Made by a program: the position numbers and the translations under genes. From NCBI GenBank assembly GCA_902763805.1, contig CACWTN010000005.1:113778-177777 (forward strand): a stretch of 64,000 bases of DNA. The letters run 5' to 3'. This document shows positions 1-64,000 of the stretch, piece after piece. Position 1 is the first letter of the stretch. Every line of letters begins with the position of its first letter. Below the pieces are notes generated by a model, which had not been told where the DNA came from, searched no databases, and worked only from the letters and a program-made list of their open reading frames with translations. Origin of the DNA: an uncultured bacterium. GTDB taxonomy: Bacteria > Cyanobacteriota > Vampirovibrionia > Gastranaerophilales > Gastranaerophilaceae.

Positions 1-113
1 TGCTTGAAATAGCTCAGGACTTTATTCATCCGCTGTTCAAAAAATCAATATCCGACTTGTATGATGAACTTGAAGAACCTGAACAGGTTGTTCTTTACGG
101 TACACGTATATGA
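1..113 (+). CDS. C-terminal end of an unidentified protein (partial)
   Basis: The frame is open from the left edge to a TGA at 111-113, giving about 36 residues of an acidic C-terminus that ends VVLYGTRI. I do not recognise the family from so short a piece. The stop overlaps the start of the next gene in an ATGA arrangement, which implies one transcript and translational coupling with the flavoprotein gene that follows. The start and most of the gene lie outside the window. Confidence 0.55.
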   Translation, partial: LEIAQDFIHPLFKKSISDLYDELEEPEQVVLYGTRI

Positions 114-1234
114 TAAACAAATGTATCGGAATTATCGGAGCAGGAGCTTCCGGCTGTCTTTGCGCATACTTTCTGTTAAAAGCCGGTTTTGAAGTCACAC
201 TGTTTGATTACGGTTCCCCTCTCCGCACACTCCTTCCCACAGGAGGCGGAAGGTGTAATCTTGCCCACGCTGAGTATGATTTTAAAGAGCTGGCTAAAAA
301 TTATCCGAGAGGCGAAAAGTTCCTGTACTCTGTTTTTTCAAAGTTTTCAACTTATGATACAATTGCACTTTTTGAAGAACTTGGGATAAAAACCTATACT
401 CAGGAAAACGGAAGAATATTTCCCGAATCGAACAGCTCTAAAGACGTCAGAGAAAAAGTTTTAAACTCCATCAAAAAAGCAAATTTTATTAAAGAAAAAG
501 CAGATGAAATTGCACCGCTTGAAAACGGCTATAAAATAAAAACAAATAAAGCGGAATACTTCTTCTCTGATGTTGTTATAGCTATCGGAGGGGGAAAATC
601 ACTCAAAGGTTTAAACCATAAAATTATTCGGTTTACACCTGCTCTTGTCGGATTAAATGCGGATATCAAAACCCTGAGCGGAGTTGTTTTAAAAGACGTT
701 TATTCCATTGACTGCGATATAACCGACGACCTGCTTTTCACCCACTTCGGCATATCAGGCCCGCTCACTTACAAAATATCGTCAATTAAAACAAAAGATA
801 ATTATCCGTATCAGTTAAGTTTTGACCTGTATAAAAAAGATTTTGACCTTCAAAAACTTCTTAATGAAAATCCGCACAAAGATTTAAAAAATATTCTGTC
901 ATCAATCTTCCCGCACAGATTTGCAGAATACATTTCATGCAAATATGCAGAAGTTAAAGCGCATAATATCGACGGAAAAACAAGAGATTTAATTTTAAAC
1001 AAAATCCATAATTTCAAAATAAACGTAACAGGAACAAACAAAGGAGAGGAAACAGTTACCGCAGGCGGATATGACCTGAATGAAATAAACCCGAAAACGA
1101 TGGAATCGAAGCTTTATCAAAATCTTTATATAACTGGAGAAGCACTTGATATTGACGGTTTTTGCGGGGGATTTAATCTCCAGAATGCCTGGTCGACAGC
1201 TTTTGTTGCATCGGAAGGAATTATAAACAAATAA
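110..1234 (+). CDS. HI0933/YhiN-family FAD-dependent flavoprotein
   Basis: A predicted cytoplasmic NAD(P)/FAD-dependent oxidoreductase of the HI0933 (YhiN/BaiN) family. The N-terminal Rossmann motif GAGASG (residues 10-15) binds FAD. The family signature TGGGRCNLA follows near residue 45, then FTHFGISGP near residue 210. The C-terminal block GEALDIDGFCGGFNLQNAW is diagnostic. At 374 residues it is a little shorter than typical members of about 400. The in vivo substrate of most members is unknown; BaiN-type relatives reduce bile-acid intermediates, but sequence alone cannot support that here. The start codon overlaps the preceding stop (ATGA). Confidence 0.88.
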   Translation: MINKCIGIIGAGASGCLCAYFLLKAGFEVTLFDYGSPLRTLLPTGGGRCNLAHAEYDFKELAKNYPRGEKFLYSVFSKFSTYDTIALFEELGIKTYTQENGRIFPESNSSKDVREKVLNSIKKANFIKEKADEIAPLENGYKIKTNKAEYFFSDVVIAIGGGKSLKGLNHKIIRFTPALVGLNADIKTLSGVVLKDVYSIDCDITDDLLFTHFGISGPLTYKISSIKTKDNYPYQLSFDLYKKDFDLQKLLNENPHKDLKNILSSIFPHRFAEYISCKYAEVKAHNIDGKTRDLILNKIHNFKINVTGTNKGEETVTAGGYDLNEINPKTMESKLYQNLYITGEALDIDGFCGGFNLQNAWSTAFVASEGIINK

Positions 1235-1267
1235 AAAAGAGATGCGAAAATATCACATCTCTTTTTA
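1233..1267. terminator. Bidirectional intrinsic terminator
   Basis: The arms AAAGAGATG (left) and CATCTCTTT (right) pair around a loop of about 11 nt, with A and T tracts on the two sides. It separates the flavoprotein gene from the convergent DUF378 gene and could serve both. Confidence 0.8.
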
Positions 1268-1274
1268 GTTTTGG

Positions 1275-1505
1275 TTAATAGCGTTTTGTTTCTTCAGAGC
1301 AGTTGCAATAGCATTCTTCAAACTCACTTGTCGCAAGCAGAGTAACAGCACTAATACCCACAAGAGAATAAACAATTCTTGAAAGCAAAGTTGCATCACC
1401 AAATAAAGCAGCGACAATATTGTAGTTAAAGAAACCTACAATACCCCAGACAATAGCACCTGCGATAACAAGCGAATACGCTATCATTCGGAATACGTGC
1501 ATCAT
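1275..1505 (-). CDS. DUF378 family small membrane protein
   Basis: A 76-residue inner-membrane protein with two hydrophobic helices (about residues 6-27 and 40-58). It matches the DUF378 pattern: first helix ending in IVWGIVGFFNYNIVAALFG, then LSRIVYSLVG. The C-terminus is hydrophilic with three Cys (ECYCNC), which is not part of the usual core and may bind metal or form disulfides. The start is well supported: AGGAGG lies 7 nt before the first of two adjacent ATG codons. The family has no assigned function. It appears to be a single-gene unit between two terminators. Confidence 0.8.
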   Translation of the reverse strand: MMHVFRMIAYSLVIAGAIVWGIVGFFNYNIVAALFGDATLLSRIVYSLVGISAVTLLATSEFEECYCNCSEETKRY

Positions 1506-1627
1506 ATCACACCTCCTTTCGGGTCAGGGGTAAATATATTTACCTACCACCATTTTTATTATCAAATTTTTCCCAAAATTTTCATTACCCGAATGGAGAA
1601 AACTTTATTATACTTTTCGTTAATCAT

Positions 1628-1661
1628 AAAAAAACAGACAATGAAAACATTGCCTGTTTTA
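1628..1661 (-). terminator. Intrinsic terminator after the GGGtGRT gene
   Basis: On the minus strand, an AAAACAGGCAATG arm pairs with CATTGTCTGTTTT with one mismatch across a 4-nt loop, followed by a T run. It lies directly downstream of the stop at 1685. Confidence 0.78.
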
Positions 1662-1684
1662 AAATAATTTTAATACTTTAGAGC

Positions 1685-2686
1685 CTATGTCATAGCTTTT
1701 TCTACAGCAACAGCAACTGCAACGGTTGCACCAACCATCGGGTTGTTACCCATACCGATAACACCCATCATTTCTACGTGAGCAGGAACTGAAGATGAAC
1801 CTGCAAACTGAGCGTCACCGTGCATTCTTCCCATAGTATCCGTCATACCGTAAGAAGCAGGACCTGCTGCAACGTTGTCAGGGTGTAATGTACGACCTGT
1901 GCCGCCGCCTGAAGCAACTGAGAAGTATTTTCTTCCGTTTTCCCAGCACCATTTTTTGTAAGTACCTGCAACAGGATGTTGGAATCTTGTCGGGTTAGTT
2001 GAGTTACCTGTAATAGAAACGTCAACGCCTTCTTTAATCATAATAGCAACACCTTCGTTAACATCATCAGCGCCGTAGCATCTTACTTTTGCTCTTTCGC
2101 CATCTGAGAACGGAGTTTCTTTAACGATTTTCAGTTCGCCTGTTTTGTAATCGTATTCAGTTTCAACAGAAGTAAAACCGTTAATACGAGCGATTATATG
2201 AGCAGCGTCTTTACCAAGACCGTTCAAGATAACTCTCAAAGGTTCTTTTCTTACTTTGTTAGCATTTCTTGCAATACCGATAGCACCTTCAGCAGCTGCG
2301 AATGATTCGTGACCTGCCAGGAAACAGAAACATTTTGTTTCTTCTCTTAAAAGCATTGCACCAAGGTTACCGTGACCGATACCAACTTGTCTTCTGTCAC
2401 CAACTGAACCCGGAACAGCAAATGCCTGCAGACCCAAACCGATAGCTTCTGCAGCTTCAGCAGCAGTCTTAATACCTTTTTTAATAGCAATAGCGCAGCC
2501 TAATGTGTATGCCCAAGATGCGTTATCAAATGCGATAGGCTGAATGCCTTTTACAATTGCATCAACATCGATGCCTTTAGATAAACACAAATCGCGAGCT
2601 TCTTCCAAAGATTTGAAACCGTATTCCGGTAAAACTTTTGCAAGAGTTGCTTCACGTCTGTCTTGTCCTTCAAATTTTACTGTCAT
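1685..2686 (-). CDS. GGGtGRT protein
   Basis: A 333-residue soluble protein of the family named after its GGGTGRT motif, here at residues 260-266 and followed by LHPDN. The glycine- and methionine-rich C-terminal third (MGRMHGDAQF, GMGNNPMVGA) is well conserved in the family, which occurs mainly in anaerobes. Its function is unknown. It lies 34 bp downstream of a NifU-like scaffold gene, the usual family arrangement, so a role linked to Fe-S clusters is likely but inferred. The gene is full length and ends just before an intrinsic terminator. Confidence 0.9.
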   Translation of the reverse strand: MTVKFEGQDRREATLAKVLPEYGFKSLEEARDLCLSKGIDVDAIVKGIQPIAFDNASWAYTLGCAIAIKKGIKTAAEAAEAIGLGLQAFAVPGSVGDRRQVGIGHGNLGAMLLREETKCFCFLAGHESFAAAEGAIGIARNANKVRKEPLRVILNGLGKDAAHIIARINGFTSVETEYDYKTGELKIVKETPFSDGERAKVRCYGADDVNEGVAIMIKEGVDVSITGNSTNPTRFQHPVAGTYKKWCWENGRKYFSVASGGGTGRTLHPDNVAAGPASYGMTDTMGRMHGDAQFAGSSSVPAHVEMMGVIGMGNNPMVGATVAVAVAVEKAMT

Positions 2687-2720
2687 AATTTATTTCCCTT
2701 TACTTTATTCTTTTAATCTA

Positions 2721-3422
2721 CTATTCTTCTCTAGGATCGATATATTTTACAGCGTCAGCAAATCTGCCGTATGTACCAACGTTCTTATCAAATGCTTCCT
2801 GAGGGTTAACACCTTTCTTGATAGCATCCATAAATTTACCCATGTTAATGAATTGGTAACCGATTACTTCATCATTCTTATCCAAACCAAGTTTCAGAAT
2901 GTAGCCTTCAGTAAGCTGAAGATATCTTACACCTTTTTGTTTGGTTGAGTGAATAGTACCGCACATAGAGCAAAGTCCTTTACCAAGGTCTTCAAGACCT
3001 GCACCTACCGGCAAACCGTTTTCAGAAAATGCTGATTGAGTTCTACCGTATACGATTTGAAGGAACAATTCTCTCATTGCAACGTTAATTGCGTCACAAA
3101 CCAAGTCTGTATTCAAAGCTTCCAAAATAGTTTTACCCGGAAGGATTTCACCTGCCATAGCAGCTGAGTGAGTCATGCCTGAGCAGCCGATAGTTTCAAC
3201 AAGAGCTTCCTGTATAACACCTTCTTTTACGTTAAGAGTTAATTTACAAGTACCCTGCTGCGGTGCACAACAACCACATCCGTGAGTTAAACCTGAAATA
3301 TCTTTAATTTCTTTACATTTTGTCCATTCGCCTTCTTGAGGGATTGGAGCAGGAGAACCTTTAACACCACGGTGTACGCAGCATTTTTCTTCGATTTCCT
3401 TTGTAATTTCTATTTTGCCCAT
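2721..3422 (-). CDS. NifU-like iron-sulfur cluster assembly scaffold protein
   Basis: A 233-residue protein that pairs with GGGtGRT genes and is usually annotated as an Fe-S cluster assembly scaffold. Cysteines cluster in HGCGCC (C49, C51, C52), C59, the GCSGMTHS motif (C80) and a later CSMCG. The GCSGMTHS segment resembles the second cysteine motif of NifU/IscU N-terminal domains. The extra N-terminal Cys pair and the C-terminal extension are absent from canonical IscU. It is the first gene of a two-gene operon with the GGGtGRT gene, with an AGGAGG-type site just before the ATG. The cargo is unknown. Confidence 0.85.
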   Translation of the reverse strand: MGKIEITKEIEEKCCVHRGVKGSPAPIPQEGEWTKCKEIKDISGLTHGCGCCAPQQGTCKLTLNVKEGVIQEALVETIGCSGMTHSAAMAGEILPGKTILEALNTDLVCDAINVAMRELFLQIVYGRTQSAFSENGLPVGAGLEDLGKGLCSMCGTIHSTKQKGVRYLQLTEGYILKLGLDKNDEVIGYQFINMGKFMDAIKKGVNPQEAFDKNVGTYGRFADAVKYIDPREE

Positions 3423-3574
3423 TTGACCTCCTTATAATCAAAAATAAAGCTAATATCCTCTAATAAAATTATTATATTACAAACAGGGGTAAATACAAAT
3501 AAGGTGCATGAAAACTAAATTATACACAATAATGCATATAATTGATTAAATTTTGGTCAAAATAAAATAATCTG

Positions 3575-4096
3575 TCAGGATTTCATTCTTATTGTATCCG
3601 TAACAAATTCACTTAAATCCGTCACAATATTTTTGGCATATTTACTGTATTCCCCTGCGGCAAGTTTCTTCTCATAATCAAACAAACCATTGGTTTCAGT
3701 ATCTGCCATGGAAGGTTTTGAATCAAACAATGAATTAAAGAATGTAACAACCTCAGATGTCGACATATTTTTAGGCTCGTTCATATAACGAGAAACTGAT
3801 TCGTCTGTTTCATTTACGGGTTTTACCGACTCTGACATATTGTTATCCCCCATTTTAATATTAATGTTATTCTGGGGTAATGCACTTTCTGCCAAATCTA
3901 TTATATTCACACCTGACGGCAAACCTAAATCTTTTGTTATATCAAAAGTTGCCTGATTTTTAATATTATTTATTTGTTTTTCCAGCATATCTGAAAAAGT
4001 CGTATCCTCCATATCAACATTCTGGACAGCTTTGTTTATGCTGTCTCCAAACATCTCCGGTGATATTGAACCTACAAAATTCGATACTGTACTCAT
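3575..4096 (-). CDS. Hypothetical 173-residue soluble protein
   Basis: I do not recognise this family. The protein is acidic and has no signal peptide or membrane helix. The segment FSDMLEKQINNIKNQ (about residues 34-48) recalls the amphipathic start of small flagellar rod or export proteins such as FliE, but nothing else supports that. A low-complexity middle rich in Asn, Ser and Met separates it from a C-terminal helical region (about residues 115-173). It is flanked by its own intergenic regions and appears monocistronic. Confidence 0.6.
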   Translation of the reverse strand: MSTVSNFVGSISPEMFGDSINKAVQNVDMEDTTFSDMLEKQINNIKNQATFDITKDLGLPSGVNIIDLAESALPQNNINIKMGDNNMSESVKPVNETDESVSRYMNEPKNMSTSEVVTFFNSLFDSKPSMADTETNGLFDYEKKLAAGEYSKYAKNIVTDLSEFVTDTIRMKS

Positions 4097-4180
4097 AAGT
4101 CCATTTTATAATATTATTATCATCCGGCGCATCCTTCAAAAAATGTAAATAATATAATATAATGTTCTAAGGAGAGCTTA

Positions 4181-4825
4181 ATGAAAAAAACACTTACAAT
4201 ACTTTTTGCTTTATTTTGTCTTGCAAACGCAGTCTGCGCAAGCAACATGCCGGACTTAAAATACAAAAACATTAACCTTAAAGACAAAATTTCTTATGAC
4301 GCACAAACAGATATCTGGTCACGAAAATTTGACAGGAAAAACAAAAACTATTTTATTAAATCTAAAGGATTTGGTGCTTTTTATGATTACCTTGACGCGA
4401 ACAGAAATTTTGCTTTTTCTACAGAGTGCGAATACGAATTTATACACAATAACAGCCTTATCGGATATTCAAACAGAGATTTGAAGTTTTATGAAATAAT
4501 ATACAGCCGTAACACAGTCGGAAAAAGACCTCTCACAAAGGAAGAAACAGAAGCAATACTTCCTGATTACAAAATAATATCATTATCCGAATTCAGCCCT
4601 AAAACAAACTCTTTAAAGATTAAAAAAGATTCGGGCGCACTGAAAATATTTCTGTTTAACGACACAAATTTTGCTTTTGATAACTATATCTTTTCTTCGG
4701 GAAACGCAAAATTTGAACAATATGACCTCAGAGGCTTCTTGACGGTAGAAAAACCCGGAATGATACAATTTTCAAAACCCGGAGAAGAAGACAACAAAAA
4801 CTGGTATGTTCTTTTGGTTAGATAA
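4181..4825 (+). CDS. Secreted hypothetical protein
   Basis: A 214-residue protein starting with a clear Sec signal peptide (MKKTLTILFALFCLANAVCA, cleavage probably after residue 20). The mature part is charged and aromatic-rich with no Cys pairs and no recognisable domain. It probably acts in the periplasm or outside the cell. AAGGAG lies upstream of the ATG. The gene stands alone, ends at a shared terminator and is convergent with minE. No function can be assigned. Confidence 0.65.
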   Translation: MKKTLTILFALFCLANAVCASNMPDLKYKNINLKDKISYDAQTDIWSRKFDRKNKNYFIKSKGFGAFYDYLDANRNFAFSTECEYEFIHNNSLIGYSNRDLKFYEIIYSRNTVGKRPLTKEETEAILPDYKIISLSEFSPKTNSLKIKKDSGALKIFLFNDTNFAFDNYIFSSGNAKFEQYDLRGFLTVEKPGMIQFSKPGEEDNKNWYVLLVR

Positions 4826-4836
4826 CAAAAAATAAA

Positions 4837-4868
4837 AAAAGGCACCGAAAATCAGTGCCTTTTCTTTT
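4837..4868. terminator. Bidirectional terminator between the secreted protein gene and minE
   Basis: AAAAGGCAC (4837-4845) and GTGCCTTTT (4855-4863) form a 9-bp stem with a 9-nt loop, flanked by A and T tracts, in the gap between convergent genes. Confidence 0.82.
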
Positions 4869-4881
4869 ACTCAAAAAAGAT

Positions 4882-5520
4882 TTAAATCACACTTTCCACA
4901 TCGGAAGAATCAGACTTGAAAGGATTATTACCGTTACTTGAAATATCCTCAGGAGCAGAAACTTCTTTCTTTTCCTTTTTCTTGATAATTTTCGGAACTT
5001 CATTCAGTTCTTTTGCAATAGCATCAGCCTTTTCTGCCTCTGCCTTTTCTTCTTCCGTTCTGTCTGCTTCTTCTGAATCAGCTTCTTTATCTTCTTCTTT
5101 TATTTCCTCAGCTGAATCTTCAGCTTCATCAGAGATTTCTTCTTCAGCATTACTTTCTTCTTCTGCTGCTTTTTTGTTCAATGCAGCTGCAAGCATTTCT
5201 TCATGCTCTTTTATTGCCGCATCAATTTCTTCCTCATCCTTTGCTCTTATAACAGGAATCGAAAGCATCAGTGCAACCTGATCGCCTTCCTGTTCAAAGT
5301 TCAGGTCAAGAAGCTCTTTATCAAGCTCTACATATCTGGAAAGAAGCTCGATAAGTTCACTTCTCATCTGTTCCAATATTCTTGGCGTCAGATTTGTTCT
5401 GTCCTGCATTAAAACCAGTTTTAACCTGTTTGTTGCAACTGATTTTGAAGCATTTTCAGGTTCTTCCTGAGAGTGAAAGAACTTTGATATTGTATTGTAT
5501 AAGTCAGAAAACAAGCTCAT
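4882..5520 (-). CDS. minE: Cell division topological specificity factor MinE with long acidic tail
   Basis: MinE stimulates the MinD ATPase and restricts the division inhibitor to the poles. Residues 1-15 form the amphipathic membrane-binding helix (MSLFSDLYNTISKFF). Residues about 30-90 carry the MinD-binding and dimer regions (RLKLVLMQDR, MRSELIELLSRYVELD, VALMLSIPV). Typical MinE proteins are about 90-110 residues; this one is 212. The additional 110 residues or so are low-complexity Glu/Ala/Lys/Asp with no recognisable fold. It is the last gene of minCDE, 1 bp after minD. Confidence 0.9.
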   Translation of the reverse strand: MSLFSDLYNTISKFFHSQEEPENASKSVATNRLKLVLMQDRTNLTPRILEQMRSELIELLSRYVELDKELLDLNFEQEGDQVALMLSIPVIRAKDEEEIDAAIKEHEEMLAAALNKKAAEEESNAEEEISDEAEDSAEEIKEEDKEADSEEADRTEEEKAEAEKADAIAKELNEVPKIIKKKEKKEVSAPEDISSNGNNPFKSDSSDVESVI

Positions 5521-5521
5521 C

Positions 5522-6334
5522 CTACACCTTCACTTTCAGTTTGGCAATTGCATTTTTAATTTTTGCCATAAACCCTTTCGGTTCATCTAAGTCCAGGAAC
5601 GGAACTTCTTCTCCTAAGATTCTTTCCGCAACATTTCTGTATGCTTTACCGGCAAGAGCATTTTCATCATTAACAATTGGTTCACCCTTGTTTGTTGATG
5701 TGATAATACCTGCGTCTTCAGGAATAATACCAACGAGCGGAATCTCTAAAATACCGACTACATCATCAACACTCATCATTTCATTTGATTTAATCAGGTT
5801 CGGTCGAACTCTGTTCAAAAGAAGTTTTACACTTGTAATTTCTTCCTTTGTTGCCAGCAAACCGATAATTCTGTCAGCATCACGAATTGCAGACATTTCA
5901 GGAGTTGTAACAACAATTGCTTCACTTGCTCCTGCAACTGCATTCTGAAACCCTTGTTCAATACCTGCAGGACAGTCAACGAGTACAAAATCGTTTTCTT
6001 CCTTCAATGTATCACAGATTTCTTTTAACTGCTCCGCATTGACAGCGGTTTTATCTCTTGTCTGAGCTGCAGCAAGAAGCTGAAGGTTCGGATTTTTCTT
6101 ATCTTTTACCAAAGCCTGTCTTAATTTGCAGCGTTCTTCAATTACGTCAACAATTGTATATACAATTCTGTTTTCAAGTCCGAGAAGCAGGTCTAAATTT
6201 CTCAAACCCAAGTCAGTATCAATTAATACTACTTTATATCCGGATTTTGCAAGTGCTGTACCAATATTAGCACTTGTTGTAGTTTTACCTACTCCGCCTT
6301 TTCCTGATGTTATTACTATTACTCGACCGGTCAT
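5522..6334 (-). CDS. minD: Septum site-determining protein MinD
   Basis: A membrane-associated ATPase of the ParA/MinD family that recruits MinC and oscillates or forms gradients with MinE to place the Z ring. The deviant Walker A motif GKGGVGKTT is at residues 11-19, followed by VVLIDTDLGLRNLDL and the switch segment VLVDCPAGIE. The C-terminus (KGFMAKIKNAIAKLKVKV) is an amphipathic membrane-targeting helix. At 270 residues it has the normal length. Its ATG overlaps the minC stop by one base (TAATG), so the two are translationally coupled. Confidence 0.96.
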   Translation of the reverse strand: MTGRVIVITSGKGGVGKTTTSANIGTALAKSGYKVVLIDTDLGLRNLDLLLGLENRIVYTIVDVIEERCKLRQALVKDKKNPNLQLLAAAQTRDKTAVNAEQLKEICDTLKEENDFVLVDCPAGIEQGFQNAVAGASEAIVVTTPEMSAIRDADRIIGLLATKEEITSVKLLLNRVRPNLIKSNEMMSVDDVVGILEIPLVGIIPEDAGIITSTNKGEPIVNDENALAGKAYRNVAERILGEEVPFLDLDEPKGFMAKIKNAIAKLKVKV

Positions 6335-7344
6335 TAATCTCTCCTTAATTTTTTATAAATTACAATCTTACCATCTTCTATCAGAGCTTCCTCCGGGGTA
6401 AACTCGTTAGTTTTTTGAACGTACGGTACATTTAATGTATCGTTGCGCCTTGCGTATAAACCAGCAATTCTCAGTTGTATTGCGTTAAGTTTCAAAGCTC
6501 TTACTTTAGAAGTTATGTTACCGTTGCATCCGGCATGAGCTATACCGCCCAGAATACCCCAAACAGTGATATCGCCGCCTGCAATTATTTCACTTCCCGG
6601 ATGCGCATCACCTATGATGAAAACATTTCCGTCATAGCTAATCGTTTGTCCTGAACGTAAAGTCTGATTTATATAAAGAGTCTGCATAGATTCTGTATTG
6701 ACAGAATTTTCTTCAACTCCTTCTGGAAGCACATTTCCCGTATCAAGAAGAATATACTTGCTTGTTTCTTCCGGCAAAAGTCCTTCACTTGCTGCAAGAA
6801 TACCAAAACCGTCAGGCTGATAATTTTCGGAAGGAATAACTTCCGAAAGTTCCTGAGCAGATACTTCATCATAAATATCTTCTATACCTTCGGTTGTTTC
6901 TATCGGATTGTTGTGAACTTCGGTGTGAACTTCTACAATTTCCTGACTGTTGGTGTCCTGTACCGGATTCTCAGTTCTTTCTTCTACAGCTTCTTCTTTG
7001 TATTCACTGTCTTTAAAATCTTCTTCGCTTGGAGCGATGTCAGCAGTTAAATCAGAAGAAATCTCCTTAATCATAATCCCCAAACTTACAGCTGATGCCT
7101 CAGTCTGTTCTGATTTTGTATCAATAAACGCAATTTTTGCATTCATGGATTCAATCAAAGCTTTTATACTCAAAAGCTGTGATTGTTTCAAATCCAGACT
7201 TCCCAATTTTAAACAAATGTTTTTCCCTTTTACATCAGGGTGTTCCATTATGGAGCTTAACTCAAATACCAGCTGTGACGTATTCTTGATACTGCTCAAA
7301 TCAATAATGAAACCGTTTTCTACTGCACTCTTTTCCATTAACAT
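6334..7344 (-). CDS. minC: Septum site-determining protein MinC with acidic linker
   Basis: MinC inhibits FtsZ polymerisation under MinD control. The C-terminal beta-helix domain (about residues 225-325) is clear: LRSGQTISYDGNVFIIGD, GGDITVWGILGG, HAGCNGN and ALKLNAIQLRIAGLYARR. The N-terminal domain (1-105) is divergent. Between them lies an acidic linker of about 110 residues, so the protein reaches 336 residues against about 220-270 normally. It is the first gene of minCDE and diverges from the TonB-C/TPR gene across a 157-bp intergenic region that probably holds both promoters. No clear promoter consensus is visible there. Confidence 0.9.
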   Translation of the reverse strand: MLMEKSAVENGFIIDLSSIKNTSQLVFELSSIMEHPDVKGKNICLKLGSLDLKQSQLLSIKALIESMNAKIAFIDTKSEQTEASAVSLGIMIKEISSDLTADIAPSEEDFKDSEYKEEAVEERTENPVQDTNSQEIVEVHTEVHNNPIETTEGIEDIYDEVSAQELSEVIPSENYQPDGFGILAASEGLLPEETSKYILLDTGNVLPEGVEENSVNTESMQTLYINQTLRSGQTISYDGNVFIIGDAHPGSEIIAGGDITVWGILGGIAHAGCNGNITSKVRALKLNAIQLRIAGLYARRNDTLNVPYVQKTNEFTPEEALIEDGKIVIYKKLRRD

Positions 7345-7501
7345 AATAACTAATTCCCAAATTGATATGTGACAATAAAAAGAATAGCCTAAAAATACGG
7401 GTAATACAATAAAGTGTGACGCTTTGTAAAGTAAAGATTTAATCGTTACATTTGCTTAAAATATTATAGACATATACTGTTATTTCAAATAGAATAATTG
7501 T

Positions 7502-8323
7502 ATGTTTGGGAGATGGGGATTAAAATATATCGCTGTATTAATGCTTTGCTTTATGCTTAATTATTCTGCTGAAGCGGAAGATTTTAATTATGCACAGACA
7601 CAAAAAAGAATATCCTTACAGGAAGAATTCGGCGATTATATGAATACGGTAAAGGACAAAATATCCGACACTTGGACACCGCCGGAGGTACTGGAATACG
7701 GGCATGCCACGGTTATATTTAAACTTGATAAAAACGGTGAACTGCTTTCTTCGTACATCAAAGAAAGCTCAGGGAACAGTCTTTACGACGAGTCAGCTCT
7801 GCTTTCCATACAAAAAGCAGCTCCTTACGCCGAATTCCCAATAAACGCATCAAGAGAAAATATTACAATTATGTATTCTTTTGACTCGTCTGTTGTCAGC
7901 GCAAATGATGTAAAAATGCTTGTAGAACAGGCCGAAAAATACATTAATAAAGATAATTTAACCGCACGTAATATTTTGGATCAGGCTATAAAAACTATTG
8001 AAGGAGATCCTGCTTCGTACTTCCTGTATGCAAGAAGATACAAGCTTGATAAGCTTATTGGAGATACAGAAGCCGCAGATGCCGATTTGGAAAAATGCAA
8101 GTCGCTGAAGATTACATACGACGCACGTCGTATTGCAAAGTGCAAAGAAGCTCTTGCCAAAGACGAAACGCCTTTTGCTTACTTTACTCTCGCAAACGCT
8201 TATGAGCTTGCAGGCGACTATCAAAACGCTATATATAATATTGACAAAGCAATAAGCATGACTGAGCTTAATCACGCATACAAACGTTATCGTGCAGAAA
8301 TTATTATGAAAAGTGACAAGTAA
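7502..8323 (+). CDS. Secreted TonB C-terminal-like and TPR protein
   Basis: A 273-residue protein with a hydrophobic N-terminal signal (about residues 8-25, ending SAEAED). Residues about 45-135 match the TonB/TolA C-terminal pattern: DTWTPPE, VIFKLDKNGEL, SSGNSLYDESALLSI, then a Pro before the last strand. The remainder (about 135-273) is TPR-like, with a clear repeat YFTLANAYELAGDYQNAIYN. The domain order is unusual because TonB-C normally ends a protein. It probably acts in the periplasm. No Shine-Dalgarno sequence is visible before the ATG. It terminates at a strong palindrome. Confidence 0.72.
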   Translation: MFGRWGLKYIAVLMLCFMLNYSAEAEDFNYAQTQKRISLQEEFGDYMNTVKDKISDTWTPPEVLEYGHATVIFKLDKNGELLSSYIKESSGNSLYDESALLSIQKAAPYAEFPINASRENITIMYSFDSSVVSANDVKMLVEQAEKYINKDNLTARNILDQAIKTIEGDPASYFLYARRYKLDKLIGDTEAADADLEKCKSLKITYDARRIAKCKEALAKDETPFAYFTLANAYELAGDYQNAIYNIDKAISMTELNHAYKRYRAEIIMKSDK

Positions 8324-8358
8324 AAAAAGAGATGTTCAATTGAACATCTCTTTTTTTC
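8324..8358. terminator. Perfectly palindromic bidirectional terminator
   Basis: Arms 8324-8339 and 8340-8355 are exact complements (core GAGATGTTCAA/TTGAACATCTC) with A and T runs outside. It lies between convergent stops. Confidence 0.85.
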
Positions 8359-9231
8359 TTACATCTCCAGGTTCATCTGTGAGAACTGAATAATCTTGTT
8401 TTTGCCTCTGTGTTTTGCGTTATAAAGGGCATGCTCAGCATATCTGATTACAGTATTGGCATCTTCATCAACATCCTTCATGCAAGGATATGTTGAAATA
8501 CCGCCTGATATTGTAACTCTGTGCGCTTCATCTTCGCCTGACGGAATGAATTCCATCTTTTCAACTTCTCTTCTGAATCTTTCACCGAAAAGGAAGGCAT
8601 TTTCTTCCGAAGTATTAGGAAGAACAAGCAAAAATTCTTCATCGCCGTATCTTGTTACGATGTCTTCTTTACGTGCCATTCCGATAAGTTTGTTTGCTAT
8701 ATTTCTCAGAAGTATATCGCCCCATTCATAGCCGTACATGTCGTTTACAACTTTGAAAAAGTCTATATCAAACAGGATACACGATAATTTCGTACCATAC
8801 CTTCTTGAACGTGAAATTTCTTCTTCCAGACGTTCCTGAAGATATTTTCTGTTATGCAGACCTGTTAAATCGTCTGTTGTAGAAACTTTTTCAACCTTAT
8901 CCTTATATTCTTTAATCTTCAAAAGAGCTTTCACACGAACAATAAGTTCTTCTTTATCCTCGTGATTTTTAATAAAATCATACCCTTCCGCTCTTACCGT
9001 AACGTCAGTTCTTGTCGGACCGAAGAAAAGTATAGGACACGGGAATTTGTTAGTCATTAATGCGTCCCGTGCAATATCTATATTCTCGACTATCATAAGC
9101 GACGGATTTAAAACCGCATACTCTTTTATCTGTTCTATAGAAACCGTTTTAACTTCGTATTCGACGGCATCACCGAGAACCGTCTGTAATTCAGGCATCG
9201 GTTTTGTTGAATAAATAACAATATTGTTCAT
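8359..9231 (-). CDS. Receiver-like/GGDEF diguanylate cyclase family protein with variant active site
   Basis: Residues 1-115 have receiver length and secondary-structure pattern, but the phosphoacceptor region reads PSLMIVENIDIA without the usual Asp, so this is probably a pseudo-receiver. Residues about 119-285 form a GGDEF domain (TTDDLTGLHNRKYL, DIDFFKVVND). The catalytic loop is GDEEF at 196-200 instead of GG(D/E)EF. The allosteric I-site RxxD is intact (RKED, 187-190), correctly placed 5 residues before it. It may be a weak cyclase or a c-di-GMP-binding protein. It is transcribed alone. Confidence 0.85.
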   Translation of the reverse strand: MNNIVIYSTKPMPELQTVLGDAVEYEVKTVSIEQIKEYAVLNPSLMIVENIDIARDALMTNKFPCPILFFGPTRTDVTVRAEGYDFIKNHEDKEELIVRVKALLKIKEYKDKVEKVSTTDDLTGLHNRKYLQERLEEEISRSRRYGTKLSCILFDIDFFKVVNDMYGYEWGDILLRNIANKLIGMARKEDIVTRYGDEEFLLVLPNTSEENAFLFGERFRREVEKMEFIPSGEDEAHRVTISGGISTYPCMKDVDEDANTVIRYAEHALYNAKHRGKNKIIQFSQMNLEM

Positions 9232-9309
9232 AAAGCTTCCTCTTATCTAATCTTATACGGATATAGTTTGATTATACCAAACTTGGCAACAAAACTCAAT
9301 AATATAAAC

Positions 9310-9346
9310 AAACGGCTCAGATAAATTATCTGAGCCGTTTGTTTTA
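9310..9346 (-). terminator. Terminator of the aminotransferase gene
   Basis: A 14-bp perfect stem (AAACGGCTCAGATA and its complement, 3-nt loop) lies just past the stop at 9362. The minus-strand T-rich side is GTTTATATT. Confidence 0.8.
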
Positions 9347-9361
9347 TTAAATTTGTTCTCT

Positions 9362-10480
9362 TTATGCCAATGCTTTTGATTTTTCAATACATTCAATTAA
9401 AGTTGATGCAACAGTTTTTTGTTCTTCAATTGTAAGTTCAGGGAACATAGGAAGTGAAATTACGCATTCCGTGTTCTTTTCGGTAATCGGCAGATCGCCC
9501 ATTTTATAACCGAGGTGTGCATGAACTTTTTGCATATGTAAAGGAATCGGATAATAAAGCATAGCACCGATACCTGCTTCCTGAAGCATTTTGTGAATGC
9601 TGTCTCTATTAGGAATTTTAACTGTGTATTGGTGATAAACACAATAAGTATCAGCTAATTCCTTCGGAGTTGAAATATCAGAACAGCCTGCAAATAAATC
9701 ATTATAAACTGCAGCATGTTCTCTTCTTGCTTTGTTCCATTCATCAATGTAATTTAATTTAACTCTTAAAATTGCTGCCTGAATTTCATCTAAACGTGAG
9801 TTAACACCGATTTCATCATGGTGATAACGAATTGCACCGCCGTGGTTACGTAATGCAACAATTCTGTTTTTAAGATTTTCGCTGTTAACGGTAATAAGAC
9901 CGCCGTCACCCATACCGCCAAGGTTTTTGGTCGGATAGAAACTGTAACATCCGATATCGCCGAAAGTACCGACTTTTTTACCTTTGTATTCAGCACCGAT
10001 AGCCTGGCAGCAGTCTTCAATTACATATAAGTTATGACGTTTTGCAATGTCCATAATCTTATCCATGTCTGCCGGCTGACCGTATAAATGTACAGGCATA
10101 ATTGCTTTTGTATGAGGTGTAATTAAATCTTCAATTTTATCAGCATCAATGTTAAATGTATCAGGATTAATATCGCAGAATACAGGTGTTGCACCTACGA
10201 TTTCGATGGATTCTGTTGTTGCAACAAATGTAAATGCTGTTGTAATAACTTCATCACCTTTTCCTATATCCAATGCTCTTAATGCCAGGTGTAAGGCATC
10301 TGTACCGGAGTTTAAACCTACTGTATAATTACAGCCGATATATTTTGCAAGTTCAGCTTCTAAGGCTTTTACATTCGGTCCTAGAATGTATGAACCTGAA
10401 CGAAGAACTTCACATACTGCTTTCTCAACTTCTGCACCGATTTTTGCATATTGTCTTTTTGAATCTAAAATTGGAATCAT
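9362..10480 (-). CDS. DegT/DnrJ/EryC1/StrS family sugar aminotransferase
   Basis: A PLP-dependent aminotransferase acting on nucleotide-linked keto-sugars for glycan or antigen synthesis. The N-terminus is family-typical (MIPILDSKRQY, SGSYILGPNVKALEAELA), as is GLNSGTDALHLALRAL. The PLP-binding Lys is in SFYPTKNLGGMGDGG, and EDCCQAIGAEYKGK corresponds to the usual EDAAQA block. Full length at 372 residues. WbpE/PglE-type enzymes for diacetamido-sugars are the closest match by pattern, but the exact substrate is not determinable. AGGAGG precedes the ATG. No sugar-pathway neighbour is visible. Confidence 0.92.
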   Translation of the reverse strand: MIPILDSKRQYAKIGAEVEKAVCEVLRSGSYILGPNVKALEAELAKYIGCNYTVGLNSGTDALHLALRALDIGKGDEVITTAFTFVATTESIEIVGATPVFCDINPDTFNIDADKIEDLITPHTKAIMPVHLYGQPADMDKIMDIAKRHNLYVIEDCCQAIGAEYKGKKVGTFGDIGCYSFYPTKNLGGMGDGGLITVNSENLKNRIVALRNHGGAIRYHHDEIGVNSRLDEIQAAILRVKLNYIDEWNKARREHAAVYNDLFAGCSDISTPKELADTYCVYHQYTVKIPNRDSIHKMLQEAGIGAMLYYPIPLHMQKVHAHLGYKMGDLPITEKNTECVISLPMFPELTIEEQKTVASTLIECIEKSKALA

Positions 10481-10560
10481 ATTTTCCCTCCTATTGTTTA
10501 ATACCCTTACTATTCTAGTGTATCATATTTTTTAACTCCCTTTATATAATCTTTACTTAA

Positions 10561-11493
10561 CTAACGAACTTTACTGAGAAGATTTTTAATCTCACAGATT
10601 TTTTGTTCCAAAACTGCAGAAAGCGTTTTATCAATAATTTCAGATTTTTTAATTTTTTTCAGCATATCAGCATTATACATAATTTCCCTTTTTGCTTTTT
10701 CACAATCGGGTGTATAAGCTTCTCCCATGCGTTTTATGGATAATTCCAGAAAGTCAAACAGAGCTGTATCCATGCAGGGTTTTTTACCGGGTTTAAATTC
10801 TTTCAAACCGGCATCAACGATTTTGTCATATATTTTCTTGCCTGTGTTTTGCAAAGAACCGTAACAAGTAAGAATAGAATACATTTCACTTAATGGTTTT
10901 ACAGGTCTCGGATTATCCGTTACTCCAAAAAAGTCAATAGCTGTAAGTTTTTTTTGTTTAGAATCAACGATTAAGTTTCCGCCCGAAAAATCAAATAACA
11001 TCTCATTATCTATAGCATTTGCTATTTGATGTAAAAGCTCAGAATAGGATTTAACCGGCATTTCGGAAATTTTTTCCTGAAATTTATATCTTTCGTGATT
11101 ATTATGCATGTGCCATTTTGGGATTTCTCCGTCAAAATATTTCATAACGGAAGCTCCTGAACTAAGTTTTGCGACAGTATGGTTTACTTTATCAAAGGGG
11201 GTTAATTCCCTTGCGTAATCTGACAAATAGTTGTTTTGCGCCCAATAAGGTATTCTGACACAGTAATCTGTGTCTTTTATGCGGTAAACCTCCGCTTCTG
11301 TTCCTTGTCCTAAAAAGTTTTCAGGAATAATAGAAGCTTTTATTCTTTTTAATATTTCTTCTTTTGGCAAATCAAGGAAATCACGGCTTTTAAAGCATAC
11401 TGTATCTTGCTTTAAAGGCGTTAAAAATTTTCTGTAATACGGATTATTATATTTATATTGAATTGCCGGAGTATAACAGGAAAATATTTTCAT
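10561..11493 (-). CDS. Kinase-fold-like protein with N-terminal DTVCFKS motif
   Basis: A 310-residue protein. Residues 1-36 look like a separate leader: MKIF, a Tyr/Asn-rich stretch, then DTVCFKS at 30-36. The body shows weak protein-kinase features: a glycine-rich loop LGQGTEAEVYRI (about 61-72) followed by YCVRIPYW, a catalytic-loop-like DFSGGNLIVD and AIDFFG in the DFG position. The usual VAIK Lys is not obvious. It may be an atypical kinase or effector; activity is unproven. It is the last gene of a leftward group with the UbiA-like gene. Confidence 0.6.
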   Translation of the reverse strand: MKIFSCYTPAIQYKYNNPYYRKFLTPLKQDTVCFKSRDFLDLPKEEILKRIKASIIPENFLGQGTEAEVYRIKDTDYCVRIPYWAQNNYLSDYARELTPFDKVNHTVAKLSSGASVMKYFDGEIPKWHMHNNHERYKFQEKISEMPVKSYSELLHQIANAIDNEMLFDFSGGNLIVDSKQKKLTAIDFFGVTDNPRPVKPLSEMYSILTCYGSLQNTGKKIYDKIVDAGLKEFKPGKKPCMDTALFDFLELSIKRMGEAYTPDCEKAKREIMYNADMLKKIKKSEIIDKTLSAVLEQKICEIKNLLSKVR

Positions 11494-11535
11494 ATTTTTT
11501 ATAAAACCTGAACATAATTAAATTTGTTATCGGAA

Positions 11536-12519
11536 TTATAAATTTGAAAGAATCAGTCCCAGTGTTAAAAGCAAAGAAAAATACATCATTAGATTTCTTG
11601 ACTGATACATTCTTATCATAAAATTTTCAGCTTTTAATTTTTCTATATGTTCCATATTTTCCATAGGAAAATGAAACCATTTATGTTCCGGGATTGAGTT
11701 ATTATCAAGAGAATATTCCATCATTGATTTATATAAATCAACTGCAAGCGGTATCGTCAAAAGAGCAAGCAAAACCTGCCAGTTTGAAATATCAAAAATA
11801 CATATTCCAAACAATGATACATAAGCTAGAATCAAAAATACCCTGAGGATTATAAGCGAATCAAGCTGTGAGTTAAAAATGTTTGCGACCGTGTAATGTC
11901 CTTCTTTTAAGTCATAATCAAAATCCATTATCGAATGAATATAAAGTAAAATTACAGTCATTATCATTGTAGGAGCTGCCAGAACAAAAACTTCCCAGGG
12001 TATGGTTTTTGTCATAACGTAGCTCACTCCTGAAAAAAGCAAAGGACCGTACATCAGGGCAATTGCAAATTCAGACAATCTTATTTTTGAAAGAAATGAA
12101 TAAAAAACTGCAATAAAACCTGCAATAGCACCTATTTTTACAACGAGGAATCCGCATTTAAACCAGAAAAACAGACCTATCAGACCCGCAATAAGAAAAT
12201 ACACGCCGGCAAGCTCCAATACCTGAGCTTCTGTTAAAACTCCTGATATTAAATATCTGCACTTTGTATTTTGAGTGTTTTTTAAGTATTCTTTCTTATC
12301 AAAATCGACATGTTTAATAAGAGATTTGTAATCAAAAAAATCATCCATAACATTTGTTCCCATGTGAACAAAACAAACCGCGATAAGACACAGAAGCCCA
12401 TACCAAACATTACCCGAGTTAATAACCGAATAAGTAAAAATAACAAGCCAAGAGAATACCGTTGTAGGCAGAGAAAAGACTCTTGAGCACTCTAATAAAG
12501 ATACAAATCTGCTTATCAT
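11536..12519 (-). CDS. UbiA family prenyltransferase
   Basis: An integral membrane protein of 327 residues with about eight hydrophobic helices. The first Asp-rich motif is NVMDDFFDY (about residues 56-64), and the second region reads DFDYDLKEGHYTVAN (about 195-209). Both are UbiA/MenA hallmarks for binding Mg2+ and prenyl diphosphate. The extended cytosolic loop after the first motif (KHVDFDKKEYLKN) is MenA-like. It probably prenylates a quinone precursor or related aromatic acceptor. No other quinone gene is present in the window, so the substrate is open. It is 48 bp downstream of the next leftward gene. Confidence 0.82.
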   Translation of the reverse strand: MISRFVSLLECSRVFSLPTTVFSWLVIFTYSVINSGNVWYGLLCLIAVCFVHMGTNVMDDFFDYKSLIKHVDFDKKEYLKNTQNTKCRYLISGVLTEAQVLELAGVYFLIAGLIGLFFWFKCGFLVVKIGAIAGFIAVFYSFLSKIRLSEFAIALMYGPLLFSGVSYVMTKTIPWEVFVLAAPTMIMTVILLYIHSIMDFDYDLKEGHYTVANIFNSQLDSLIILRVFLILAYVSLFGICIFDISNWQVLLALLTIPLAVDLYKSMMEYSLDNNSIPEHKWFHFPMENMEHIEKLKAENFMIRMYQSRNLMMYFSLLLTLGLILSNL

Positions 12520-12567
12520 AGATAAAATATTATCACAAAAAGAAACATAAAAATATCAGTGAGCCTG

Positions 12568-14049
12568 CTAATTCAGCTTACTCAAATCCAATATAATCGG
12601 TTTTTCTTTCGGAGACAGTTTTTTCACTTGCTCCGCAAAGTTATAAATGTATTCTTTTTCCAAACCGACAACATCAAAAACACCCGCATGGTACAATTCT
12701 ATAAGCCTGTCTACAGATTTTTGACAGTTTTTATATATCATAGGGTGCCTTCTTACCCATTCATCAAACGGCATATTTGAACGTAATGAGTTAATGTAAG
12801 CAGATGCCAGACCATAATTTTTTAAGTGATTGCGATTTCCTGAGGCACTGTTTTTCTTCTTTCTGTGTTTTTTCTTTTTCTTTACGTGAATATTATTATC
12901 CTTAACCTGCTGAACTCTCGGATCAATATGTTCTATGGAAGCCAAAGAGCCTTTTAATAAAGATGTAACTATTCTTTCCGGTGTATCATCAGCATATTTT
13001 ACAATAAAAGCCGACACGTCCTCGGTTGCCTGAGGAATTTCTCTTGCCTTAGCAATAATCTCTGCTTCAAGTTCACTGTCATTTAGGGATTTCAAAATAG
13101 TTTTTAAATCGTATATAAACTCCGACCTTTTAAACGGTTCAACCGTAGGCGAGCCGCAAACTTTTGCATCCGTAACATTAAATATGTTTAAAATATCTTT
13201 ATGATTCCTTAATGGAGTTTGCTCCAGAAGATTTCTCAAATGCTTCATAATTTGCGTATTTCTCGCCAAAATTTCAGGCTGCATCTGATATTCCATTTTT
13301 AATTTTTTTGCCTCAAAACTTCTTCCAAACTTTCTCTTTTCTGCAATTTGAGGCGCAAACATAGTTCTGGCTACCCTTATAATTTTACTTATTGCCACAT
13401 TTTCTGCATGGTGCTTTTTTAATTTAATTTGTTTTGCAACCTGCTGAAGCCTGTATATAAACTCCTTTTCACTGAAGTGAGCCGTTGTTACACCTTTTTC
13501 AAGTTTTTTGTTAGAATAACGAATCAAACTCATCAAATCATCAAAACTTAGCTGAGTCATCCTGCCTTCTTTCAGCAGTTCGCTTGCTTTTAATATAATG
13601 TCATACATTACCGACCGCTGAACAGTAATAAGTTTTGGTTCATGTTCAGAGTACATTTGCTTTAAAGCCTGATCAATTTTTATATGCGGATTTTGTTTTG
13701 ATTTCTTCTTCAACAAACCGAATACTTTTAATTCCGTATCCTGCAAAGTATCCTCATATTTGCTCAAAATCGAAACTAATTTACCGATATTAAACTCATA
13801 AACATTATTTTTGAGTAATTTTGACAACATTCCGTGTGACAGCATACGTTTTCCTGTATACATATCCTGCATACCATATTCAGCCAGCCTCCTTAACGGT
13901 GTTCCGCTTGCCCTTGATGACGTAAAACTCACCGTATCGTATGGAATCGGTTTTGTCATTATTATGCTTGGATTACTGGCCGTTTTGTTTGGATGCTGAA
14001 CCTGATTTAAATTATAGAATCTGTTTGCGACAATTTGGAAAATTCTCAT
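12568..14049 (-). CDS. Large lineage-specific protein with N-terminal DTVSFTS motif
   Basis: A 493-residue protein with no domain I can name. It begins MRIF, as the neighbouring kinase-like protein begins MKIF, and carries DTVSFTS at residues 38-44, nearly the same motif at a similar depth. The remainder is helical and basic, with a Lys/His/Arg cluster (KKKKKHRKKK) near residue 395 and a well-structured C-terminal 90 residues. There is no Sec signal or membrane helix. It could be an exported or surface-associated effector, but that is inference from the shared leader only. The 5-formyl-THF cyclo-ligase gene lies just upstream. Confidence 0.6.
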   Translation of the reverse strand: MRIFQIVANRFYNLNQVQHPNKTASNPSIIMTKPIPYDTVSFTSSRASGTPLRRLAEYGMQDMYTGKRMLSHGMLSKLLKNNVYEFNIGKLVSILSKYEDTLQDTELKVFGLLKKKSKQNPHIKIDQALKQMYSEHEPKLITVQRSVMYDIILKASELLKEGRMTQLSFDDLMSLIRYSNKKLEKGVTTAHFSEKEFIYRLQQVAKQIKLKKHHAENVAISKIIRVARTMFAPQIAEKRKFGRSFEAKKLKMEYQMQPEILARNTQIMKHLRNLLEQTPLRNHKDILNIFNVTDAKVCGSPTVEPFKRSEFIYDLKTILKSLNDSELEAEIIAKAREIPQATEDVSAFIVKYADDTPERIVTSLLKGSLASIEHIDPRVQQVKDNNIHVKKKKKHRKKKNSASGNRNHLKNYGLASAYINSLRSNMPFDEWVRRHPMIYKNCQKSVDRLIELYHAGVFDVVGLEKEYIYNFAEQVKKLSPKEKPIILDLSKLN

Positions 14050-14075
14050 TTGTTATTTTAAATCCTGTAAAAATA

Positions 14076-14588
14076 TTATTTGCTATCTAAAATTAAATCC
14101 ATTTTTATATCCCGCTCATTCGGATAAACCGTATCCAGAACAAGCTCCTCAGGAATACAGCAGACTTTTATTCCTCTGAAATCTTCAAGGAATCTGTCAT
14201 AAAACCCGCCGCCATATCCTAAACGGTAACCGTTTTTATCACAAGCCAAAGCCGGCGCAACAACCAAATCTATCTCCGTTTTGCCGCACGGCGCACACAC
14301 CGGCTCCATTGTGTGAAATGCAGATTCTCTAAGTTCATCACCAGATTTATACAAACAGCACTCCATATCCTGTCCGTTTACTCTAGGCAGGTAAAAATTC
14401 TTAGAACTGTCTTTTAAAACAGCCAAAAGATTAACTTCGTCTTTCATCGGATAAAAAATCATTATATTTTTTGATTTTTTATACGCTTCGGTTTGAACAA
14501 GCTTTTCTGCCAATACAGCGCTAATTGCCGCCATATCAAGCTCTTTTCTCTTACTCCTTGCCCAAGTTCTGAGTGATAGTTTCCCCAT
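14076..14588 (-). CDS. 5-formyltetrahydrofolate cyclo-ligase family protein
   Basis: This enzyme converts 5-formyl-THF to 5,10-methenyl-THF with ATP. The signature LGYGGGFYDRFLE is near residue 128, with VAPALACDKNGYRLG before it; the N-terminus has the basic LRTWARSKRKEL helix that binds nucleotide. At 170 residues it is slightly short of the usual 180-200, trimmed mainly in the middle. It lies upstream of the 493-residue gene with 26 bp between them. Confidence 0.88.
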   Translation of the reverse strand: MGKLSLRTWARSKRKELDMAAISAVLAEKLVQTEAYKKSKNIMIFYPMKDEVNLLAVLKDSSKNFYLPRVNGQDMECCLYKSGDELRESAFHTMEPVCAPCGKTEIDLVVAPALACDKNGYRLGYGGGFYDRFLEDFRGIKVCCIPEELVLDTVYPNERDIKMDLILDSK

Positions 14589-14612
14589 AAAAGTATTTTA
14601 GCATAAAGTTGC

Positions 14613-14834
14613 TTAATGGGGAATAAAATCACAGTCAACAACACCTGTTGTATAATCTACTTTGTTAACTTTATATGAGCAAGGCGGAAGAACTATTTCA
14701 TCCATTTTGCTGTTGTGATGACGCATATCAAGAACTTTTGTTCCTTTGGGGACTTTTATTTTCAGTACATAAGATTGCCCGAATGTTAATCCGTAGTTTA
14801 AAGTATTATTAATATTTTTAGAGGTCGATTTTTA
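14613..14834 (-). pseudogene. C-terminal fragment resembling an ADP-ribosyltransferase
   Basis: The minus-strand frame between stops at 14832-14834 and 14613-14615 encodes 72 residues without a usable start. It reads KSTSKN at the beginning, then LKIKVPKGTKVLDM, and DEIVLPPCSYKVNV before VDCDFIPH. This resembles the end of bacterial R-S-E class ADP-ribosyltransferases: an STS motif, a VPKGTK strand, then the ExE-LLP turn. In the ExE position the first acidic or Gln residue is Met. The Arg region is missing; the fragment begins directly after the ilvD stop. A short gene from an internal ATG is possible but less likely than a remnant. Confidence 0.5.
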
Positions 14835-14839
14835 CAAAA

Positions 14840-16510
14840 CTACACAATCGCACCGTGTGATGCATCACTTACCGTTCTCGCGTATTTCCCCAGCAATCCT
14901 TTTTGCTGAATCTCATACGGTTTTAAATTTTTTCGTCTTTCTTCAAGTGTTTTTTCGTCAACCATTAAATCAAGCGTACGCTTATTGATATTTATTTTTA
15001 TTTTATCCCCGTTTTCTATAAGAGCAATTGTACCGCCGTTTGCTGCCTCAGGACAAATATGACCGACACAGATACCTCTTGTGCCGCCTGAGAATCTGCC
15101 ATCTGTTATAAGAGCAGCCTTTGTACCCAAACCTTTGCCAACAAGAAGTGAAGTCGGAGCAAGCATTTCTCTCATGCCGGGCCCGCCCTTTGGTCCTTCG
15201 TAACGGATTACAATAACATCGCCCTCTTTAATCTTATCTTCTTCAAGCGCCTTCATTGCAGCTTCTTCCGAATCAAAAGTCTTTGCAGTTCCTTCAAACT
15301 CATAACAGCTTTCGTCTACCGCAGAAATCTTTATTACAGAACCTTCGGGAGAAATATTTCCGTATAAAATACCAAGCCCCGGTTTTGTGGTAAACGGTTC
15401 TTTATAGTCGTGAATAACCGATTTATCAGCATAAGCATTTTTAACAATCTCACTTGTTTTTGCTAATGCAACGCCTTCAAGGTCTTTAAATTCCGGAACA
15501 CTTTTCAGTAGTTCTTTTAATACGGCGCTTACTCCGCCAGCCTGATGAAACTCAGTCATTGTAATATCGTTTGAAGGTTCAAGTTTTACAAACTGATGAA
15601 TTTTATATGAAAGCTCTTCAAAATCTTTCAAAGAGATTCCGTCAGATTTATCATCTCCTATGCCTGCAGCATTAGCAATAGCAAGAATATGAAGGAAAGA
15701 ATTTGTTGAACCGCCCATTCCCAAATCAGCAATAATAGCATTTCTTAAAGACTCTCTGTTTATTATATCCAAAGGCTTTTTATCCTGCCTTACAAGTTCA
15801 ACAATCTGCATACCGCTTTCAAACGCTATTCTCCGTTTTTCCGAAGAAACAGCTGCCGCAGTTGCACAATGAGGGAGGCTCATTCCCATAACTTCCGTCA
15901 GACAAGCCATTGTGTTTGCCGTATATAACCCCTGACAAGCGCCGGCTGAAGGACAAGATGCTTCTTCAAGCTCCAGCAATCTTTCTTCCGTAATTTTACC
16001 GTCTCTGTATTTTCCGACTGCCTCAAATGCACCTTTAATCATTGTAAGCTTTTCACACTTACTTTCACCGTTAAGCATAGGGCCTGCCGTTACAATAATA
16101 CATGGTATATTTATTCGTGCGGCAGCAATAAGCATTCCGGGAGTAATCTTATCGCAGTTAGACAAAAGTACAAGTCCGTCTAACTGATGAGCATTAGCAA
16201 CCGTTTCAACGCAGTCAGCTATCAAATCTCTTGAAGGAAGCGAATACCTCATACCGTCATGCCCCATTGCAATTCCGTCGCAAACAGCAGGAACTCCGAA
16301 TATAAAAGCCTGACCTCCGCCTGAGTGAATACCTTTTTCGATCTGACGTTCCAAATCCCTTAAACCAATATGCCCCGGAACAAGGTCAGAAAAAGAACTT
16401 GCAATTCCTATAAACGGGGAACTCATATTCTTTTTTGATACGCCCGTTGCCATTAAAAGACTTCTGTGCGGGGTTTTTGCAATACCCTTCTTTATATTAT
16501 CGCTTCTCAT
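14840..16510 (-). CDS. ilvD: Dihydroxy-acid dehydratase
   Basis: IlvD dehydrates dihydroxy acids to 2-keto acids, the penultimate step of valine and isoleucine synthesis, using an Fe-S cluster. Motifs include [45 protein letters not shown] and the C-terminal [23 protein letters not shown]. It has the full 556 residues. GGGAG lies before the ATG. No other ilv or leu gene is adjacent, so it is an isolated transcription unit. The downstream side runs directly into the ADP-ribosyltransferase-like fragment. Confidence 0.96.
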
Positions 16511-16555
16511 AAAACAACACTCCCTTTTAAGAATAATTTTAACATGAAATTAAAT

Positions 16556-16594
16556 AAAAACCCCTTTCGCTCCTCTAAGTACGAAAGGGTTTGG
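16556..16594 (-). terminator. Terminator of the glycine-zipper protein gene
   Basis: The stem AAACCCTTTCG/CGAAAGGGGTTT has a loop of about 12 nt and, on the minus strand, is followed by TTTTTATTT. It lies between the 16622 stop and the ilvD start. Confidence 0.78.
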
Positions 16595-16621
16595 TTAATT
16601 AATAAGGTATTTTATAAATCT

Positions 16622-18034
16622 TTATGCATTTGCTCTTAATGCTTTGTAAACTATATTGTTTGTTCCTTCATCAGCTTTACCTTCCTGAGCTTTCATCATC
16701 GCAAAGTTGAGCAGCTGAGCCTGACCTTCCGGAGTTTTCGCTAATTTTTGAGCTTCAACTTTATCGGCAACATCCGTACCGAAAACCTTATTACCTATTT
16801 TGTGACCAAGCCACATACCGATAGAACCAAGAGTTAATCCTATCAAAGCACCTGCTACGGTTCCTGCTCCCGGACATATTGCAGTACCGATAGCAGCTCC
16901 TGCTTTTGCTCCGAGCCATGTTCCTACCGCACGGCCTAAGCACCACCCTGCTGCACCTGATGCGGATTTACCGGCTGACTGAACTGTTTGCTCAATACCT
17001 GTTTTTGCATCTTTATCGAAAGCTGTCATAATTTTACCGGCATTAAAGAGCGCTTCGAATGCCATAAATCCTACAAAATCTTTTTTCAAGCTGTTAACAA
17101 CAAGATTGCCAAATTTGTTTTTGATAACATTTTTATTCTGTTCTAAAAGTCTTGTTTTTTCTGAGTTTATCAGCCCTTTATTTGTTTTTTCTTTAAGTCT
17201 TTGCTCAACAGTTTTTCTTCCGCCTGACAACGGTCCTGCGATTTTACCGTCCATTCCTCTTAATGCCTGCAGGCGAGCTGTTTGTTCTGCAATTCCCGAT
17301 ACATCACCTGTTCTTTTTGCTGTTTCAATAGCATTCTTCATTGCATTAAGTTCTCTGGTAACTGCAGCTTTATTTGCCTGGTTTATCTGTCTTGCAGCAG
17401 GCTTCATCTCATTAATTACCTTTTGATTATCAATATACAACGGTCTTCTTAGCCATTGTGAAAACCAGCCTTTTGAACCAGTATCTCTTACAACCTGCTG
17501 AACTGCAATATGAGCGTCCTGAAGCAAAGCTGCGTTCTCTTTTGCTAATGCCTTAGGAAGTCCCTTAAACATTTCTTCTGCAGCTTTTATACCTTTTGCT
17601 GCATTTATCGGGTGAAAAACAGACTGAGCGTGTTCAAATGCCATCCAGCTTAAACCGCCTGCTGCAGCTCCCGTAAAACCTTCTTCCAAAACATTGTTTT
17701 TTGCATAGTAATCAGCAAGCTTGTTCATATCATCATTTGTTAGACCTTTGAACTGAGGGTTATTCCAGTCAACCTGTGAGCTTCCTTCCGCTGCTGTCTG
17801 ATATGGATTGCTGACTCTTGTTGCATCAGCGCTTTGAGTAAATATGTCTTTATTATTGTAATTATTGTTGTTATTGTATCCTCTGAAAATCGGATTATAA
17901 TAATTCATCATGTTATTATTTGTCTGGGTCATATAACCGTTATAAACACTCGGACAATTAGCATTCATGCCTGACTTGCCGCCATAGAGCATGAATTCCA
18001 TATTTGCCAGATTGTTTATCGCAAAATTATTCAT
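16622..18034 (-). CDS. Asn-rich, glycine-zipper hypothetical protein
   Basis: A 470-residue protein with an Asn/Tyr-rich N-terminus. NPIFRGY is at about residues 47-53 and a second NPQFKGL at about 91-97. A helical middle is rich in Ala, Lys and Gln (about 150-340). Residues about 355-425 form a glycine zipper (AGWCLGRAVGTWLGAKAGAA, GTVAGALIGLTLGSIGMWLG) that could insert into membranes. There is no Sec signal. Glycine zippers occur in pore-forming, secreted and surface proteins, so a membrane-active role is possible but unproven. It diverges from the TrmB regulator and ends in its own terminator. Confidence 0.6.
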   Translation of the reverse strand: MNNFAINNLANMEFMLYGGKSGMNANCPSVYNGYMTQTNNNMMNYYNPIFRGYNNNNNYNNKDIFTQSADATRVSNPYQTAAEGSSQVDWNNPQFKGLTNDDMNKLADYYAKNNVLEEGFTGAAAGGLSWMAFEHAQSVFHPINAAKGIKAAEEMFKGLPKALAKENAALLQDAHIAVQQVVRDTGSKGWFSQWLRRPLYIDNQKVINEMKPAARQINQANKAAVTRELNAMKNAIETAKRTGDVSGIAEQTARLQALRGMDGKIAGPLSGGRKTVEQRLKEKTNKGLINSEKTRLLEQNKNVIKNKFGNLVVNSLKKDFVGFMAFEALFNAGKIMTAFDKDAKTGIEQTVQSAGKSASGAAGWCLGRAVGTWLGAKAGAAIGTAICPGAGTVAGALIGLTLGSIGMWLGHKIGNKVFGTDVADKVEAQKLAKTPEGQAQLLNFAMMKAQEGKADEGTNNIVYKALRANA

Positions 18035-18159
18035 GAAGTTTCTTAACCCCTTATAATATTAATTAACCTTACATATATATAAAGTCATGCTGCGAGAATG
18101 AATTGACCGTTTTGTAAAGAAATATTACAAAGATTTGGCGGATATGTTACAATAATTTT

Positions 18160-18984
18160 ATGGCAGACTTGATAGAAAAATTAAAAGATATAGGTTTTAA
18201 CACATACGAAGCAAAAGTTTATATTTCTCTTTTAAAAAAATATCCTGCAACAGGGTATGAAGTTGCAAAACTTGCAAACATTCCGCAGTCAAGAACTTAC
18301 GATACACTAAAAGCTCTTGAAGAAAAAAATATTGTTGTGTCTACAAACACAAAACCCGTAACTTATACGCCGGTAAAACCAAAAGTTTTAACCCAGAGAA
18401 TTCAGAAGAAAATGAACTCAACAATCAATTTTCTGGATAAGCACCTGCCTGACGTTAAAGATGATTACAACGAACCGATTATAACAATTACAGGAAAACA
18501 AAACATTCAGGACAAAATCGTTGAAGTTATTCAGAATGCAAAACGTGAAATATACATGGAAGTCTGGTCGCAGGATTTCAAAATCTTTGAACATGAATTG
18601 TTAAACGCATATAACAGAAATGTTGAAATAAGAATTGTCGGCTATGATAACTTTAACTCACGTTTCGGTTTGGTATTTGAACACGCTTTTGCCAGAGATA
18701 TAGAGCTGTCCCTCGGGGGCAGAATGATTATCATTGCAGCAGACGACAATGAAGGCGTAATCGGTAAAATATCTTCTCTCAAAAATGATATTTCCGACAC
18801 AAACATTATCTGGACAAAAAATCAGGGCATTGTTTTTATCATCAAAGAATTTATCGTTCACGATATGTATTTGATAGATGTAGAAGAAAATCTTGTCGAG
18901 CAAATGAAATACATTTACGGCAAGGGTCTGAAACGTCTGAAAGACAAAGTTCTCGGTTCAAACGCAACATATATGATACATTAG
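18160..18984 (+). CDS. TrmB family transcriptional regulator
   Basis: A 274-residue regulator. Residues 1-70 are the TrmB-type winged helix (GFNTYEAKVYISLLKKYPAT, then IPQSRTYDTLKALEEKNIV). A coiled segment (about 85-105) follows, then an effector domain (about 110-260) with the PLD-like fold seen in bacterial TrmB relatives. It probably senses a small molecule, often a sugar; the ligand is unknown. TACAAT at 18148-18153 lies only 6 nt before the ATG and no Shine-Dalgarno sequence is visible, so the mRNA may be leaderless or nearly so. It diverges from the glycine-zipper gene. Confidence 0.88.
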   Translation: MADLIEKLKDIGFNTYEAKVYISLLKKYPATGYEVAKLANIPQSRTYDTLKALEEKNIVVSTNTKPVTYTPVKPKVLTQRIQKKMNSTINFLDKHLPDVKDDYNEPIITITGKQNIQDKIVEVIQNAKREIYMEVWSQDFKIFEHELLNAYNRNVEIRIVGYDNFNSRFGLVFEHAFARDIELSLGGRMIIIAADDNEGVIGKISSLKNDISDTNIIWTKNQGIVFIIKEFIVHDMYLIDVEENLVEQMKYIYGKGLKRLKDKVLGSNATYMIH

Positions 18985-18989
18985 GGCAA

Positions 18990-19631
18990 TTATTCTTCTT
19001 CCAAAACTTCTTCGCTGATATCAGAGGCATTTTTACTCTTTGAAGGTTTAAATACCAGATAAAAACTGTCGCCTGTTTTAATTTCAAGCTCCTGTCCTTT
19101 TTCCACATAAGAAAGAGGAGATTCTTTGTATACCTTCTTAACGCCTGATTCCAGACGGTTGCCTTCTTCGTTCTCAATCATGCCTTCTGCAAGAGTAACA
19201 CCAGTTGTCAAACCTTTTACAAAATGACTGCCCACTGTTAATGCAGCCTTTTTCCCAACCTTCATAGCATCTATATTTTTAAGTTCTTCTTTTGAAATGA
19301 CTTTTGATGCATATTTTCCGTAATAACTGCCCTCAATCTCTTTGGTTCCGTTCTCTGAGGTGTATGAAGTCGGGCATACGACAAAAGACGCAGAGCGTTT
19401 TCCTCTTTTTGGATCGGTAACTTTTATCACATTACAGTGAAGTATATCTCCGCTTTTGAGCAAATAGCCGCCAAGCGCTGAACTGCCCAAAACCCTTACA
19501 TCTATTTCTTGCGAAGGGTTTGCAGTACTAAAACTTTCAACAGCCGCAACATGAACCTTATCTGAAGCTGCACTCGCAGCAGATACTGTCAAAAACAACG
19601 CTAAAGCTGACATTATTACCTTATTTCTCAT
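18990..19631 (-). CDS. Secreted hypothetical protein, last gene of the Maf operon
   Basis: A 213-residue protein with a clear signal peptide (cleavage likely after AASA, residue 21 or 22). The mature part is basic with beta-strand character and segments such as GDILHCNVIKVTDPKRGKR and KTGDSFYLVFKPSK, and ends in an acidic EEVLEEE. I do not recognise the family. It starts 10 bp after the Maf-like gene, which places it last in the leftward five-gene operon and suggests an envelope role. It is convergent with the TrmB gene, with 5 bp between stops. Confidence 0.65.
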   Translation of the reverse strand: MRNKVIMSALALFLTVSAASAASDKVHVAAVESFSTANPSQEIDVRVLGSSALGGYLLKSGDILHCNVIKVTDPKRGKRSASFVVCPTSYTSENGTKEIEGSYYGKYASKVISKEELKNIDAMKVGKKAALTVGSHFVKGLTTGVTLAEGMIENEEGNRLESGVKKVYKESPLSYVEKGQELEIKTGDSFYLVFKPSKSKNASDISEEVLEEE

Positions 19632-19641
19632 AATAATTCCC

Positions 19642-21318
19642 CTAAATAAGATTATTCTTCTGTAATGTTTCTATAATATACTTAATGCCTTCTTTTGCTT
19701 TATTAATAAATCCTTCTGCAAGTTCTTCAGCCATCTTTTGCTGTAAACATTCAAGGATATCAGCCTGCATATACTGATACATTAACGGAGATTTTGCGAT
19801 AGAAGATACCAGAGCTGTTGAAAACTCATTTCTTGAAAGTAAAGCAATAATCTCATTTATTTTTAAAAGTTCATCCTGTGCCCAGGTTTTTGTTTCCAGC
19901 GTAAACGGCTGAACTTCGCCCAATGCGATTGCAGTTGTATTTGAAATTCCAAAAAGCGGAATTTTATCTATAGGCATATTTTTCATTCCGGGAATATTTG
20001 CCCCGAATGAAGATGTATTATAAACAGATGCGTAATTCAATTCCTTTATTAATACTTCAAAATGATGTATGAATGCCGCATAGTCATCACTCGTTATAAC
20101 ATCAACACCTGTAACAGAAGGCACTGTCGTAAGATTTTTTGTAATAGAGTTTATTTTCATCTCATCAGCAGAAATCTTTTCATAAGTTTCACCGTCAGCA
20201 TAAACCTGCTCCCCTTTAAAAGCAAGGTCAACACCTGCCATAACAACCTTTGAAAAGCCCATTCTTACTGCGGACACAAATGCCATTGTTGTAGCGGAAC
20301 CGCCAGTTTCCTGCTGCTTAATAAACGGATTATACTGAGATAATTTGTTAATAACCATATCGTTCATCGGGAACGATACAAACACTTTCTTAAATTTGTA
20401 TGAAAGAATAGTGCTGTCAGAGTTAATATTCATAATACAGTTTATATCCGCAAGAACGGAAGCTGATTCGCTGATGGTTTTGCCAACAAATTTAGCATCT
20501 GCACAAACAACAAAATCAGGTGTAATTCCCGCCTCAAGAAGTTGTTTTAATGATTTATTTACGGCAAAAATTACAAATTTTTCTCTGTTGGATTTTATAA
20601 ACGGCAGATTTTCTTTCAGAGAAGGTCCTGCGGCTGCAACAAGAGCTGCCTGACCTGCAAATTTACCGTCCAGATCGGATAGTTTATAAAATTTGCCTTC
20701 GTTGATTTTTCCGATATTGTTAAGCGCATTATCAAGCCATTGTCTTGAATACCTGGTAATCGTATTAACGTCAACCGTTTTGCTTTTGCAGGCTTCATAA
20801 ACCTTTTGAGTCAATCTTAAAAGTTCCTGGCTTTTAACTACCGCATAATTCTTAAGATATAATACTTCAACCTTATCCTTTGTGAGATAAATCTCTGAAA
20901 GTTTGTCGATAAGAGCGTCCAAATCATCATATATGAAAACCCTTCCGCTTTTAAGATGGTCAGATATATCAACGTTATTAAGAACAAAGTGTATCAGTTT
21001 CGTATCCGGTTCATAAACAAAAATTCTTGAAGGGAATGTATTAAATACCTCATCAAGCTGATAGCAAAGCCCCAAACCGAAAGTTATTATAATATCATTG
21101 TTTCCCATCGGTCTTTTAATGGTTTCTTTTATCATTTTTTGAACAGCTTGTCTCGGATTATCCAAATCATCGAGAGGAACGTCATTCTTCATGAGCAGAT
21201 AATCATTTGAATTTGTCATACAATATGACATATTCGCTTTTGACTCATCAAGTGCGTAACCGGCAAGCCTTGTTTTTAATTCTTCATTATCTAAGTACTC
21301 TAAATTCTTTTTATACAT
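19642..21318 (-). CDS. Maf/DUF115 motility-associated glycosyltransferase
   Basis: A 558-residue protein of the Maf (DUF115, MptE-like) group, which glycosylates flagellins with nonulosonic acids. The central DUF115 block includes ALVAAAGPSLKENLPFI, then AVNKSLKQLLEAGITPDFVV, then MAFVSAVRMGFSKVVMAGVD. The N-terminal domain has DIIITFGLGLCYQLDEV and IFVYEPD, as in Maf proteins. It acts in the cytoplasm before flagellin export. Flagellar genes at 54-58 kb make this assignment coherent. It lies within a leftward operon, downstream of two secreted paralogues. Confidence 0.85.
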   Translation of the reverse strand: MYKKNLEYLDNEELKTRLAGYALDESKANMSYCMTNSNDYLLMKNDVPLDDLDNPRQAVQKMIKETIKRPMGNNDIIITFGLGLCYQLDEVFNTFPSRIFVYEPDTKLIHFVLNNVDISDHLKSGRVFIYDDLDALIDKLSEIYLTKDKVEVLYLKNYAVVKSQELLRLTQKVYEACKSKTVDVNTITRYSRQWLDNALNNIGKINEGKFYKLSDLDGKFAGQAALVAAAGPSLKENLPFIKSNREKFVIFAVNKSLKQLLEAGITPDFVVCADAKFVGKTISESASVLADINCIMNINSDSTILSYKFKKVFVSFPMNDMVINKLSQYNPFIKQQETGGSATTMAFVSAVRMGFSKVVMAGVDLAFKGEQVYADGETYEKISADEMKINSITKNLTTVPSVTGVDVITSDDYAAFIHHFEVLIKELNYASVYNTSSFGANIPGMKNMPIDKIPLFGISNTTAIALGEVQPFTLETKTWAQDELLKINEIIALLSRNEFSTALVSSIAKSPLMYQYMQADILECLQQKMAEELAEGFINKAKEGIKYIIETLQKNNLI

Positions 21319-21398
21319 ATAAACTACCTCAGCTCTCTTATAAATATAAAATTAGCATATTTAAGGGCAAAAGTAAATATTAAGGAGCACTCAAAAAT

Positions 21399-22295
21399 TT
21401 ATTTATTGCGGTTATCAACAACTTCTTCAAATTGTCTGAAAATATCATTTCCTACTAACTGCTCCAGCTGTGAACGTTTCTCGAAGAAATTACCTCTTGC
21501 TTTTATTTGCTCATCTATTGCATTACGGTAATAAGTATCAGTTATAAGAACAACTTCACGTTTTTGGGAAAGAGAGTTTTTGTAGTTCAGCTCTTTTTCC
21601 TTAACCATTTTTGAAGTCAAATCAAACATATATCGTGCAGTCATATAATCATAATAAGCATCAACTATTTTCTGCTGGAGTTCGTCAACTTTTCTTACAA
21701 GAATAATCATATCCGCATCGGTAACCTGAGAATATTTATAATTCAATGCCTTATTATCCTGTGACATAATGCCAAGTGTATTTCCCCCTATTAAAGCAGC
21801 ACTTGCAAGAACAGGATTTCCCGTCCCCGCACCCAGAAATGTTGACATTCCTGCTATTGTTGACAAAACTTTTCTTACAGCACTTTCATCTGGTTTATCT
21901 TTTTCGGGATTTGATAATTTATAAATGGCAAATTTTATCGTATCACTTTTCATTGCAGCACCCTGCCACAAAAGAGATAAGTCCTCAAGCATCTCATTAT
22001 AATCCATCTCTATGGATTTTGAGATTTCATTTGCGATACCTTTGATACTCAAGTCAGCATAAGTTAAACTTTCAGCCTTTATTTCTTTTACCGTCGCAGG
22101 TTTTATATCAATATCAGATGATGATAAATCAATTTTATCAGTTTTTTCGACCTTTGATTCAGGTACATCTGTCGTACCGAATCGGTATGCGTGCTCTTTT
22201 GGATAAGTAATGTCCTTTAGTTCAAGCGCCTGTACCGCCAGGACACTTGTCAAAAATACCGACGTTATTAAAGAGATAACTTTACTTTTTAGCAT
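21399..22295 (-). CDS. Secreted helical protein, paralogue B
   Basis: I place the start at ATG 22295, where AAAGGAGG lies 6 nt upstream and a signal peptide follows directly (MLKSKVISLITSVFLTSVLA). The frame is open further upstream inside the preceding gene, but that part has no ribosome site. The 299-residue product is mostly helical: EMLEDLSLLWQGAA, a small-residue hydrophobic stretch (about 145-165) and a C-terminal coiled-coil-like region (about 190-290). It is homologous to the gene just upstream and overlaps its end by 14 bp. It may be a periplasmic or outer-membrane channel-like helical protein; no named family. Confidence 0.68.
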   Translation of the reverse strand: MLKSKVISLITSVFLTSVLAVQALELKDITYPKEHAYRFGTTDVPESKVEKTDKIDLSSSDIDIKPATVKEIKAESLTYADLSIKGIANEISKSIEMDYNEMLEDLSLLWQGAAMKSDTIKFAIYKLSNPEKDKPDESAVRKVLSTIAGMSTFLGAGTGNPVLASAALIGGNTLGIMSQDNKALNYKYSQVTDADMIILVRKVDELQQKIVDAYYDYMTARYMFDLTSKMVKEKELNYKNSLSQKREVVLITDTYYRNAIDEQIKARGNFFEKRSQLEQLVGNDIFRQFEEVVDNRNK

Positions 22296-23184
22296 TGTTA
22301 CCTCCTTTGGGCTTAACCTTCTTATCCTCTTTTGCATCTTCTTTTTTATTTTTTTCTTCAACACTTCTGTAAAGCAAATTATCAAAATCGTACTGATAAA
22401 GTTCAAGAGCATCCACCGCTTTTTTACCTGCAAGCCTTTGAAGCTGAATGTGGTATTTTTTTGCCGACTGTTCCAAAGTAAATTCACGCAATTTCATTGA
22501 ATCGTACAATGAAGAAGATATTGATATTTCCAGAATATCCCTGCCGGAAAGTGCATTGGAATAATTTCTGCTGTATAAAAGCATTTTAGAACGCGTATCT
22601 TTTAAAAGGCTTAAAGTGTTCTTGTAGTTGTAATAAGAACTAATCAGCGCATCCTGCAAATCTTCAACCATGCCTGCAAGCTCAATTAATTCAGTATCCG
22701 TAAGCGGAGTTTCCTTCGGAACATTATTTCTGTTAAGCAACCCCTGCGCAAGCCTTCCTGCCGAAAATGCCGCCGTCTGAACACCATAATTTGTTCCCAT
22801 CAGGCTTGGTACAAAAGAAGCACCTGCCACGATTGCCGACAGAGTTTTTGCCATAAGCGAAGAATGTATTCTTCTCTGTGATTCCGGCGTTGCAAGTTTT
22901 TTGAGAGCAAACTCAACAACCTGATTATTTTCAATAGTTGCCTTCCAAAGTAGTTCCAAATCTTTGATATCGTGCTCTTTTTGGTCGTCTATAATTTTAG
23001 ACAAATCTTCGGAATTATTAATCAAAAGAGAGTCGTTAAGCTTTGCCGTACCACCCTGCAGTGAAAGTTCAGGCTTTTCTATTTCGCTCTTATCAAGCCT
23101 TACTACTGAACCTCCAACCGCTCCGAAAGAATACGGCATTAACATCACAGACAATAATAAACATACTCCGAAAAACTTTTTCAT
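22282..23184 (-). CDS. Secreted helical protein, paralogue A
   Basis: A 300-residue protein with a signal peptide (MKKFFGVCLLLSVMLMPYSF). It shares a block layout with the next gene: DLELLWKATIENNQVVEFAL against EDLSLLWQGAAMKSDTIKFA, both followed by a KL-x-x-PE turn, an LS-x-I-A-G segment, a Gly/Ala-rich hydrophobic stretch, and a long helix pair around YYNYKNTLSLL against YYDYMTARYMF. The C-terminus is a Lys/Glu tail. It probably forms helical hairpins in the periplasm. Function unknown. It lies between the TPR gene and paralogue B in one operon. Confidence 0.68.
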   Translation of the reverse strand: MKKFFGVCLLLSVMLMPYSFGAVGGSVVRLDKSEIEKPELSLQGGTAKLNDSLLINNSEDLSKIIDDQKEHDIKDLELLWKATIENNQVVEFALKKLATPESQRRIHSSLMAKTLSAIVAGASFVPSLMGTNYGVQTAAFSAGRLAQGLLNRNNVPKETPLTDTELIELAGMVEDLQDALISSYYNYKNTLSLLKDTRSKMLLYSRNYSNALSGRDILEISISSSLYDSMKLREFTLEQSAKKYHIQLQRLAGKKAVDALELYQYDFDNLLYRSVEEKNKKEDAKEDKKVKPKGGNNAKK

Positions 23185-23222
23185 AATATATTTATACCCT
23201 AAAGGGTTAAATGTATCAAATA

Positions 23223-24158
23223 TTATTTCAGGTATTTTGTTAATATAAGCTTTTTCAAAGCCTTTGCATTAACCGCCATCGGCTCAAGCTCCAGTATCTT
23301 ATCAAGATTTTTTATTGCATCTTCATAATGACCGAGGTTTTTCTGAACGGCAGCAATAGCGTAGTATGCATCTATAAATTTGGGGTCTAATGCCACCGCT
23401 GAAACAAAATCATCCAATGCCTGCTTAGGATTGTCTTTTAATATTAACTGTCCTCTGTTATAGTAAGCATCAACCATTTTTTTGTTCAGCTCTATTGTCT
23501 TTGTATAATTTTCATAAGCCAAATCCGTATTATTCAGGCTGTGATACGCAACCGCTTTATAAAAATACGCCGTATCTGATTTGTCATTATGCCTGAGTGA
23601 TTCATCAATATTTTTAATCCCTTCAAGCAGATTTCCTTTATTTATTTCCTGTATACCCAGGCTCAGATAGTATTTTGCCGTAAAGTCCTCATCATCTGCC
23701 ATACATACTTCACTCAGGAGCTTTGCTTTGTTATCCAGCGCAATATTAAGTTTGGGATTAAGTAAAATGGCTTTGTTATAATCTTTCAGAGCACCTTCAT
23801 AATCACCTTTTTTATATTTTGTGTAACCGCGATTATTGTATGCAAGTGAACACTTTGAATCAAGCTCTATCGCCTTGTTATAATCCGCTATCGAACCGTC
23901 AAAATCCTGAAGCTCATTTTTTACAAGCCCTCTGTTTATATAAGCATCAGTGTAGTCGGGATTTAGTTTTATAGCTTTGTCATAATACTTCAGTTTTTCA
24001 TTATAATCAGCTTCAACCAAACCCAGATAAAAATAATACTCATACTTTGGCAGATGGCGTTTTACGTCAGTTTCTATAATCTTTTTTGCAGAGTCCATAT
24101 CATTTGCATTAAGAGCATTTGACAGCCTGCGCATAGCTTTTGATTTGTCGTTGTTCAT
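23223..24158 (-). CDS. Tetratricopeptide repeat protein
   Basis: A 311-residue protein made almost wholly of TPR units, for example YYDKAIKLNPDYTDAYINRG, then DYNKAIELDSKCSLAYNNRG, then DYNKAILLNPKLNIALDNKA, and three or more further units to residue 300. There is no signal peptide, so it is cytoplasmic and presumably a protein-interaction scaffold. It is the first gene of the leftward operon with the secreted paralogues, Maf and the secreted protein, and may help assemble or chaperone their products. Confidence 0.85.
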   Translation of the reverse strand: MNNDKSKAMRRLSNALNANDMDSAKKIIETDVKRHLPKYEYYFYLGLVEADYNEKLKYYDKAIKLNPDYTDAYINRGLVKNELQDFDGSIADYNKAIELDSKCSLAYNNRGYTKYKKGDYEGALKDYNKAILLNPKLNIALDNKAKLLSEVCMADDEDFTAKYYLSLGIQEINKGNLLEGIKNIDESLRHNDKSDTAYFYKAVAYHSLNNTDLAYENYTKTIELNKKMVDAYYNRGQLILKDNPKQALDDFVSAVALDPKFIDAYYAIAAVQKNLGHYEDAIKNLDKILELEPMAVNAKALKKLILTKYLK

Positions 24159-24222
24159 AAGGTTATTATAACATGGGACAAATTAAGTTTACACCCCGAA
24201 AGTATAAATTAGTTGTTTATAA

Positions 24223-24262
24223 AAAAGGGCGCAAACGGTTATACCGTTTGCGCCCTTTTGAT
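24223..24262 (-). terminator. Strong terminator after pepA
   Basis: A perfect 17-bp stem (core GGGCGCAAACGGT) with a 3-nt loop and A/T tracts on both sides, 13 bp past the pepA stop. Confidence 0.85.
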
Positions 24263-24271
24263 TAAAACATT

Positions 24272-25672
24272 TTATTGTTCCAAAATATAGTTCAATATTG
24301 TTCTTACGCCAGCACCTGTAGCACCTGAGATAAACTCTTTTTGTGGTTTTTCCAGATATGCTGTTCCTGCAATATCAATATGAGCCCATTTAACATCTTT
24401 AACAAATTTTTTGAGGAACACACCTGCTACTGACGCACCGCCCCAGCGTGCGCCGGAGTTTTTCATATCTGCAATCTCAGATTTAAGACTGTCAAAGTAT
24501 TCATCCCAAAGCGGAAGTTCCCAGAATTTTTCACCGTGTCTTTTAGCTGTATCAATAAGGTTGTGAACAAGTTCTTCATCATTACCCATGATGCCTGATG
24601 CGTGAGTTCCGAGGGCAACTACACAAGCACCTGTTAATGTTGCAAGGTCAATAACTTCATCAACTTTTAATTCGCAAGCATAGCAAAGAGCATCCGCAAG
24701 AGTTAATCTGCCTTCTGCATCAGTGTTGTCTATTTCAATTGTTTTACCGTTCATTGCGGTAACGATATCTCCCGGTTTGTATGCTTTTCCGCTCGGCATG
24801 TTTTCACAGGCAGCGATTAACCCGTGGACTTCAACCTGAGGATTGAATTCTCTTATTATGCTCATAACACCTAAGATACAGGCAGCGCCCGACATATCGT
24901 CTTTCATCGTAATCATTGATGAAGCAGGTTTGATATCAAGTCCGCCGGAATCGAAGCATATACCTTTACCGATGATTGCAATTCGCTTTTTCGGGTTATC
25001 ACAGGTATATTTCATGTGGATAAATTTCGGTTCGTTAATGCTTCCCTGACCTACGGCAAGGAAAGCACCCATACCCATTTTTTCACATTCTTCTTTGTTA
25101 TAAATTGTGGTATCTAGACCAAAATCCTGTGCTATGTTTGCCAGTTCAGACGGAGTTGCAAACTGAGCAGGCTCGTTTGAAAGATTACGAGCAAAAGCCA
25201 TTGCAGTGGCAATTTTTTCTGCTTTTTTAATTTTTTCTGCATCAGCCTGTACAAAAACCTCTGCAATATGTTTGTCTTTCTTTTCTGATTTGTATTTGTC
25301 AAATTTGTAATCTGCAATAAATGCACCTAATGTAAGCTGTTCCGAATAATCAAAATCCACTCCGTCAAACGCAAAAGCAACTTTTTTAGCTTCCATTTGA
25401 GAGCATTTTTTGATTGATTTTGCAACGGCTTCTCTGAGCTTATCCGGGCAAAAATCTTCTTTTTTACCGAAACCGATTACAAGCACTTTTCTGTATGGGG
25501 CATTACCATAAGTCGGTAATAAGTATGTTTCACCAAATTTACCCTTAAAATTATCTTCTTCAATTGCGTACTTGTTAGCTAAGTCTACAGAGGTTTTTCC
25601 TCCTTCAAATTGGTTAACCACAAGAATATCAGCTTCAACAGATGCTGCATTTTCAACAACTTTAATCTCCAT
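24272..25672 (-). CDS. pepA: Leucyl aminopeptidase (M17 family)
   Basis: A cytosolic two-metal aminopeptidase that removes N-terminal residues from peptides. The C-terminal catalytic domain shows GKGICFDSGGLDIKP (catalytic Lys and metal Asp), MKDDMSGAACILG and the hallmark NTDAEGRLTLADAL (metal ligands and catalytic Arg). The N-terminal macro-like domain is normal. Full length at 466 residues. AGGAG lies before the ATG. It is monocistronic between an upstream AT-rich region and a strong terminator. PepA proteins can also bind DNA, but nothing here indicates that. Confidence 0.95.
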   Translation of the reverse strand: MEIKVVENAASVEADILVVNQFEGGKTSVDLANKYAIEEDNFKGKFGETYLLPTYGNAPYRKVLVIGFGKKEDFCPDKLREAVAKSIKKCSQMEAKKVAFAFDGVDFDYSEQLTLGAFIADYKFDKYKSEKKDKHIAEVFVQADAEKIKKAEKIATAMAFARNLSNEPAQFATPSELANIAQDFGLDTTIYNKEECEKMGMGAFLAVGQGSINEPKFIHMKYTCDNPKKRIAIIGKGICFDSGGLDIKPASSMITMKDDMSGAACILGVMSIIREFNPQVEVHGLIAACENMPSGKAYKPGDIVTAMNGKTIEIDNTDAEGRLTLADALCYACELKVDEVIDLATLTGACVVALGTHASGIMGNDEELVHNLIDTAKRHGEKFWELPLWDEYFDSLKSEIADMKNSGARWGGASVAGVFLKKFVKDVKWAHIDIAGTAYLEKPQKEFISGATGAGVRTILNYILEQ

Positions 25673-25759
25673 AGTTAAAAAACTCCTTTCTTCTGTTAAG
25701 AGTATTGTAGCCTATTCTAATGATTTTTTAAATACTCTTAGAGAATGAAAGGAAATGAC

Positions 25760-25787
25760 TTGACTTCAAATATTTAACATGTATGAT
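25760..25787 (+). promoter_or_regulatory. Probable sigma70 promoter of tRNA-Val
   Basis: TTGACT (25760-25765) and TATGAT (25782-25787) are separated by 16 bp. The predicted start would lie at about 25794, just upstream of the tRNA 5' fragment and about 60 nt before the intact tRNA. Confidence 0.5.
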
Positions 25788-25799
25788 AGAAATGCTTGA

Positions 25800-25853
25800 G
25801 GGCGTTTAGCTCAGGGGTAAATTAAATTTTAGCTTTGAGTGAGCCTTACAGAA
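25800..25853 (+). repeat. Duplicated 5' fragment of tRNA-Val
   Basis: The first 15 nt of the tRNA (GGGCGTTTAGCTCAG) are repeated exactly at 25800-25814, followed by 39 nt of unrelated AT-rich sequence before the intact gene. The rest of the tRNA cannot be folded from this copy. The same 15-nt truncation occurs upstream of tRNA-Arg. Confidence 0.8.
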
Positions 25854-25929
25854 GGGCGTTTAGCTCAGTTGGTAGAGCGTCTCCCTTACAAGGAGAGGGT
25901 CAGAAGTTCGAGTCTTCTAACGCCCACCA
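25854..25929 (+). tRNA. tRNA-Val (UAC anticodon)
   Basis: A complete cloverleaf with encoded CCA. The acceptor GGGCGTT pairs with AACGCCC, the D stem is GCTC/GAGC, the anticodon stem is TCTCC/GGAGA with loop CTTACAA (anticodon TAC), and the T arm is AGAAG/CTTCT with loop TTCGAGT. It is followed directly by a terminator hairpin. Partial copies of its 3' end occur at 26103, 27541 and 28769, marking it as the likely attachment site of the islets that follow. Confidence 0.97.
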
Positions 25930-25930
25930 T

Positions 25931-25967
25931 AAAAAAGGAAGTGACTATTGTTACTTCCTTTTTTATT
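25931..25967 (+). terminator. Terminator of tRNA-Val
   Basis: AAAAAAGGAAGT (25931-25942) pairs with ACTTCCTTTTTT (25953-25964), then more T. A related hairpin with a different stem (GGACAAT/ATTGTCC) follows the 3' tRNA copy at 26123-26156. Confidence 0.82.
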
Positions 25968-25969
25968 TG

Positions 25970-26102
25970 GAAGTTTTGATAGCGAGAACTTCGGTTGAAG
26001 TTCGAGCGACCTGTGAGCAGAGTGCGGAGTGCTTTTGCTTTGTAGTGCGATTAGCACAAAAAGCAAAACACGAAGACACGTTTAATGCGAACAGGTCAAG
26101 AC
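25970..26102. other. Structured GC-richer non-coding tract between tRNA-Val and its 3' copy
   Basis: No gene is credible here. The tract contains nested inverted repeats: GAACTTC/GAAGTTC (25986-26003), GACCTGT (26008-26014) with ACAGGTC (26091-26097), and inside these GTGCTTTTGCTTTGT (from 26029) with a near-complement at 26056-26071. A long stem-loop RNA or cruciform is plausible. Its composition differs from its AT-rich surroundings and resembles the tract inserted before tRNA-Arg. Confidence 0.6.
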
Positions 26103-26156
26103 AGTCTTCTAACGCCCACCATAAAAAGGACAATGACTTTTGTTATTGTCCTTTTT
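26103..26156 (+). repeat. Displaced copy of the tRNA-Val 3' end with its own hairpin
   Basis: Bases 26103-26121 repeat the last 19 nt of tRNA-Val exactly (AGTCTTCTAACGCCCACCA). A terminator-like hairpin follows at 26123-26156. It looks like an attachment-site repeat left by integration at the tRNA. Confidence 0.78.
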
Positions 26157-26174
26157 ATTTTTGAGTTATTGTTC

Positions 26175-26230
26175 TGTATCAGGGATTTTGACATAAAGTG
26201 TCGCGAGTTTGACATATTTAGTCGGAAGTT
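26175..26230. repeat. Islet repeat, copy 1
   Basis: The first of three related segments of about 55 bp (others at 27607 and 28824). Shared features are GATTTTGACATAAAG, then TCG-GAGTTTGACAT, then TTTAGTCGGAAGTT. Two TTTGACAT words lie about 20 bp apart in the same orientation. This copy overlaps the last codons of the preA-like gene on the minus strand. Confidence 0.72.
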
Positions 26231-27420
26231 GGTTCAAATATTATCTTCATTGTTATTGCTCCCTGAGGGCATACATGGGAACAAAGCGAACATCCTTCGC
26301 ATGCGTTTTTATTTAGTTCTATACATTTTTCTTTTTTTATCAGTGCATTATATTCGGATTCAGAACATATTTTTACACACTTACCGCATTTACCGCACTT
26401 TTCGTCATTTATATCAGGATATAAATGGTAGTTTCTATTAAGTTTTCCGTGAGAAGTAATTTTAGGTATTGCAATGTTCTTTAATTCAGATATACTATTC
26501 ATTCTTTTTTCATTGAGATAATTCAGCAATCCTGTTTTAAGACCATTAATTACTCCATAGCCGTTCAACATAACCTCAGTACATATCTGAACAACATCAG
26601 CACCGAGTGTTATATATTGTGCTGCATCTTGCCAATTTGAGATTCCACCCATACCCAAAATAGGCAAATCAGAGCATTGTCTTATTTGTGCAACGCATTT
26701 AAATCCTATCGGTTTAACTATTTCGCCGGAACAGCCTCCATATGTTGAATAACCATCAATACAAAGATTCGGTTCTAATGTATCAAGATTAACTCCCATA
26801 AATCCCTGAACTGTATTTATTGCAGCAAATCCGTCACAACCCGCTTTTTCAACGGCTTTTGCAATCCAAGTAATATCAGTTACATTTGGTGTAAGTTTTA
26901 CAAAAACAGGTTTATTAGCAATAGATTTTACCCATGATGTTATTAAAATGGAAATTTCAGCACTTGTTCCTATTGCCATTCCTATATTTCTTTCGGGCAT
27001 TCCATGCGGACAAGAAAAGTTCAATTCATAGGCATCAATAGGAGTGTCATTCAAAATATGTATAAGATTTTGCCACTCATCACGCTTAACAGGTGCCATA
27101 ATACTTGCAATAATAACTTTTTCAGGATATTTTTTCTTTAAATAATGAATACCGTCACACCAATATTTAACTGATTTATGGCTTAGCAATTCTATATTTT
27201 GAAACCCTATAATTTTGCCTTTGGATTTCAAAGTTTCGTAGCGGGGACTCACTTCAAACATTTCTAAATCATCCGGAGTTATTGTTTTGATTACTGCTCC
27301 GCCCCACCCCATTTGAAAAGCTTTATCAATGCTTTCAATTGATGCTGTTGGCGGTGCCGATGCCAGCAAAAAAGGATTTTCAAATTCTATTCCTAATACT
27401 GATGTTTTTAATGTTGACAT
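26218..27420 (-). CDS. PreA-like dihydropyrimidine dehydrogenase subunit
   Basis: A 400-residue protein. Residues 1-310 form an FMN-binding dihydroorotate/dihydropyrimidine dehydrogenase barrel (LNFSCPHGMPERNIG, FVKLTPNVTDI, GMGGISNWQDAAQYITLGAD). The C-terminus has two 4Fe-4S motifs (CGKCGKCVKIC and CEGCSLCSHVCP). PreA normally works with the NADH-binding partner PreT in reductive pyrimidine degradation; no preT is present in the window. The gene sits alone on an islet between tRNA-Val-derived repeats, and its last codons (PTSD then stop) lie within the islet repeat. Horizontal acquisition is likely. Confidence 0.88.
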   Translation of the reverse strand: MSTLKTSVLGIEFENPFLLASAPPTASIESIDKAFQMGWGGAVIKTITPDDLEMFEVSPRYETLKSKGKIIGFQNIELLSHKSVKYWCDGIHYLKKKYPEKVIIASIMAPVKRDEWQNLIHILNDTPIDAYELNFSCPHGMPERNIGMAIGTSAEISILITSWVKSIANKPVFVKLTPNVTDITWIAKAVEKAGCDGFAAINTVQGFMGVNLDTLEPNLCIDGYSTYGGCSGEIVKPIGFKCVAQIRQCSDLPILGMGGISNWQDAAQYITLGADVVQICTEVMLNGYGVINGLKTGLLNYLNEKRMNSISELKNIAIPKITSHGKLNRNYHLYPDINDEKCGKCGKCVKICSESEYNALIKKEKCIELNKNACEGCSLCSHVCPQGAITMKIIFEPTSD

Positions 27421-27510
27421 ATTCAGACCTCACAGAAAAGTTAATATTTTTTAATTTGTGTCAAAATGATACAAAATAAGCATACTTGACTTGTAATTAT
27501 TATAACACAG

Positions 27511-27564
27511 AGTTAAATTGTGTATGACAAAGAAATATCAGGTCAGGAGTTCAAGTATTCTAAC
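27511..27564 (+). repeat. tRNA-Val 3'-like islet junction, copy 2 (degenerate)
   Basis: This 54-bp segment matches 28739-28792 with four differences. Its second half (GGTCAGGAGTTCAAGTATTC) resembles the T arm of tRNA-Val, but the acceptor end and CCA are lost. Similarity to the second copy extends weakly upstream to about 27455. Confidence 0.72.
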
Positions 27565-27606
27565 TTATATATGGATGTTTATAATTATTTCAAATGCAGG
27601 ATGTTT

Positions 27607-27661
27607 TGTATCATGGATTTTGAGATAAAGTATCGAGAGTTTGACATTTTAGTCGGAAGTT
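27607..27661. repeat. Islet repeat, copy 2
   Basis: Closely related to copy 1: TGTATCATGGATTTTGAGAT, then AAAGTATCGAGAGTTTGACA, then TTTTAGTCGGAAGTT. It lies between the degenerate tRNA 3' copy and the Cys-rich protein gene. Confidence 0.72.
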
Positions 27662-27681
27662 TTAATGATATTTATAAAACT

Positions 27682-27912
27682 CTATTTGACATAGCAATAA
27701 CGCCTTGTTGAGTCCCATTTCCATTTATATTTTTTACAGCTTTCTTCTGTAATTGTTATCAAACCATATTCCGTATTTAGTTGTAAATTTTCTGCACAAA
27801 TACCTGAATCAAGACAATAGTCTTTATCATCTTTATAAAATAAAAGAAATAGAAAGATAAAAATCAAGAAACATATAATAAATATACATAATAATTTTAA
27901 TAGAATTTTCAT
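27682..27912 (-). CDS. Small membrane-anchored Cys-rich protein (candidate immunity protein)
   Basis: I place the start at ATG 27912, 13 bp after the SAA-like stop, where a hydrophobic helix follows immediately (about residues 3-26). The frame is open further upstream inside the SAA-like gene, but that extension has no plausible start context. The product is about 76 residues: one membrane helix, then an exported domain with four Cys (YCLDSGICAE, EESCKKYKWKW, RRYCYV). Its coupling to the SAA-like gene suggests a toxin-immunity pair; that is inference. No Shine-Dalgarno sequence is visible. Confidence 0.55.
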   Translation of the reverse strand: MKILLKLLCIFIICFLIFIFLFLLFYKDDKDYCLDSGICAENLQLNTEYGLITITEESCKKYKWKWDSTRRYCYVK

Positions 27913-27925
27913 ATTTTTATAATAG

Positions 27926-28228
27926 CTAATATTGTTCAGGAAGTCCATTGGGTCTATAAATTTTGACAGATTCTCTACTGTCTTGATTTGGATATTTTCG
28001 ACCTTGTTCTCTACCGTATTCATTTGCTTCTTGGTCTTCTTTTGAATCTTCAAGACTTTCTGCAACAGTCATTCCCTTTAATAGTACATTCTTGAACAAA
28101 TCTGTAAATTCTCTTAAATCACTTATTGCTTTTGCAACTTCAGCCCCTAGTTCTCCCCGTTTTGAGCCATCGCAATTTGCTTTTGAATGAAAATACTTAT
28201 CCGCACCTATTGTATTTGCTTCTTTCAT
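27926..28228 (-). CDS. Serum amyloid A-like domain protein
   Basis: A 100-residue intact frame with close resemblance to vertebrate SAA (PF00277): MKEANTIGADKYFH against MREANYIGSDKYFH, a shared KRG--G and AISD-RE, DS--DQ-ANE-GR near the end, and a C-terminal YRPNGLPEQY against FRPAGLPEKY. In bacteria SAA-like domains occur, to my recollection, at the ends of polymorphic toxins and beside small immunity genes. The homology continues upstream of this ATG in the same frame (RNYNDM), so this internal ATG is probably not the original start. See the following entry. It lies on an islet between tRNA-derived repeats. Confidence 0.75.
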   Translation of the reverse strand: MKEANTIGADKYFHSKANCDGSKRGELGAEVAKAISDLREFTDLFKNVLLKGMTVAESLEDSKEDQEANEYGREQGRKYPNQDSRESVKIYRPNGLPEQY

Positions 28229-28380
28229 ATCATTATAATTTCTAATAAAATCAGATATTGTTCCAACTATTTGATTTAAGGCATCTATACAATTATCAAG
28301 TATAGTTTTTGTAAGGATATTTTGAATTTTATTGTTTATTAAATCAGAAATTTTTTATATTAATCATAATACCTCCTTAT
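28229..28380 (-). other. Frameshifted 5' extension of the SAA-like gene
   Basis: AGGAGG (28372-28377) precedes an ATG at 28365-28367 with 4-nt spacing, but that frame stops after 7 codons. The SAA frame is open from just downstream of a TAA beside an A6 run (28351-28356, minus strand). Adding one A would join MINIKK to ISDLINNKIQN and run into the SAA domain, giving about 147 residues. So the gene is either inactivated, recoded by slippage on A6, or mis-sequenced in a homopolymer. Confidence 0.65.
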
Positions 28381-28738
28381 TTTTATATTGATTGTGATAA
28401 TTAAATTTTCAGCAGTGCAAACTAACAATTTTAACTTATGCTAAAAAAGTTTTTACTATTTTGACCTATCCTACGCAGCCATATTAAGAGATATATGATA
28501 GCTTAATCTCAAAGCATTGCTTCAAGGTGAATATATTTTTCATTGTACATATTTTCAAAAATTACCAAATGATTGTTAAGAATTTTTTACATCTTAACCT
28601 GGAGTTCAATAGATATAGGTTTTAGAAGTATATTTTTATGGCTATAAATGTAATAAACATTGAATCATAAATGGTTTTATCTAATTGACACAAAACAATA
28701 CAATTTTGCCATAAATACTTGATATTACTTCAATACAG
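28381..28738. other. AT-rich intergenic region, no gene seen
   Basis: About 360 bp upstream of the SAA-like gene with no supportable coding frame. It presumably holds that gene's promoter, but I see no confident consensus. The right end (from about 28684) has weak similarity to 27455-27510, the left flank of the other tRNA-like junction. Confidence 0.5.
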
Positions 28739-28800
28739 AGATAAATTGTGTATGACAATTAAATATCAGGTCAGGAGTTCAAGTCTTCTAACGCCCACCA
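28739..28800 (+). repeat. tRNA-Val 3'-like islet junction, copy 3
   Basis: GGTCAGGAGTTCAAG followed by the exact last 19 nt of tRNA-Val including CCA (28782-28800). The segment 28739-28792 repeats 27511-27564 with four differences. There is no D or anticodon arm, so this is not a tRNA gene. It probably marks the distal border of the islets. Confidence 0.78.
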
Positions 28801-28823
28801 TTTAAGAGGGTTTCAAGCTGTTA

Positions 28824-28878
28824 TGTGTTATAGATTTTGACATATGGTATCTGGAGTTTAACATATTATTTAGAAATT
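28824..28878. repeat. Islet repeat, copy 3 (most diverged)
   Basis: TGTGTTATAGATTTTGACAT, then ATGGTATCTGGAGTTTAACA and TATTATTTAGAAATTC follow the layout of copies 1 and 2 with more changes. Confidence 0.6.
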
Positions 28879-28919
28879 CAGTGAATGAATTTTCCAAATA
28901 GGCACTTTATAATTTTTAA

Positions 28920-30182
28920 ATGCTAAGAATTACAAAAAATACTCTTTTGAACTACATCTCGACGGACTTTGAGATAGAGAAAAACATTAATCCCGCAAGG
29001 ATTTTTGATTTTAATAATAAACCTGTCGGTGATGGCAATATTGTTTACCTCTGTGAAAGAGAAATCAGAGCCAAAGACAATTTTGCCCTACAATTTGCTA
29101 TTCAAAAAAACGAGGAATTAAATTTACCACTAAAAATAATTCATCCAAAAATTAATTACGCATATAATCTAAAACAAAAATTTATATATAGTCAAATTGC
29201 CCAAGCTGAAAAGCAATTTAAAAATATAGGTTTAGATTTTGAAGTTATTGAAAAAACTCCTGAGGATATTATTAAAAACTTAAACCCTGCATTGATAATT
29301 ATTGATTTTAACCCGATTATAAACAGAGAGTATTTAAAAAACAAAGATTTCAAAATATACGAGATTGACGGACATAACATAGTTCCTTCAAGATTCGTTT
29401 CTGATAAACAGGAATACAGTGCCGCGATTTTAAGAAGAAAAATTTATTATAATATTTACCCATTTCTTACTGAATTTGATAATATAACAACAGAAAAAGC
29501 TGAAGCGGATTATGTTTTAGAAGATTTTATAAAAAATAGCCTGCCTTATTACGCCGAATACAAAAATGACCCGTCAAAAAATGTTTTATCGGGGTTGTCT
29601 AAATACTTGAACTTGGGTTTTATTTCAAGTCAAAGGATTGCTTTAGAAGTTATAAAATCAGAGGTAAATGACCAAAATAAAGAAATCTTTTTAGAGGAGT
29701 TAGTGATAAGAAAAGAACTTGCCGATAATTTTTGTTTGTTTTCCGAGAGTTTTAAAAACTTTACCGGCATTCCCGCCTGGGCAAAAACATCACTTGATTT
29801 TCACAAGTATGATATGAGACCGTATATTTATTCTGCAGAAGAACTGGAAAACGCAAATACCCACGATAAATTATGGAACGCAACACAAAAACAATTAACG
29901 GTTAAGGGTATTATTCATGGATATCTGAGAATGTACTGGGCAAAAAAGATAATGGAGTGGACACCTTCTGCAAATACTGCATTAAAAACAGCAATCTATT
30001 TGAACGACAAATACGCATATGATGCACCTTCCGCTAACGGTTATACAAACATTTTATGGGCAATAGGTGGTCTGCACGACCGCGCATTTACTGACTATCC
30101 CGTCACGGGTAAAATCCGCAGAATGACATACGATTCCTTAAAAAGAAAATATAATTTGTCTGATTATATGAACAAGTTTTAG
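28920..30182 (+). CDS. Class II deoxyribodipyrimidine (CPD) photolyase
   Basis: A 420-residue light-dependent DNA repair enzyme that splits cyclobutane pyrimidine dimers using FADH-. The C-terminal FAD domain carries class II motifs: WNATQKQLTVKGIIHGYLRM, YWAKKIMEWT, SANGYTNILWAIGGLHDRAF and GKIRRM. The N-terminal alpha/beta domain (IVYLCEREIRAKDNFAL) is present. Length is near the family norm of about 430-460. A photolyase is surprising for a gut anaerobe but not rare in related lineages. It begins about 40 bp after the last islet repeat, so the islet border lies just upstream of it. Confidence 0.92.
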   Translation: MLRITKNTLLNYISTDFEIEKNINPARIFDFNNKPVGDGNIVYLCEREIRAKDNFALQFAIQKNEELNLPLKIIHPKINYAYNLKQKFIYSQIAQAEKQFKNIGLDFEVIEKTPEDIIKNLNPALIIIDFNPIINREYLKNKDFKIYEIDGHNIVPSRFVSDKQEYSAAILRRKIYYNIYPFLTEFDNITTEKAEADYVLEDFIKNSLPYYAEYKNDPSKNVLSGLSKYLNLGFISSQRIALEVIKSEVNDQNKEIFLEELVIRKELADNFCLFSESFKNFTGIPAWAKTSLDFHKYDMRPYIYSAEELENANTHDKLWNATQKQLTVKGIIHGYLRMYWAKKIMEWTPSANTALKTAIYLNDKYAYDAPSANGYTNILWAIGGLHDRAFTDYPVTGKIRRMTYDSLKRKYNLSDYMNKF

Positions 30183-30210
30183 GATTTGGCACAAAACGGC
30201 CCGGATATAC

Positions 30211-30417
30211 TTAACCTTTCAGGTATTTTACAGTTGCCTGAACCCTGTTGGAAACATTTAATTTCTCATAAATAGATGATATATGTGCTTTGGTAGTATG
30301 AACTGATATACAGAGTTTTTCAGATATTTTTGAATTATTATATCCACTTATTAATAAATCCATTACATCCCGTTCTCTCTTTGTTAATATTTTATTTTTT
30401 TCACCTTCCATATTCAT
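30211..30417 (-). CDS. LuxR-type HTH-only regulator
   Basis: A 68-residue protein consisting only of a GerE/LuxR DNA-binding domain: LTKRERDVMDLLISGYNNSK, then LCISVHTTKAHISSIYEKLN, then VSNRVQATVKYL. There is no receiver or ligand domain. Stand-alone HTHs of this kind exist (GerE-like), but truncation of a larger regulator is also possible. It is convergent with the photolyase gene, whose stop is about 30 bp away. The target is unknown. Confidence 0.82.
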   Translation of the reverse strand: MNMEGEKNKILTKRERDVMDLLISGYNNSKISEKLCISVHTTKAHISSIYEKLNVSNRVQATVKYLKG

Positions 30418-30515
30418 AATATTTCTACAAACAGAGCATTTTGTATATCGGTCAAACGGCTATATTAGAACAAATAATTTTACCGATTATGTCAACGAAG
30501 ATGAAAAAATTTTTA

Positions 30516-31478
30516 TTAATAATTTTTCAGATTTTCTTCCAGATATTTCTTATATTCATCTCTCAACGTCTTCGGTGCAAGGATTTTACAACCGGCACCC
30601 CATTTAAACACATGCCAGATAATTTCTCTGCTGCCGCTTGCTTTAAACGTCAAAGTATAACTGCCGTCTTTTTCTAATTTACCCTTCTGTGTCGGATGAA
30701 AATTAAACCTGCTTGCTTCTTCCGCAAGCTCGGAGGTAAATGAAAGTTTCACATCCAAAACTTCCCCGTGGTAAACTCCAAATGATAAATTAGTATATGC
30801 CTGTAAATCAAAATCACCCTTGTCAAAAGATTTGTCTGTCAGTTTCAGGTCCTGAAATTTATGCAATAAGTAATTGTATATTCCGTCACCTTTTGCTTTT
30901 TCTCTTGCAACAAGATAAATTTTTTCGCCATAAATCATGCCCAAAGGCTCAATTATTCGCTTTTTGTCATGATAAATTCCTGTAACAACTTTTGAATGCT
31001 GAACTGCATCGCGGATAACCTGCAGCGAATCAATACTGATTTTATACTGAGGCATTTGGCGGACTGCATAACCTTCTGTCTGCATATAAAGCTCTATGTT
31101 ATTTTCCAGTGATGTTTCTTTTTTGCGGTTAAAAGCCTTAATCTTTTCAACCGTTTTACCGAGTTCTTCTTTCATTTCTCTATTTGTAGTTCTGCGCTGG
31201 CATTGTTCAATATTGGCAACCTCTTTCGGGGTAAATGTCACAAACTGTGAAATAGAATAGTTTATAAAACCCCAGTGCTTTTGCGTGTCATCAGTTTCAA
31301 TTTCATCAACCGACGGAAAAATACAAGTCAAACTGTCACGCATACGTTCGGCAGTACGACGGGAAACATTGTAACGTTCTTCAATATCTTTTATTGTTAT
31401 ACCCTGCAATTTTGATGACATAAAAATTGCCAAATCCAATATATCAGAAACCCTTGAATACCTCGGTTTATCCTTCAT
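30516..31478 (-). CDS. WYL domain transcriptional regulator
   Basis: A 320-residue regulator of the YafY/PafC type. Residues 1-60 hold an HTH (DLAIFMSSKLQGITIKDIEE, then RYNVSRRTAERMRDSLTCIF). The WYL ligand-binding domain runs from about 150 to 225 (VTGIYHDKKRIIEPLGMIYG, then YLVAREKAKGDG), followed by the WCX C-terminal extension (about 235-315). Such proteins often control DNA-damage or phage-defence genes in response to nucleic-acid ligands. It diverges from the 148-residue gene, which it may regulate. Confidence 0.87.
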   Translation of the reverse strand: MKDKPRYSRVSDILDLAIFMSSKLQGITIKDIEERYNVSRRTAERMRDSLTCIFPSVDEIETDDTQKHWGFINYSISQFVTFTPKEVANIEQCQRRTTNREMKEELGKTVEKIKAFNRKKETSLENNIELYMQTEGYAVRQMPQYKISIDSLQVIRDAVQHSKVVTGIYHDKKRIIEPLGMIYGEKIYLVAREKAKGDGIYNYLLHKFQDLKLTDKSFDKGDFDLQAYTNLSFGVYHGEVLDVKLSFTSELAEEASRFNFHPTQKGKLEKDGSYTLTFKASGSREIIWHVFKWGAGCKILAPKTLRDEYKKYLEENLKNY

Positions 31479-31530
31479 AAATCAGCCCTTTCTCTATTTT
31501 GTAAAATAATTCTATCATTATTTTGCCCCT

Positions 31531-31977
31531 ATGTCCATTTTTGACGCAGAGATATTTTATACTGCGAATATGAATATTGACAGGGCAAAAGAACTAATTG
31601 AACAAATGAATACAAATCGTGAAATTGTTGCAATGGCACTGACAGGTCTGGGCGACTACAACTATGCTCTGTGTAAAATTTTCCTGGGAAAAGAAAATCT
31701 TTCGGTTTATTGTTTAAACCCGGAATTAAAATTATTATACGAAGTTCCGAATGCTGATGTTAAAGATGTAAGGCTCTATCCGATGGAAGAAACAATAGAG
31801 ATTCCAAATACCAAATCCACTCTCGGCAGAGGAATTCTTGGTTTTATAATCGGCGACTGGGCAGGGGCTGCTCTTGGTATGCTGACAACCGTGTTTCCCG
31901 AATATAAAACGATTGATGTTTATAACCTGAAAATCGAAACAACACACAAAACTCTTTGTTTTCAGGTAAAAGAATAG
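31531..31977 (+). CDS. Hypothetical protein divergent from the WYL regulator
   Basis: A 148-residue protein that I do not recognise. It is mostly beta-rich and soluble, with a hydrophobic Gly/Ala segment (GRGILGFIIGDWAGAALGML, about 107-126) that could be one membrane-associated hairpin. The first and last thirds resemble a PH-like or lipid-binding strand pattern, which is a weak impression only. No signal peptide and no clear Shine-Dalgarno sequence. It diverges from the WYL regulator across about 50 bp. Confidence 0.55.
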   Translation: MSIFDAEIFYTANMNIDRAKELIEQMNTNREIVAMALTGLGDYNYALCKIFLGKENLSVYCLNPELKLLYEVPNADVKDVRLYPMEETIEIPNTKSTLGRGILGFIIGDWAGAALGMLTTVFPEYKTIDVYNLKIETTHKTLCFQVKE

Positions 31978-32039
31978 CAGAAAGGAAAACGTAATAAAAA
32001 TATTTTAGGATAATAAACAGTATATTTGTACATAAACCG

Positions 32040-33108
32040 TTAATATTTACCTTTAAGGTAAGCTTCTATAAAACCGTCTATATCACCGTCCATAACCGCG
32101 TCAACATTTCCCATCTCAAACCCCGTTCTGTGGTCTTTAACCATTTTATACGGGTGAAAAACGTAAGAACGAATCTGTGACCCGAAGTTTATATCAAAAG
32201 CTTCGCCTTTAAGTTCGGCTAATTTCTTTTCATGCTCTCTCTGGCGAAGTTCCAGAAGTTTTGAAGCAAGCATCTGCATTGCATTTTCTTTATTCTGAAG
32301 CTGAGAACGCTCCTGCTGGCACTTAATCACAATCCCTGTAGGTTTATGCAGAATTCTTACGGCAGTTTCAACTTTGTTAACATTTTGTCCGCCCGCACCG
32401 CCTGAGCGCATTGTATCAATCTCCAAGTCCTCAGGAGGAATAACTATCGTTTTTTCATAATCCGGAATAATCGGTGATACCTCGCAGGAAGCAAAACTTG
32501 TCTGTCTTTTTCCGTTTGCATTAAATGGTGAAATTCTTACAAGTCTGTGTACGCCCTTTTCTGCCTTTGCATACCCGTAAGCATACTTCCCGGTAATTTT
32601 GATAGTTGCGGATTTAATTCCCGCTTCTTCGCCGTCGGATTTGTCAACAAGTTCAACTTTCCAGTTTCTGGTTTCTGCCCATCGGGTGTACATTCTGAGT
32701 AAAAGACTTGCCCAGTCCTGAGCATCAGTTCCGCCTGCGCCAGCATTAACGGTTAAAAATGCATCGGCTTCATCATATTCCCCTGAAAGCATCTTCTGAA
32801 TATCATACTTATCAAGCTCTTTTTCAAGCTGGACAAGCTGATTTTCACTTTCCGCAATAAGCTCCTCATCTCCGATTTCAAAAGCGGTCTGAGCATCTTC
32901 TATAATATTTTCCCAGCGGGTAATTTTTTCTAAAGAATCCTTAATCTCCCGTGCCCTTTGCCCGAGCTCATTTGCCAAATTCTGATTTGACCAGACTTCG
33001 GGCGACTGCAAACGAACTTCTATATCCGAGAGTTCTTTTTCAAACTTACTAAGGTCAAAGACACTCCTTGTTATGGACAACTCTGTTTTTCAGTTCTTCT
33101 ATATTCAT
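32040..33108 (-). CDS. prfB: Peptide chain release factor 2 (programmed +1 frameshift)
   Basis: RF2 recognises UGA and UAA and triggers peptide release. Translation starts at ATG 33108, overlapping the tmk stop (ATGA), and reads 17 codons ([17 protein letters not shown]) to an in-frame TGA at 33057-33055. A +1 shift at CTT TGA C, preceded by GGAG 3 nt upstream, joins it to [11 protein letters not shown]. The rest has [10 protein letters not shown] (the GGQ loop) and an SPF-like anticodon region (VRISPFN). The shifted product is about 355 residues. The frame opening at 33080 would miss the true N-terminus. Confidence 0.95.
33055..33066 (-). promoter_or_regulatory. RF2 autoregulatory frameshift site
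   Basis: On the minus strand GGAGTGTCTTTGAC carries an internal Shine-Dalgarno-like GGAG, a 3-nt spacer, the slippery CTT and TGA followed by C. This is the classical arrangement by which low RF2 increases its own synthesis. Confidence 0.93.
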
Positions 33109-33713
33109 AATTCTTCTATTAACTCCACAACCTTTTTATGTATATTTTCTATTGTATCAGAAGAAGAAATAACTTTAACCCTCTGCGGTTCATTTTTTGC
33201 AATTTCCAAATACCCCTGACGCACTTTATTGAAGAACTCGACACCCGCCGATTCCATTCTGTCTTTTTCTTTTCCGACTCTTTGCATAGAAGTTTCCACA
33301 TCTATATCAAAAACAATAGTCAAATCCGGCTTCAGTCCGCTTGTTGCTATTTCATTCAGCATATTAATTCTGCCCAAATCCAAACCTCTGCCGTAACCCT
33401 GATACGCAACGGTTGAATCCGTATGTCTGTCGCAGAGAATAATTTTCCCCTCTTTCATTGCAGGTTTTATAATACAGTCAATATGCTGAGCTCTGTCGGC
33501 AAGAAACAAAAAAGATTCACAATTCGGCGAAACTTCCCCGTCATAATTAAGTAAAATTTCTCTTAACTTAACTCCTAAACCCTTTGCACCGGGTTCTCTT
33601 GTCAGCAGAGTTTTATATCCTTTTTTTATCAAATATTCGTTCAAAAGTTCTATCTGCGTAGTTTTTCCGCAGCCGTCAGCTCCTTCAAACGTTATAAATA
33701 AACCTTCTCTCAT
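33105..33713 (-). CDS. tmk: Thymidylate kinase
   Basis: This enzyme phosphorylates dTMP to dTDP. The P-loop is EGADGCGKTTQ (about residues 10-20), the DR[YH] motif is CDRHTDSTVAYQGYGRGLD, and TREPGAKGLGVKLREIL is the substrate loop region. At 202 residues it has normal length. It lies between a glycosyltransferase gene and prfB, overlapping prfB by 4 bp (ATGA), so the three probably form an operon. Confidence 0.95.
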   Translation of the reverse strand: MREGLFITFEGADGCGKTTQIELLNEYLIKKGYKTLLTREPGAKGLGVKLREILLNYDGEVSPNCESFLFLADRAQHIDCIIKPAMKEGKIILCDRHTDSTVAYQGYGRGLDLGRINMLNEIATSGLKPDLTIVFDIDVETSMQRVGKEKDRMESAGVEFFNKVRQGYLEIAKNEPQRVKVISSSDTIENIHKKVVELIEEL

Positions 33714-33738
33714 TTTTTATATTCCTGTATATCTTCTT

Positions 33739-34677
33739 CTATTTTACTATATCCAAAATATAAGCAACACTGTCTTTGGAGTTATGATTTTGGCGTACAA
33801 CATTGCTGCAAGCTTCTGTCACGGTTGAATACGCATCTTTGTCATCCAGATAGTTTTCAATTTTAAAAATCAAATCCGTCATATCTTCATAAAACGGCAT
33901 ATAACCATCAAACAGTGATAGCTCATCACGATAATCACTAATCATAAGACGCTTACACGCTGCAGTTTGGAATGTTCTGTAATTTAGCGAAGACAACCCC
34001 TGCGAATGCATATTAAATACAATTTTAGACTTATTAATAGCTCTTGCCATTTCCGGTTCATTATCAATAAACCCCATGTAACACAAATCCAGCATTTCAG
34101 GATACCGTGCACGCGACCTTGCATCTTTGTAATGCCTGTCAATTGCATACCACGCAATTCTTAGTTTCGGAAGTTTATTAACCAGTTCTTCAAAAAAATT
34201 AAGCCTGTAATCCGTATCTAATCGTCCGGCAAACATTATATCGTATTCGGGTTCTGTACCAAAATCTTTGTAAATATCCATATTTACAAAATGCGGAAGA
34301 TAATGAATATTTTTGAAATTTTCGCACTCTGTAAGCTGTTTATCCCAGTAGAATGTGTAATTATCTTCTTCATCAAGATACGGAAGATATTGCTGCCAAT
34401 ATTTTCCCGAAGTATTACTTCTGATATCATCAGAAAAATAATTTATTGAAGGGATATTAAGTTTATTATCAACTTTAATTTTCAGCGGTGAAAAATCATA
34501 CCCCGTTATATAATCAAAATTACCCTTAAGAACTTCATCAAGATTATTCTCAAAAAGTTCGTCATAGACAGTCACATTACAGCCGTTTTGTTCAAACCCT
34601 GCAATCAGACTGCTCGTTGTAAGCCTTCCTCCGATGCTTTCGGGTAATATTGCCAAAATATTCTTTTTATCTCTCAT
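33739..34677 (-). CDS. CgeB-like glycosyltransferase
   Basis: A 312-residue protein similar to CgeB-type (GT4-like) glycosyltransferases. The C-terminal half shows YDIMFAGRLDTDYRLNFFEE and NKSKIVFNMHSQGLSSLNYR, then FQTAACKRLMISDYRDELSL, the usual nucleotide-sugar-binding region with the terminal F-E-x-x-A-C pattern. The N-terminal half is alpha/beta (NILAILPESIGGRL). The donor and acceptor are unknown. It is first in an operon with tmk and prfB, an odd grouping that says little about its role. Confidence 0.78.
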   Translation of the reverse strand: MRDKKNILAILPESIGGRLTTSSLIAGFEQNGCNVTVYDELFENNLDEVLKGNFDYITGYDFSPLKIKVDNKLNIPSINYFSDDIRSNTSGKYWQQYLPYLDEEDNYTFYWDKQLTECENFKNIHYLPHFVNMDIYKDFGTEPEYDIMFAGRLDTDYRLNFFEELVNKLPKLRIAWYAIDRHYKDARSRARYPEMLDLCYMGFIDNEPEMARAINKSKIVFNMHSQGLSSLNYRTFQTAACKRLMISDYRDELSLFDGYMPFYEDMTDLIFKIENYLDDKDAYSTVTEACSNVVRQNHNSKDSVAYILDIVK

Positions 34678-34735
34678 CTTATGCTGATTTTAACATTTTT
34701 ATCAAAAGAATACAACTTTATGTTATACTGTTTGT

Positions 34736-34921
34736 GTCAGCAGAGCCATCTGCGTGACAATTGAATAGATTTTTTGGGTCTGTAGCTCAGTGCCTTGCGG
34801 CGAACAAGAGGCAAGGAGGGCTAATGCCCGACGGAGCGAGGTCAACGGAGTCGTGTTGCGGGAGCAATACGAGCAGGTTGACAGAGCGGAGCCATCTGCG
34901 TGACAATTGAATAGATTCTTT
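34736..34921 (+). repeat. Duplication and GC-rich insert upstream of tRNA-Arg
   Basis: A segment of about 50 bp ending in the first 15 nt of the tRNA (GGGTCTGTAGCTCAG) occurs at 34741-34790 and again at 34887-34936 with two or three differences. Between the copies lie 96 bp of GC-richer sequence with a CCTTGC/GCAAGG hairpin (34793-34816). The second copy continues into the intact tRNA. A TATACT (34724-34729) upstream of the first copy may be the -10 element. Confidence 0.78.
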
Positions 34922-34997
34922 GGGTCTGTAGCTCAGTAGGATAGAGCGGCGGTTTCCTAAACCGCGTCTGCCGTGGGTTCGACTCCCACCAGGCCCA
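34922..34997 (+). tRNA. tRNA-Arg (CCU anticodon)
   Basis: A complete cloverleaf: acceptor GGGTCTG/CAGGCCC, D arm GCTC/GAGC, anticodon stem GCGGT/ACCGC with loop TTCCTAA (anticodon CCT), and T arm GTGGG/CCCAC with loop TTCGACT. CCA is not encoded; the sequence after the discriminator A is AAT. A duplicated 5' fragment lies 146 bp upstream. Confidence 0.96.
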
Positions 34998-35002
34998 AAT
35001 TA

Positions 35003-35863
35003 TTATTTACAAAAAACATTAACCGATTTAGTCAAAACTGATATACAAATTTCATCTTTTAAATTTTTCTTTTCGCCATCTATATGACAGGCAAGCCAGT
35101 TGTTTTCAATTTTTACTGTTTCTGCCTTAAAGTATTCTGCTCTTTTATTATTTGTCCTTATTCCTAAAATAATTCTTAAAAACTCAATATAGAATATAAC
35201 AGGATTTGTTGTTTTAAGAAGAAAAATATCCATTTTGCCGTCATCAAGCAGTGCATTATTTCCTAATGAAACAAGGTTTTTATACATATTTGCAGCATTT
35301 GCAAAAATAATACACGAAGCTTTTATATCTCTTTTTTCTCCGTCAATCGTCATTGTGTATTTTTTGTTTTTAAGTCTTAGTGCAAAAATTATTCCCGCAA
35401 TAAAATAAGCAAAATACCCGAATCGGTTTTTTAGTGACTGCGGAGTTTTGCAGATAATATCCGAATCATACCCAAAACCACATCTCAAGGCACATTTGTT
35501 TTCGTTAATATCAAATATATCTATTTGTTTGATATTATTCTTTTCGATAATCCTTAAAGTCTTATGTAGTCTTGATGACAAGCCCAAATTTGCCGCAAGC
35601 AAATTTGCCGTACCGCAGGGAATTATTCCCAGCACCTTATCGGTATTAACAACATAAGGAACGACTTTATTAACGGTTCCGTCGCCGCCCATAGCCAAAA
35701 TCGTATCATAAGGTGTTTTATCAAGCTCTTTAAACTCGTCTATATCAACAAACTTAAACGATTTTGTGTATTTAAGCACAAAATCTATAACACGTTTTTT
35801 ATACTTTAACGCTTTTTTTCTTCCGGCATTAAAATTTGTTACTATTAAGACGCAGTTCATCAT
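35003..35863 (-). CDS. Diacylglycerol kinase family lipid kinase
   Basis: A 286-residue kinase of the YegS/DagK/LCB5 family. The catalytic nucleotide-binding motif is AMGGDGTVNKVVPYVV (about residues 57-72), followed by LGIIPCGTANLLAANLGL. The later LDDGKMDIFLLKT carries the conserved Asp pair. It phosphorylates a lipid such as diacylglycerol. It overlaps the PAP2 phosphatase gene by 4 bp (ATGA), so kinase and phosphatase are coupled and probably act on the same lipid pool. Confidence 0.9.
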   Translation of the reverse strand: MMNCVLIVTNFNAGRKKALKYKKRVIDFVLKYTKSFKFVDIDEFKELDKTPYDTILAMGGDGTVNKVVPYVVNTDKVLGIIPCGTANLLAANLGLSSRLHKTLRIIEKNNIKQIDIFDINENKCALRCGFGYDSDIICKTPQSLKNRFGYFAYFIAGIIFALRLKNKKYTMTIDGEKRDIKASCIIFANAANMYKNLVSLGNNALLDDGKMDIFLLKTTNPVIFYIEFLRIILGIRTNNKRAEYFKAETVKIENNWLACHIDGEKKNLKDEICISVLTKSVNVFCK

Positions 35864-36453
35864 ACCCGTATTGTAGAATAAACTTGTAATAAAATAAAGC
35901 CTAAAATATATGCTCCCAAAACATCAGTCGGATAATGCACTCCAAGCCAGATTCGGCTCAAACCTACAAATAAAATCCAAATAATAGACAAAGTGATTAC
36001 GGAGTATTTAACAGCATTATTCGTACAGTATTTATAAAAATAATAAATAACCATCCCATACAAAGCCATAGTAACAAGACTGTGGCTTGAAACATAACTG
36101 AAACTGTTCGGGTGGATAACCTGCTGAAGTTCAAACGGCGGCCGCGGTCTTTGCATAATCGGTTTAATTATACAATTCAGCAAAAACGTTACCAAAGGTA
36201 TTGAACAAATGAACCCTGCTTTAAGCCATTCTCTTTTTTTAAGAAAATAAACCGAGCCTGCCATCAGAGGTATTGCTATCATCAGAGAATAGAGCTTACA
36301 ATCAGGCAGAAGCGGTAATAAAAGAGGCAAACCCTGCAATTTATTTTGTATAAAAATTATCAAAGACTTGTCCCACAAAGTTACCTGGGGACAAGTTTTG
36401 ATAATTATTGTGTAAATTATAAATGTTACAATTAATAATACTGTTTTTTTCAT
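35860..36453 (-). CDS. PAP2 family membrane phosphatase
   Basis: A polytopic membrane phosphatase. Motif 1 is KPIMQRPRP, motif 2 SSHSLV, motif 3 SRIWLGVHYPTD, giving the full PAP2 active site. I choose ATG 36453, whose A is the last base of the upstream TAA (TAATG), giving 197 residues starting MKKTVLLIV. A GTG 24 bp upstream is possible. It probably dephosphorylates phosphatidic acid or an undecaprenyl diphosphate. It is coupled to the lipid kinase. Confidence 0.9.
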   Translation of the reverse strand: MKKTVLLIVTFIIYTIIIKTCPQVTLWDKSLIIFIQNKLQGLPLLLPLLPDCKLYSLMIAIPLMAGSVYFLKKREWLKAGFICSIPLVTFLLNCIIKPIMQRPRPPFELQQVIHPNSFSYVSSHSLVTMALYGMVIYYFYKYCTNNAVKYSVITLSIIWILFVGLSRIWLGVHYPTDVLGAYILGFILLQVYSTIRV

Positions 36454-37973
36454 TAGTGACAACCGCATCCTGAGCACTGACCGTTACAGGAATGTTCAGA
36501 AGGTTTCTCTGTTGAACAGAAGTGGTCTCTGTCAACATAATATTCACCTTCAAGCGGAAATATCGTCATCCAGAGATTTTCTCTCCAATCCTTATCCAGA
36601 ATTTCTTTAACTTCGGTTGAATATTTGTCAATTTCAGATGTAATTTTGGGATCTGTTAAATACGCTGCTGCATTTTCGTGAGTTTCATAAGGCTTAAACT
36701 CTTCATAATATTTTCTTAAAACATCAGGTCTGTCAACAATCATACAAGGTCTGAGCATATTTCCGTCTTCATAAGGAATACCATCCCTGATAGCCTTCAT
36801 AAACGGTGAAGCAAGAGCTTCTGTCAGCGTACAGTTATTAACGTTGTGCGTTGCAAGGTGAACAAAAGTACAAGGTTCAACATCACCCTTCGGGTTAACG
36901 TGAACATATTGTCTTCCGCCTGCAATACAACCCATCATTTCTGGTCCGTCACCCCAGAAGTCGACCGTCATCATCGGAAGTGTGTTTCTTGCATTATAAA
37001 CAGCCTTCAGAATTTGACGTCTTTGGTCTGCATTCGGTGTCATACTGATATCAGGGCTGTCACCAACCGGTACATAATGGAAAAACCAGGTCCACAAGCA
37101 CCCTTTATCGGATAACATTTGCATAAACTCGTCAGAAGTAACTTCATCACAGTTCTGAGAAGTTGCAACAACTGATGCACCAAAGAATATGCCTGCTTTT
37201 TTCAGCATATCCATTTTTTCCATAACCATATCAAAAGTACCTTCGCCTCTTACGGCATCAGTATTTTCTTTTAATCCGCTTATAGAAAACATCGGCTGAA
37301 CGTTGCCGAGTTTTTTTAATTTTTCAACTGTTTTTTCCGTAATCAGAGAACCGTTTGTAAATGTAATAAATGTACAATCATTAAATTCTTCGCAAAGCTC
37401 CAAAAATTCTTTTCTTATAAATGGTTCACCGCCGACTATCGGGAATATATGAATACCCATAACATCACGGGCTTCAGTAAAAATTTCTCTCCATTTATCT
37501 TTAGTCAAGTCTTCTCTTACATCATATTCATGAGCCCAGCAGCCTTTGCAGTGAAAATTACAATTTTTGGTAATACTTGCAAGCAAAACCGTCGGAGGGA
37601 AAAATCCGTTCTTTTCGTTAAATTCTGAACGTTTTCTCAAATTATCCCCGTAATAACCGTTTACAAAAAAGTTTTTAATCCATTTGTTTCTGCAATTCGG
37701 GTGAAGTTCCGTTAATATTCTTTTCCACCAGAAAAAATGTGCGTGTTCTGATTCAAACAGCCATCTCATTCTGCGTGCGTGGTTAATACCACCTTTTGAA
37801 CCCGCAATTTTTTCAAAAATCTTAGCAAGATTTACCAATTTTTGCTTTGAAAAATTATGCCCAAGATAATTTATTGTCTGATCTATAACAAAATTATTTA
37901 ATTTAAGTTTAAGCCCATCCAATGCACCCATAGAATTTGACTGCCACATAGCACTTTGCTCTTTTACTCTCAT
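36453..37973 (-). CDS. Radical SAM protein with Cys-rich C-terminus
   Basis: A 506-residue radical SAM enzyme. The cluster motif is CNFHCKGC (about residues 137-144), followed by GGEPF (SAM contact) and FTNGSLI. An auxiliary region with CIAGGRQYVHVNPKGDVEPC suggests a SPASM-like second cluster. The last 25 residues carry six Cys (CSTEKPSEHSCNGQCSGCGCH tail). The N-terminal 125 residues are helical. The substrate is unknown. It is coupled to the PAP2 and lipid kinase genes downstream, so lipid or envelope chemistry is a reasonable guess. Confidence 0.85.
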   Translation of the reverse strand: MRVKEQSAMWQSNSMGALDGLKLKLNNFVIDQTINYLGHNFSKQKLVNLAKIFEKIAGSKGGINHARRMRWLFESEHAHFFWWKRILTELHPNCRNKWIKNFFVNGYYGDNLRKRSEFNEKNGFFPPTVLLASITKNCNFHCKGCWAHEYDVREDLTKDKWREIFTEARDVMGIHIFPIVGGEPFIRKEFLELCEEFNDCTFITFTNGSLITEKTVEKLKKLGNVQPMFSISGLKENTDAVRGEGTFDMVMEKMDMLKKAGIFFGASVVATSQNCDEVTSDEFMQMLSDKGCLWTWFFHYVPVGDSPDISMTPNADQRRQILKAVYNARNTLPMMTVDFWGDGPEMMGCIAGGRQYVHVNPKGDVEPCTFVHLATHNVNNCTLTEALASPFMKAIRDGIPYEDGNMLRPCMIVDRPDVLRKYYEEFKPYETHENAAAYLTDPKITSEIDKYSTEVKEILDKDWRENLWMTIFPLEGEYYVDRDHFCSTEKPSEHSCNGQCSGCGCH

Positions 37974-38047
37974 TATATTTCTCCTCTATTGTTTAAGCTA
38001 TTTATAAGCTAACATAAGCATAACGCTTGTTCAATAAAAAGCAGATA

Positions 38048-38689
38048 TTAAACTACGTTAGCTTTCATATATTCAACCCACTGTTTTACAATTTCTTCTT
38101 CGGGAAGTTCATAAGAGATGGGTTTACCTATTTTCAAAGTCAAATGCTTCATAAACGGAATCCAGGTGTATCCTGTAAAATTGCAAATTGCAATCGGAAC
38201 AATATCCATCTTTGCAAGTTTAGCAATCGCAACAAACCCGGGTTTTATATCATTAAATTTTTCACCTTCGAGAATTTGTTTTCCCTGCGGGAACATTCCC
38301 AAATTCCATTTTGTATGTCTTGCTATATCAATAATAGTTTTTAATGTCGCTTTTTCGGGATTTTCTCTGTCAACAGAGTATGCCCCTAAACTTATAACCA
38401 AAAATCTGATTAAAGGATTTTTGTGTTCATAAAGCTCTTTTTTCGCCATATAAGCAACGGGAGCATTAGCAACAACAGATATTAACGGCGCATCTATATA
38501 AGACTGATGGTTAGATGTATAAACATAACGCTTGCGCCTGTCGACATTCTTCCAACCTTCAACACGAGTCGTGTACCAGAGAAATGCCGCGGGCCAAACC
38601 ACAAACCATAAGAACAATGTTATCCATAAGGTTCTTATAAAACCGTAATCCTCAGGATATCGTCTGTTGTAATTGCGTTTTACCATCAA
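38048..38689 (-). CDS. 1-acyl-glycerol-3-phosphate acyltransferase (PlsC-like)
   Basis: A 213-residue membrane acyltransferase. The catalytic HX4D motif is SNHQSYIDAP; the second motif reads GMFPQGKQ where FPEGTR is usual. An N-terminal hydrophobic segment (about 17-45) anchors it. It probably makes phosphatidic acid or acylates another lysolipid. It lies between the SLBB export gene (13 bp upstream) and the radical SAM gene, in a run of leftward genes related to the envelope. Confidence 0.85.
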   Translation of the reverse strand: MMVKRNYNRRYPEDYGFIRTLWITLFLWFVVWPAAFLWYTTRVEGWKNVDRRKRYVYTSNHQSYIDAPLISVVANAPVAYMAKKELYEHKNPLIRFLVISLGAYSVDRENPEKATLKTIIDIARHTKWNLGMFPQGKQILEGEKFNDIKPGFVAIAKLAKMDIVPIAICNFTGYTWIPFMKHLTLKIGKPISYELPEEEIVKQWVEYMKANVV

Positions 38690-38702
38690 TCCATGCCCTT
38701 AA

Positions 38703-41105
38703 CTAGTATCTTTTGACAACAAAGAACATTAACGCTATATTCGCTAGAGAAGTCAGCGTTTGTGAAATAGGAGTTAACCAATCATTCCCTGCTATACGTC
38801 TTGGTACAACAATCGTATCACCGGCTGCAACTTTTGTTCTCAAATGAGCCCGCATAGCCCTTCCGTTTGAACCAACCTTGTATATTCTAAATTTATTAGC
38901 ATTTGGCGTGTATCCGCCAACCATTTTTATATAATTTTTAACATTTGAGCCTTTTGTGTATACAAAAGCTTGTTCGTTATAAACTTCTCCAATAACAGCT
39001 ACATAATTAGAAATTCTTGGTATATATATATCATCACCATCCTGCAATTCAATATTATCAATTTTACTTATTTTACTTAAATCATTACTTTGTATATTAA
39101 GAGCAATCTGACCGTTATATTGTTTATTTATTGTTTCTTCGCTTTCTTTCATCTGTTCTATCAGCGCTATTTTCGTTGTTTGATCATTTACACTTTGTTT
39201 ATAACCTGAAGCAAGCCTTCCTTCTAGAAGTCTGATGTCTTTTTCTGTATTTTTTATTGCTAAATTAACTTGTTTGTTTTTAACATTAGTACGTTTGTAT
39301 ATAACGCCTCTTAAATCTGCATCATCATCTAAGCCGCCTGCCAATTCAATGATATCTGTTAACTTTTTACCCTTAACAAAAGAATATACTCCCGGCTTTT
39401 TTACAAATCCTGAAATCTTTACAGTTTTAATATTTTCATTGTCTCTAAGCGTTCTGAATAAAACCTTGTCATCCGCATTTATTGCTATTGTTTTTATTTT
39501 ATCAGTTTTTATCATAATGTCATACAAGTAATAAATCCTAACAGGAGCATCTTTTCTGTTAGTAATTTCAACAGCAATATTTTCTGCCGGAATGAGTTTG
39601 TTTGAGTTCTCAGTTGAGACACTAATTTTTACATCCTCATTGTTTTTCTTTTCTTGAGATAACAACGCTTCTTCATTTCTCATATTATCATTATCTGAAG
39701 TTACATCCGATTCCATAAACTGTATATCAGCCATAATATCACTCAATGTTAAATTATGAGTATATGGTATACGTTTTGGAAGGTTTATACAACCATATAC
39801 ATCAACAAAATCTGAATTGGTATTTTTATAAATAGTAATAACATCTCTTGGTTGCAATATTGGGTCATTCATCCCTGCAAAAAACTCTTTTAAATAAACA
39901 GGGATTGTTTCGGTAACATTATTTTTGCCGGAATATCTTTTTATTACAGCCTGATAAATAAAAGTTTCTGCGCGTAATTCATCTTCCGATTTTAATATAT
40001 CTGAAAGACGCATACCTTCTCTATAAGTATATGTTGCCGGATGTTTAATATTACCCTGAATCGTTACTGTATTTTCGACATCATTATACATCTCTCTGAA
40101 TTGAACCGAGTCACCATCCGAAAGCTTTGTATTTTTTGCATCTAAATATGAAATATCTTTTGCAACTTTTTGTCCGACCGCTTTATCGAAGCTAATCATT
40201 GTAACTTCATCTCTTTTCGTTGTTACAAGTAAATCCCCTGTATATCTCATAACATCTCCGAGCGTTTCGCCGGTTTTAAACTCATAAATTCCCGGATTAG
40301 AAATCCCATTTTTGATGAGCATTGTATTTTTAATTTTATCAACAAATATTTTATCATTAGCTTTAACTATTATATTTCTATCGTTACCTAAAAAGATTGC
40401 ATCATATAAATCAACATGTTTGTTATTGTATTTTATATTCCTTAACGTACCGGTTTTTTTTACACCTCCTGCCGCACTAAGTACATCTAAAATAGACGAA
40501 TTATTGCTTACATATACCTTACCCGGTTTTTCTACTTCACCATAAACAAAAACTGAAAAAGTATTTCCTGACGGTATTTGAAGTTTTACTTTCATATTAG
40601 AATACTTTTTTTGAGCAAGAGCATTGATTTCTTTTTCAACTTCACCTAAAGTTTTTCCATCTGCTTTGACAGGACCGATGCCCGGAACAAAAAGGCTTCC
40701 GTTAGAACCTACCTCTGCTGATGTCACAGGAGATATAAGATTTGAACCGGATAAAGATATTACATCAACAGAATCACCATAAGATAAAATATTTACTTTT
40801 TCACCAATACTCAACTTGTAGGAACTATCATATTTACCTGCAGCTGACGCATTCAATGTTCCCTTTTTAAACTTATCGTATCCGACCTGTTTCATAATGT
40901 TGCCGGAAGTTCTGTTTTCATGTCCGTTATATATTTTTTCTATTGTGCTCACATTGCCAACTGGATGATTAACACTTAATTCCTGTTGATTATCTTCAAA
41001 AGCATTCATTGTTTTTTGGTTTAATGCATTCGGATCCGCTGCAAAAACAGCATAATTAGAACAAAATGCCAGCATTATAAACAAAGTAAATAATTTCTTT
41101 ATCAT
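38703..41105 (-). CDS. KpsD-like polysaccharide export protein with SLBB domains
   Basis: An 800-residue protein with a signal peptide (cleavage after VFA, residue 22). A polysaccharide-export (PES) domain (about 85-165) is followed by several SLBB domains, e.g. VFVYGEVEKPGKVYVSNNSS, KNGISNPGIYEFKTGETLGD, KISGFVKKPGVYSFVKGKKL and YVAVIGEVYNEQAFVYTKGS. The end, WLTPISQTLTSLANIALMFF, is a hydrophobic helix as in KpsD. It probably forms the periplasmic/outer-membrane part of a capsule or exopolysaccharide exporter. No partner ABC or Wzc gene is visible nearby. Confidence 0.87.
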   Translation of the reverse strand: MIKKLFTLFIMLAFCSNYAVFAADPNALNQKTMNAFEDNQQELSVNHPVGNVSTIEKIYNGHENRTSGNIMKQVGYDKFKKGTLNASAAGKYDSSYKLSIGEKVNILSYGDSVDVISLSGSNLISPVTSAEVGSNGSLFVPGIGPVKADGKTLGEVEKEINALAQKKYSNMKVKLQIPSGNTFSVFVYGEVEKPGKVYVSNNSSILDVLSAAGGVKKTGTLRNIKYNNKHVDLYDAIFLGNDRNIIVKANDKIFVDKIKNTMLIKNGISNPGIYEFKTGETLGDVMRYTGDLLVTTKRDEVTMISFDKAVGQKVAKDISYLDAKNTKLSDGDSVQFREMYNDVENTVTIQGNIKHPATYTYREGMRLSDILKSEDELRAETFIYQAVIKRYSGKNNVTETIPVYLKEFFAGMNDPILQPRDVITIYKNTNSDFVDVYGCINLPKRIPYTHNLTLSDIMADIQFMESDVTSDNDNMRNEEALLSQEKKNNEDVKISVSTENSNKLIPAENIAVEITNRKDAPVRIYYLYDIMIKTDKIKTIAINADDKVLFRTLRDNENIKTVKISGFVKKPGVYSFVKGKKLTDIIELAGGLDDDADLRGVIYKRTNVKNKQVNLAIKNTEKDIRLLEGRLASGYKQSVNDQTTKIALIEQMKESEETINKQYNGQIALNIQSNDLSKISKIDNIELQDGDDIYIPRISNYVAVIGEVYNEQAFVYTKGSNVKNYIKMVGGYTPNANKFRIYKVGSNGRAMRAHLRTKVAAGDTIVVPRRIAGNDWLTPISQTLTSLANIALMFFVVKRY

Positions 41106-41161
41106 TGATTAAACCTTCCGATAGTTGTACTCATACTTCATACAAAATTATGGCATGCTGA

Positions 41162-42217
41162 TTATGTAATAGCAATCTGCATGAGTGATTTAATCGCAGG
41201 CCACTCTAATCTCCAAAGTCCCGAAGCATCTAGCGCATAGTTACCTACACAGGCAAGTTTGCAATCTTTACATTTGTTTACAGAGTTGACAAATACAGGA
41301 TCTTTTAAAACATCCTTTAAAGATCTGTTTCTTACATTTATATACGGCTGCCTGTCATAGCACTGGAGCATATCACCGTTTGAATAAATAACGGTCGCAA
41401 TTCTCGGCCAGTGACATTCATAATAATTCTTTTTGTCAATAATATAATCCATAAAGTAATCGGAAATTCTAATCGGATATCCGCTGTGTTTAAGTTCTTT
41501 AATCTGCTTGAATGTTTCTGATAATTGATCTGCTTCAAGTTCGGTTTCTTTAACATTCTGCGCTTCTTCAAGTTTTTGATTTGACTTATTAACGGAAATA
41601 TACATCAAAATATCTTCATCTTTACAGAACTGAGCAACTTCTTTTATCTGCTCAAAACTTGTTTTTGCTGAAACTACACAGCAGGTATAAATACGCATTT
41701 TCGGTGAATGAATTTTATGGTACTCAATACCGCTTTTTAATCTGTCAAAACATCCCGGAAGATGTCTGATATCGTCGTGAGCTTTACCAACTGCATCACA
41801 GGATACAAACATAATATCAGTATATTTGCCGAAATCCGGATTTTCTTCCAAAAACCAGCCGTTAGTAGCAATTTTTGTATATAAACCTGCATCATGAGAA
41901 GCCTTACAGATATCTGCAATATCCTGTCTCATAAGAGGTTCGCCGCCCCAGAAAATACTGTCTAAATAACCGCATTCTCCTGCTTCTTTTATTAGTTTCT
42001 GAATTTCAGCCAAAGACATATCTTCGTGGTCATTTTTATGTTTCCAGTAACAGAAATCGCAATCGCAGTTACAAACATTCGTAACCATCAGTGACAGACA
42101 TAGCGGTCTCGGGGTTTTAGACAATCTGCTTTTTATACAGGTTGCCGCACCGCCTATCAGATTTCTGTAATATTTAAGACGTTCAAAATTCATACTGTTT
42201 CTTGATTTTGTTTGCAT
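41162..42217 (-). CDS. Radical SAM/SPASM protein
   Basis: A 351-residue radical SAM enzyme. The cluster motif CxxxCxxC lies in NVCNCDCDFCYWKHKN (about residues 48-63), followed by WGGEPLM and IATNGWFL. A SPASM-type C-terminus has CYDRQPYINVRNRSLKDVL and CKDCKLACVGN for auxiliary clusters. It lies 2 bp after a CoA-activase-related gene and is the last of a four-gene unit. SPASM enzymes modify peptides or activate partner enzymes; no precursor peptide gene is obvious here. Confidence 0.88.
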   Translation of the reverse strand: MQTKSRNSMNFERLKYYRNLIGGAATCIKSRLSKTPRPLCLSLMVTNVCNCDCDFCYWKHKNDHEDMSLAEIQKLIKEAGECGYLDSIFWGGEPLMRQDIADICKASHDAGLYTKIATNGWFLEENPDFGKYTDIMFVSCDAVGKAHDDIRHLPGCFDRLKSGIEYHKIHSPKMRIYTCCVVSAKTSFEQIKEVAQFCKDEDILMYISVNKSNQKLEEAQNVKETELEADQLSETFKQIKELKHSGYPIRISDYFMDYIIDKKNYYECHWPRIATVIYSNGDMLQCYDRQPYINVRNRSLKDVLKDPVFVNSVNKCKDCKLACVGNYALDASGLWRLEWPAIKSLMQIAIT

Positions 42218-42219
42218 TA

Positions 42220-43389
42220 TTATTTACCTCTTTTTACTTCTCTTAATTTCCTTCTCTTAACTAAATCTATAAAGGCTTCTATTCTTGTAATATTTCCCGC
42301 CTTTCCCGTCTGCTCATCAAGAACAAGCTCAAGAACGGGGATATCTTCCTGTTTGCTTACTTTCGGCAAAATGTTCTGAGCAACAATTTCCGGCATACAG
42401 GAAAACGGCATTATATGTATTATACCATCAATACCATTTCTTGCACCAAATACTGTATCACCCACTGTTTCTATGCATTCTCCGCCAATTGCACGTTTCA
42501 TATAGTCCTGTGCATATCTTACACAGCGTTCTCTGTGTGATTCCTTTTTGTAGAAAAATGACGGCTGTAAAACGTGTTCAAGCCAATCTGAGAAAAATAT
42601 CTGTCTTTGAACCTCTACCCCCAAATCGCCAATTGTTTTTTCAATCTCCTGATTTGTATAAGGGTCTAAAAGTACAAAAAATTCTCCGAGCAGATAAACT
42701 TTTGGAACAATTCGGTCCTTATCAATTGGAATGGTCTTAAAATCTTCAATAATCTGTTTTTTTAATTTTTTACACCCTGAAACAGAGCTTGTTTCACGGA
42801 TAATTTTATACCATTTTTTGTAACATCTTTCGGCATCACCTTTATTAAGTTCTCTCGGGCGTGTATAAAACAAAAGTCTTTCTGCCGTATCTATAGCAAA
42901 CGCTTTGTTAAACCCAGTACTAAAACCTTTATAATATCTGAACGGATTAAGACAACGTGTAACGTGCCAGAACGCTTTTAAAGTCTGTTTCATCTTACTC
43001 TGATACATATCAAAAACGCACATATCAAACTCATATCCCATTTTTTTTAGTGTTTTTTGTGCCATTTTTGTATAATTTCCGAAACGGCAGGAACCGGGTG
43101 CCTGAAACATCATCAGAGTATTTGCACCTTTTTCAAGCGCCATAATATAATTTGCAAGATTAAGCTTGTACGGCAGACAAATTCCCTCAATGCTGTTTTT
43201 AACTCCGATTTCAAGAGCTTCGTTCGTATTTGGGGGAGGCATTACAATTTTTGCACCCAAAGAGCTTACCAGAGCTTCCATGGATAAATCTATATTACCC
43301 ATTCTCGGCCAAGCAACAATCCTGTCACGGGTGGCAATTGTATTATCCATTTGTGATATTGTAAGATTTCCTTTTTTATCTTTCTTCAT
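42220..43389 (-). CDS. 2-hydroxyacyl-CoA dehydratase-activase-related protein (COG3581-like)
   Basis: A 389-residue protein that resembles the third segment of large CoA-enzyme-activase proteins. Recognisable blocks are GNIDLSMEALVSSLG, NSIEGICLPYKLNLANYI, QAPGSCRFGNYTKMAQK, MPFSCMPEIVAQNILPKV and a C-terminal DEQTGKAGNITRIEAFIDLV. Conserved Cys in these blocks fit Fe-S cluster binding. The ATPase (BcrAD/BadFG) domain that normally precedes it is absent here and from the window. It shares its C-terminal motif with the protein encoded at 44487. Substrate unknown. Confidence 0.8.
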   Translation of the reverse strand: MKKDKKGNLTISQMDNTIATRDRIVAWPRMGNIDLSMEALVSSLGAKIVMPPPNTNEALEIGVKNSIEGICLPYKLNLANYIMALEKGANTLMMFQAPGSCRFGNYTKMAQKTLKKMGYEFDMCVFDMYQSKMKQTLKAFWHVTRCLNPFRYYKGFSTGFNKAFAIDTAERLLFYTRPRELNKGDAERCYKKWYKIIRETSSVSGCKKLKKQIIEDFKTIPIDKDRIVPKVYLLGEFFVLLDPYTNQEIEKTIGDLGVEVQRQIFFSDWLEHVLQPSFFYKKESHRERCVRYAQDYMKRAIGGECIETVGDTVFGARNGIDGIIHIMPFSCMPEIVAQNILPKVSKQEDIPVLELVLDEQTGKAGNITRIEAFIDLVKRRKLREVKRGK

Positions 43390-43414
43390 TTATCTTCAGC
43401 TAATCTTTCCAATT

Positions 43415-44476
43415 TTATTTAACCACAATCGGATTTGTATATGCAAATCCCCTGCCTTTTCTGAAAAATTCAACTCTGTACTTTCCTTTTTCGGCAAGCG
43501 GTAAAGAACAAGCTTTGGTTATTGAGGAATATATTTCTTTTCCGTTTAACAAAACTCTCAGGTCAGACTTTTTGTTAACTCTTATATTTAATTTTGTATT
43601 TTCATCTAAATTGATGTTCTCACCGCAAAATGCACAACTGACATTGTTTGTAACATATACGTCAGGAACTCTTTTTTCAATATGTCTGTTTATAATAATA
43701 TTATTCCCGCTTATTACGGCGTTCAAAATCTGTTTTTTTCCTTCTTCAAAATCTTTTGAAAGCGGTTCTTTTAAATTTATCACGTTGTTAATTGTCTTAA
43801 AACAAACAGTATATGGGAAAATATACAAAGGAATCAGATAATCTTTTACAAGCAGAGCGTGTGCATCAACTCCGCCTAGAGCCGGAACAAATTTTTCCCC
43901 GTCATTATTCAATTTATCCCACCAATTCAAAGTCAAAACAGAAGGGTTTTTAACATTTTTATGCTTGAAAAAGAATGCATAGGCAAGAGTTAAAAGATTG
44001 CTGTCATCAAGATTATCCGCCCAGTTTGAAAACCAGTTCCAGATTTCAACTCCGTCAGGAATGACATTTTTATCCGTCCACGGAATACAATGATGAGAGT
44101 TTTTCCTCGGAACAGGGTTTCCGTTCTTATCCATGGCAAAACCTTCATCAGGGTGTGCCGCAAACCCAAATCCGCCCTGTTCTCTTACTTTATCAACATA
44201 TTCCTGAGGATTATCGGAAGGATAAATAACACTGTTAGTTCCCAACGCCAAATAATGGTTCTGACTGTTTGGTGATATTTCTTCGGCTCTTATAACGTAT
44301 ACACCGTCAAAAATACCTTCTTCAATATCCATTGTATTGTGATCGGTAACTATTATCCAGTTTAACCCTGCTTTCTTTGCGGCTCTCACAATGGTTTTTA
44401 AATCACCCGTTCCGTCAGAAAATGTTGTATGAATATGTATTGCTCCGCAATATCTGTATATGGGAGTTTCCTGCAT
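43415..44476 (-). CDS. PHP domain phosphoesterase
   Basis: A 353-residue protein with a PHP metal-dependent hydrolase domain: GAIHIHTTFSDGTGDLKTIV (HxH), WIIVTDHNT (second metal motif), later AAHPDEGF and GGVDAHALL. It lacks polymerase domains, so it is a stand-alone phosphoesterase. The C-terminal 90 residues, with two Cys (CAFCG), form an apparent beta domain. It sits between the two CoA-activase-related genes with gaps of 10 and 25 bp. The context suggests hydrolysis of a phosphoester in the same unknown pathway. Confidence 0.85.
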   Translation of the reverse strand: MQETPIYRYCGAIHIHTTFSDGTGDLKTIVRAAKKAGLNWIIVTDHNTMDIEEGIFDGVYVIRAEEISPNSQNHYLALGTNSVIYPSDNPQEYVDKVREQGGFGFAAHPDEGFAMDKNGNPVPRKNSHHCIPWTDKNVIPDGVEIWNWFSNWADNLDDSNLLTLAYAFFFKHKNVKNPSVLTLNWWDKLNNDGEKFVPALGGVDAHALLVKDYLIPLYIFPYTVCFKTINNVINLKEPLSKDFEEGKKQILNAVISGNNIIINRHIEKRVPDVYVTNNVSCAFCGENINLDENTKLNIRVNKKSDLRVLLNGKEIYSSITKACSLPLAEKGKYRVEFFRKGRGFAYTNPIVVK

Positions 44477-44486
44477 TATTATTACC

Positions 44487-45593
44487 TTATTTTGTTGTTA
44501 AAATCTCTTCTTTATGCTTTTCAGCAGTATTTACCCCTGCTGTTTTGTTTTTGTTTGCGGCAGTATGCAATAGATTAATAATATTTTCTTTTTGCAGAGT
44601 TCTTCGTTTTTTGCGGATAAGCATATCAACGAAAGCCTCTATTCTTGTAACAAAACCTGCTTCTCCTGTGTGTTCATCAATATTAAGATGAATCATCGGA
44701 ATATTTTTTTCTTTTGCGTGATATTGGACTTCTTCAACCATCAAAGAATCAGGGCCGCAGCCAAATGCTGACAGAGCAATAATTCCGTCAATTTTGTTAT
44801 TGTTCATATAATATGCGGCAGTTCCTGTCAGTTCCAGCTCGTTTGCCCAATACTGAATTTCACCCAGCGCTTCAATTGATTTTCCTGCATCTTCCCTTGA
44901 AACATTAAGAGCTGTATATGATTTTACTCCCATCTTTTCAAGTTTTTTAATCAGATTAAGCGAAATTCTTTCATCAAACAAGTTGTATCCGTGAGCCATG
45001 ATTGCGACAGAGAGCGGTCTTACAACCTCAACCGGCTTTATAACCTGTTTGCCCTCAATTGCATTTTTCAACGCTTCATCAAAACTCAAGCCTGATTTTG
45101 CCATTTTGTGGAAATTGTTATAAACTTCCCAGCCTTTTTGTATGGCTGATTCTACAAAATCTTTATCTGTAATATCAAATCTGCCTGCAAAATCATAGCA
45201 AAAATCTTTAAACGATATACCTTCCGTTTTGTTTATTTCAGGATCAATGATATTAATTGGACGGTTAATTACATTACGGATTATTTCGGGCAAGCCTCTT
45301 ATCTTACTGCAGTTATTAATTTTGTACGCAGAAGCCTGAAGCGAAGGAATAAAAATTGTTTCGCAGCCTTTATCAAGAAGATTGATTACGTGCCCTACAT
45401 AAACTTTTACCGGCAGACAGGTATCCGAAACAACATATTTACAGCCGTCATTAATTGTTTTTGAGGTTGTTTTGTCAGACAAAACAATCTCTAACCCAAG
45501 TGCGGTAAAAAATCCGTAATAGAATGGGTAATTGCTGTAATATGAAATAGCTCTGGGCATTCCTATTGTTCTTTTATCCGTAATTATATCCAT
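44487..45593 (-). CDS. 2-hydroxyacyl-CoA dehydratase-activase-related protein (DUF2229/COG3580-like)
   Basis: A 368-residue protein with the DUF2229-type N-terminus: IGMPRAISYYSNYPFYYGFF, then VSDTCLPVKVYVGHVINLLD. The second half has SAFGCGPDSLMVEEVQYHAK and DEHTGEAGFVTRIEAFVDML, the latter almost the same as in the 42220 gene product. Conserved Cys residues would hold an Fe-S cluster. In many anaerobes this module is fused to an ATPase activator and the COG3581 module; here they are separate genes. It is first in a four-gene leftward unit. Confidence 0.82.
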   Translation of the reverse strand: MDIITDKRTIGMPRAISYYSNYPFYYGFFTALGLEIVLSDKTTSKTINDGCKYVVSDTCLPVKVYVGHVINLLDKGCETIFIPSLQASAYKINNCSKIRGLPEIIRNVINRPINIIDPEINKTEGISFKDFCYDFAGRFDITDKDFVESAIQKGWEVYNNFHKMAKSGLSFDEALKNAIEGKQVIKPVEVVRPLSVAIMAHGYNLFDERISLNLIKKLEKMGVKSYTALNVSREDAGKSIEALGEIQYWANELELTGTAAYYMNNNKIDGIIALSAFGCGPDSLMVEEVQYHAKEKNIPMIHLNIDEHTGEAGFVTRIEAFVDMLIRKKRRTLQKENIINLLHTAANKNKTAGVNTAEKHKEEILTTK

Positions 45594-45859
45594 AATGTTT
45601 TATCTGAAAATGTTATTAAATATCTTTTCCATCCTATCACGAAAAAAATAACTGTAAAATAACAGTCAGTTAGAGAAGAAAATAAACGCTATGACTAATA
45701 TATAATATAGCAGCTCTTCATCAAAAAAGAAGACAAGCTAAGACGAGAGTTATCAAGCTTTAAGAGATTGATTCAATGGTTATATAGCGTCTAAAGAATT
45801 ACTATATCAACAAAAATATTGTTGCCGAATTGGCAATTCCGACCTTCGTATTAACAAAA
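45594..45859. other. AT-rich intergenic region, no gene seen
   Basis: About 266 bp upstream of the CoA-activase-related operon and downstream of the DUF2971 gene. It should contain the operon promoter. No coding frame or strong terminator is convincing. A short TTGCCGAATTGGCAA palindrome lies near 45825. Confidence 0.4.
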
Positions 45860-46804
45860 TTAAAAACGTAACGGTATTTTTGATTGTTCTACATCAACAT
45901 TTAGGTATTCTAATTCTTCCAGCAATTCTTTTAATCCGTATTTTGCCAAGATATCTTTTTGCGTCGGGGATATTTTTATTCCTTCAATACAATTTTTTTT
46001 GTTTTTAAAATTAATTTCGGTATAAGGTACAAAAATACCCTTTTGAAGTCTGAATTTTGTATTATTTCCACCTATAACCTTATTTTTTGTTTTTAAAGTT
46101 AAACTGCTGATTACTATACGAAATTCTTCTTCATTTTTAAAATACGGTGATTTACAAAATAATGATAATAATTTTATAACTTGCTCACATGATACAATAA
46201 CATCCCGTTTATTATTTTCATCTTCTTGCAAATATAGTCTGTAAAAATAATTGAAAAGTTTATCCAATACTTTTTTTTGTATAGATTCTTCATATATAAC
46301 TTTTCCGGTAAAACAATCTTTTTTTGTACTCTTTTCAATAACCCTTGTAATTAAAGCTCTGTCAAACTCTATACTATACCCAATACTGTTTGGATTTTTT
46401 GTATAATACACCCATAAAGGCAAACAGTCTGAGTTTAGAGAAAAAGAAATAACAAAAATATTTGATTTTATACTGCAAACTTTTAATTCTGAATAACCAA
46501 ATCTATTTACACTGTCAAACAAATCTATTACTTTTATAATTTCATCTTTAAAAATTTTATCAAATTTATTGGTACCTTCTAGATATTTTTTTGCTAAATC
46601 ATAAAAATACTTCATTTCTGATTCATCATTCATATATTTGATATCGGAAAGCCTAAGTGTTGAATTTTCTAATATCGATTTAAGAGCACTGTCAGAAGTA
46701 TAATGATAAACTAAACGCTGACGTGTATTCTTGATAAGAGTTCTTGCAAACGAATTTGCATCATCATATATTTCATAAGATCTTTTATCAACTTCAAATT
46801 TCAT
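45860..46804 (-). CDS. DUF2971 domain protein
   Basis: A 314-residue protein of the DUF2971 family. The family-typical start is YHYTSDSALKSILENSTLRL followed by KYMNDESEM; then PLWVYYTKNPNSIGYSIEFD, and a later KNEEEFRIVI. There is no membrane segment. The family is found on accessory islands, sometimes near phage-defence genes, but its biochemical role is unclear. The gene is very AT-rich and stands alone between AT-rich gaps, with tRNA-Met and a structured tract upstream. Recent acquisition is plausible. Confidence 0.82.
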   Translation of the reverse strand: MKFEVDKRSYEIYDDANSFARTLIKNTRQRLVYHYTSDSALKSILENSTLRLSDIKYMNDESEMKYFYDLAKKYLEGTNKFDKIFKDEIIKVIDLFDSVNRFGYSELKVCSIKSNIFVISFSLNSDCLPLWVYYTKNPNSIGYSIEFDRALITRVIEKSTKKDCFTGKVIYEESIQKKVLDKLFNYFYRLYLQEDENNKRDVIVSCEQVIKLLSLFCKSPYFKNEEEFRIVISSLTLKTKNKVIGGNNTKFRLQKGIFVPYTEINFKNKKNCIEGIKISPTQKDILAKYGLKELLEELEYLNVDVEQSKIPLRF

Positions 46805-46959
46805 ATTATTACACTATTTTTAATCTACAACGCATATAAAAAGCAAAAACTATACACATGTCGTTTTTCTTTACTCATAATCTATCACAAAAATATCTTT
46901 TTCTGACAAATTATTAAAAATTAATAATTTAATCATCTCACAACAAACATGGTAAATTG

Positions 46960-47178
46960 CACTCAGCTAATATGTCGGATTTCGACTTGCAAGTTTGAAG
47001 TTGCACGTTAAATCGAAAACATTTACCCCCGACCTTGCGGACTCTGCCGACTGAGAAAGACTGACTGTCTTTCGAAGGAGAGGGAGCCGTACGCTCGTTG
47101 AAGTTTGTACGAAGAATGAGTACAAGCTGAAACGGTTTCGAAGAAACTGCGTTGCGGCGATTACCCGCAAAAAACACA
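46960..47178. other. Structured GC-richer non-coding tract downstream of tRNA-Met
   Basis: About 200 bp with composition unlike its AT-rich flanks. Inverted repeats include GAAAGAC/GTCTTTC (47055-47073), TTGTAC/GTACAA (about 47105-47125) and CGTAC/GTACG around it. Open frames exist on the minus strand but have low-complexity products with no resemblance to known proteins. It is probably RNA-forming or a remnant element, similar in style to the tracts next to tRNA-Val and tRNA-Arg. Confidence 0.5.
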
Positions 47179-47185
47179 AAAAAAT

Positions 47186-47258
47186 AGCAAGGGAGAGATT
47201 CGAACTCTCGACCTCACGGGTATGAGCCGTGCGCTCTCACCAGCTGAGCTACCTTGCC
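47186..47258 (-). tRNA. tRNA-Met (CAU anticodon)
   Basis: A complete cloverleaf on the minus strand: acceptor GGCAAGG/CCTTGCT (G-U at 1:72), D arm GCTC/GAGC, anticodon stem CACGG/CCGTG with loop CTCATAC (anticodon CAT), and T arm GAGAG/CTCTC with loop TTCGAAT. CCA is not encoded. It lacks the initiator GGG/CCC anticodon stem, so elongator Met is most likely; tRNA-Ile2 with modified C34 cannot be fully excluded. A T run follows the 3' end. Confidence 0.94.
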
Positions 47259-47331
47259 ATATCTTTATTTCAATTGTAAGACTATTCTCACACAAACATT
47301 TTCAAATATCAACCCTAAGGATTAAAACAAA

Positions 47332-47362
47332 ATAAAATGGGATAAATCAGAGATTTATCCCT
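47332..47362 (-). terminator. Terminator of the His-rich membrane protein gene
   Basis: GGGATAAATC (47339-47348) and GATTTATCCC (47352-47361) form a perfect 10-bp stem with a 3-nt loop; on the minus strand ATTTTATTTTG follows. It is about 30 bp after the stop at 47394. Confidence 0.75.
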
Positions 47363-47393
47363 TTCCCAATAATAGTATTCAGGTTGTAGTCGA

Positions 47394-47708
47394 TTAGTCT
47401 TTATCATGTTTAATTTTTGATTCAAATGGTGACGGATCTTGGTGTCCGTTAAAAGTTTTTTGAAAATCCTCTTTATCACCTTTTAAATGTTTATCAAAAT
47501 GGTGATGTTTGTGGAACGGGCAGGGTGCGACAACAGGAGCCGGTGCGCCAAATCTCATCGGGCAGGGCATCATTGGCGGTCTGTGTGTTGCGGCAAACAA
47601 TGTTAATGCAGCATATACACCTGTGAACGTTCCCAATGCTATTACCAAAAATTTTCTGAAGGTTTTGTTTTGACATATACAATTTGTTTCTTGTTTTTCT
47701 TCTGACAT
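47394..47708 (-). CDS. Small membrane protein with His/Pro-rich tail
   Basis: A 104-residue protein. A Cys pair precedes the membrane segment (NCICQNK), then one helix (about residues 20-43), then a Pro/Met/Cys stretch (RPPMMPCPMRF, PCPFHKHHHFDKH) and a charged tail. The His/Cys/Met composition suggests metal binding, which is inference. I do not recognise a family. AGGAG precedes the ATG. It diverges from the C_GCAxxG_C_C gene across about 160 bp. Confidence 0.6.
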   Translation of the reverse strand: MSEEKQETNCICQNKTFRKFLVIALGTFTGVYAALTLFAATHRPPMMPCPMRFGAPAPVVAPCPFHKHHHFDKHLKGDKEDFQKTFNGHQDPSPFESKIKHDKD

Positions 47709-47871
47709 AGGTTACTCTCCTTTTTGTTTTTGTCCTTTTCTTCCGCCTACATTATGTAAACGAAAACGGAAATTAAATTGTTCATTTTTTGTTCAATATT
47801 TTTTTAAAGTCTTTAAAATCGCATATTTCAGGCTTTTTAGAAAAGATGATTTTTTATGTTAATATTTAATT

Positions 47872-48315
47872 ATGACAAAATATTCTGATAAAGCATGCAA
47901 TAATTTCCTAAACGGTTGTAACTGTGCACAATCTGTTTTATGCGCATTTGCGGAAAAAGTCGGTATGGACGAAAAGACAGCAATGAAGCTTGCTTCCTCT
48001 TTTGGGGGAGGGATGGGCAGATTGAGAGAAGTCTGCGGAGCTGTTTCTGCAATGTTTATGATAGCAGGCTTGCTCAAAGGATATGATACCGCAGGTGATG
48101 ACATCGGTAAAACCCGACAGTATCAGCTTGTTCAGAACCTGGCGAAAAAATTCAAGGATTGTCATGAAACTATTATTTGCCGTGAGCTGTTAGGTTTAGA
48201 CGGAGAAGATAATCCGATACCGACAAAAAGAACACCCGAATACTACGCCTCAAGACCTTGTGAAAACTTTATCAGAACCGCATCTGAAATAATTGAAGCA
48301 GAGTTTTTAAATTAG
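47872..48315 (+). CDS. C_GCAxxG_C_C family redox protein
   Basis: A 147-residue protein of the C_GCAxxG_C_C family (PF09719). The signature NGCNCAQSVLCAFAEK is near the N-terminus, followed by SFGGGMGRLREVCGAVSA and later single Cys (DCHETIICRELL). The spaced cysteines are thought to be redox-active or to bind Fe-S. Function unknown. The gene overlaps the ccdA gene tail to tail by 9 bp, and together with thioredoxin and CcdA it forms a thiol-redox neighbourhood. Confidence 0.88.
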   Translation: MTKYSDKACNNFLNGCNCAQSVLCAFAEKVGMDEKTAMKLASSFGGGMGRLREVCGAVSAMFMIAGLLKGYDTAGDDIGKTRQYQLVQNLAKKFKDCHETIICRELLGLDGEDNPIPTKRTPEYYASRPCENFIRTASEIIEAEFLN

Positions 48316-49017
48316 CGGCGAAAACACTCTGTAGTAAAGATAAATACTTACAAGAATAATCAGCCAGCCGCTCGCTTTCATCAGCTTATCAGTAACAGCT
48401 GAAAGTTTTTTCATGTTTTTTATTACCGATGTAAAAAGCCCTGCGGCTATAAGAATTATTCCCTGTCCTGCTGCGAACAGAAACAGCATTAAAGCTGATG
48501 CAGCAAGATTTTTACCCATTGCCGCAAACACCATTATCCCCGCTAAAATTGGCGTAGAACAGGGAGTTCCGGCAAGCGCAAACACCACACCGAGAAGTAT
48601 CGGATACAAAATAAGAGAATTTGTGTTATTTTGCGGCATTGACTTTATTATAACCGGGATTTCAAAATCAAGAATATCCGTTATTTTAAGTCCTATAACA
48701 AGCAGCAGCGATGCCATTACTATTGTAAAATATCCGCCTAAAGCTGATGCAAAAACACTTCCCGTAACAGCACATATTACGCCGATGATGGTAAAAACCA
48801 GCGCCGTTCCCAGAATAAAACAACACATCTGAATAAAAGTTCTGTACGGAGTTTCTTTTGAGCAGCCGCCGACATACCCTATAATAAGAGGAAGCATTGC
48901 GAGCGAGCAAGGTGATACAGATGCAACAACCCCGCCGAAAAATGCAGCCGAAAACATCAAAAGCCAGGTTACCCCGTTTATATTTTCAACAGATAATATT
49001 TGTACCAAATTATTCAT
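48307..49017 (-). CDS. CcdA-type thiol-disulfide transporter
   Basis: A 236-residue polytopic membrane protein of the CcdA/DsbD-beta family that passes electrons from cytoplasmic thioredoxin to the periplasm. The redox Cys pair fits SVSPCSLAML in helix 1 and GTPCSTPILAGI in the middle helix, with internal pseudo-symmetry. It overlaps the thioredoxin-like gene by 8 bp, the usual ccdA-thioredoxin pairing. There is no cytochrome c maturation gene in the window, so its client may be another periplasmic thiol protein. Confidence 0.92.
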   Translation of the reverse strand: MNNLVQILSVENINGVTWLLMFSAAFFGGVVASVSPCSLAMLPLIIGYVGGCSKETPYRTFIQMCCFILGTALVFTIIGVICAVTGSVFASALGGYFTIVMASLLLVIGLKITDILDFEIPVIIKSMPQNNTNSLILYPILLGVVFALAGTPCSTPILAGIMVFAAMGKNLAASALMLFLFAAGQGIILIAAGLFTSVIKNMKKLSAVTDKLMKASGWLIILVSIYLYYRVFSPLI

Positions 49018-49402
49018 TGATTAACTCTTCCGTATAACTTTCAAAAACTTCGGGTTTCATTGTTCCCTCTATACGTTTTGTAATTCTTCCGTCCTGATTT
49101 TTAAAAACTGTAGTCGGGACAAGAGTTACATTATATTCTCTTATAAGTTCACGAACTTTTTTATCTTTTTTAGTCACATCAATTTTACTGAGTGTAACTC
49201 TGTTTTCGTATTTAGGAAAAACTTCTTCTATTACCTGTTCAAGCTGATTGCATTCATAACACATTGGGGATGCAAACTTTATTATCTCATCGCCTGTCAG
49301 CGCAGCAGCAGGCTGAGTTGATATACTTTCTCTTGTTAATCCGTAATATACTGCCAAAGGCACAACAAAAATAAGAGAAATCCAGATAATATTTTTATTC
49401 AT
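49010..49402 (-). CDS. Membrane-anchored thioredoxin-like protein
   Basis: A 130-residue protein with an N-terminal signal anchor (about residues 4-21) and a thioredoxin fold with active site CYEC (in FASPMCYECNQLEQ), not the usual CGPC. VTLVPTTVFKNQDG contains the cis-Pro. It is exposed on the outer face of the membrane and is probably reduced by the overlapping CcdA. It is the first gene of the pair. Confidence 0.9.
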   Translation of the reverse strand: MNKNIIWISLIFVVPLAVYYGLTRESISTQPAAALTGDEIIKFASPMCYECNQLEQVIEEVFPKYENRVTLSKIDVTKKDKKVRELIREYNVTLVPTTVFKNQDGRITKRIEGTMKPEVFESYTEELINE

Positions 49403-49515
49403 ATATGTCCTTTCCGGGATACAAACAGTTTTGCTTATCCCTTTTTACTCTATCACATAATATAAAAAGGGAACAAAATTTTAATCGGCAAACAGGCTAT
49501 TTTTTGGGATAAATA

Positions 49516-50109
49516 TTAAGCCTTTCCTTCAACCTTTCCTTCCGGAACTTCTACTTCTGCTCTGTTATAAGCATTGGAAGCATGCCCGAAGCTTACAGTC
49601 ATAAACTTACTTTTGCTGTTATTATCAACAACTTTTGTATCAGAGTTTTTTGCTTCCATTCTTGCATTTTGCTCGCAATATCTCAAATATTCGTTATAAG
49701 ATACTTTTTTATCTTTGTTTATATCCAGCTCTGCACTATAATTTCCGTCACCGTCATTTGCATATATCAAATCAAGATTTCCGATTGGAAAATCTTCTTT
49801 TTTAGTTTTTCCGGCTTCTTCTGCGCTTTCCGACGAAGCCTGTGACATTCTGTACGCCATTCTCAGCTCTATCATGTCTTTCATATCCTTCGATGATATA
49901 TTATTGTTTTTGCAATACTCTTTAAACTCGTCAAAGGAAACAACCCCGTCCCTGTCAGAATCCATTGCTTCCTGATACATCGGTTCACCCTTTTTTGCAT
50001 AAAAGGAATTGTTGTTATTAATTTTGTTAAAATTTGTTTTGAGCATTGAAGTCATAAATAAATCAGACTGCAAGTTCATTGCCTTTTGATTGAGTATGTT
50101 AAGCGCCAT
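49516..50109 (-). CDS. EF-hand calcium-binding protein
   Basis: I place the start at ATG 50109 (MALNILNQKAMN), with GGGGA upstream; an in-frame ATG 15 bp earlier is possible. The 197-residue product has two EF-hand loops: DSDRDGVVSFDEF and DINKDKKVSYNEY, each with Asp at positions 1, 3 and 5 and Glu at 12. A third DGDGNYS is partial. No signal peptide is visible, though the N-terminus is Asn/Ser-rich. EF-hand proteins of this kind are often secreted or surface-associated. Function unknown. Confidence 0.72.
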   Translation of the reverse strand: MALNILNQKAMNLQSDLFMTSMLKTNFNKINNNNSFYAKKGEPMYQEAMDSDRDGVVSFDEFKEYCKNNNISSKDMKDMIELRMAYRMSQASSESAEEAGKTKKEDFPIGNLDLIYANDGDGNYSAELDINKDKKVSYNEYLRYCEQNARMEAKNSDTKVVDNNSKSKFMTVSFGHASNAYNRAEVEVPEGKVEGKA

Positions 50110-50323
50110 AATTAATTTCCCCAAGTTTATAAATACAGTTATTTATAATCCTCTATACTGCAAGTATGTCATTTTTATCGTTAAACCTCAATACTCCATA
50201 AATAGTATTTTTTGGGATATTGTAAAATTTTGTAAACTGTACTGGCAAAAAAAAATTTTTTCACGTTTATAACTAAAACATAGGGATATTATCCGTAATT
50301 TAAGTTAAAAGGAAAAACAACAC

Positions 50324-51874
50324 ATGCAAATTCAGAAAATCGGGGTTGAAATTAATCAAGGGGCTAACAAAGGAACAAATCTTTCAAACAAGAGCAATAT
50401 TACTTTTGGATATAACTTGCGTGTTAATACACAATTAGTTCAGGCATTGAACAATGCAAAAAAGAATAAAGCTTTTTCAGACTACATAAAAGAGTTGGTT
50501 GTCTCAACAAATAAAGCCGAAAGAGCGCTTAAAACCGCAGAAAAAAAAGGATATAAAACACTGCTGACTTCGCTTATTGCGTCGTTCGTTCCCGCAAAGA
50601 TACTTCTTGTCGATATGATAAACTCTCTGTTCCCTGATTACGAGTACAGAGCAAATGAAATTGAAGCTTATGAAGAAGAAATGGCAGATAATAATATCTC
50701 TCAAGATGACCCTCACTGGATGAGTATACTTGTCAGCACGCTTAAAGATCACGAAGCTCAGGATCAGGCAGAAGTTGCCGCGCACGTTTTATCAAAAGTA
50801 ATGAAAGAACAATTCCCAAGATTACAATTCGATTTTTCCGGCATAACAGGTGCGCTTAAATCTCAGTATCTGGAGGCTGTAGATGAAGCAGACGAATATG
50901 ACGAATTTGATGAAAACGATATAAACGAAACAACTGCTGCCAATGATGACAAAAACTTAAAAGCCAGAATTGCACTCGGTAAGAGCAAAGTTTTACACTA
51001 CGAACCGACAAGCGAAAACGAGAAAAAAGGTTTTGCATCACTAGGCGGAATGAAAGAACTGAAAAAACAGCTTATGGAAGATATTGTTATTCCGCTAAGA
51101 GATCCCAAAGCCGCTAAATACAACGAAGAACATTACGGAATAAAAAGACCTAACGGAATTCTGTTTTACGGACCTCCCGGCTGCGGTAAAACAACTATCG
51201 TGGAAAGATTATCCGTAGAAACAGGTTTACCGCTTCTTGAACTTACTACTGACTCATTCGGTTCGGAATATATTAACGGAAGTGAAATAAACTTAGGTGC
51301 AGTTTTTGATTATGCAGCATCAATCGCTTCAGAAGAAAAACCAGTAATATTATTTATTGATGACGTCGACGGAATTGTCGGAAACAGAAATGGTTTTATG
51401 CACGACCATAAGAAAAGTGAACTCAGTGTATTCCTGAAAAGAGTACAGGATGCTCAAAAAAATAACATTATTGTTATTGCCGCAACAAATAACTATGACG
51501 GCATCGACAAAGCATTCACTTCAAGATTAAGACAGCAGATTTACGCAGGACTTCCCGACAAAGATGCAAGAAAATCAATAATAAAAATGAAACTTGAAGA
51601 AACAGATAACGGTAAAAATCTTGCACAGGACGAAGCAGCTCTTGATAAAATTGCGGAACTGACAGAAAGCTTCCCGATTAGAGCCCTGGAAGATTTTGCA
51701 ACAGAAACAAGAAAAATGGCATTTATAAACGGAATACGTGATATTACTCTTAAAGATTACGAAGAAGTTATCGCAAAACCTGAAAGCCAAAACAAAAAGA
51801 TTAAAGAAGAAAACTTCAAAACTAAGGCAACAAGACCTTCTATAGGTTTCAGCAGCCCAAAAACAATAGGATAG
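50324..51874 (+). CDS. AAA family ATPase with lineage-type N-terminus
   Basis: A 516-residue protein. Residues 1-30 are Asn/Gly-rich and contain NITFGY (25-30), recalling the DTVxFxS leaders elsewhere in the window. Residues about 55-100 include a hydrophobic segment (TSLIASFVPAKILLVDMI). A single AAA module runs from about 225 to 480: FYGPPGCGKTTIVERL (Walker A), VILFIDDVDGIVG (Walker B), IVIAATNNYDGID (sensor 1) and SRLRQQIYAGLPDKDAR (Arg finger). No protease domain is present. It may be a remodelling ATPase; the substrate is unknown. It terminates near a stem that overlaps the next convergent stop. Confidence 0.8.
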   Translation: MQIQKIGVEINQGANKGTNLSNKSNITFGYNLRVNTQLVQALNNAKKNKAFSDYIKELVVSTNKAERALKTAEKKGYKTLLTSLIASFVPAKILLVDMINSLFPDYEYRANEIEAYEEEMADNNISQDDPHWMSILVSTLKDHEAQDQAEVAAHVLSKVMKEQFPRLQFDFSGITGALKSQYLEAVDEADEYDEFDENDINETTAANDDKNLKARIALGKSKVLHYEPTSENEKKGFASLGGMKELKKQLMEDIVIPLRDPKAAKYNEEHYGIKRPNGILFYGPPGCGKTTIVERLSVETGLPLLELTTDSFGSEYINGSEINLGAVFDYAASIASEEKPVILFIDDVDGIVGNRNGFMHDHKKSELSVFLKRVQDAQKNNIIVIAATNNYDGIDKAFTSRLRQQIYAGLPDKDARKSIIKMKLEETDNGKNLAQDEAALDKIAELTESFPIRALEDFATETRKMAFINGIRDITLKDYEEVIAKPESQNKKIKEENFKTKATRPSIGFSSPKTIG

Positions 51875-51921
51875 AACAAGCAGGTTTGTGTAATTTTACA
51901 CAGCTGATATTATATATAATA

Positions 51922-51950
51922 AAGGGGCATTCTCAAACAATGCACCCTGT
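51922..51950. terminator. Probable shared hairpin between convergent genes
   Basis: GGGGCATT (51924-51931) can pair with AATGCACCC (51939-51947) with a one-base bulge, flanked by AT-rich tracts. It overlaps the formyltransferase stop codon. Confidence 0.45.
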
Positions 51951-52886
51951 TTTTATTTCTCTGCTCAAATAAATTTTTGTAAACGGTCTGTCATATTTTT
52001 TGAGATGTTCGCATCTTATGCGCAGAATTTTCCCGTCACCGCACAAAACATCTATCGTCTTGTTATCAGCATTGAAATCAACAACCGTACCTGCCTCTGT
52101 ATATTTGCTTTTGTTTTCACATATCTCTGTTCCCTGAGGAAGAGCGCTTAATATTGCCACATTATGATAAAAATATGCTTCATCCCAAGGGTAAATTGCT
52201 CTTATTTTTGCATAATTTTCTTCTGCTGATTTTTTGAAATCCAGCTCATAATCACATGGATGTGAATAATATGTTGATTTTTCTTCAGCCTGCGTCAGCG
52301 GAATAATTATATCTTCGCTTAAATCTTTAAGCAGTTCGCAAACAACACCCCTTGCCGTCAAAACAGTTCTTTCTTTAAGTGTTTTTCCCGTATCAGACGG
52401 ATAAATTTTTATTTCCTCCTGCGCAAGAATTGCACCAGTATCATAGTCATTGTCAATTAAATGAAAAGAAACACCTGTTGTTTGCTCGCCATTTCTTATA
52501 ACCCAGTAATAAGGATTCGGTCCTCTGTACTTTGGAAGAAGCGAAGGGTGGACATTGATTGCAGCTATTTTGGGGATATCATATATTTCCTTTTTTATTC
52601 TTTCTCCCCACGAACCTACCAGAATAATATCGGGATTAAGTTTTATAAGAGCTTTTTTAAACTTTTTCGTATTAACCCCTCCGGCATCAATTTCCGGAAG
52701 GTTATAACTTTTTATATAATTATGGTCCAAAGAAGGATAAATAATATCTTTTATTTTTCTTATTATCGGATTATATTTAGCCATTTCTTTTCTGAAAACA
52801 CCGACAATCTCGCAGTTTGCGTCAAGCGTTCCCGCAATTAAATTTGTAAACATCTCTCCGTATCCGATAATTACAACTCTGAGCAT
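51933..52886 (-). CDS. Methionyl-tRNA formyltransferase-like protein
   Basis: A 317-residue formyltransferase-fold protein using 10-formyl-THF. The catalytic triad Asn-His-Asp is seen in AINVHPSLLPKYRGPNPYYW and NDYDTGAILAQEEI. The C-terminal domain has the Fmt-like beta barrel (about 215-310). The N-terminus (LRVVIIGYGEMFTNL) and spacing differ from typical Fmt, so it could instead formylate an amino-sugar or another substrate (ArnA/PglD-related formyltransferases). It overlaps ribF by 16 bp. Fmt itself is plausible, but I leave the symbol blank. Confidence 0.82.
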   Translation of the reverse strand: MLRVVIIGYGEMFTNLIAGTLDANCEIVGVFRKEMAKYNPIIRKIKDIIYPSLDHNYIKSYNLPEIDAGGVNTKKFKKALIKLNPDIILVGSWGERIKKEIYDIPKIAAINVHPSLLPKYRGPNPYYWVIRNGEQTTGVSFHLIDNDYDTGAILAQEEIKIYPSDTGKTLKERTVLTARGVVCELLKDLSEDIIIPLTQAEEKSTYYSHPCDYELDFKKSAEENYAKIRAIYPWDEAYFYHNVAILSALPQGTEICENKSKYTEAGTVVDFNADNKTIDVLCGDGKILRIRCEHLKKYDRPFTKIYLSREIKTGCIV

Positions 52887-53713
52887 TGTTTTATGTCCTC
52901 TTTTATTTGAGCTTTAAGCTCATCTAAACTTCCAAATTTTTTTTCACCTCTGATTTGTTTTAAGACCTCAACGCTGATGTTTTTACCGTACAAATCTCCG
53001 TCAAAATTCAGAATATGAATTTCTGCCACAGGTTCAGTAGTATTGTTAACTGTCGGCTTCATGCCCCAATTCATAATTGCGGTATGCTCCTGCCACTTTA
53101 CTCCATATACACCAAACGGTATTTTAACAATATCTTCGGGATATTTAATATTTGCCGTCGGAAACCCCATTGTTCTGCCGAGTTTTGCCCCGTGAATTAC
53201 CGTTCCTTCAAGTACAAAATTACTTTCAAGCAAGCGGTTTGCTTCTTCTATTTCACCTTTTATCAGCAAATTCCTTATCAGTGTAGAGCTTATAGGACTG
53301 CCGTTTTCTTTTACAGGCGGAACACATATATATTTATAATCATATTCTTTCTGATATTTTTCCAAAAATTCAGGATTGCCCTTCTTATCTTTCCCAAAAG
53401 TATGATTAAACCCTGTAGATATTGATATCGGATTATATGTACCGATTAAATTTTTCAGATAATCTTCCGCAGTTACAGAGGCTATCTCAGGAAAATTAAG
53501 CTCAACAACTTCTTTAACTCCCAATTTTTCTATCTTTTTAACAGAATTTTCTCTTGATAATATACATTCGGCCTTTTTCCCGAAATAAACCGCCGGCGAC
53601 TCCTTAAACGTAATCAGCGTAACGTCGTCAGAACACTCAAACGCTGACTGAATCACCATTCTGTGTGCTTTATGTACTCCGTCAAAAAAACCTAAAACTA
53701 AACTTTTTTTCAT
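52871..53713 (-). CDS. ribF: Bifunctional riboflavin kinase/FAD synthetase
   Basis: RibF makes FMN and FAD from riboflavin. The N-terminal adenylyltransferase domain has GFFDGVHKAHR and ISSTLIRNLLIKGEIEEANR. The C-terminal riboflavin kinase domain has GRTMGFPTANI followed by FGVYGVK. At 280 residues it is slightly shorter than the usual 300-320 but has both domains. It is translated before, and overlaps, the formyltransferase gene. A small unknown gene lies 3 bp upstream. Confidence 0.93.
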   Translation of the reverse strand: MKKSLVLGFFDGVHKAHRMVIQSAFECSDDVTLITFKESPAVYFGKKAECILSRENSVKKIEKLGVKEVVELNFPEIASVTAEDYLKNLIGTYNPISISTGFNHTFGKDKKGNPEFLEKYQKEYDYKYICVPPVKENGSPISSTLIRNLLIKGEIEEANRLLESNFVLEGTVIHGAKLGRTMGFPTANIKYPEDIVKIPFGVYGVKWQEHTAIMNWGMKPTVNNTTEPVAEIHILNFDGDLYGKNISVEVLKQIRGEKKFGSLDELKAQIKEDIKQCSEL

Positions 53714-53716
53714 AGG

Positions 53717-53965
53717 CTATGCAATAATATTGAGTTTTCCGCCTAAAATTCTCTGATGACAGAAGTTTTTCCACTGATTTACACTGTCAAAAACATAAGG
53801 AAGTTTATCTTCCGATGCAGTTTTCTTTGTTGTATAAGGGGTTAATGAATTGAAGGATGTATCTCTGCTGTAATCATTAAATCGGTGGTTATAATTTACC
53901 AATTTGTTTGTCATATTGTATCCGTTTTCACACTGAGCATTTATAGCAGAAACTTGCATTTTCAC
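53717..53965 (-). CDS. Hypothetical 82-residue protein with DTSFNS segment
   Basis: A short protein I do not recognise. It has no signal peptide or membrane helix. DTSFNS at residues 35-40 resembles the DTVxFxS leaders of two larger proteins in the window at a similar depth. The C-terminal half (VNQWKNFCHQRILGGKLNII) is helical. The stop is 3 bp before the ribF start, so they are probably co-transcribed. AGAGG-like bases precede the ATG. Confidence 0.5.
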   Translation of the reverse strand: MKMQVSAINAQCENGYNMTNKLVNYNHRFNDYSRDTSFNSLTPYTTKKTASEDKLPYVFDSVNQWKNFCHQRILGGKLNIIA

Positions 53966-54194
53966 CTCTTTTTATCATACGCAGAAACAGTATTTTTTAT
54001 TTATACTGCACAACCCCCCTGCAGGATAATTTTATCATAATAGAAAATTTCATGCAATAGGAAATCGAGGTTATTTATAAAAAATCAGGATGTATTTATC
54101 TGATAAAATCTACTACTTTTATATGAGGTGAATATATAAAACATGCGGTAAAGTAATAAAGGTACTGTTAGTACTCTTGGACGAGGTAGGTAAA

Positions 54195-54653
54195 TTGAAA
54201 AAGTTTAAGTTCCGCATGCAGGTGGTTTTGGACATGCGCGAAAAAGAATTGGAAGCCAGGCAAATGGAAATGGCAAAAATTCTTTCAGCACTTAATGCTC
54301 AGCGGGAAAAACTGCAATTAATCCACAAAGCCAAGCAGGAAAACATAGCAGCTTTGGAAACTTTGAGTACGGCTGAAGAACTGGATATTAATCTGGTGCA
54401 AATGCATCAAAGCTATGAACTAAAACTTAACAACGACATTGTTAATCAGGAAAGAATCATAGCAAACACAGAATCCATTCTCAAAGTTAAACAGAAAGAG
54501 GTTCATGAGGCTCATAAAAAGGTAGAAGTACTGAAAAAACTGAAAGAAAAACAGGAACAACAGTATTACAAAGAGTTTCTGCTGACGGAAGCCAAAGAAA
54601 TCGATGATATTACATCAGCAAGGTTCAGATTAAATGACGCAGGCATTAATTAA
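54195..54653 (+). CDS. fliJ: FliJ-like flagellar export protein
   Basis: A 152-residue coiled-coil protein matching FliJ: MKKFKFRMQVVLDMREKELE, then long heptad helices with KLQLIHKAKQ and VLKKLKEKQEQQ. FliJ links FliH/FliI to the export gate and escorts chaperones. I choose TTG 54195, which has GAGG 8 nt upstream; another in-frame TTG at 54177 would add six residues with no better ribosome site. It overlaps fliK by 20 bp, starting a rightward flagellar operon. Neither fliI nor fliH is in the window. Confidence 0.8.
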   Translation: MKKFKFRMQVVLDMREKELEARQMEMAKILSALNAQREKLQLIHKAKQENIAALETLSTAEELDINLVQMHQSYELKLNNDIVNQERIIANTESILKVKQKEVHEAHKKVEVLKKLKEKQEQQYYKEFLLTEAKEIDDITSARFRLNDAGIN

Positions 54654-56043
54654 CAATTTAAACATACTTTCAGACACAAACGTTAATTTGACAAGCAAAT
54701 TGTCAAAGAATGAAGGTATGGATTTCAGCAGAATTTTTGAAACAAAAACCTTTGACTATTCACAAATACAAAATGATTTAAAACATCCGGCAGACAAAAT
54801 GCAGAATAAAATCCCTACATCCGGTGAAAACACCTGCGGCAAACAACAAAACACAAATCCGGCTGCCTGCAAAAAACAAAACAATAAAGATAACGTAAAA
54901 GATACTGACAATAAAATAAAACAAGACAACGAAGAAAATGAAAAAACTATAAATAATAAAGAAATCGCCCTTCAGGGGCTTATTCAAATATTTTCCGATG
55001 AAGATTCGGAAGATACACAGGAAGTCCTTCCGTATACTATATGTACGGATATTATTGATGATGAGGACGAAGAAGAATTATTATCCGACACAACAACAGA
55101 GGATTCAGAATTAACTGATGACACTACTACTATCACAAACGAGGATTCAACTATGTACAACGAGCTTATTACCCTGGAAAATCCAACAACATTGCTCATG
55201 CTGCAATCACAAATTACACAAAGTGTAAAACAAAAAGTTACAACAGAACCGACAGAAAACACCCCTGAGAGCCTTCTTAATAATCAGACAGGTTCACAGG
55301 ATTTATCTGACGAAGCGGAAACTGTTGTTTTCAGACAGCTTGATAGCGCAAACTCAAAAAATCCGGCAGTTATTAACAACTCCCCAAAACAAACAACAGG
55401 AATAAAAACAACCGCTCAGAGATTGTCCGCTTTGGTCAACGAAAACATGATGAAAGAACTCAACGTCGAAGTTTTAAGCTCACAGAGCGCAGATGCAGAA
55501 AGTTCAATGAGTGATTTTATGCAAAATCAATCTCCCGAAGAACACACCGCAAGAATAATGATACAGGGCGACGTTAAGTATGAATCTGTTGCTGCCGAAG
55601 CTGCAAAAAATGCATCTCAGGTTAAAACAGTAAATATTACACCAAGCAAAATAATTGACCAGGTAGCAAAACAGATGGAAAACCTGTTTAACAACTCAAA
55701 ACTAAACATGGTTCTGAATCCTGGCTCTCTGGGCAAGCTTAATTTACAGCTTATGAACACAAAAGACGGTTTAATTGCTCAATTTACCGTTACAACACAA
55801 GAAGCAAGAGATATTCTTATGAAAGGGTTAGACGGCTTAAAAGAAAGTCTGCTTGCTCAGGGAGTAAACATTGATAATGTAACCGTTAAGCTTGAAGAAA
55901 GCGAAGGCGAATACAAACAGGATTACACTGAACAGGAAGGTTCAAAAGGGGGAAATAAACATCAGGGAGCTAAAAAGCAAAAACAGCAGGAAAAAGACTT
56001 TGAGCAAATGATGTTTAATTTAGAAAATGATGGTAATGTATAA
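54634..56043 (+). CDS. fliK: Flagellar hook-length control protein FliK
   Basis: A 469-residue protein with the usual FliK layout: a long low-complexity N-terminal ruler (Asn/Thr/Glu/Asp-rich, about 1-330) and a compact C-terminal hook domain (PF02120, about 340-430) with MVLNPGSLGKLNLQLMNTKD and KGLDGLKESLLAQGVNID. A basic Gln/Lys tail follows. FliK is secreted and switches export from hook to filament subunits. It lies between fliJ and flgD, overlapping fliJ. Confidence 0.88.
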   Translation: MTQALINNLNILSDTNVNLTSKLSKNEGMDFSRIFETKTFDYSQIQNDLKHPADKMQNKIPTSGENTCGKQQNTNPAACKKQNNKDNVKDTDNKIKQDNEENEKTINNKEIALQGLIQIFSDEDSEDTQEVLPYTICTDIIDDEDEEELLSDTTTEDSELTDDTTTITNEDSTMYNELITLENPTTLLMLQSQITQSVKQKVTTEPTENTPESLLNNQTGSQDLSDEAETVVFRQLDSANSKNPAVINNSPKQTTGIKTTAQRLSALVNENMMKELNVEVLSSQSADAESSMSDFMQNQSPEEHTARIMIQGDVKYESVAAEAAKNASQVKTVNITPSKIIDQVAKQMENLFNNSKLNMVLNPGSLGKLNLQLMNTKDGLIAQFTVTTQEARDILMKGLDGLKESLLAQGVNIDNVTVKLEESEGEYKQDYTEQEGSKGGNKHQGAKKQKQQEKDFEQMMFNLENDGNV

Positions 56044-56061
56044 AGATTTGGAGAGAGGATT

Positions 56062-56538
56062 ATGTCAGCAATAACAAGCCAGATAACGGCAATGAGAAAT
56101 GAAACAACACAGGTGCAATCACAGCAGGCAAGAACTACAGGTATGAAAAATGACAGTAATACATTTCTTACCTTAATGCTTAAACAGCTTGAAAATCAGG
56201 ACCCGACCGAGCCTATGGATAACACTCAATGGTTATCTCAACTGGCACAGTATTCATCTCTTGAACAAATGACAAAAATGAACAGCGGCCTTGAAAATTG
56301 CGCTAAATACATAAATGCAATGTACGATGATATGGCACTTAACTCAGAAATCAATCAGACACTTGCAATGATAGGTAAAGACGTAACACTTCAAATTCCA
56401 AACGAAAACGACCCGAAACATCCGACTACGGTAACGGGTAACGTAACGGAAGCAAGTTTTGAAGACGGCAGCGGAAAGATAAAAGTAAACGGAAATTACT
56501 ACTCAATAGAAAATGTAATCTCCGTAAGAGATAAATAA
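56062..56538 (+). CDS. flgD: Flagellar hook assembly (capping) protein FlgD
   Basis: A 158-residue protein with the conserved N-terminal FlgD block: NTFLTLMLKQLENQDPTEPM, then DNTQWLSQLAQYSSLEQM. A shortened C-terminal beta region (about 100-155) follows with VTGNVTEASFEDGSGKI. It caps the growing hook while FlgE is added. Many FlgD proteins are about 220 residues; this short form lacks part of the Ig/TUDOR-like domain, as in several other phyla. GAGAGG precedes the ATG. Confidence 0.93.
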   Translation: MSAITSQITAMRNETTQVQSQQARTTGMKNDSNTFLTLMLKQLENQDPTEPMDNTQWLSQLAQYSSLEQMTKMNSGLENCAKYINAMYDDMALNSEINQTLAMIGKDVTLQIPNENDPKHPTTVTGNVTEASFEDGSGKIKVNGNYYSIENVISVRDK

Positions 56539-56600
56539 TAATATAATTTTTAACCAGATATTAATAATAAACCAGATATATTGAGAGAGGAAGAAAAAAG

Positions 56601-57932
56601 ATGTCACAAGCATTACACACATCAAGCACCGGTATAAACGTCGGTCAATCGCAGATTAACGTTATCGCGCACAACGTTGCAAACGTTAACACTGTAGCAT
56701 ACAAAACCGCAAATATGACATTTGAAACACTGTATTCAAATAACCTGTCATACGGTAGTGCCGCAACTAAAGACGGCGGTGGTACAAACCCGAAACAAAT
56801 CGGTCTTGGTGTAAAAATTTCAGGAATTACCAGAAACTTTGATGCCGGAACATTTGTTTCTACAGGCAGAGACTTAGATACAATGATTTCAGGCACAGGT
56901 TTTTACGTTGTAAGAGATTCAGGCGGACACCAGTATTTTACACGTGACGGTGTATTTAACGTTGACTCTGCAGGAAACCTTGTTACACAAAACGGTATGA
57001 AAGTTGTCGGTGCAAAATCAGTATATTCTAACTCTGGTTCAGACAAAACAGTTAAAATTCCTAAAAACATGCTTGCAAAAATAGAAGGCGATCCAAACAT
57101 TGCTTCTGTTAAACTTGAAGATTTAAACAACGCAAGTATCACCTCAGGTAAAGTATCCGTTGATTTAATTGACGGCAGCGGAAATGTAACAAATGTTCTT
57201 GTCGACATCCCCGGTGCTGATGACACTGTTTCAACAATTGTAAATAATTTTAACAGCGCATTGGGTGCATACGGTATCAGCTTCAGCGCATCAAACGGTA
57301 CAATTTCTTACACAAACGGCGGCGCGTACACTATGGAATTTTCTTCTACCGGTACGACAAGTAACTTCCTTGCAGAAACAGGACTGGGTGCAAGCACTAC
57401 GTCAAACCTTCTGAACGAAGTTGTAACATTGGAAGATATGATTAACTACAACGACCCGAAAGCTATTTCACTGAAAAGCACGGGTATTGACCAAAACGGC
57501 ATCCTCGTTGCAACATACAATGACGGTTCGGTTCTTACACAATATGTTGACGATGCGCAGTCGCTCCAGTGGAAATACACAACACCTGAAGGTGTAACAA
57601 TTACCGGAAACGACGTTACCGCAACAGGTTCTTCAATTGCAAACTCAAACTTTGCTCTTGAACTTGCCACAATGGTTAACCAGGAAGGTCTTATTTCACT
57701 TAACAATAACCTTTGGGACTGGGGTCCTGACGTTGGTGAAATATATTATGGTATTGCAGGAGAAATGGCATTCGGTTCAATTGAATCAGGCGGTTATGAA
57801 GAATCTAACGTTGACATCGCAACAGAATTATCAAGTATGATTATGGCACAGCGTATGATTCAGATGAACTCAAGAGTTTTCTCAACAGCAAGCCAGGTAA
57901 TGCAGCAGCTTGCATACTTAGGACAGCAATAA
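56601..57932 (+). CDS. flgE: Flagellar hook protein FlgE
   Basis: A 443-residue axial protein. The N-terminal rod-type domain reads INVIAHNVANVNTVAYKTAN, and the C-terminal one EESNVDIATELSSMIMAQRM followed by IQMNSRVFSTASQ. The length and the large variable middle (about 130-380) fit FlgE rather than FlgG or FlgF. FlgE forms the hook after export. GAGAGG precedes the ATG. It is the last gene of the fliJ-fliK-flgD-flgE unit. Weak similarity to FlgF cannot be separated by eye. Confidence 0.88.
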   Translation: MSQALHTSSTGINVGQSQINVIAHNVANVNTVAYKTANMTFETLYSNNLSYGSAATKDGGGTNPKQIGLGVKISGITRNFDAGTFVSTGRDLDTMISGTGFYVVRDSGGHQYFTRDGVFNVDSAGNLVTQNGMKVVGAKSVYSNSGSDKTVKIPKNMLAKIEGDPNIASVKLEDLNNASITSGKVSVDLIDGSGNVTNVLVDIPGADDTVSTIVNNFNSALGAYGISFSASNGTISYTNGGAYTMEFSSTGTTSNFLAETGLGASTTSNLLNEVVTLEDMINYNDPKAISLKSTGIDQNGILVATYNDGSVLTQYVDDAQSLQWKYTTPEGVTITGNDVTATGSSIANSNFALELATMVNQEGLISLNNNLWDWGPDVGEIYYGIAGEMAFGSIESGGYEESNVDIATELSSMIMAQRMIQMNSRVFSTASQVMQQLAYLGQQ

Positions 57933-57944
57933 TCCGATATTTGA

Positions 57945-58034
57945 GATTTAAAGCGTGGAAAGGTTTAAAACACATCTTTTCCGCTTTAAATCGTGGGGTT
58001 AAAAAAAGGGATGCCCGAGGATGCCTTTTTAACA
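57945..58034 (+). terminator. Double hairpin after flgE
   Basis: The first stem is about 19 bp with one bulge (GATTTAAAGCG... at 57945 with its complement ending at 57992) but lacks a T run. The second (58003-58030, AAAAAGG-G-AT with AT-G-CCTTTTT) ends in T and is the better terminator. The rest of the 285-bp gap up to yggS holds no gene. Confidence 0.55.
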
Positions 58035-58168
58035 AAAAAGTTGTCAAGTTCTTAACAAAAAACCGCAAAGTTTACAAAACTTAACAATTTAAAAAGGGGC
58101 AAAATGCATGTAAATCATGGGTTTCAGCATGAACCGGTTTTAGGGAAAAAGTTGTTACAAACAAACAT

Positions 58169-58197
58169 TTGAACGCCCATGATGTGTAGTATATAAT
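58169..58197 (+). promoter_or_regulatory. Sigma70-type promoter of yggS-sepF
   Basis: TTGAAC (58169-58174), a 17-bp spacer and TATAAT (58192-58197). Transcription would start near 58204, a short distance before the GAGGGG ribosome site and the yggS ATG at 58218. Confidence 0.7.
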
Positions 58198-58217
58198 TAA
58201 ATTGAGGTTGAGGGGAA

Positions 58218-58922
58218 ATGTTGATACCTTCGAAACGCTGGGGTGAAGATATAGCAATTGATAGCGCATTGGTAAAATCTAACCTTAGCAAAATTAAACA
58301 ACAAATCGCACATTATAACGTTAAAATAATCGCAGTAACCAAATATTTCGGACTAAAGGCAATAGAAGCGGGATATGAGGCAGGATTAAGGGATTTTGCA
58401 GAATCAAGGGCAGTCGAAGCAATTGAAAAAATTGAAAAACTGCCGGAAGAGGTCAAAACAAACTCCACATTCCATTTTATCGGTCATCTGCAAACAAACA
58501 AAGCAGACAAAGTGGTAAAACATTTTGATGTGATTCATTCGGTGGATTCGTTAAAAATAGCTTCAGCGATATCAAAATCGGCCTGTTCAATAAATAAGAG
58601 AGAGAAAATTTTATTACAAGTCAACAACGCAGGTGAAGTTCAAAAGTCCGGGTATTCAAAAGAACAGTTAAGAGAAGAATTAGACAGTATTCTTAAACTG
58701 AGTGGTGTAGAAGTTATAGGTTTGATGAATATGGCTCCGTTAGGTGCGAGTGAAGACGAACTTAACAGGTTGTTTAGAGATATAAGAGAGTTCAGAGATG
58801 AACTTGAAAAAGACTTTAAAATCACTCTTCCTGAATTATCGATGGGAATGAGTGATGATTACGAGTTTGCAGTCAGGAATGGTGCAACGATAATCAGAAT
58901 TGGCAGAAAACTATTTACATAA
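58218..58922 (+). CDS. YggS family PLP homeostasis protein
   Basis: A 234-residue single-domain PLP-binding barrel (YggS/PROSC). The PLP Lys is in IIAVTKYFG (about residue 36). Other motifs are HFIGHLQTNKADK, LLQVNNAGEVQKSGYS, GLMNMAPLGA and the C-terminal SMGMSDDYEFAVRNGATIIR, then IGRKLF. It balances vitamin B6 vitamers and amino acids. It is followed by sepF with a 19-bp gap, an arrangement common in Cyanobacteria and Firmicutes. GAGGGG precedes the ATG. Confidence 0.93.
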   Translation: MLIPSKRWGEDIAIDSALVKSNLSKIKQQIAHYNVKIIAVTKYFGLKAIEAGYEAGLRDFAESRAVEAIEKIEKLPEEVKTNSTFHFIGHLQTNKADKVVKHFDVIHSVDSLKIASAISKSACSINKREKILLQVNNAGEVQKSGYSKEQLREELDSILKLSGVEVIGLMNMAPLGASEDELNRLFRDIREFRDELEKDFKITLPELSMGMSDDYEFAVRNGATIIRIGRKLFT

Positions 58923-58941
58923 AAATTATATTGGAGGAGAA

Positions 58942-59472
58942 ATGGCATTATCAGAAGGATTTAGAGGTTTTATGGACATGTTAAAGGGTACGTTCAGCCC
59001 TGAAGAAGAAATTGATGAAACAGGCGCTTTCGAATTTGGCGGTGATTATCCTGTTGAAGACAATTTGGCACGTAAACCGCAGGAAGGTATTGATGAACTT
59101 TACCCGACTACTACAGCACCATCAAGCTTTACAAGACGCGGAAGAAAAGAAAATACTAACATTGCTCCTTTACCTGGTTATATATCCAGCGAAGTAATGG
59201 TTATCGAACCCCGTTCATTCTCTGAATCAGCTCAGATAGTAAGACAATTAAAAGATAAAAAGACTGTTGTTTTACATTTAGACCTTTTGGACAAAGAACA
59301 ATCTCAAAGAACAATCGATTTTGTTTGCGGTGCTTCTCATGCACTTGAAGGCTCTGTTCAAAAAATCAGTGAAACGGTTGTTATTTTCGCACCTCACAAT
59401 GTTGCGTTAAAAGTAGAGAATGCCGTTACACAAAATAAATTTAACGAATCGCTTTGGAACAAACCGCTATAA
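58942..59472 (+). CDS. sepF: Cell division protein SepF
   Basis: SepF anchors and bundles FtsZ filaments at the septum. I choose ATG 58942, which has GGAGGAG 3 nt upstream; the frame is open further into yggS but without a ribosome site. The 176-residue product begins with an amphipathic membrane helix (EGFRGFMDMLKGTF), then an acidic linker, and a C-terminal SepF domain from about 85 (SEVMVIEPRSFSESAQIVRQ, LKDKKTVVLHLDLLDKEQSQ, TIDFVCGASHALEG). It complements minCDE at 5-7 kb. Confidence 0.92.
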   Translation: MALSEGFRGFMDMLKGTFSPEEEIDETGAFEFGGDYPVEDNLARKPQEGIDELYPTTTAPSSFTRRGRKENTNIAPLPGYISSEVMVIEPRSFSESAQIVRQLKDKKTVVLHLDLLDKEQSQRTIDFVCGASHALEGSVQKISETVVIFAPHNVALKVENAVTQNKFNESLWNKPL

Positions 59473-59592
59473 GGTTTAATGGATTGAATATATCAGGTTA
59501 GTAAACACATAAGAAGAGAGATATATTTATCCCAAACCCCGAAGTATGAAAATATTTTATTTAATATATTGATTTGTGATAGTTGGATTTTC

Positions 59593-59620
59593 AGGGTGCA
59601 TTTGCACCCTTTATTTTTGT
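59593..59620 (+). terminator. Terminator after sepF
   Basis: AGGGTGCA (59593-59600) and TGCACCCT (59603-59610) form an 8-bp stem with a 2-nt loop plus TTATTTTTG. Confidence 0.78.
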
Positions 59621-59629
59621 CTGAAATTT

Positions 59630-59666
59630 AATAGCGGAAAATACAAAATTGTATTTTCCGCTATTA
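59630..59666 (-). terminator. Hairpin downstream of the convergent 142-residue gene
   Basis: A near-perfect inverted repeat (AATAGCGGAAAATACAA with its complement, 59630-59665), about 24 bp past the stop at 59689. Confidence 0.65.
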
Positions 59667-59688
59667 AAAAAATACTTACTGCTTGTTT

Positions 59689-60117
59689 TTATTTTGTAAA
59701 CGCATGTTTTGACAAAGTCTTTAACAGGGTATTTTTCAATAATCTGTACTGGTTTTCTATTTCAGTGGATATAGTAAGATCATTACTGAAATTTTGTGAA
59801 TAATCCAGTTTTAAAACTGACTTTAATCTTGCATAGCCGTTTATTGCCTGAACAAGTTTTCCGCTGAAATGATTATTCAGCATATCGATTTCTTTTCCTA
59901 TTGCATCTCTGTATTTCATTATCTCATCTATAACGTCAAACATTCTTTCATTATGTGTGTCGTTAAGAAATTCTTTGCTTTGCATATATTCTCTTTTTTC
60001 TGCAAGTTCTTCAGGCAATTTTAATGAAACGCCCAAATCAAATTTTTTGCTTACTGTTTTTTTCACATTTCTTACTGCAGCGTAAGCATCTGCAGAACCA
60101 ATTGCTCTTACAACCAT
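59689..60117 (-). CDS. Hypothetical helical protein
   Basis: A 142-residue protein that I do not recognise. It is soluble and mostly alpha-helical and charged (KLPEELAEKREYMQSKEF, then KYRDAIGKEIDMLNNHF), with no signal peptide. The C-terminus is basic. AGGGAGG lies close to the ATG. It is about 48 bp downstream of pheT on the same strand, so it may be co-transcribed with it, though no functional link is evident. Confidence 0.6.
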   Translation of the reverse strand: MVVRAIGSADAYAAVRNVKKTVSKKFDLGVSLKLPEELAEKREYMQSKEFLNDTHNERMFDVIDEIMKYRDAIGKEIDMLNNHFSGKLVQAINGYARLKSVLKLDYSQNFSNDLTISTEIENQYRLLKNTLLKTLSKHAFTK

Positions 60118-60164
60118 AGTGTAAAATCCTCCCTTTTGCTATTTATATCTATTCAATTGTATAT

Positions 60165-62642
60165 TTATTCTCTGAAACTCAAATCGGGTAATGCTTTTTT
60201 AAGAGTTGCACGGACATTTGCCATTTGAGCCTCAATAACATCATCTGTCAATGTAGAGTTAGGGTCTTGCATTTTTATTCTGAATGCGACAGACTTAAAT
60301 CCTTCCTGAACGTGTTCGCCCTGATAAACGTCAAAGACTTCGCATCCGTTAAAGATATTATTTGCAACACCTTTTTTGACTGTCTTTTCCAATTCATCCC
60401 AGGTTGTCTTTTCAGGAACAATTATTGCCAAATCCCTTTGTACTTCAGGGAATTGAGGCAATTTTTTAAACCTTGTAACTGTTTCATTATACGCTTCTGT
60501 TACCATATTAAGGTCTAATTTAAACAGAAAAGCATTTTGATTTAACTTTAACTTACTTCTGACTTCAGGATGAACTTCACCATAATACCCGACAACTGCA
60601 GGCTGTTTGCCTAACAAAGTTAAAACTGCAGTTTTGTATGGATGCAAACAACCGTGTGTTTGCGCAAGAGGTGAGTCTGAAAGAAGTGCAAATTTAACTC
60701 TTCTCATCAGACCAAGTTCTTCAAGAAGTTTGTCTACAATACCTTTAACTGTATAGAAATCAACTTCACCAGTTGTCTGCCAAAGTGAGTTCTGAACGTT
60801 ACCTGTTATAACACCTGCAAGTGTTAACGTTTCTTTAACACCTGAGTTCTTTTCATCTGTTTCGCCTACTTTCAGGTAGCTTCTTCCGATTTCGTAACCC
60901 CAGAAATCTTTCTGACCGTTATCATAATTATATTTCATACAATTCAGAAGACTTGCCATCAGGGTTTGTCTTAACATTGTACAATCCTCTGATGCAGGAT
61001 TTTCAACATAAATTGCTTTTTCTTTATCAAAAGTCATATTAAACTGTTTTAATAAAGGTTCGCCGATTAAAGAAGATGTCTGAAGCTCATTAAGTCCTGC
61101 GCTTCTCATAAGACAGTGGACTTTAGACATAACCCTTTCTGCCGGGGAAATTTCCGCTGTTCCGGCTCTGTTGGGCAGAGTCGGTGTAATTTGGTCATAC
61201 CCGTTAATTCTTGCTATTTCTTCTATTAAATCAACTTCTCTTGTAACATCATCCGCTCTGAATGACGGAACTTCAACTCTGCATGCCATTTCGTTTTTAC
61301 CGAGGATTGTAAATCCTAACCTTTCCAAAATAGTTAAAGCTTTAGCTGAATCTATATCACAGCCGAGCACTCTTTTAATCTGAGGGAATCTCAAAGTAAT
61401 TGTAATCGGTTCAGGTTTGTCATCACCAGTTTCAACATACCCTTCAAATTTTGCATCTGCGTATTTTGCAAGAAGTTCAACAGCTCTCATCAAACCTTTA
61501 TGAACTGCTTTGATATCAATGCCTCTTTCAAATCTTGAGCAGGCATCTGATTTATAACCTACGCTTCTTGAGCTTTTTCTGTTTGACTGTGACGTAAAGT
61601 ATGCTGCCTCCAAAGCCAGATTTTTGGAGTTCTCGTCAATTTCGGAATTGTGACCGCCAAAAACACCGCCCAAACAAACAGGTTCATTTTCCGTTGCTAT
61701 TACGACGGTATCTCTTGTCATAGTTCTTTCAACTTCGTCAAGAGTAATAATTTTTTCGCCTTCTTCCGCCCGTCTTACACATAAATATCCGTTTAATTTA
61801 TCCAAATCAAAAGCGTGAAGCGGAGTTCCGTATTCCAACATTACGTAGTTTGTAATATCAACAACATTATTAATTGCTCTTATGCCTGATGCAACAAGTC
61901 TTTTTTGCATCCACTCAGGAGAAGGTTTAATATTAATTCCCTTTAAAATACCGATTGAATAATATTTACAAACGTCATAATCCTTAATTTCAACTTTGAA
62001 ATCGTTTGTTTTTGCATCGGCAACACTAATTTCTTCAACCTTCATCGGTCTGTTAAATAATGCGCTGAGTTCTCTTGCAATACCGATTACAGACATTTGG
62101 TCACCTCTGTTTGCCGTCGGTGCAGTGTGAAGAATATAGTCTTTTTCAAAGCCCAAAACATCTTCAACGTTTAAGCCAATTCCTACATTCGGATATATTC
62201 TGTTTAAAATCAAAATACCGTCTTCTTCCTGATAGTTTCTGTCAGCAACACCAAGTTCATCATCGGAACAAAGCATCCCCTGAGATTCAACACCTCTTAT
62301 TACAGCAGGAGTAAGCTCAAATTGTTCCCCTGTTTTTCTGTCCAAAACCTTGCTCCCTACTGATGCGTAAGGAATAATTTGTCCTACTGCAATATTCTGA
62401 CCGCCGCAAACAACTGTCTTCAAAGCATCACCCGTATTAACCGTAACAAGGTGAAGTCTGTCAGAATTCGGATGTGCATCAATTTTCTCAATTCTTGCAG
62501 TAATTATATTTGTAAACTGAGGTTTAACCTCCTCAACTTCTTCAACTTCCAAACCGCTCATAGTAAGCTCATGAGCAATTTGTTCAACGCTTATATCTTT
62601 TAAATCAACTAATTCATTTAACCAATTTAATGAAACCTGCAT
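60165..62642 (-). CDS. pheT: Phenylalanyl-tRNA synthetase beta subunit
   Basis: A full-length 825-residue beta subunit. The N-terminal tRNA-binding EMAP-like domain reads VTVNTGDALKTVVCGGQNIA, followed by GVESQGMLCSDDELG. The B3/B4 editing domain has HTAPTANRGDQMSVIGIARE, then VVDITNYVMLEYGTPLHAFD. The B5 domain has EVPSFRADDVTREVDLIEEI. The C-terminal FDX anticodon-binding domain has RFKKLPQFPEVQRDLAIIVP. PheS is not adjacent, which is unusual since pheST are often paired. AGGTAGG-like bases precede the ATG. Confidence 0.96.
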   Translation of the reverse strand: MQVSLNWLNELVDLKDISVEQIAHELTMSGLEVEEVEEVKPQFTNIITARIEKIDAHPNSDRLHLVTVNTGDALKTVVCGGQNIAVGQIIPYASVGSKVLDRKTGEQFELTPAVIRGVESQGMLCSDDELGVADRNYQEEDGILILNRIYPNVGIGLNVEDVLGFEKDYILHTAPTANRGDQMSVIGIARELSALFNRPMKVEEISVADAKTNDFKVEIKDYDVCKYYSIGILKGINIKPSPEWMQKRLVASGIRAINNVVDITNYVMLEYGTPLHAFDLDKLNGYLCVRRAEEGEKIITLDEVERTMTRDTVVIATENEPVCLGGVFGGHNSEIDENSKNLALEAAYFTSQSNRKSSRSVGYKSDACSRFERGIDIKAVHKGLMRAVELLAKYADAKFEGYVETGDDKPEPITITLRFPQIKRVLGCDIDSAKALTILERLGFTILGKNEMACRVEVPSFRADDVTREVDLIEEIARINGYDQITPTLPNRAGTAEISPAERVMSKVHCLMRSAGLNELQTSSLIGEPLLKQFNMTFDKEKAIYVENPASEDCTMLRQTLMASLLNCMKYNYDNGQKDFWGYEIGRSYLKVGETDEKNSGVKETLTLAGVITGNVQNSLWQTTGEVDFYTVKGIVDKLLEELGLMRRVKFALLSDSPLAQTHGCLHPYKTAVLTLLGKQPAVVGYYGEVHPEVRSKLKLNQNAFLFKLDLNMVTEAYNETVTRFKKLPQFPEVQRDLAIIVPEKTTWDELEKTVKKGVANNIFNGCEVFDVYQGEHVQEGFKSVAFRIKMQDPNSTLTDDVIEAQMANVRATLKKALPDLSFRE

Positions 62643-62724
62643 TTCTTACCTACCTCTCTATTTGATTTTATTATATTACAAAGGAAGGTAAAGTAAAATT
62701 TCAAGGAAAAACAAAAAATTTAGT

Positions 62725-63489
62725 TTAGTTATCGTACATTTCCGCGTACTTGAACAAAGCATTATAAACCGCAGGCATAATCTTGCCTTCACGGACTTCT
62801 CTGTACAAAATCAAAAGAGCTTCGGTTCTTGAAAGTCTGCGTCTGTAAACCCTTGATTCTCTTAATGCACTATATTTATCAGCAATTGAAATTATCTGTA
62901 CACCCAAATCTGATGACGTATTTTCGGCAGGAAGAACAGGGTATCCCGAATGCTGTAAATTCTGATGGTGATATTTTATAAGATTTAATACCTCAGGCTT
63001 TACTCCCTGTGTTTTTAAAAGTTCATAACCCAATGTTGAATGTATGTTCATAATTTTACGCTCTTTTACATTCAGCTTCGCCGGCTTATTCAAAATTTTG
63101 GAAGGAATAAGCACTTTTCCCAAATCGTGAAGCATTGAAGCTTCTTTTAAAGATGCAGGATTTACCCGCTCTTTTATGTCTCCTGATAATAAGGAATATA
63201 CTCCTATCGCTATATTGCAGGTTTCGTTCATGTGACCGCAGGTAAGTTCATTCAATGTCTTTGTATCAATAAGCGGTTTTATATGAAAACGTCTTAAAAT
63301 TCTTGCAATATGCGGATTTAAATTAATCATTTTTTGTACTATAGATTTGTGTAATTTTTCATCCCCGCCCGTTTTTAAAAATTTTCTCCCGTCCTTATCC
63401 TCGTACACGAAAAAACTGCTGTGGTTAATCTGCACAGCACCTTTTAGGCACAATTGTTTTTCATCTCTCTTGGGGTTCTTAAGTAACAT
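62725..63489 (-). CDS. HD-GYP-like phosphohydrolase
   Basis: A 254-residue protein. The HD motif is SMLHDLGKVLIPSKILNKPA, followed by NIHSTLGYELL, then YHHQNLQHSGYP and ISIADKYSALRESRVYRRRL. These follow the HD-GYP layout, with metal-binding His and Asp residues kept. The signature HHE-x-x-DG-x-GYP is changed to HHQ-x-x-QH-x-GYP, so activity on c-di-GMP is uncertain. The N-terminal 80 residues carry no known sensor. It might pair functionally with the GGDEF protein at 8.4 kb. It is upstream of pheT, with about 80 bp between. Confidence 0.82.
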   Translation of the reverse strand: MLLKNPKRDEKQLCLKGAVQINHSSFFVYEDKDGRKFLKTGGDEKLHKSIVQKMINLNPHIARILRRFHIKPLIDTKTLNELTCGHMNETCNIAIGVYSLLSGDIKERVNPASLKEASMLHDLGKVLIPSKILNKPAKLNVKERKIMNIHSTLGYELLKTQGVKPEVLNLIKYHHQNLQHSGYPVLPAENTSSDLGVQIISIADKYSALRESRVYRRRLSRTEALLILYREVREGKIMPAVYNALFKYAEMYDN

Positions 63490-64000
63490 AATCTATAATA
63501 CGGGGGTTATAACTTAACATAAGTTTACAATTCTTTTTATTATTTGTCAATAAGTTTTAGAATCTATTTTTATGCAATATTTAATGCAAATAATTATGAT
63601 ATTTTGATGTATTAAATTTTTTACCGATTTTTATTGTGACTTTCTTTATCATTAAAGAAAGTCACCAAAGAAACTGCCCAAGCTGTAACTACGCTCACTA
63701 ATCAATTGTAGCGTTCGACCTGAGCAAGTGAACTCAGGATTTTCAGGGATAAATGGCTATGGAAAGTAAAAAACAAAAATAATAAAACCAACCATTTATC
63801 AACCTGCCAATCCTTCAGACAGCACTTGCGCTGATATTGTCTCACTTACATTGATTGTTCGCTTTGTAAGGCTTGGGGAACAACAGCTATATAATAAAAA
63901 TTAAGGGGTTCGGGGCATAACGGAATGAGCAAACAATGTAGGCGAGAAAACAGCAAAACCGTCATTGTTTGAGCGTAAGCGAGTTTGACGGTTTCAGCTC
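63490..64000. other. Structured non-coding tract at the window edge
   Basis: About 510 bp with no convincing gene. A perfect 13-bp stem (GTGACTTTCTTTA with its complement, 63636-63665) opens it. Near the edge, AAACAATG (63931-63938) can pair with CATTGTTT (63963-63970), and AAACCGTCA (63956-63964) with TGACGGTTT (63986-63994). The two pairings share bases 63963-63964, so they would compete. Composition is GC-richer than the surrounding genes, like the tracts beside the tRNA genes. Confidence 0.5.

Follow-up and report, generated by a model that had tools for sequence, protein, structure and literature searches.

The minus strand of the window, by which we mean the whole 64,000-nucleotide stretch of a Gastranaerophilaceae genome analysed here, very probably carries the remnant of a toxin gene, deleted internally and out of frame, next to a likely immunity gene, both of them cargo of a small cassette bounded by two repeats, D1 and D2 (Table 1). 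This reading follows from an intact parent of the gene in G018, a genome of the same genus, and from a membrane protein partner that fits; toxicity, immunity and cassette movement are themselves inferred from sequence and context. The first-pass annotation had seen here a serum amyloid A (SAA) homologue with a slippery start, an exotic reading that gives way to a concrete history, namely a toxin gene lost by deletion with its intact parent in G018. The less ordinary part of the locus is not the SAA gene; it is the tRNA islet on which it sits, and the cassette family found there merits a separate study.

Table 1. Features of the islet behind tRNA-Val, in window positions, with the evidence for each.
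Feature	Position	Strand	Evidence
tRNA-Val (TAC) in front of the islet	25854..25929	+	ARAGORN
Another copy of 25911-25975, comprising the tRNA-Val 3' end with its terminator-like tail	26103..26167		repeat family D3, 82%
D1 end, first cassette	26175..26229	+	nhmmer E 1e-18
PreA-type dihydropyrimidine dehydrogenase subunit, 400 aa, cargo of first cassette	26218..27420	-	NCBIfam NF006183, 435.5 bits, cut-off 335
D2 end, first cassette, ending in a tRNA T-arm-like stretch	27490..27562	+	nhmmer E 1.2e-19
D1 end, second (SAA) cassette	27607..27660	+	nhmmer E 3.6e-16
Likely immunity gene, 76 aa	27682..27912	-	92% identity to G018, cysteine alignment, model
SAA tip, remnant open frame, 140 codons and stop	27926..28348	-	PF00277 1.3e-27, SAA fold
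Stump left of the original start, seven codons from ATG to a stop	28344..28367	-	sequence; first 18 nt match G018 with one difference
Site of the internal deletion (net 587 nt less than in G018, out of frame)	28347..28350	-	comparison with G018
A6 run, also in the uninterrupted G018 gene	28351..28356	-	sequence
AGGAGG ribosome-binding site of the original start	28372..28377	-	sequence
Non-coding upstream region, alignable to G018	28378..28717	-	blastn 81.7% over 442 columns including it
D2 end, second cassette, T-arm-like stretch and tRNA-Val 3' end	28718..28790	+	nhmmer E 1.3e-21
Third, degenerate D1	28825..28866	+	nhmmer E 8.8e-5
Photolyase-like gene, 420 aa	28920..30182	+	TIGR00591 E 5.7e-108, below its cut-off

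The 140-residue open frame on the minus strand (27929-28348 without its stop) matches PF00277 with an E-value of 1.3e-27 and 96.5 bits against a cut-off of 30.8, and it is the sole match to this family in the window's genome. The 100-residue form that begins at ATG 28228 also matches significantly (E 1.4e-22), and homology does start upstream of this ATG, as suggested earlier. An AlphaFold2 model of the frame, built from 39 aligned sequences, has a mean pLDDT of 94.7 and consists of four long helices and a short fifth; when it was compared with the PDB, all seven matches at E <= 0.001 were vertebrate SAA, from mouse and human, and a sequence-profile search found eight distinct solved SAA sequences. 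With a profile score above the curated cut-off and the SAA helical fold, the frame is a member of the SAA family, as the first-pass annotation had recognised. Three of its residues, H54, E80 and D105, are invariant in all 39 aligned sequences and fit the His/Glu/Asp trio that section 7 of PMC12419801 infers for helices 2, 3 and 4. The frame also contains ANEYGR, an instance of the sNxxGR motif by which PMC12419801 defines prok-SAA toxins, and so, as far as trio and motif can tell, it would qualify as a prok-SAA (Lipocone) domain. The earlier remark that bacterial SAA domains form the tips of polymorphic toxins agrees with the account of them in PMC12419801.

SAA was found in 13 of the 97 relatives searched, the window's own genome counted, and G018 is the closest of them. 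The product of its uninterrupted gene is 342 residues long and runs from a phage-related front through a CxxC...HPNCKC segment to an SAA tip that is 94% identical to the window frame over the shared 140 residues; a highly similar intact homologue was found in G018 only. Ribosome site and first six codons are common to the two genes (one difference in 18 nt), as is an upstream region that aligns at the identity given in Table 1, after which the window gene picks up again at about nucleotide 608 of its G018 counterpart; measured from ATG to stop, it is short by 587 nt, a difference that puts it out of frame. It had been noted before that the only good ribosome site serves an ATG, at 28367, whose frame closes after seven codons, and this is so, the frame reading MINIKNF and then a stop; since ribosome site, start and upstream region are shared with G018, we take this short frame to be the stump of a real start. 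Judging from this comparison of orthologous loci, the apparent "frameshift" is an internal out-of-frame deletion in a longer gene.

The slippery start does not survive the comparison. According to that proposal a free-standing SAA protein begins at ATG 28367 and is put in frame by slippage in the A6 run, one extra A fusing the two frames into a product of about 147 residues. A good ribosome site and an A6 run do precede the conserved frame, but an A6 stands at the same place in the uninterrupted G018 gene, which shows that the run is not the lesion, and what separates the frames in the window is the 587-nt deletion. Moreover, because the SAA codons start at 28348 and are offset by +1 from the ATG at 28367, an added base leads, by simple arithmetic on the sequence, into the third frame (TTT CTG ATT TAA), which is closed. 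We consider the slippage reading exceedingly unlikely, and a programmed-slippage gene was rejected as an identity for the locus, the A6 lying within a single frame in G018 and the deletion separating the frames in the window. Nor does the description of a free-standing copy hold, given the 342 residues of the G018 homologue and the 212-245 residues of 36 of the 63 listed SAA homologues, from a search that admitted no protein longer than 245 residues; seven of the 63 have about 100.

It is very unlikely that the real genome holds the full-length gene and that the deletion arose in assembly. In favour of such an artefact, the sequence is a draft of 20 contigs; against it, a loss of 587 nt cannot be put down to homopolymer error, the sequences on both sides are colinear with G018 and the cassette ends are in place. 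Internal deletions of the same gene also occur elsewhere: in the database protein P0063 the tip's last 35 residues follow directly on residues 1-88 of the same front, which by its sequence is a second, different deletion of this kind.

It is distinctly unlikely as well that translation from ATG 28228 yields a functional short product, such as a decoy or an intracellular form. The last 100 codons are well kept, with four synonymous and two non-synonymous codon differences from G018, so that either decay is recent or some use remains, and the seven listed homologues of about 100 residues would suit such a protein. However, the short form lacks the first helix, the PF00277 profile aligning to it from position 21 only; the homologues of its length may owe their starts to a gene caller's choice of this same internal ATG; and there is no ribosome site before ATG 28228, on which ground we rejected it as a start of its own. 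A complete toxin with a delivery part was rejected as a label for the window copy, which is deleted and out of frame, and would be what the G018 gene encodes.

Downstream of the SAA tip lies the gene for a 76-residue protein with one membrane helix and four cysteines, which is 92% identical in G018. In an alignment of 18 sequences C33, C39 and C59 do not vary, and 17 of the 18 have C73. The model of the protein has a helix followed by short helices and strands, and found no PDB match at E <= 0.001. For prok-SAA toxins PMC12419801 describes a four-cysteine immunity protein with a helix and strands. A membrane helix, strands, four conserved cysteines and a position adjoining the toxin are all found for the 76-residue protein, and it is likely to be the immunity protein of the SAA toxin, the comparison with PMC12419801 being one with its wording and not with its sequences. 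In 10 of the 13 genomes with SAA, a gene for a small cysteine-bearing membrane protein is found within the roughly 3-kb locus that also contains SAA, and in one of these (G013) the homologue of the candidate is on the strand opposite to SAA. The three genomes with no such gene nearby are G070, G079, where the contig ends just behind the match, and G039, where the SAA match is weak; six loci have the immunity candidate and no SAA in the fetched stretch, two of them with weak matches and one at a contig edge. Compared with G018, the 76-residue gene has 10 synonymous and 7 non-synonymous changes in 76 codons (dN/dS 0.12) and the SAA part 5 synonymous and 8 non-synonymous changes in 140 codons (dN/dS 0.33), a contrast that is suggestive only, because the counts are this small. 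NCBIfam gave no name to the SAA frame, to the 342-residue G018 protein or to the immunity candidate, and PADLOC returned no match for five proteins, with which the label of anti-phage defence was dropped.

The SAA proteins have several ties to phage. In its front part the 342-residue protein is similar to the gene that directly precedes SAA in G033 (39% over 87 residues) and in G026 (35% over 108 residues), and its CxxC...HPNCKC stretch matches the minor head family phrog_115 at 5.1e-5, on which basis this part may be called MuF-like. The Phage_Mu_F domain itself (PF04233) stays below its cut-off in the Pfam-scanned SAA homologues (best 22.5 bits versus 29.6) and is absent from the window copy; it scores above the cut-off in one protein of a G204 cassette that carries another tip. 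In G033 the SAA gene lies within a phage head module, in the order head-tail adaptor homologue (1.7e-31), SAA protein (phrog_115 at 5.9e-6), small membrane gene and major head homologue (2.4e-11). Six SAA loci turned up in viral contigs, among them L233, with the same gene set as G033, and L234 and L235, in each of which SAA is followed by a small cysteine-bearing membrane gene. The 342-residue protein had no tblastn match in a collection of annotated phages (50,697 records), and in the species-level genome collection there are 63 SAA loci, many of them assigned to other phyla in their record titles. A lipase-like protein paired with a small, convergently encoded membrane protein is found both on the flank of the G033 head genes (L019 14753-16277) and as cargo of a G008 cassette (L085 9191-11510), a likeness seen by eye; this is perhaps a second module common to phage and cassettes.

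A chimera in G024 (L024 8537-9982) has the front of the SAA toxin, then a decayed segment still similar to SAA (46% over 114 aligned columns) but not reported by Pfam, and then a peptidase- or endolysin-like tip (Peptidase_M15_3 7.7e-5, phrog_894 1.4e-9), which by sequence looks like tip exchange; its cassette also holds a four-cysteine gene and a second small gene. Two further proteins, in G334 (L109 6187-6954) and G204 (L110 6753-7520), carry SAA tips (PF00277 1.4e-18) on a different front (MANLKDFF...). Their genes are followed by another small cysteine-bearing membrane gene, and their cassettes also have a gene that by eye looks HTH-like.

Bacterial relatives of animal serum amyloid A are thus placed in small cassettes and near phage head genes, where they offer natural toxin-immunity pairs for testing the proposed origin of SAA in bacterial conflict. 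In the mechanism that we propose, the front of the intact protein, which resembles phage head-region proteins, would serve packaging or delivery; the SAA tip, as predicted from the Lipocone superfamily treated in PMC12419801, would attack envelope lipids of competing bacteria at their phosphate-linked head groups; and the membrane-anchored 76-residue protein would counteract it outside the cytoplasm. The window copy can no longer yield the toxin as a single protein; the likely immunity gene is intact and probably still protects against kin with a working toxin.

The SAA protein is a broken member of a published kind, the prok-SAA toxin with four-cysteine immunity protein described in PMC12419801 (Lipocone, eLife 2025). 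It shares with those toxin tips the SAA domain, the sNxxGR motif and the His/Glu/Asp positions, and its neighbour shares with their immunity protein the helix, the strands and the four conserved cysteines; in contrast to the toxins as they are described there, neither front nor reading frame survives in the window copy, which sits in a D1/D2 cassette. With the MuF polymorphic toxins of temperate phages, as presented in PMC5576092, there is a likeness in the variable tip behind a phage head-type front, and in the position of the G033 SAA gene among head genes. The difference is that MuF stays below the Pfam cut-off in the scanned SAA proteins and that the toxins here also occur in cassettes with no phage module. 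The PAAR-Rhs proteins of enterohaemorrhagic E. coli, as outlined in PMC7216683, likewise have SAA as the C-terminal part of a polymorphic toxin, whereas front part and organism differ.

That the gene lies on a tRNA islet had been proposed earlier, and tRNA-Val together with repeats that hold tRNA 3' fragments confirms it. D1 and D2 repeats bound the SAA remnant and the immunity candidate, and D2 ends in a mimic of a tRNA T-arm. With nhmmer profiles of the two repeats we found 32 complete D1-D2 units in the fetched loci, or 30 after the removal of two duplicates (among them L128, a repeat of G018); these 30 measure 495-3908 nt, and their cargo is unrelated among units. A Pfam scan of 16 proteins of the units and two window proteins, together with NCBIfam, placed above their cut-offs PreA (window), an acyltransferase, a nucleoside transporter, AAA_14 with DUF4143, a class 3 lipase, a member of the uracil-DNA glycosylase family, DUF2971, MuF with an M15 peptidase, and SAA. 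SAA or its remnant is cargo of at least 5 of the 30 units (window, G018, G024 in decayed form, G334 and G204).

The D1 pattern occurs in 18 of 65 genomes of the genus at up to two mismatches and in 90 of 383 genomes of the order at up to three, all of the latter in the window's family and none among the 22 genomes outside it; the control, the same pattern read backwards, gave no match among the genomes listed. Among 70 distinct D1 sites (identical-flank sites counted once, and L128 and L133, copies of G018 and G152, left out), 30 follow a tRNA on the same strand, at 34-272 nt from its 3' end, and the other three arrangements do not occur. The tRNA is Ala-TGC in 14 cases, Val in 5 and another in 11. 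A further 25 sites stand behind a D2, from which it follows that units stand in tandem; one coincides with a locus edge, and the remaining 14 fall in no such class, several having what look by eye like remnants of a tRNA 3' end. All these counts give context and not frequency, because the loci were fetched for holding D1 or SAA.

A search of the loci for recombinase motifs returned no tyrosine-recombinase candidate, although a motif search can miss one, and no integrase motif was seen in the cassette loci or in any of the 30 units. A gene for a serine-recombinase-like protein of 493 residues in G050 (L097 930-2517) ends about 55 nt before a D1. In viral contigs D2 had no exact match and D1 had one, in L107 (IMGVR_UViG_3300032167_000393), where it stands behind a stretch like a tRNA 3' end, on a piece that by eye also holds a reverse-transcriptase-like gene.

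An ordinary decayed prophage at a tRNA, with D1 and D2 as its attachment sites and no cassette system at all, would also leave tRNA 3' fragments and direct repeats, the usual remains of prophage integration, and the toxin does occur in phage head modules. We nevertheless regard it as unlikely: the repeats bound 30 small units of unrelated cargo, similar units turn up behind more than one kind of tRNA and in more than one genus, neither D1 nor D2 was found in the six SAA-bearing viral contigs, and the motif search gave no integrase. Our alternative, which we put forward tentatively and with slightly less than even confidence, is that the D1/D2 units form a distinct class of integrase-less, tRNA-anchored cassettes, known so far from a single bacterial family, that would be moved in trans by a phage or host recombinase and would serve as a common stock of metabolic genes and of toxin-immunity modules of phage type; toxins that have decayed beside a surviving immunity gene, as in the window, would be the leftovers of such exchange. 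If the cassette family holds up, it would be a compact exchange system with ends defined well enough for a recombinase hunt.

The closest published patterns found for the islet are additive tRNA islands and tycheposons, both found in PMC10872708, and the units are set apart from them by the descriptions given there. Like the additive flexible genomic islands of that source, the window islet has variable units behind one tRNA and repeats of the tRNA 3' end, and in this sense it is an additive island; in contrast to them, the units here span 0.5-3.9 kb and have defined D1/D2 ends common across genera. Tycheposons, as PMC10872708 describes them, are also cargo-carrying elements at tRNA genes, of 4-200 kb and with a tyrosine recombinase. 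Tycheposon identity was rejected, the 30 units being only 495-3908 nt long with no tyrosine recombinase by motif. Among publications on Gastranaerophilales or Melainabacteria mobile elements or on integrase-less tRNA cassettes, judged by title, we found no such cassettes.

The cassettes stack behind tRNA genes and appear, from their sequences, to pass from genome to genome as whole units, probably with the help of a recombinase encoded elsewhere. The PreA cassette of the window (26175-27562) is 98.6% identical over 1456 nt to that of G020 (L090 9464-10900), versus 81.9% for the prfB regions of the two genomes; in G020 the cassette that follows it differs from the window's. Between different genera, the acyltransferase cassette of G018 and G176 is 97.0% identical (prfB 77.8%), and a two-gene cassette of G008 and G132 is 96.8% identical over 3758 nt (prfB 76.8%), the match starting at D1 and stopping 23 nt past D2. 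The nucleoside-transporter cassettes of G013 and G005 are 88.1% identical (prfB 77.7%). For the SAA cassette itself, at 93.6% in coding and 81.7% in upstream sequence between window and G018 (prfB 84.3%), transfer is less clear than for the others, because its identity is not far above that of prfB. The pepA-adjacent site, which in the window holds tRNA-Val and the islet, has D1 in 5 of 30 fetched loci (G000, G005, G008, G009 and G048) and no D1 in the other 25, some of which end early at contig ends. In G005 this site has nucleoside-transporter-like and lipase-like units in place of the PreA and SAA units, and ARAGORN reports no tRNA there.

Behind the photolyase-like gene of the window no D2 was found, and the gene is possibly the cargo of a third, decayed cassette. 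A similar gene makes up the cargo of a complete cassette in L108 (4236-5507), and part of one precedes a D2 in L098. The record ONVC01000007.1 (L128, RUG672) is titled uncultured Acinetobacter and has the content of contig C50 of G018, so that its label is probably wrong. Finally, a second recurring stretch (ATTACAATTCAAATGTCC..AAATAAACCCCA and variants) precedes D1 in L024, L084, L094, L096 and L108, where a tRNA was not found, and is possibly another anchor site.
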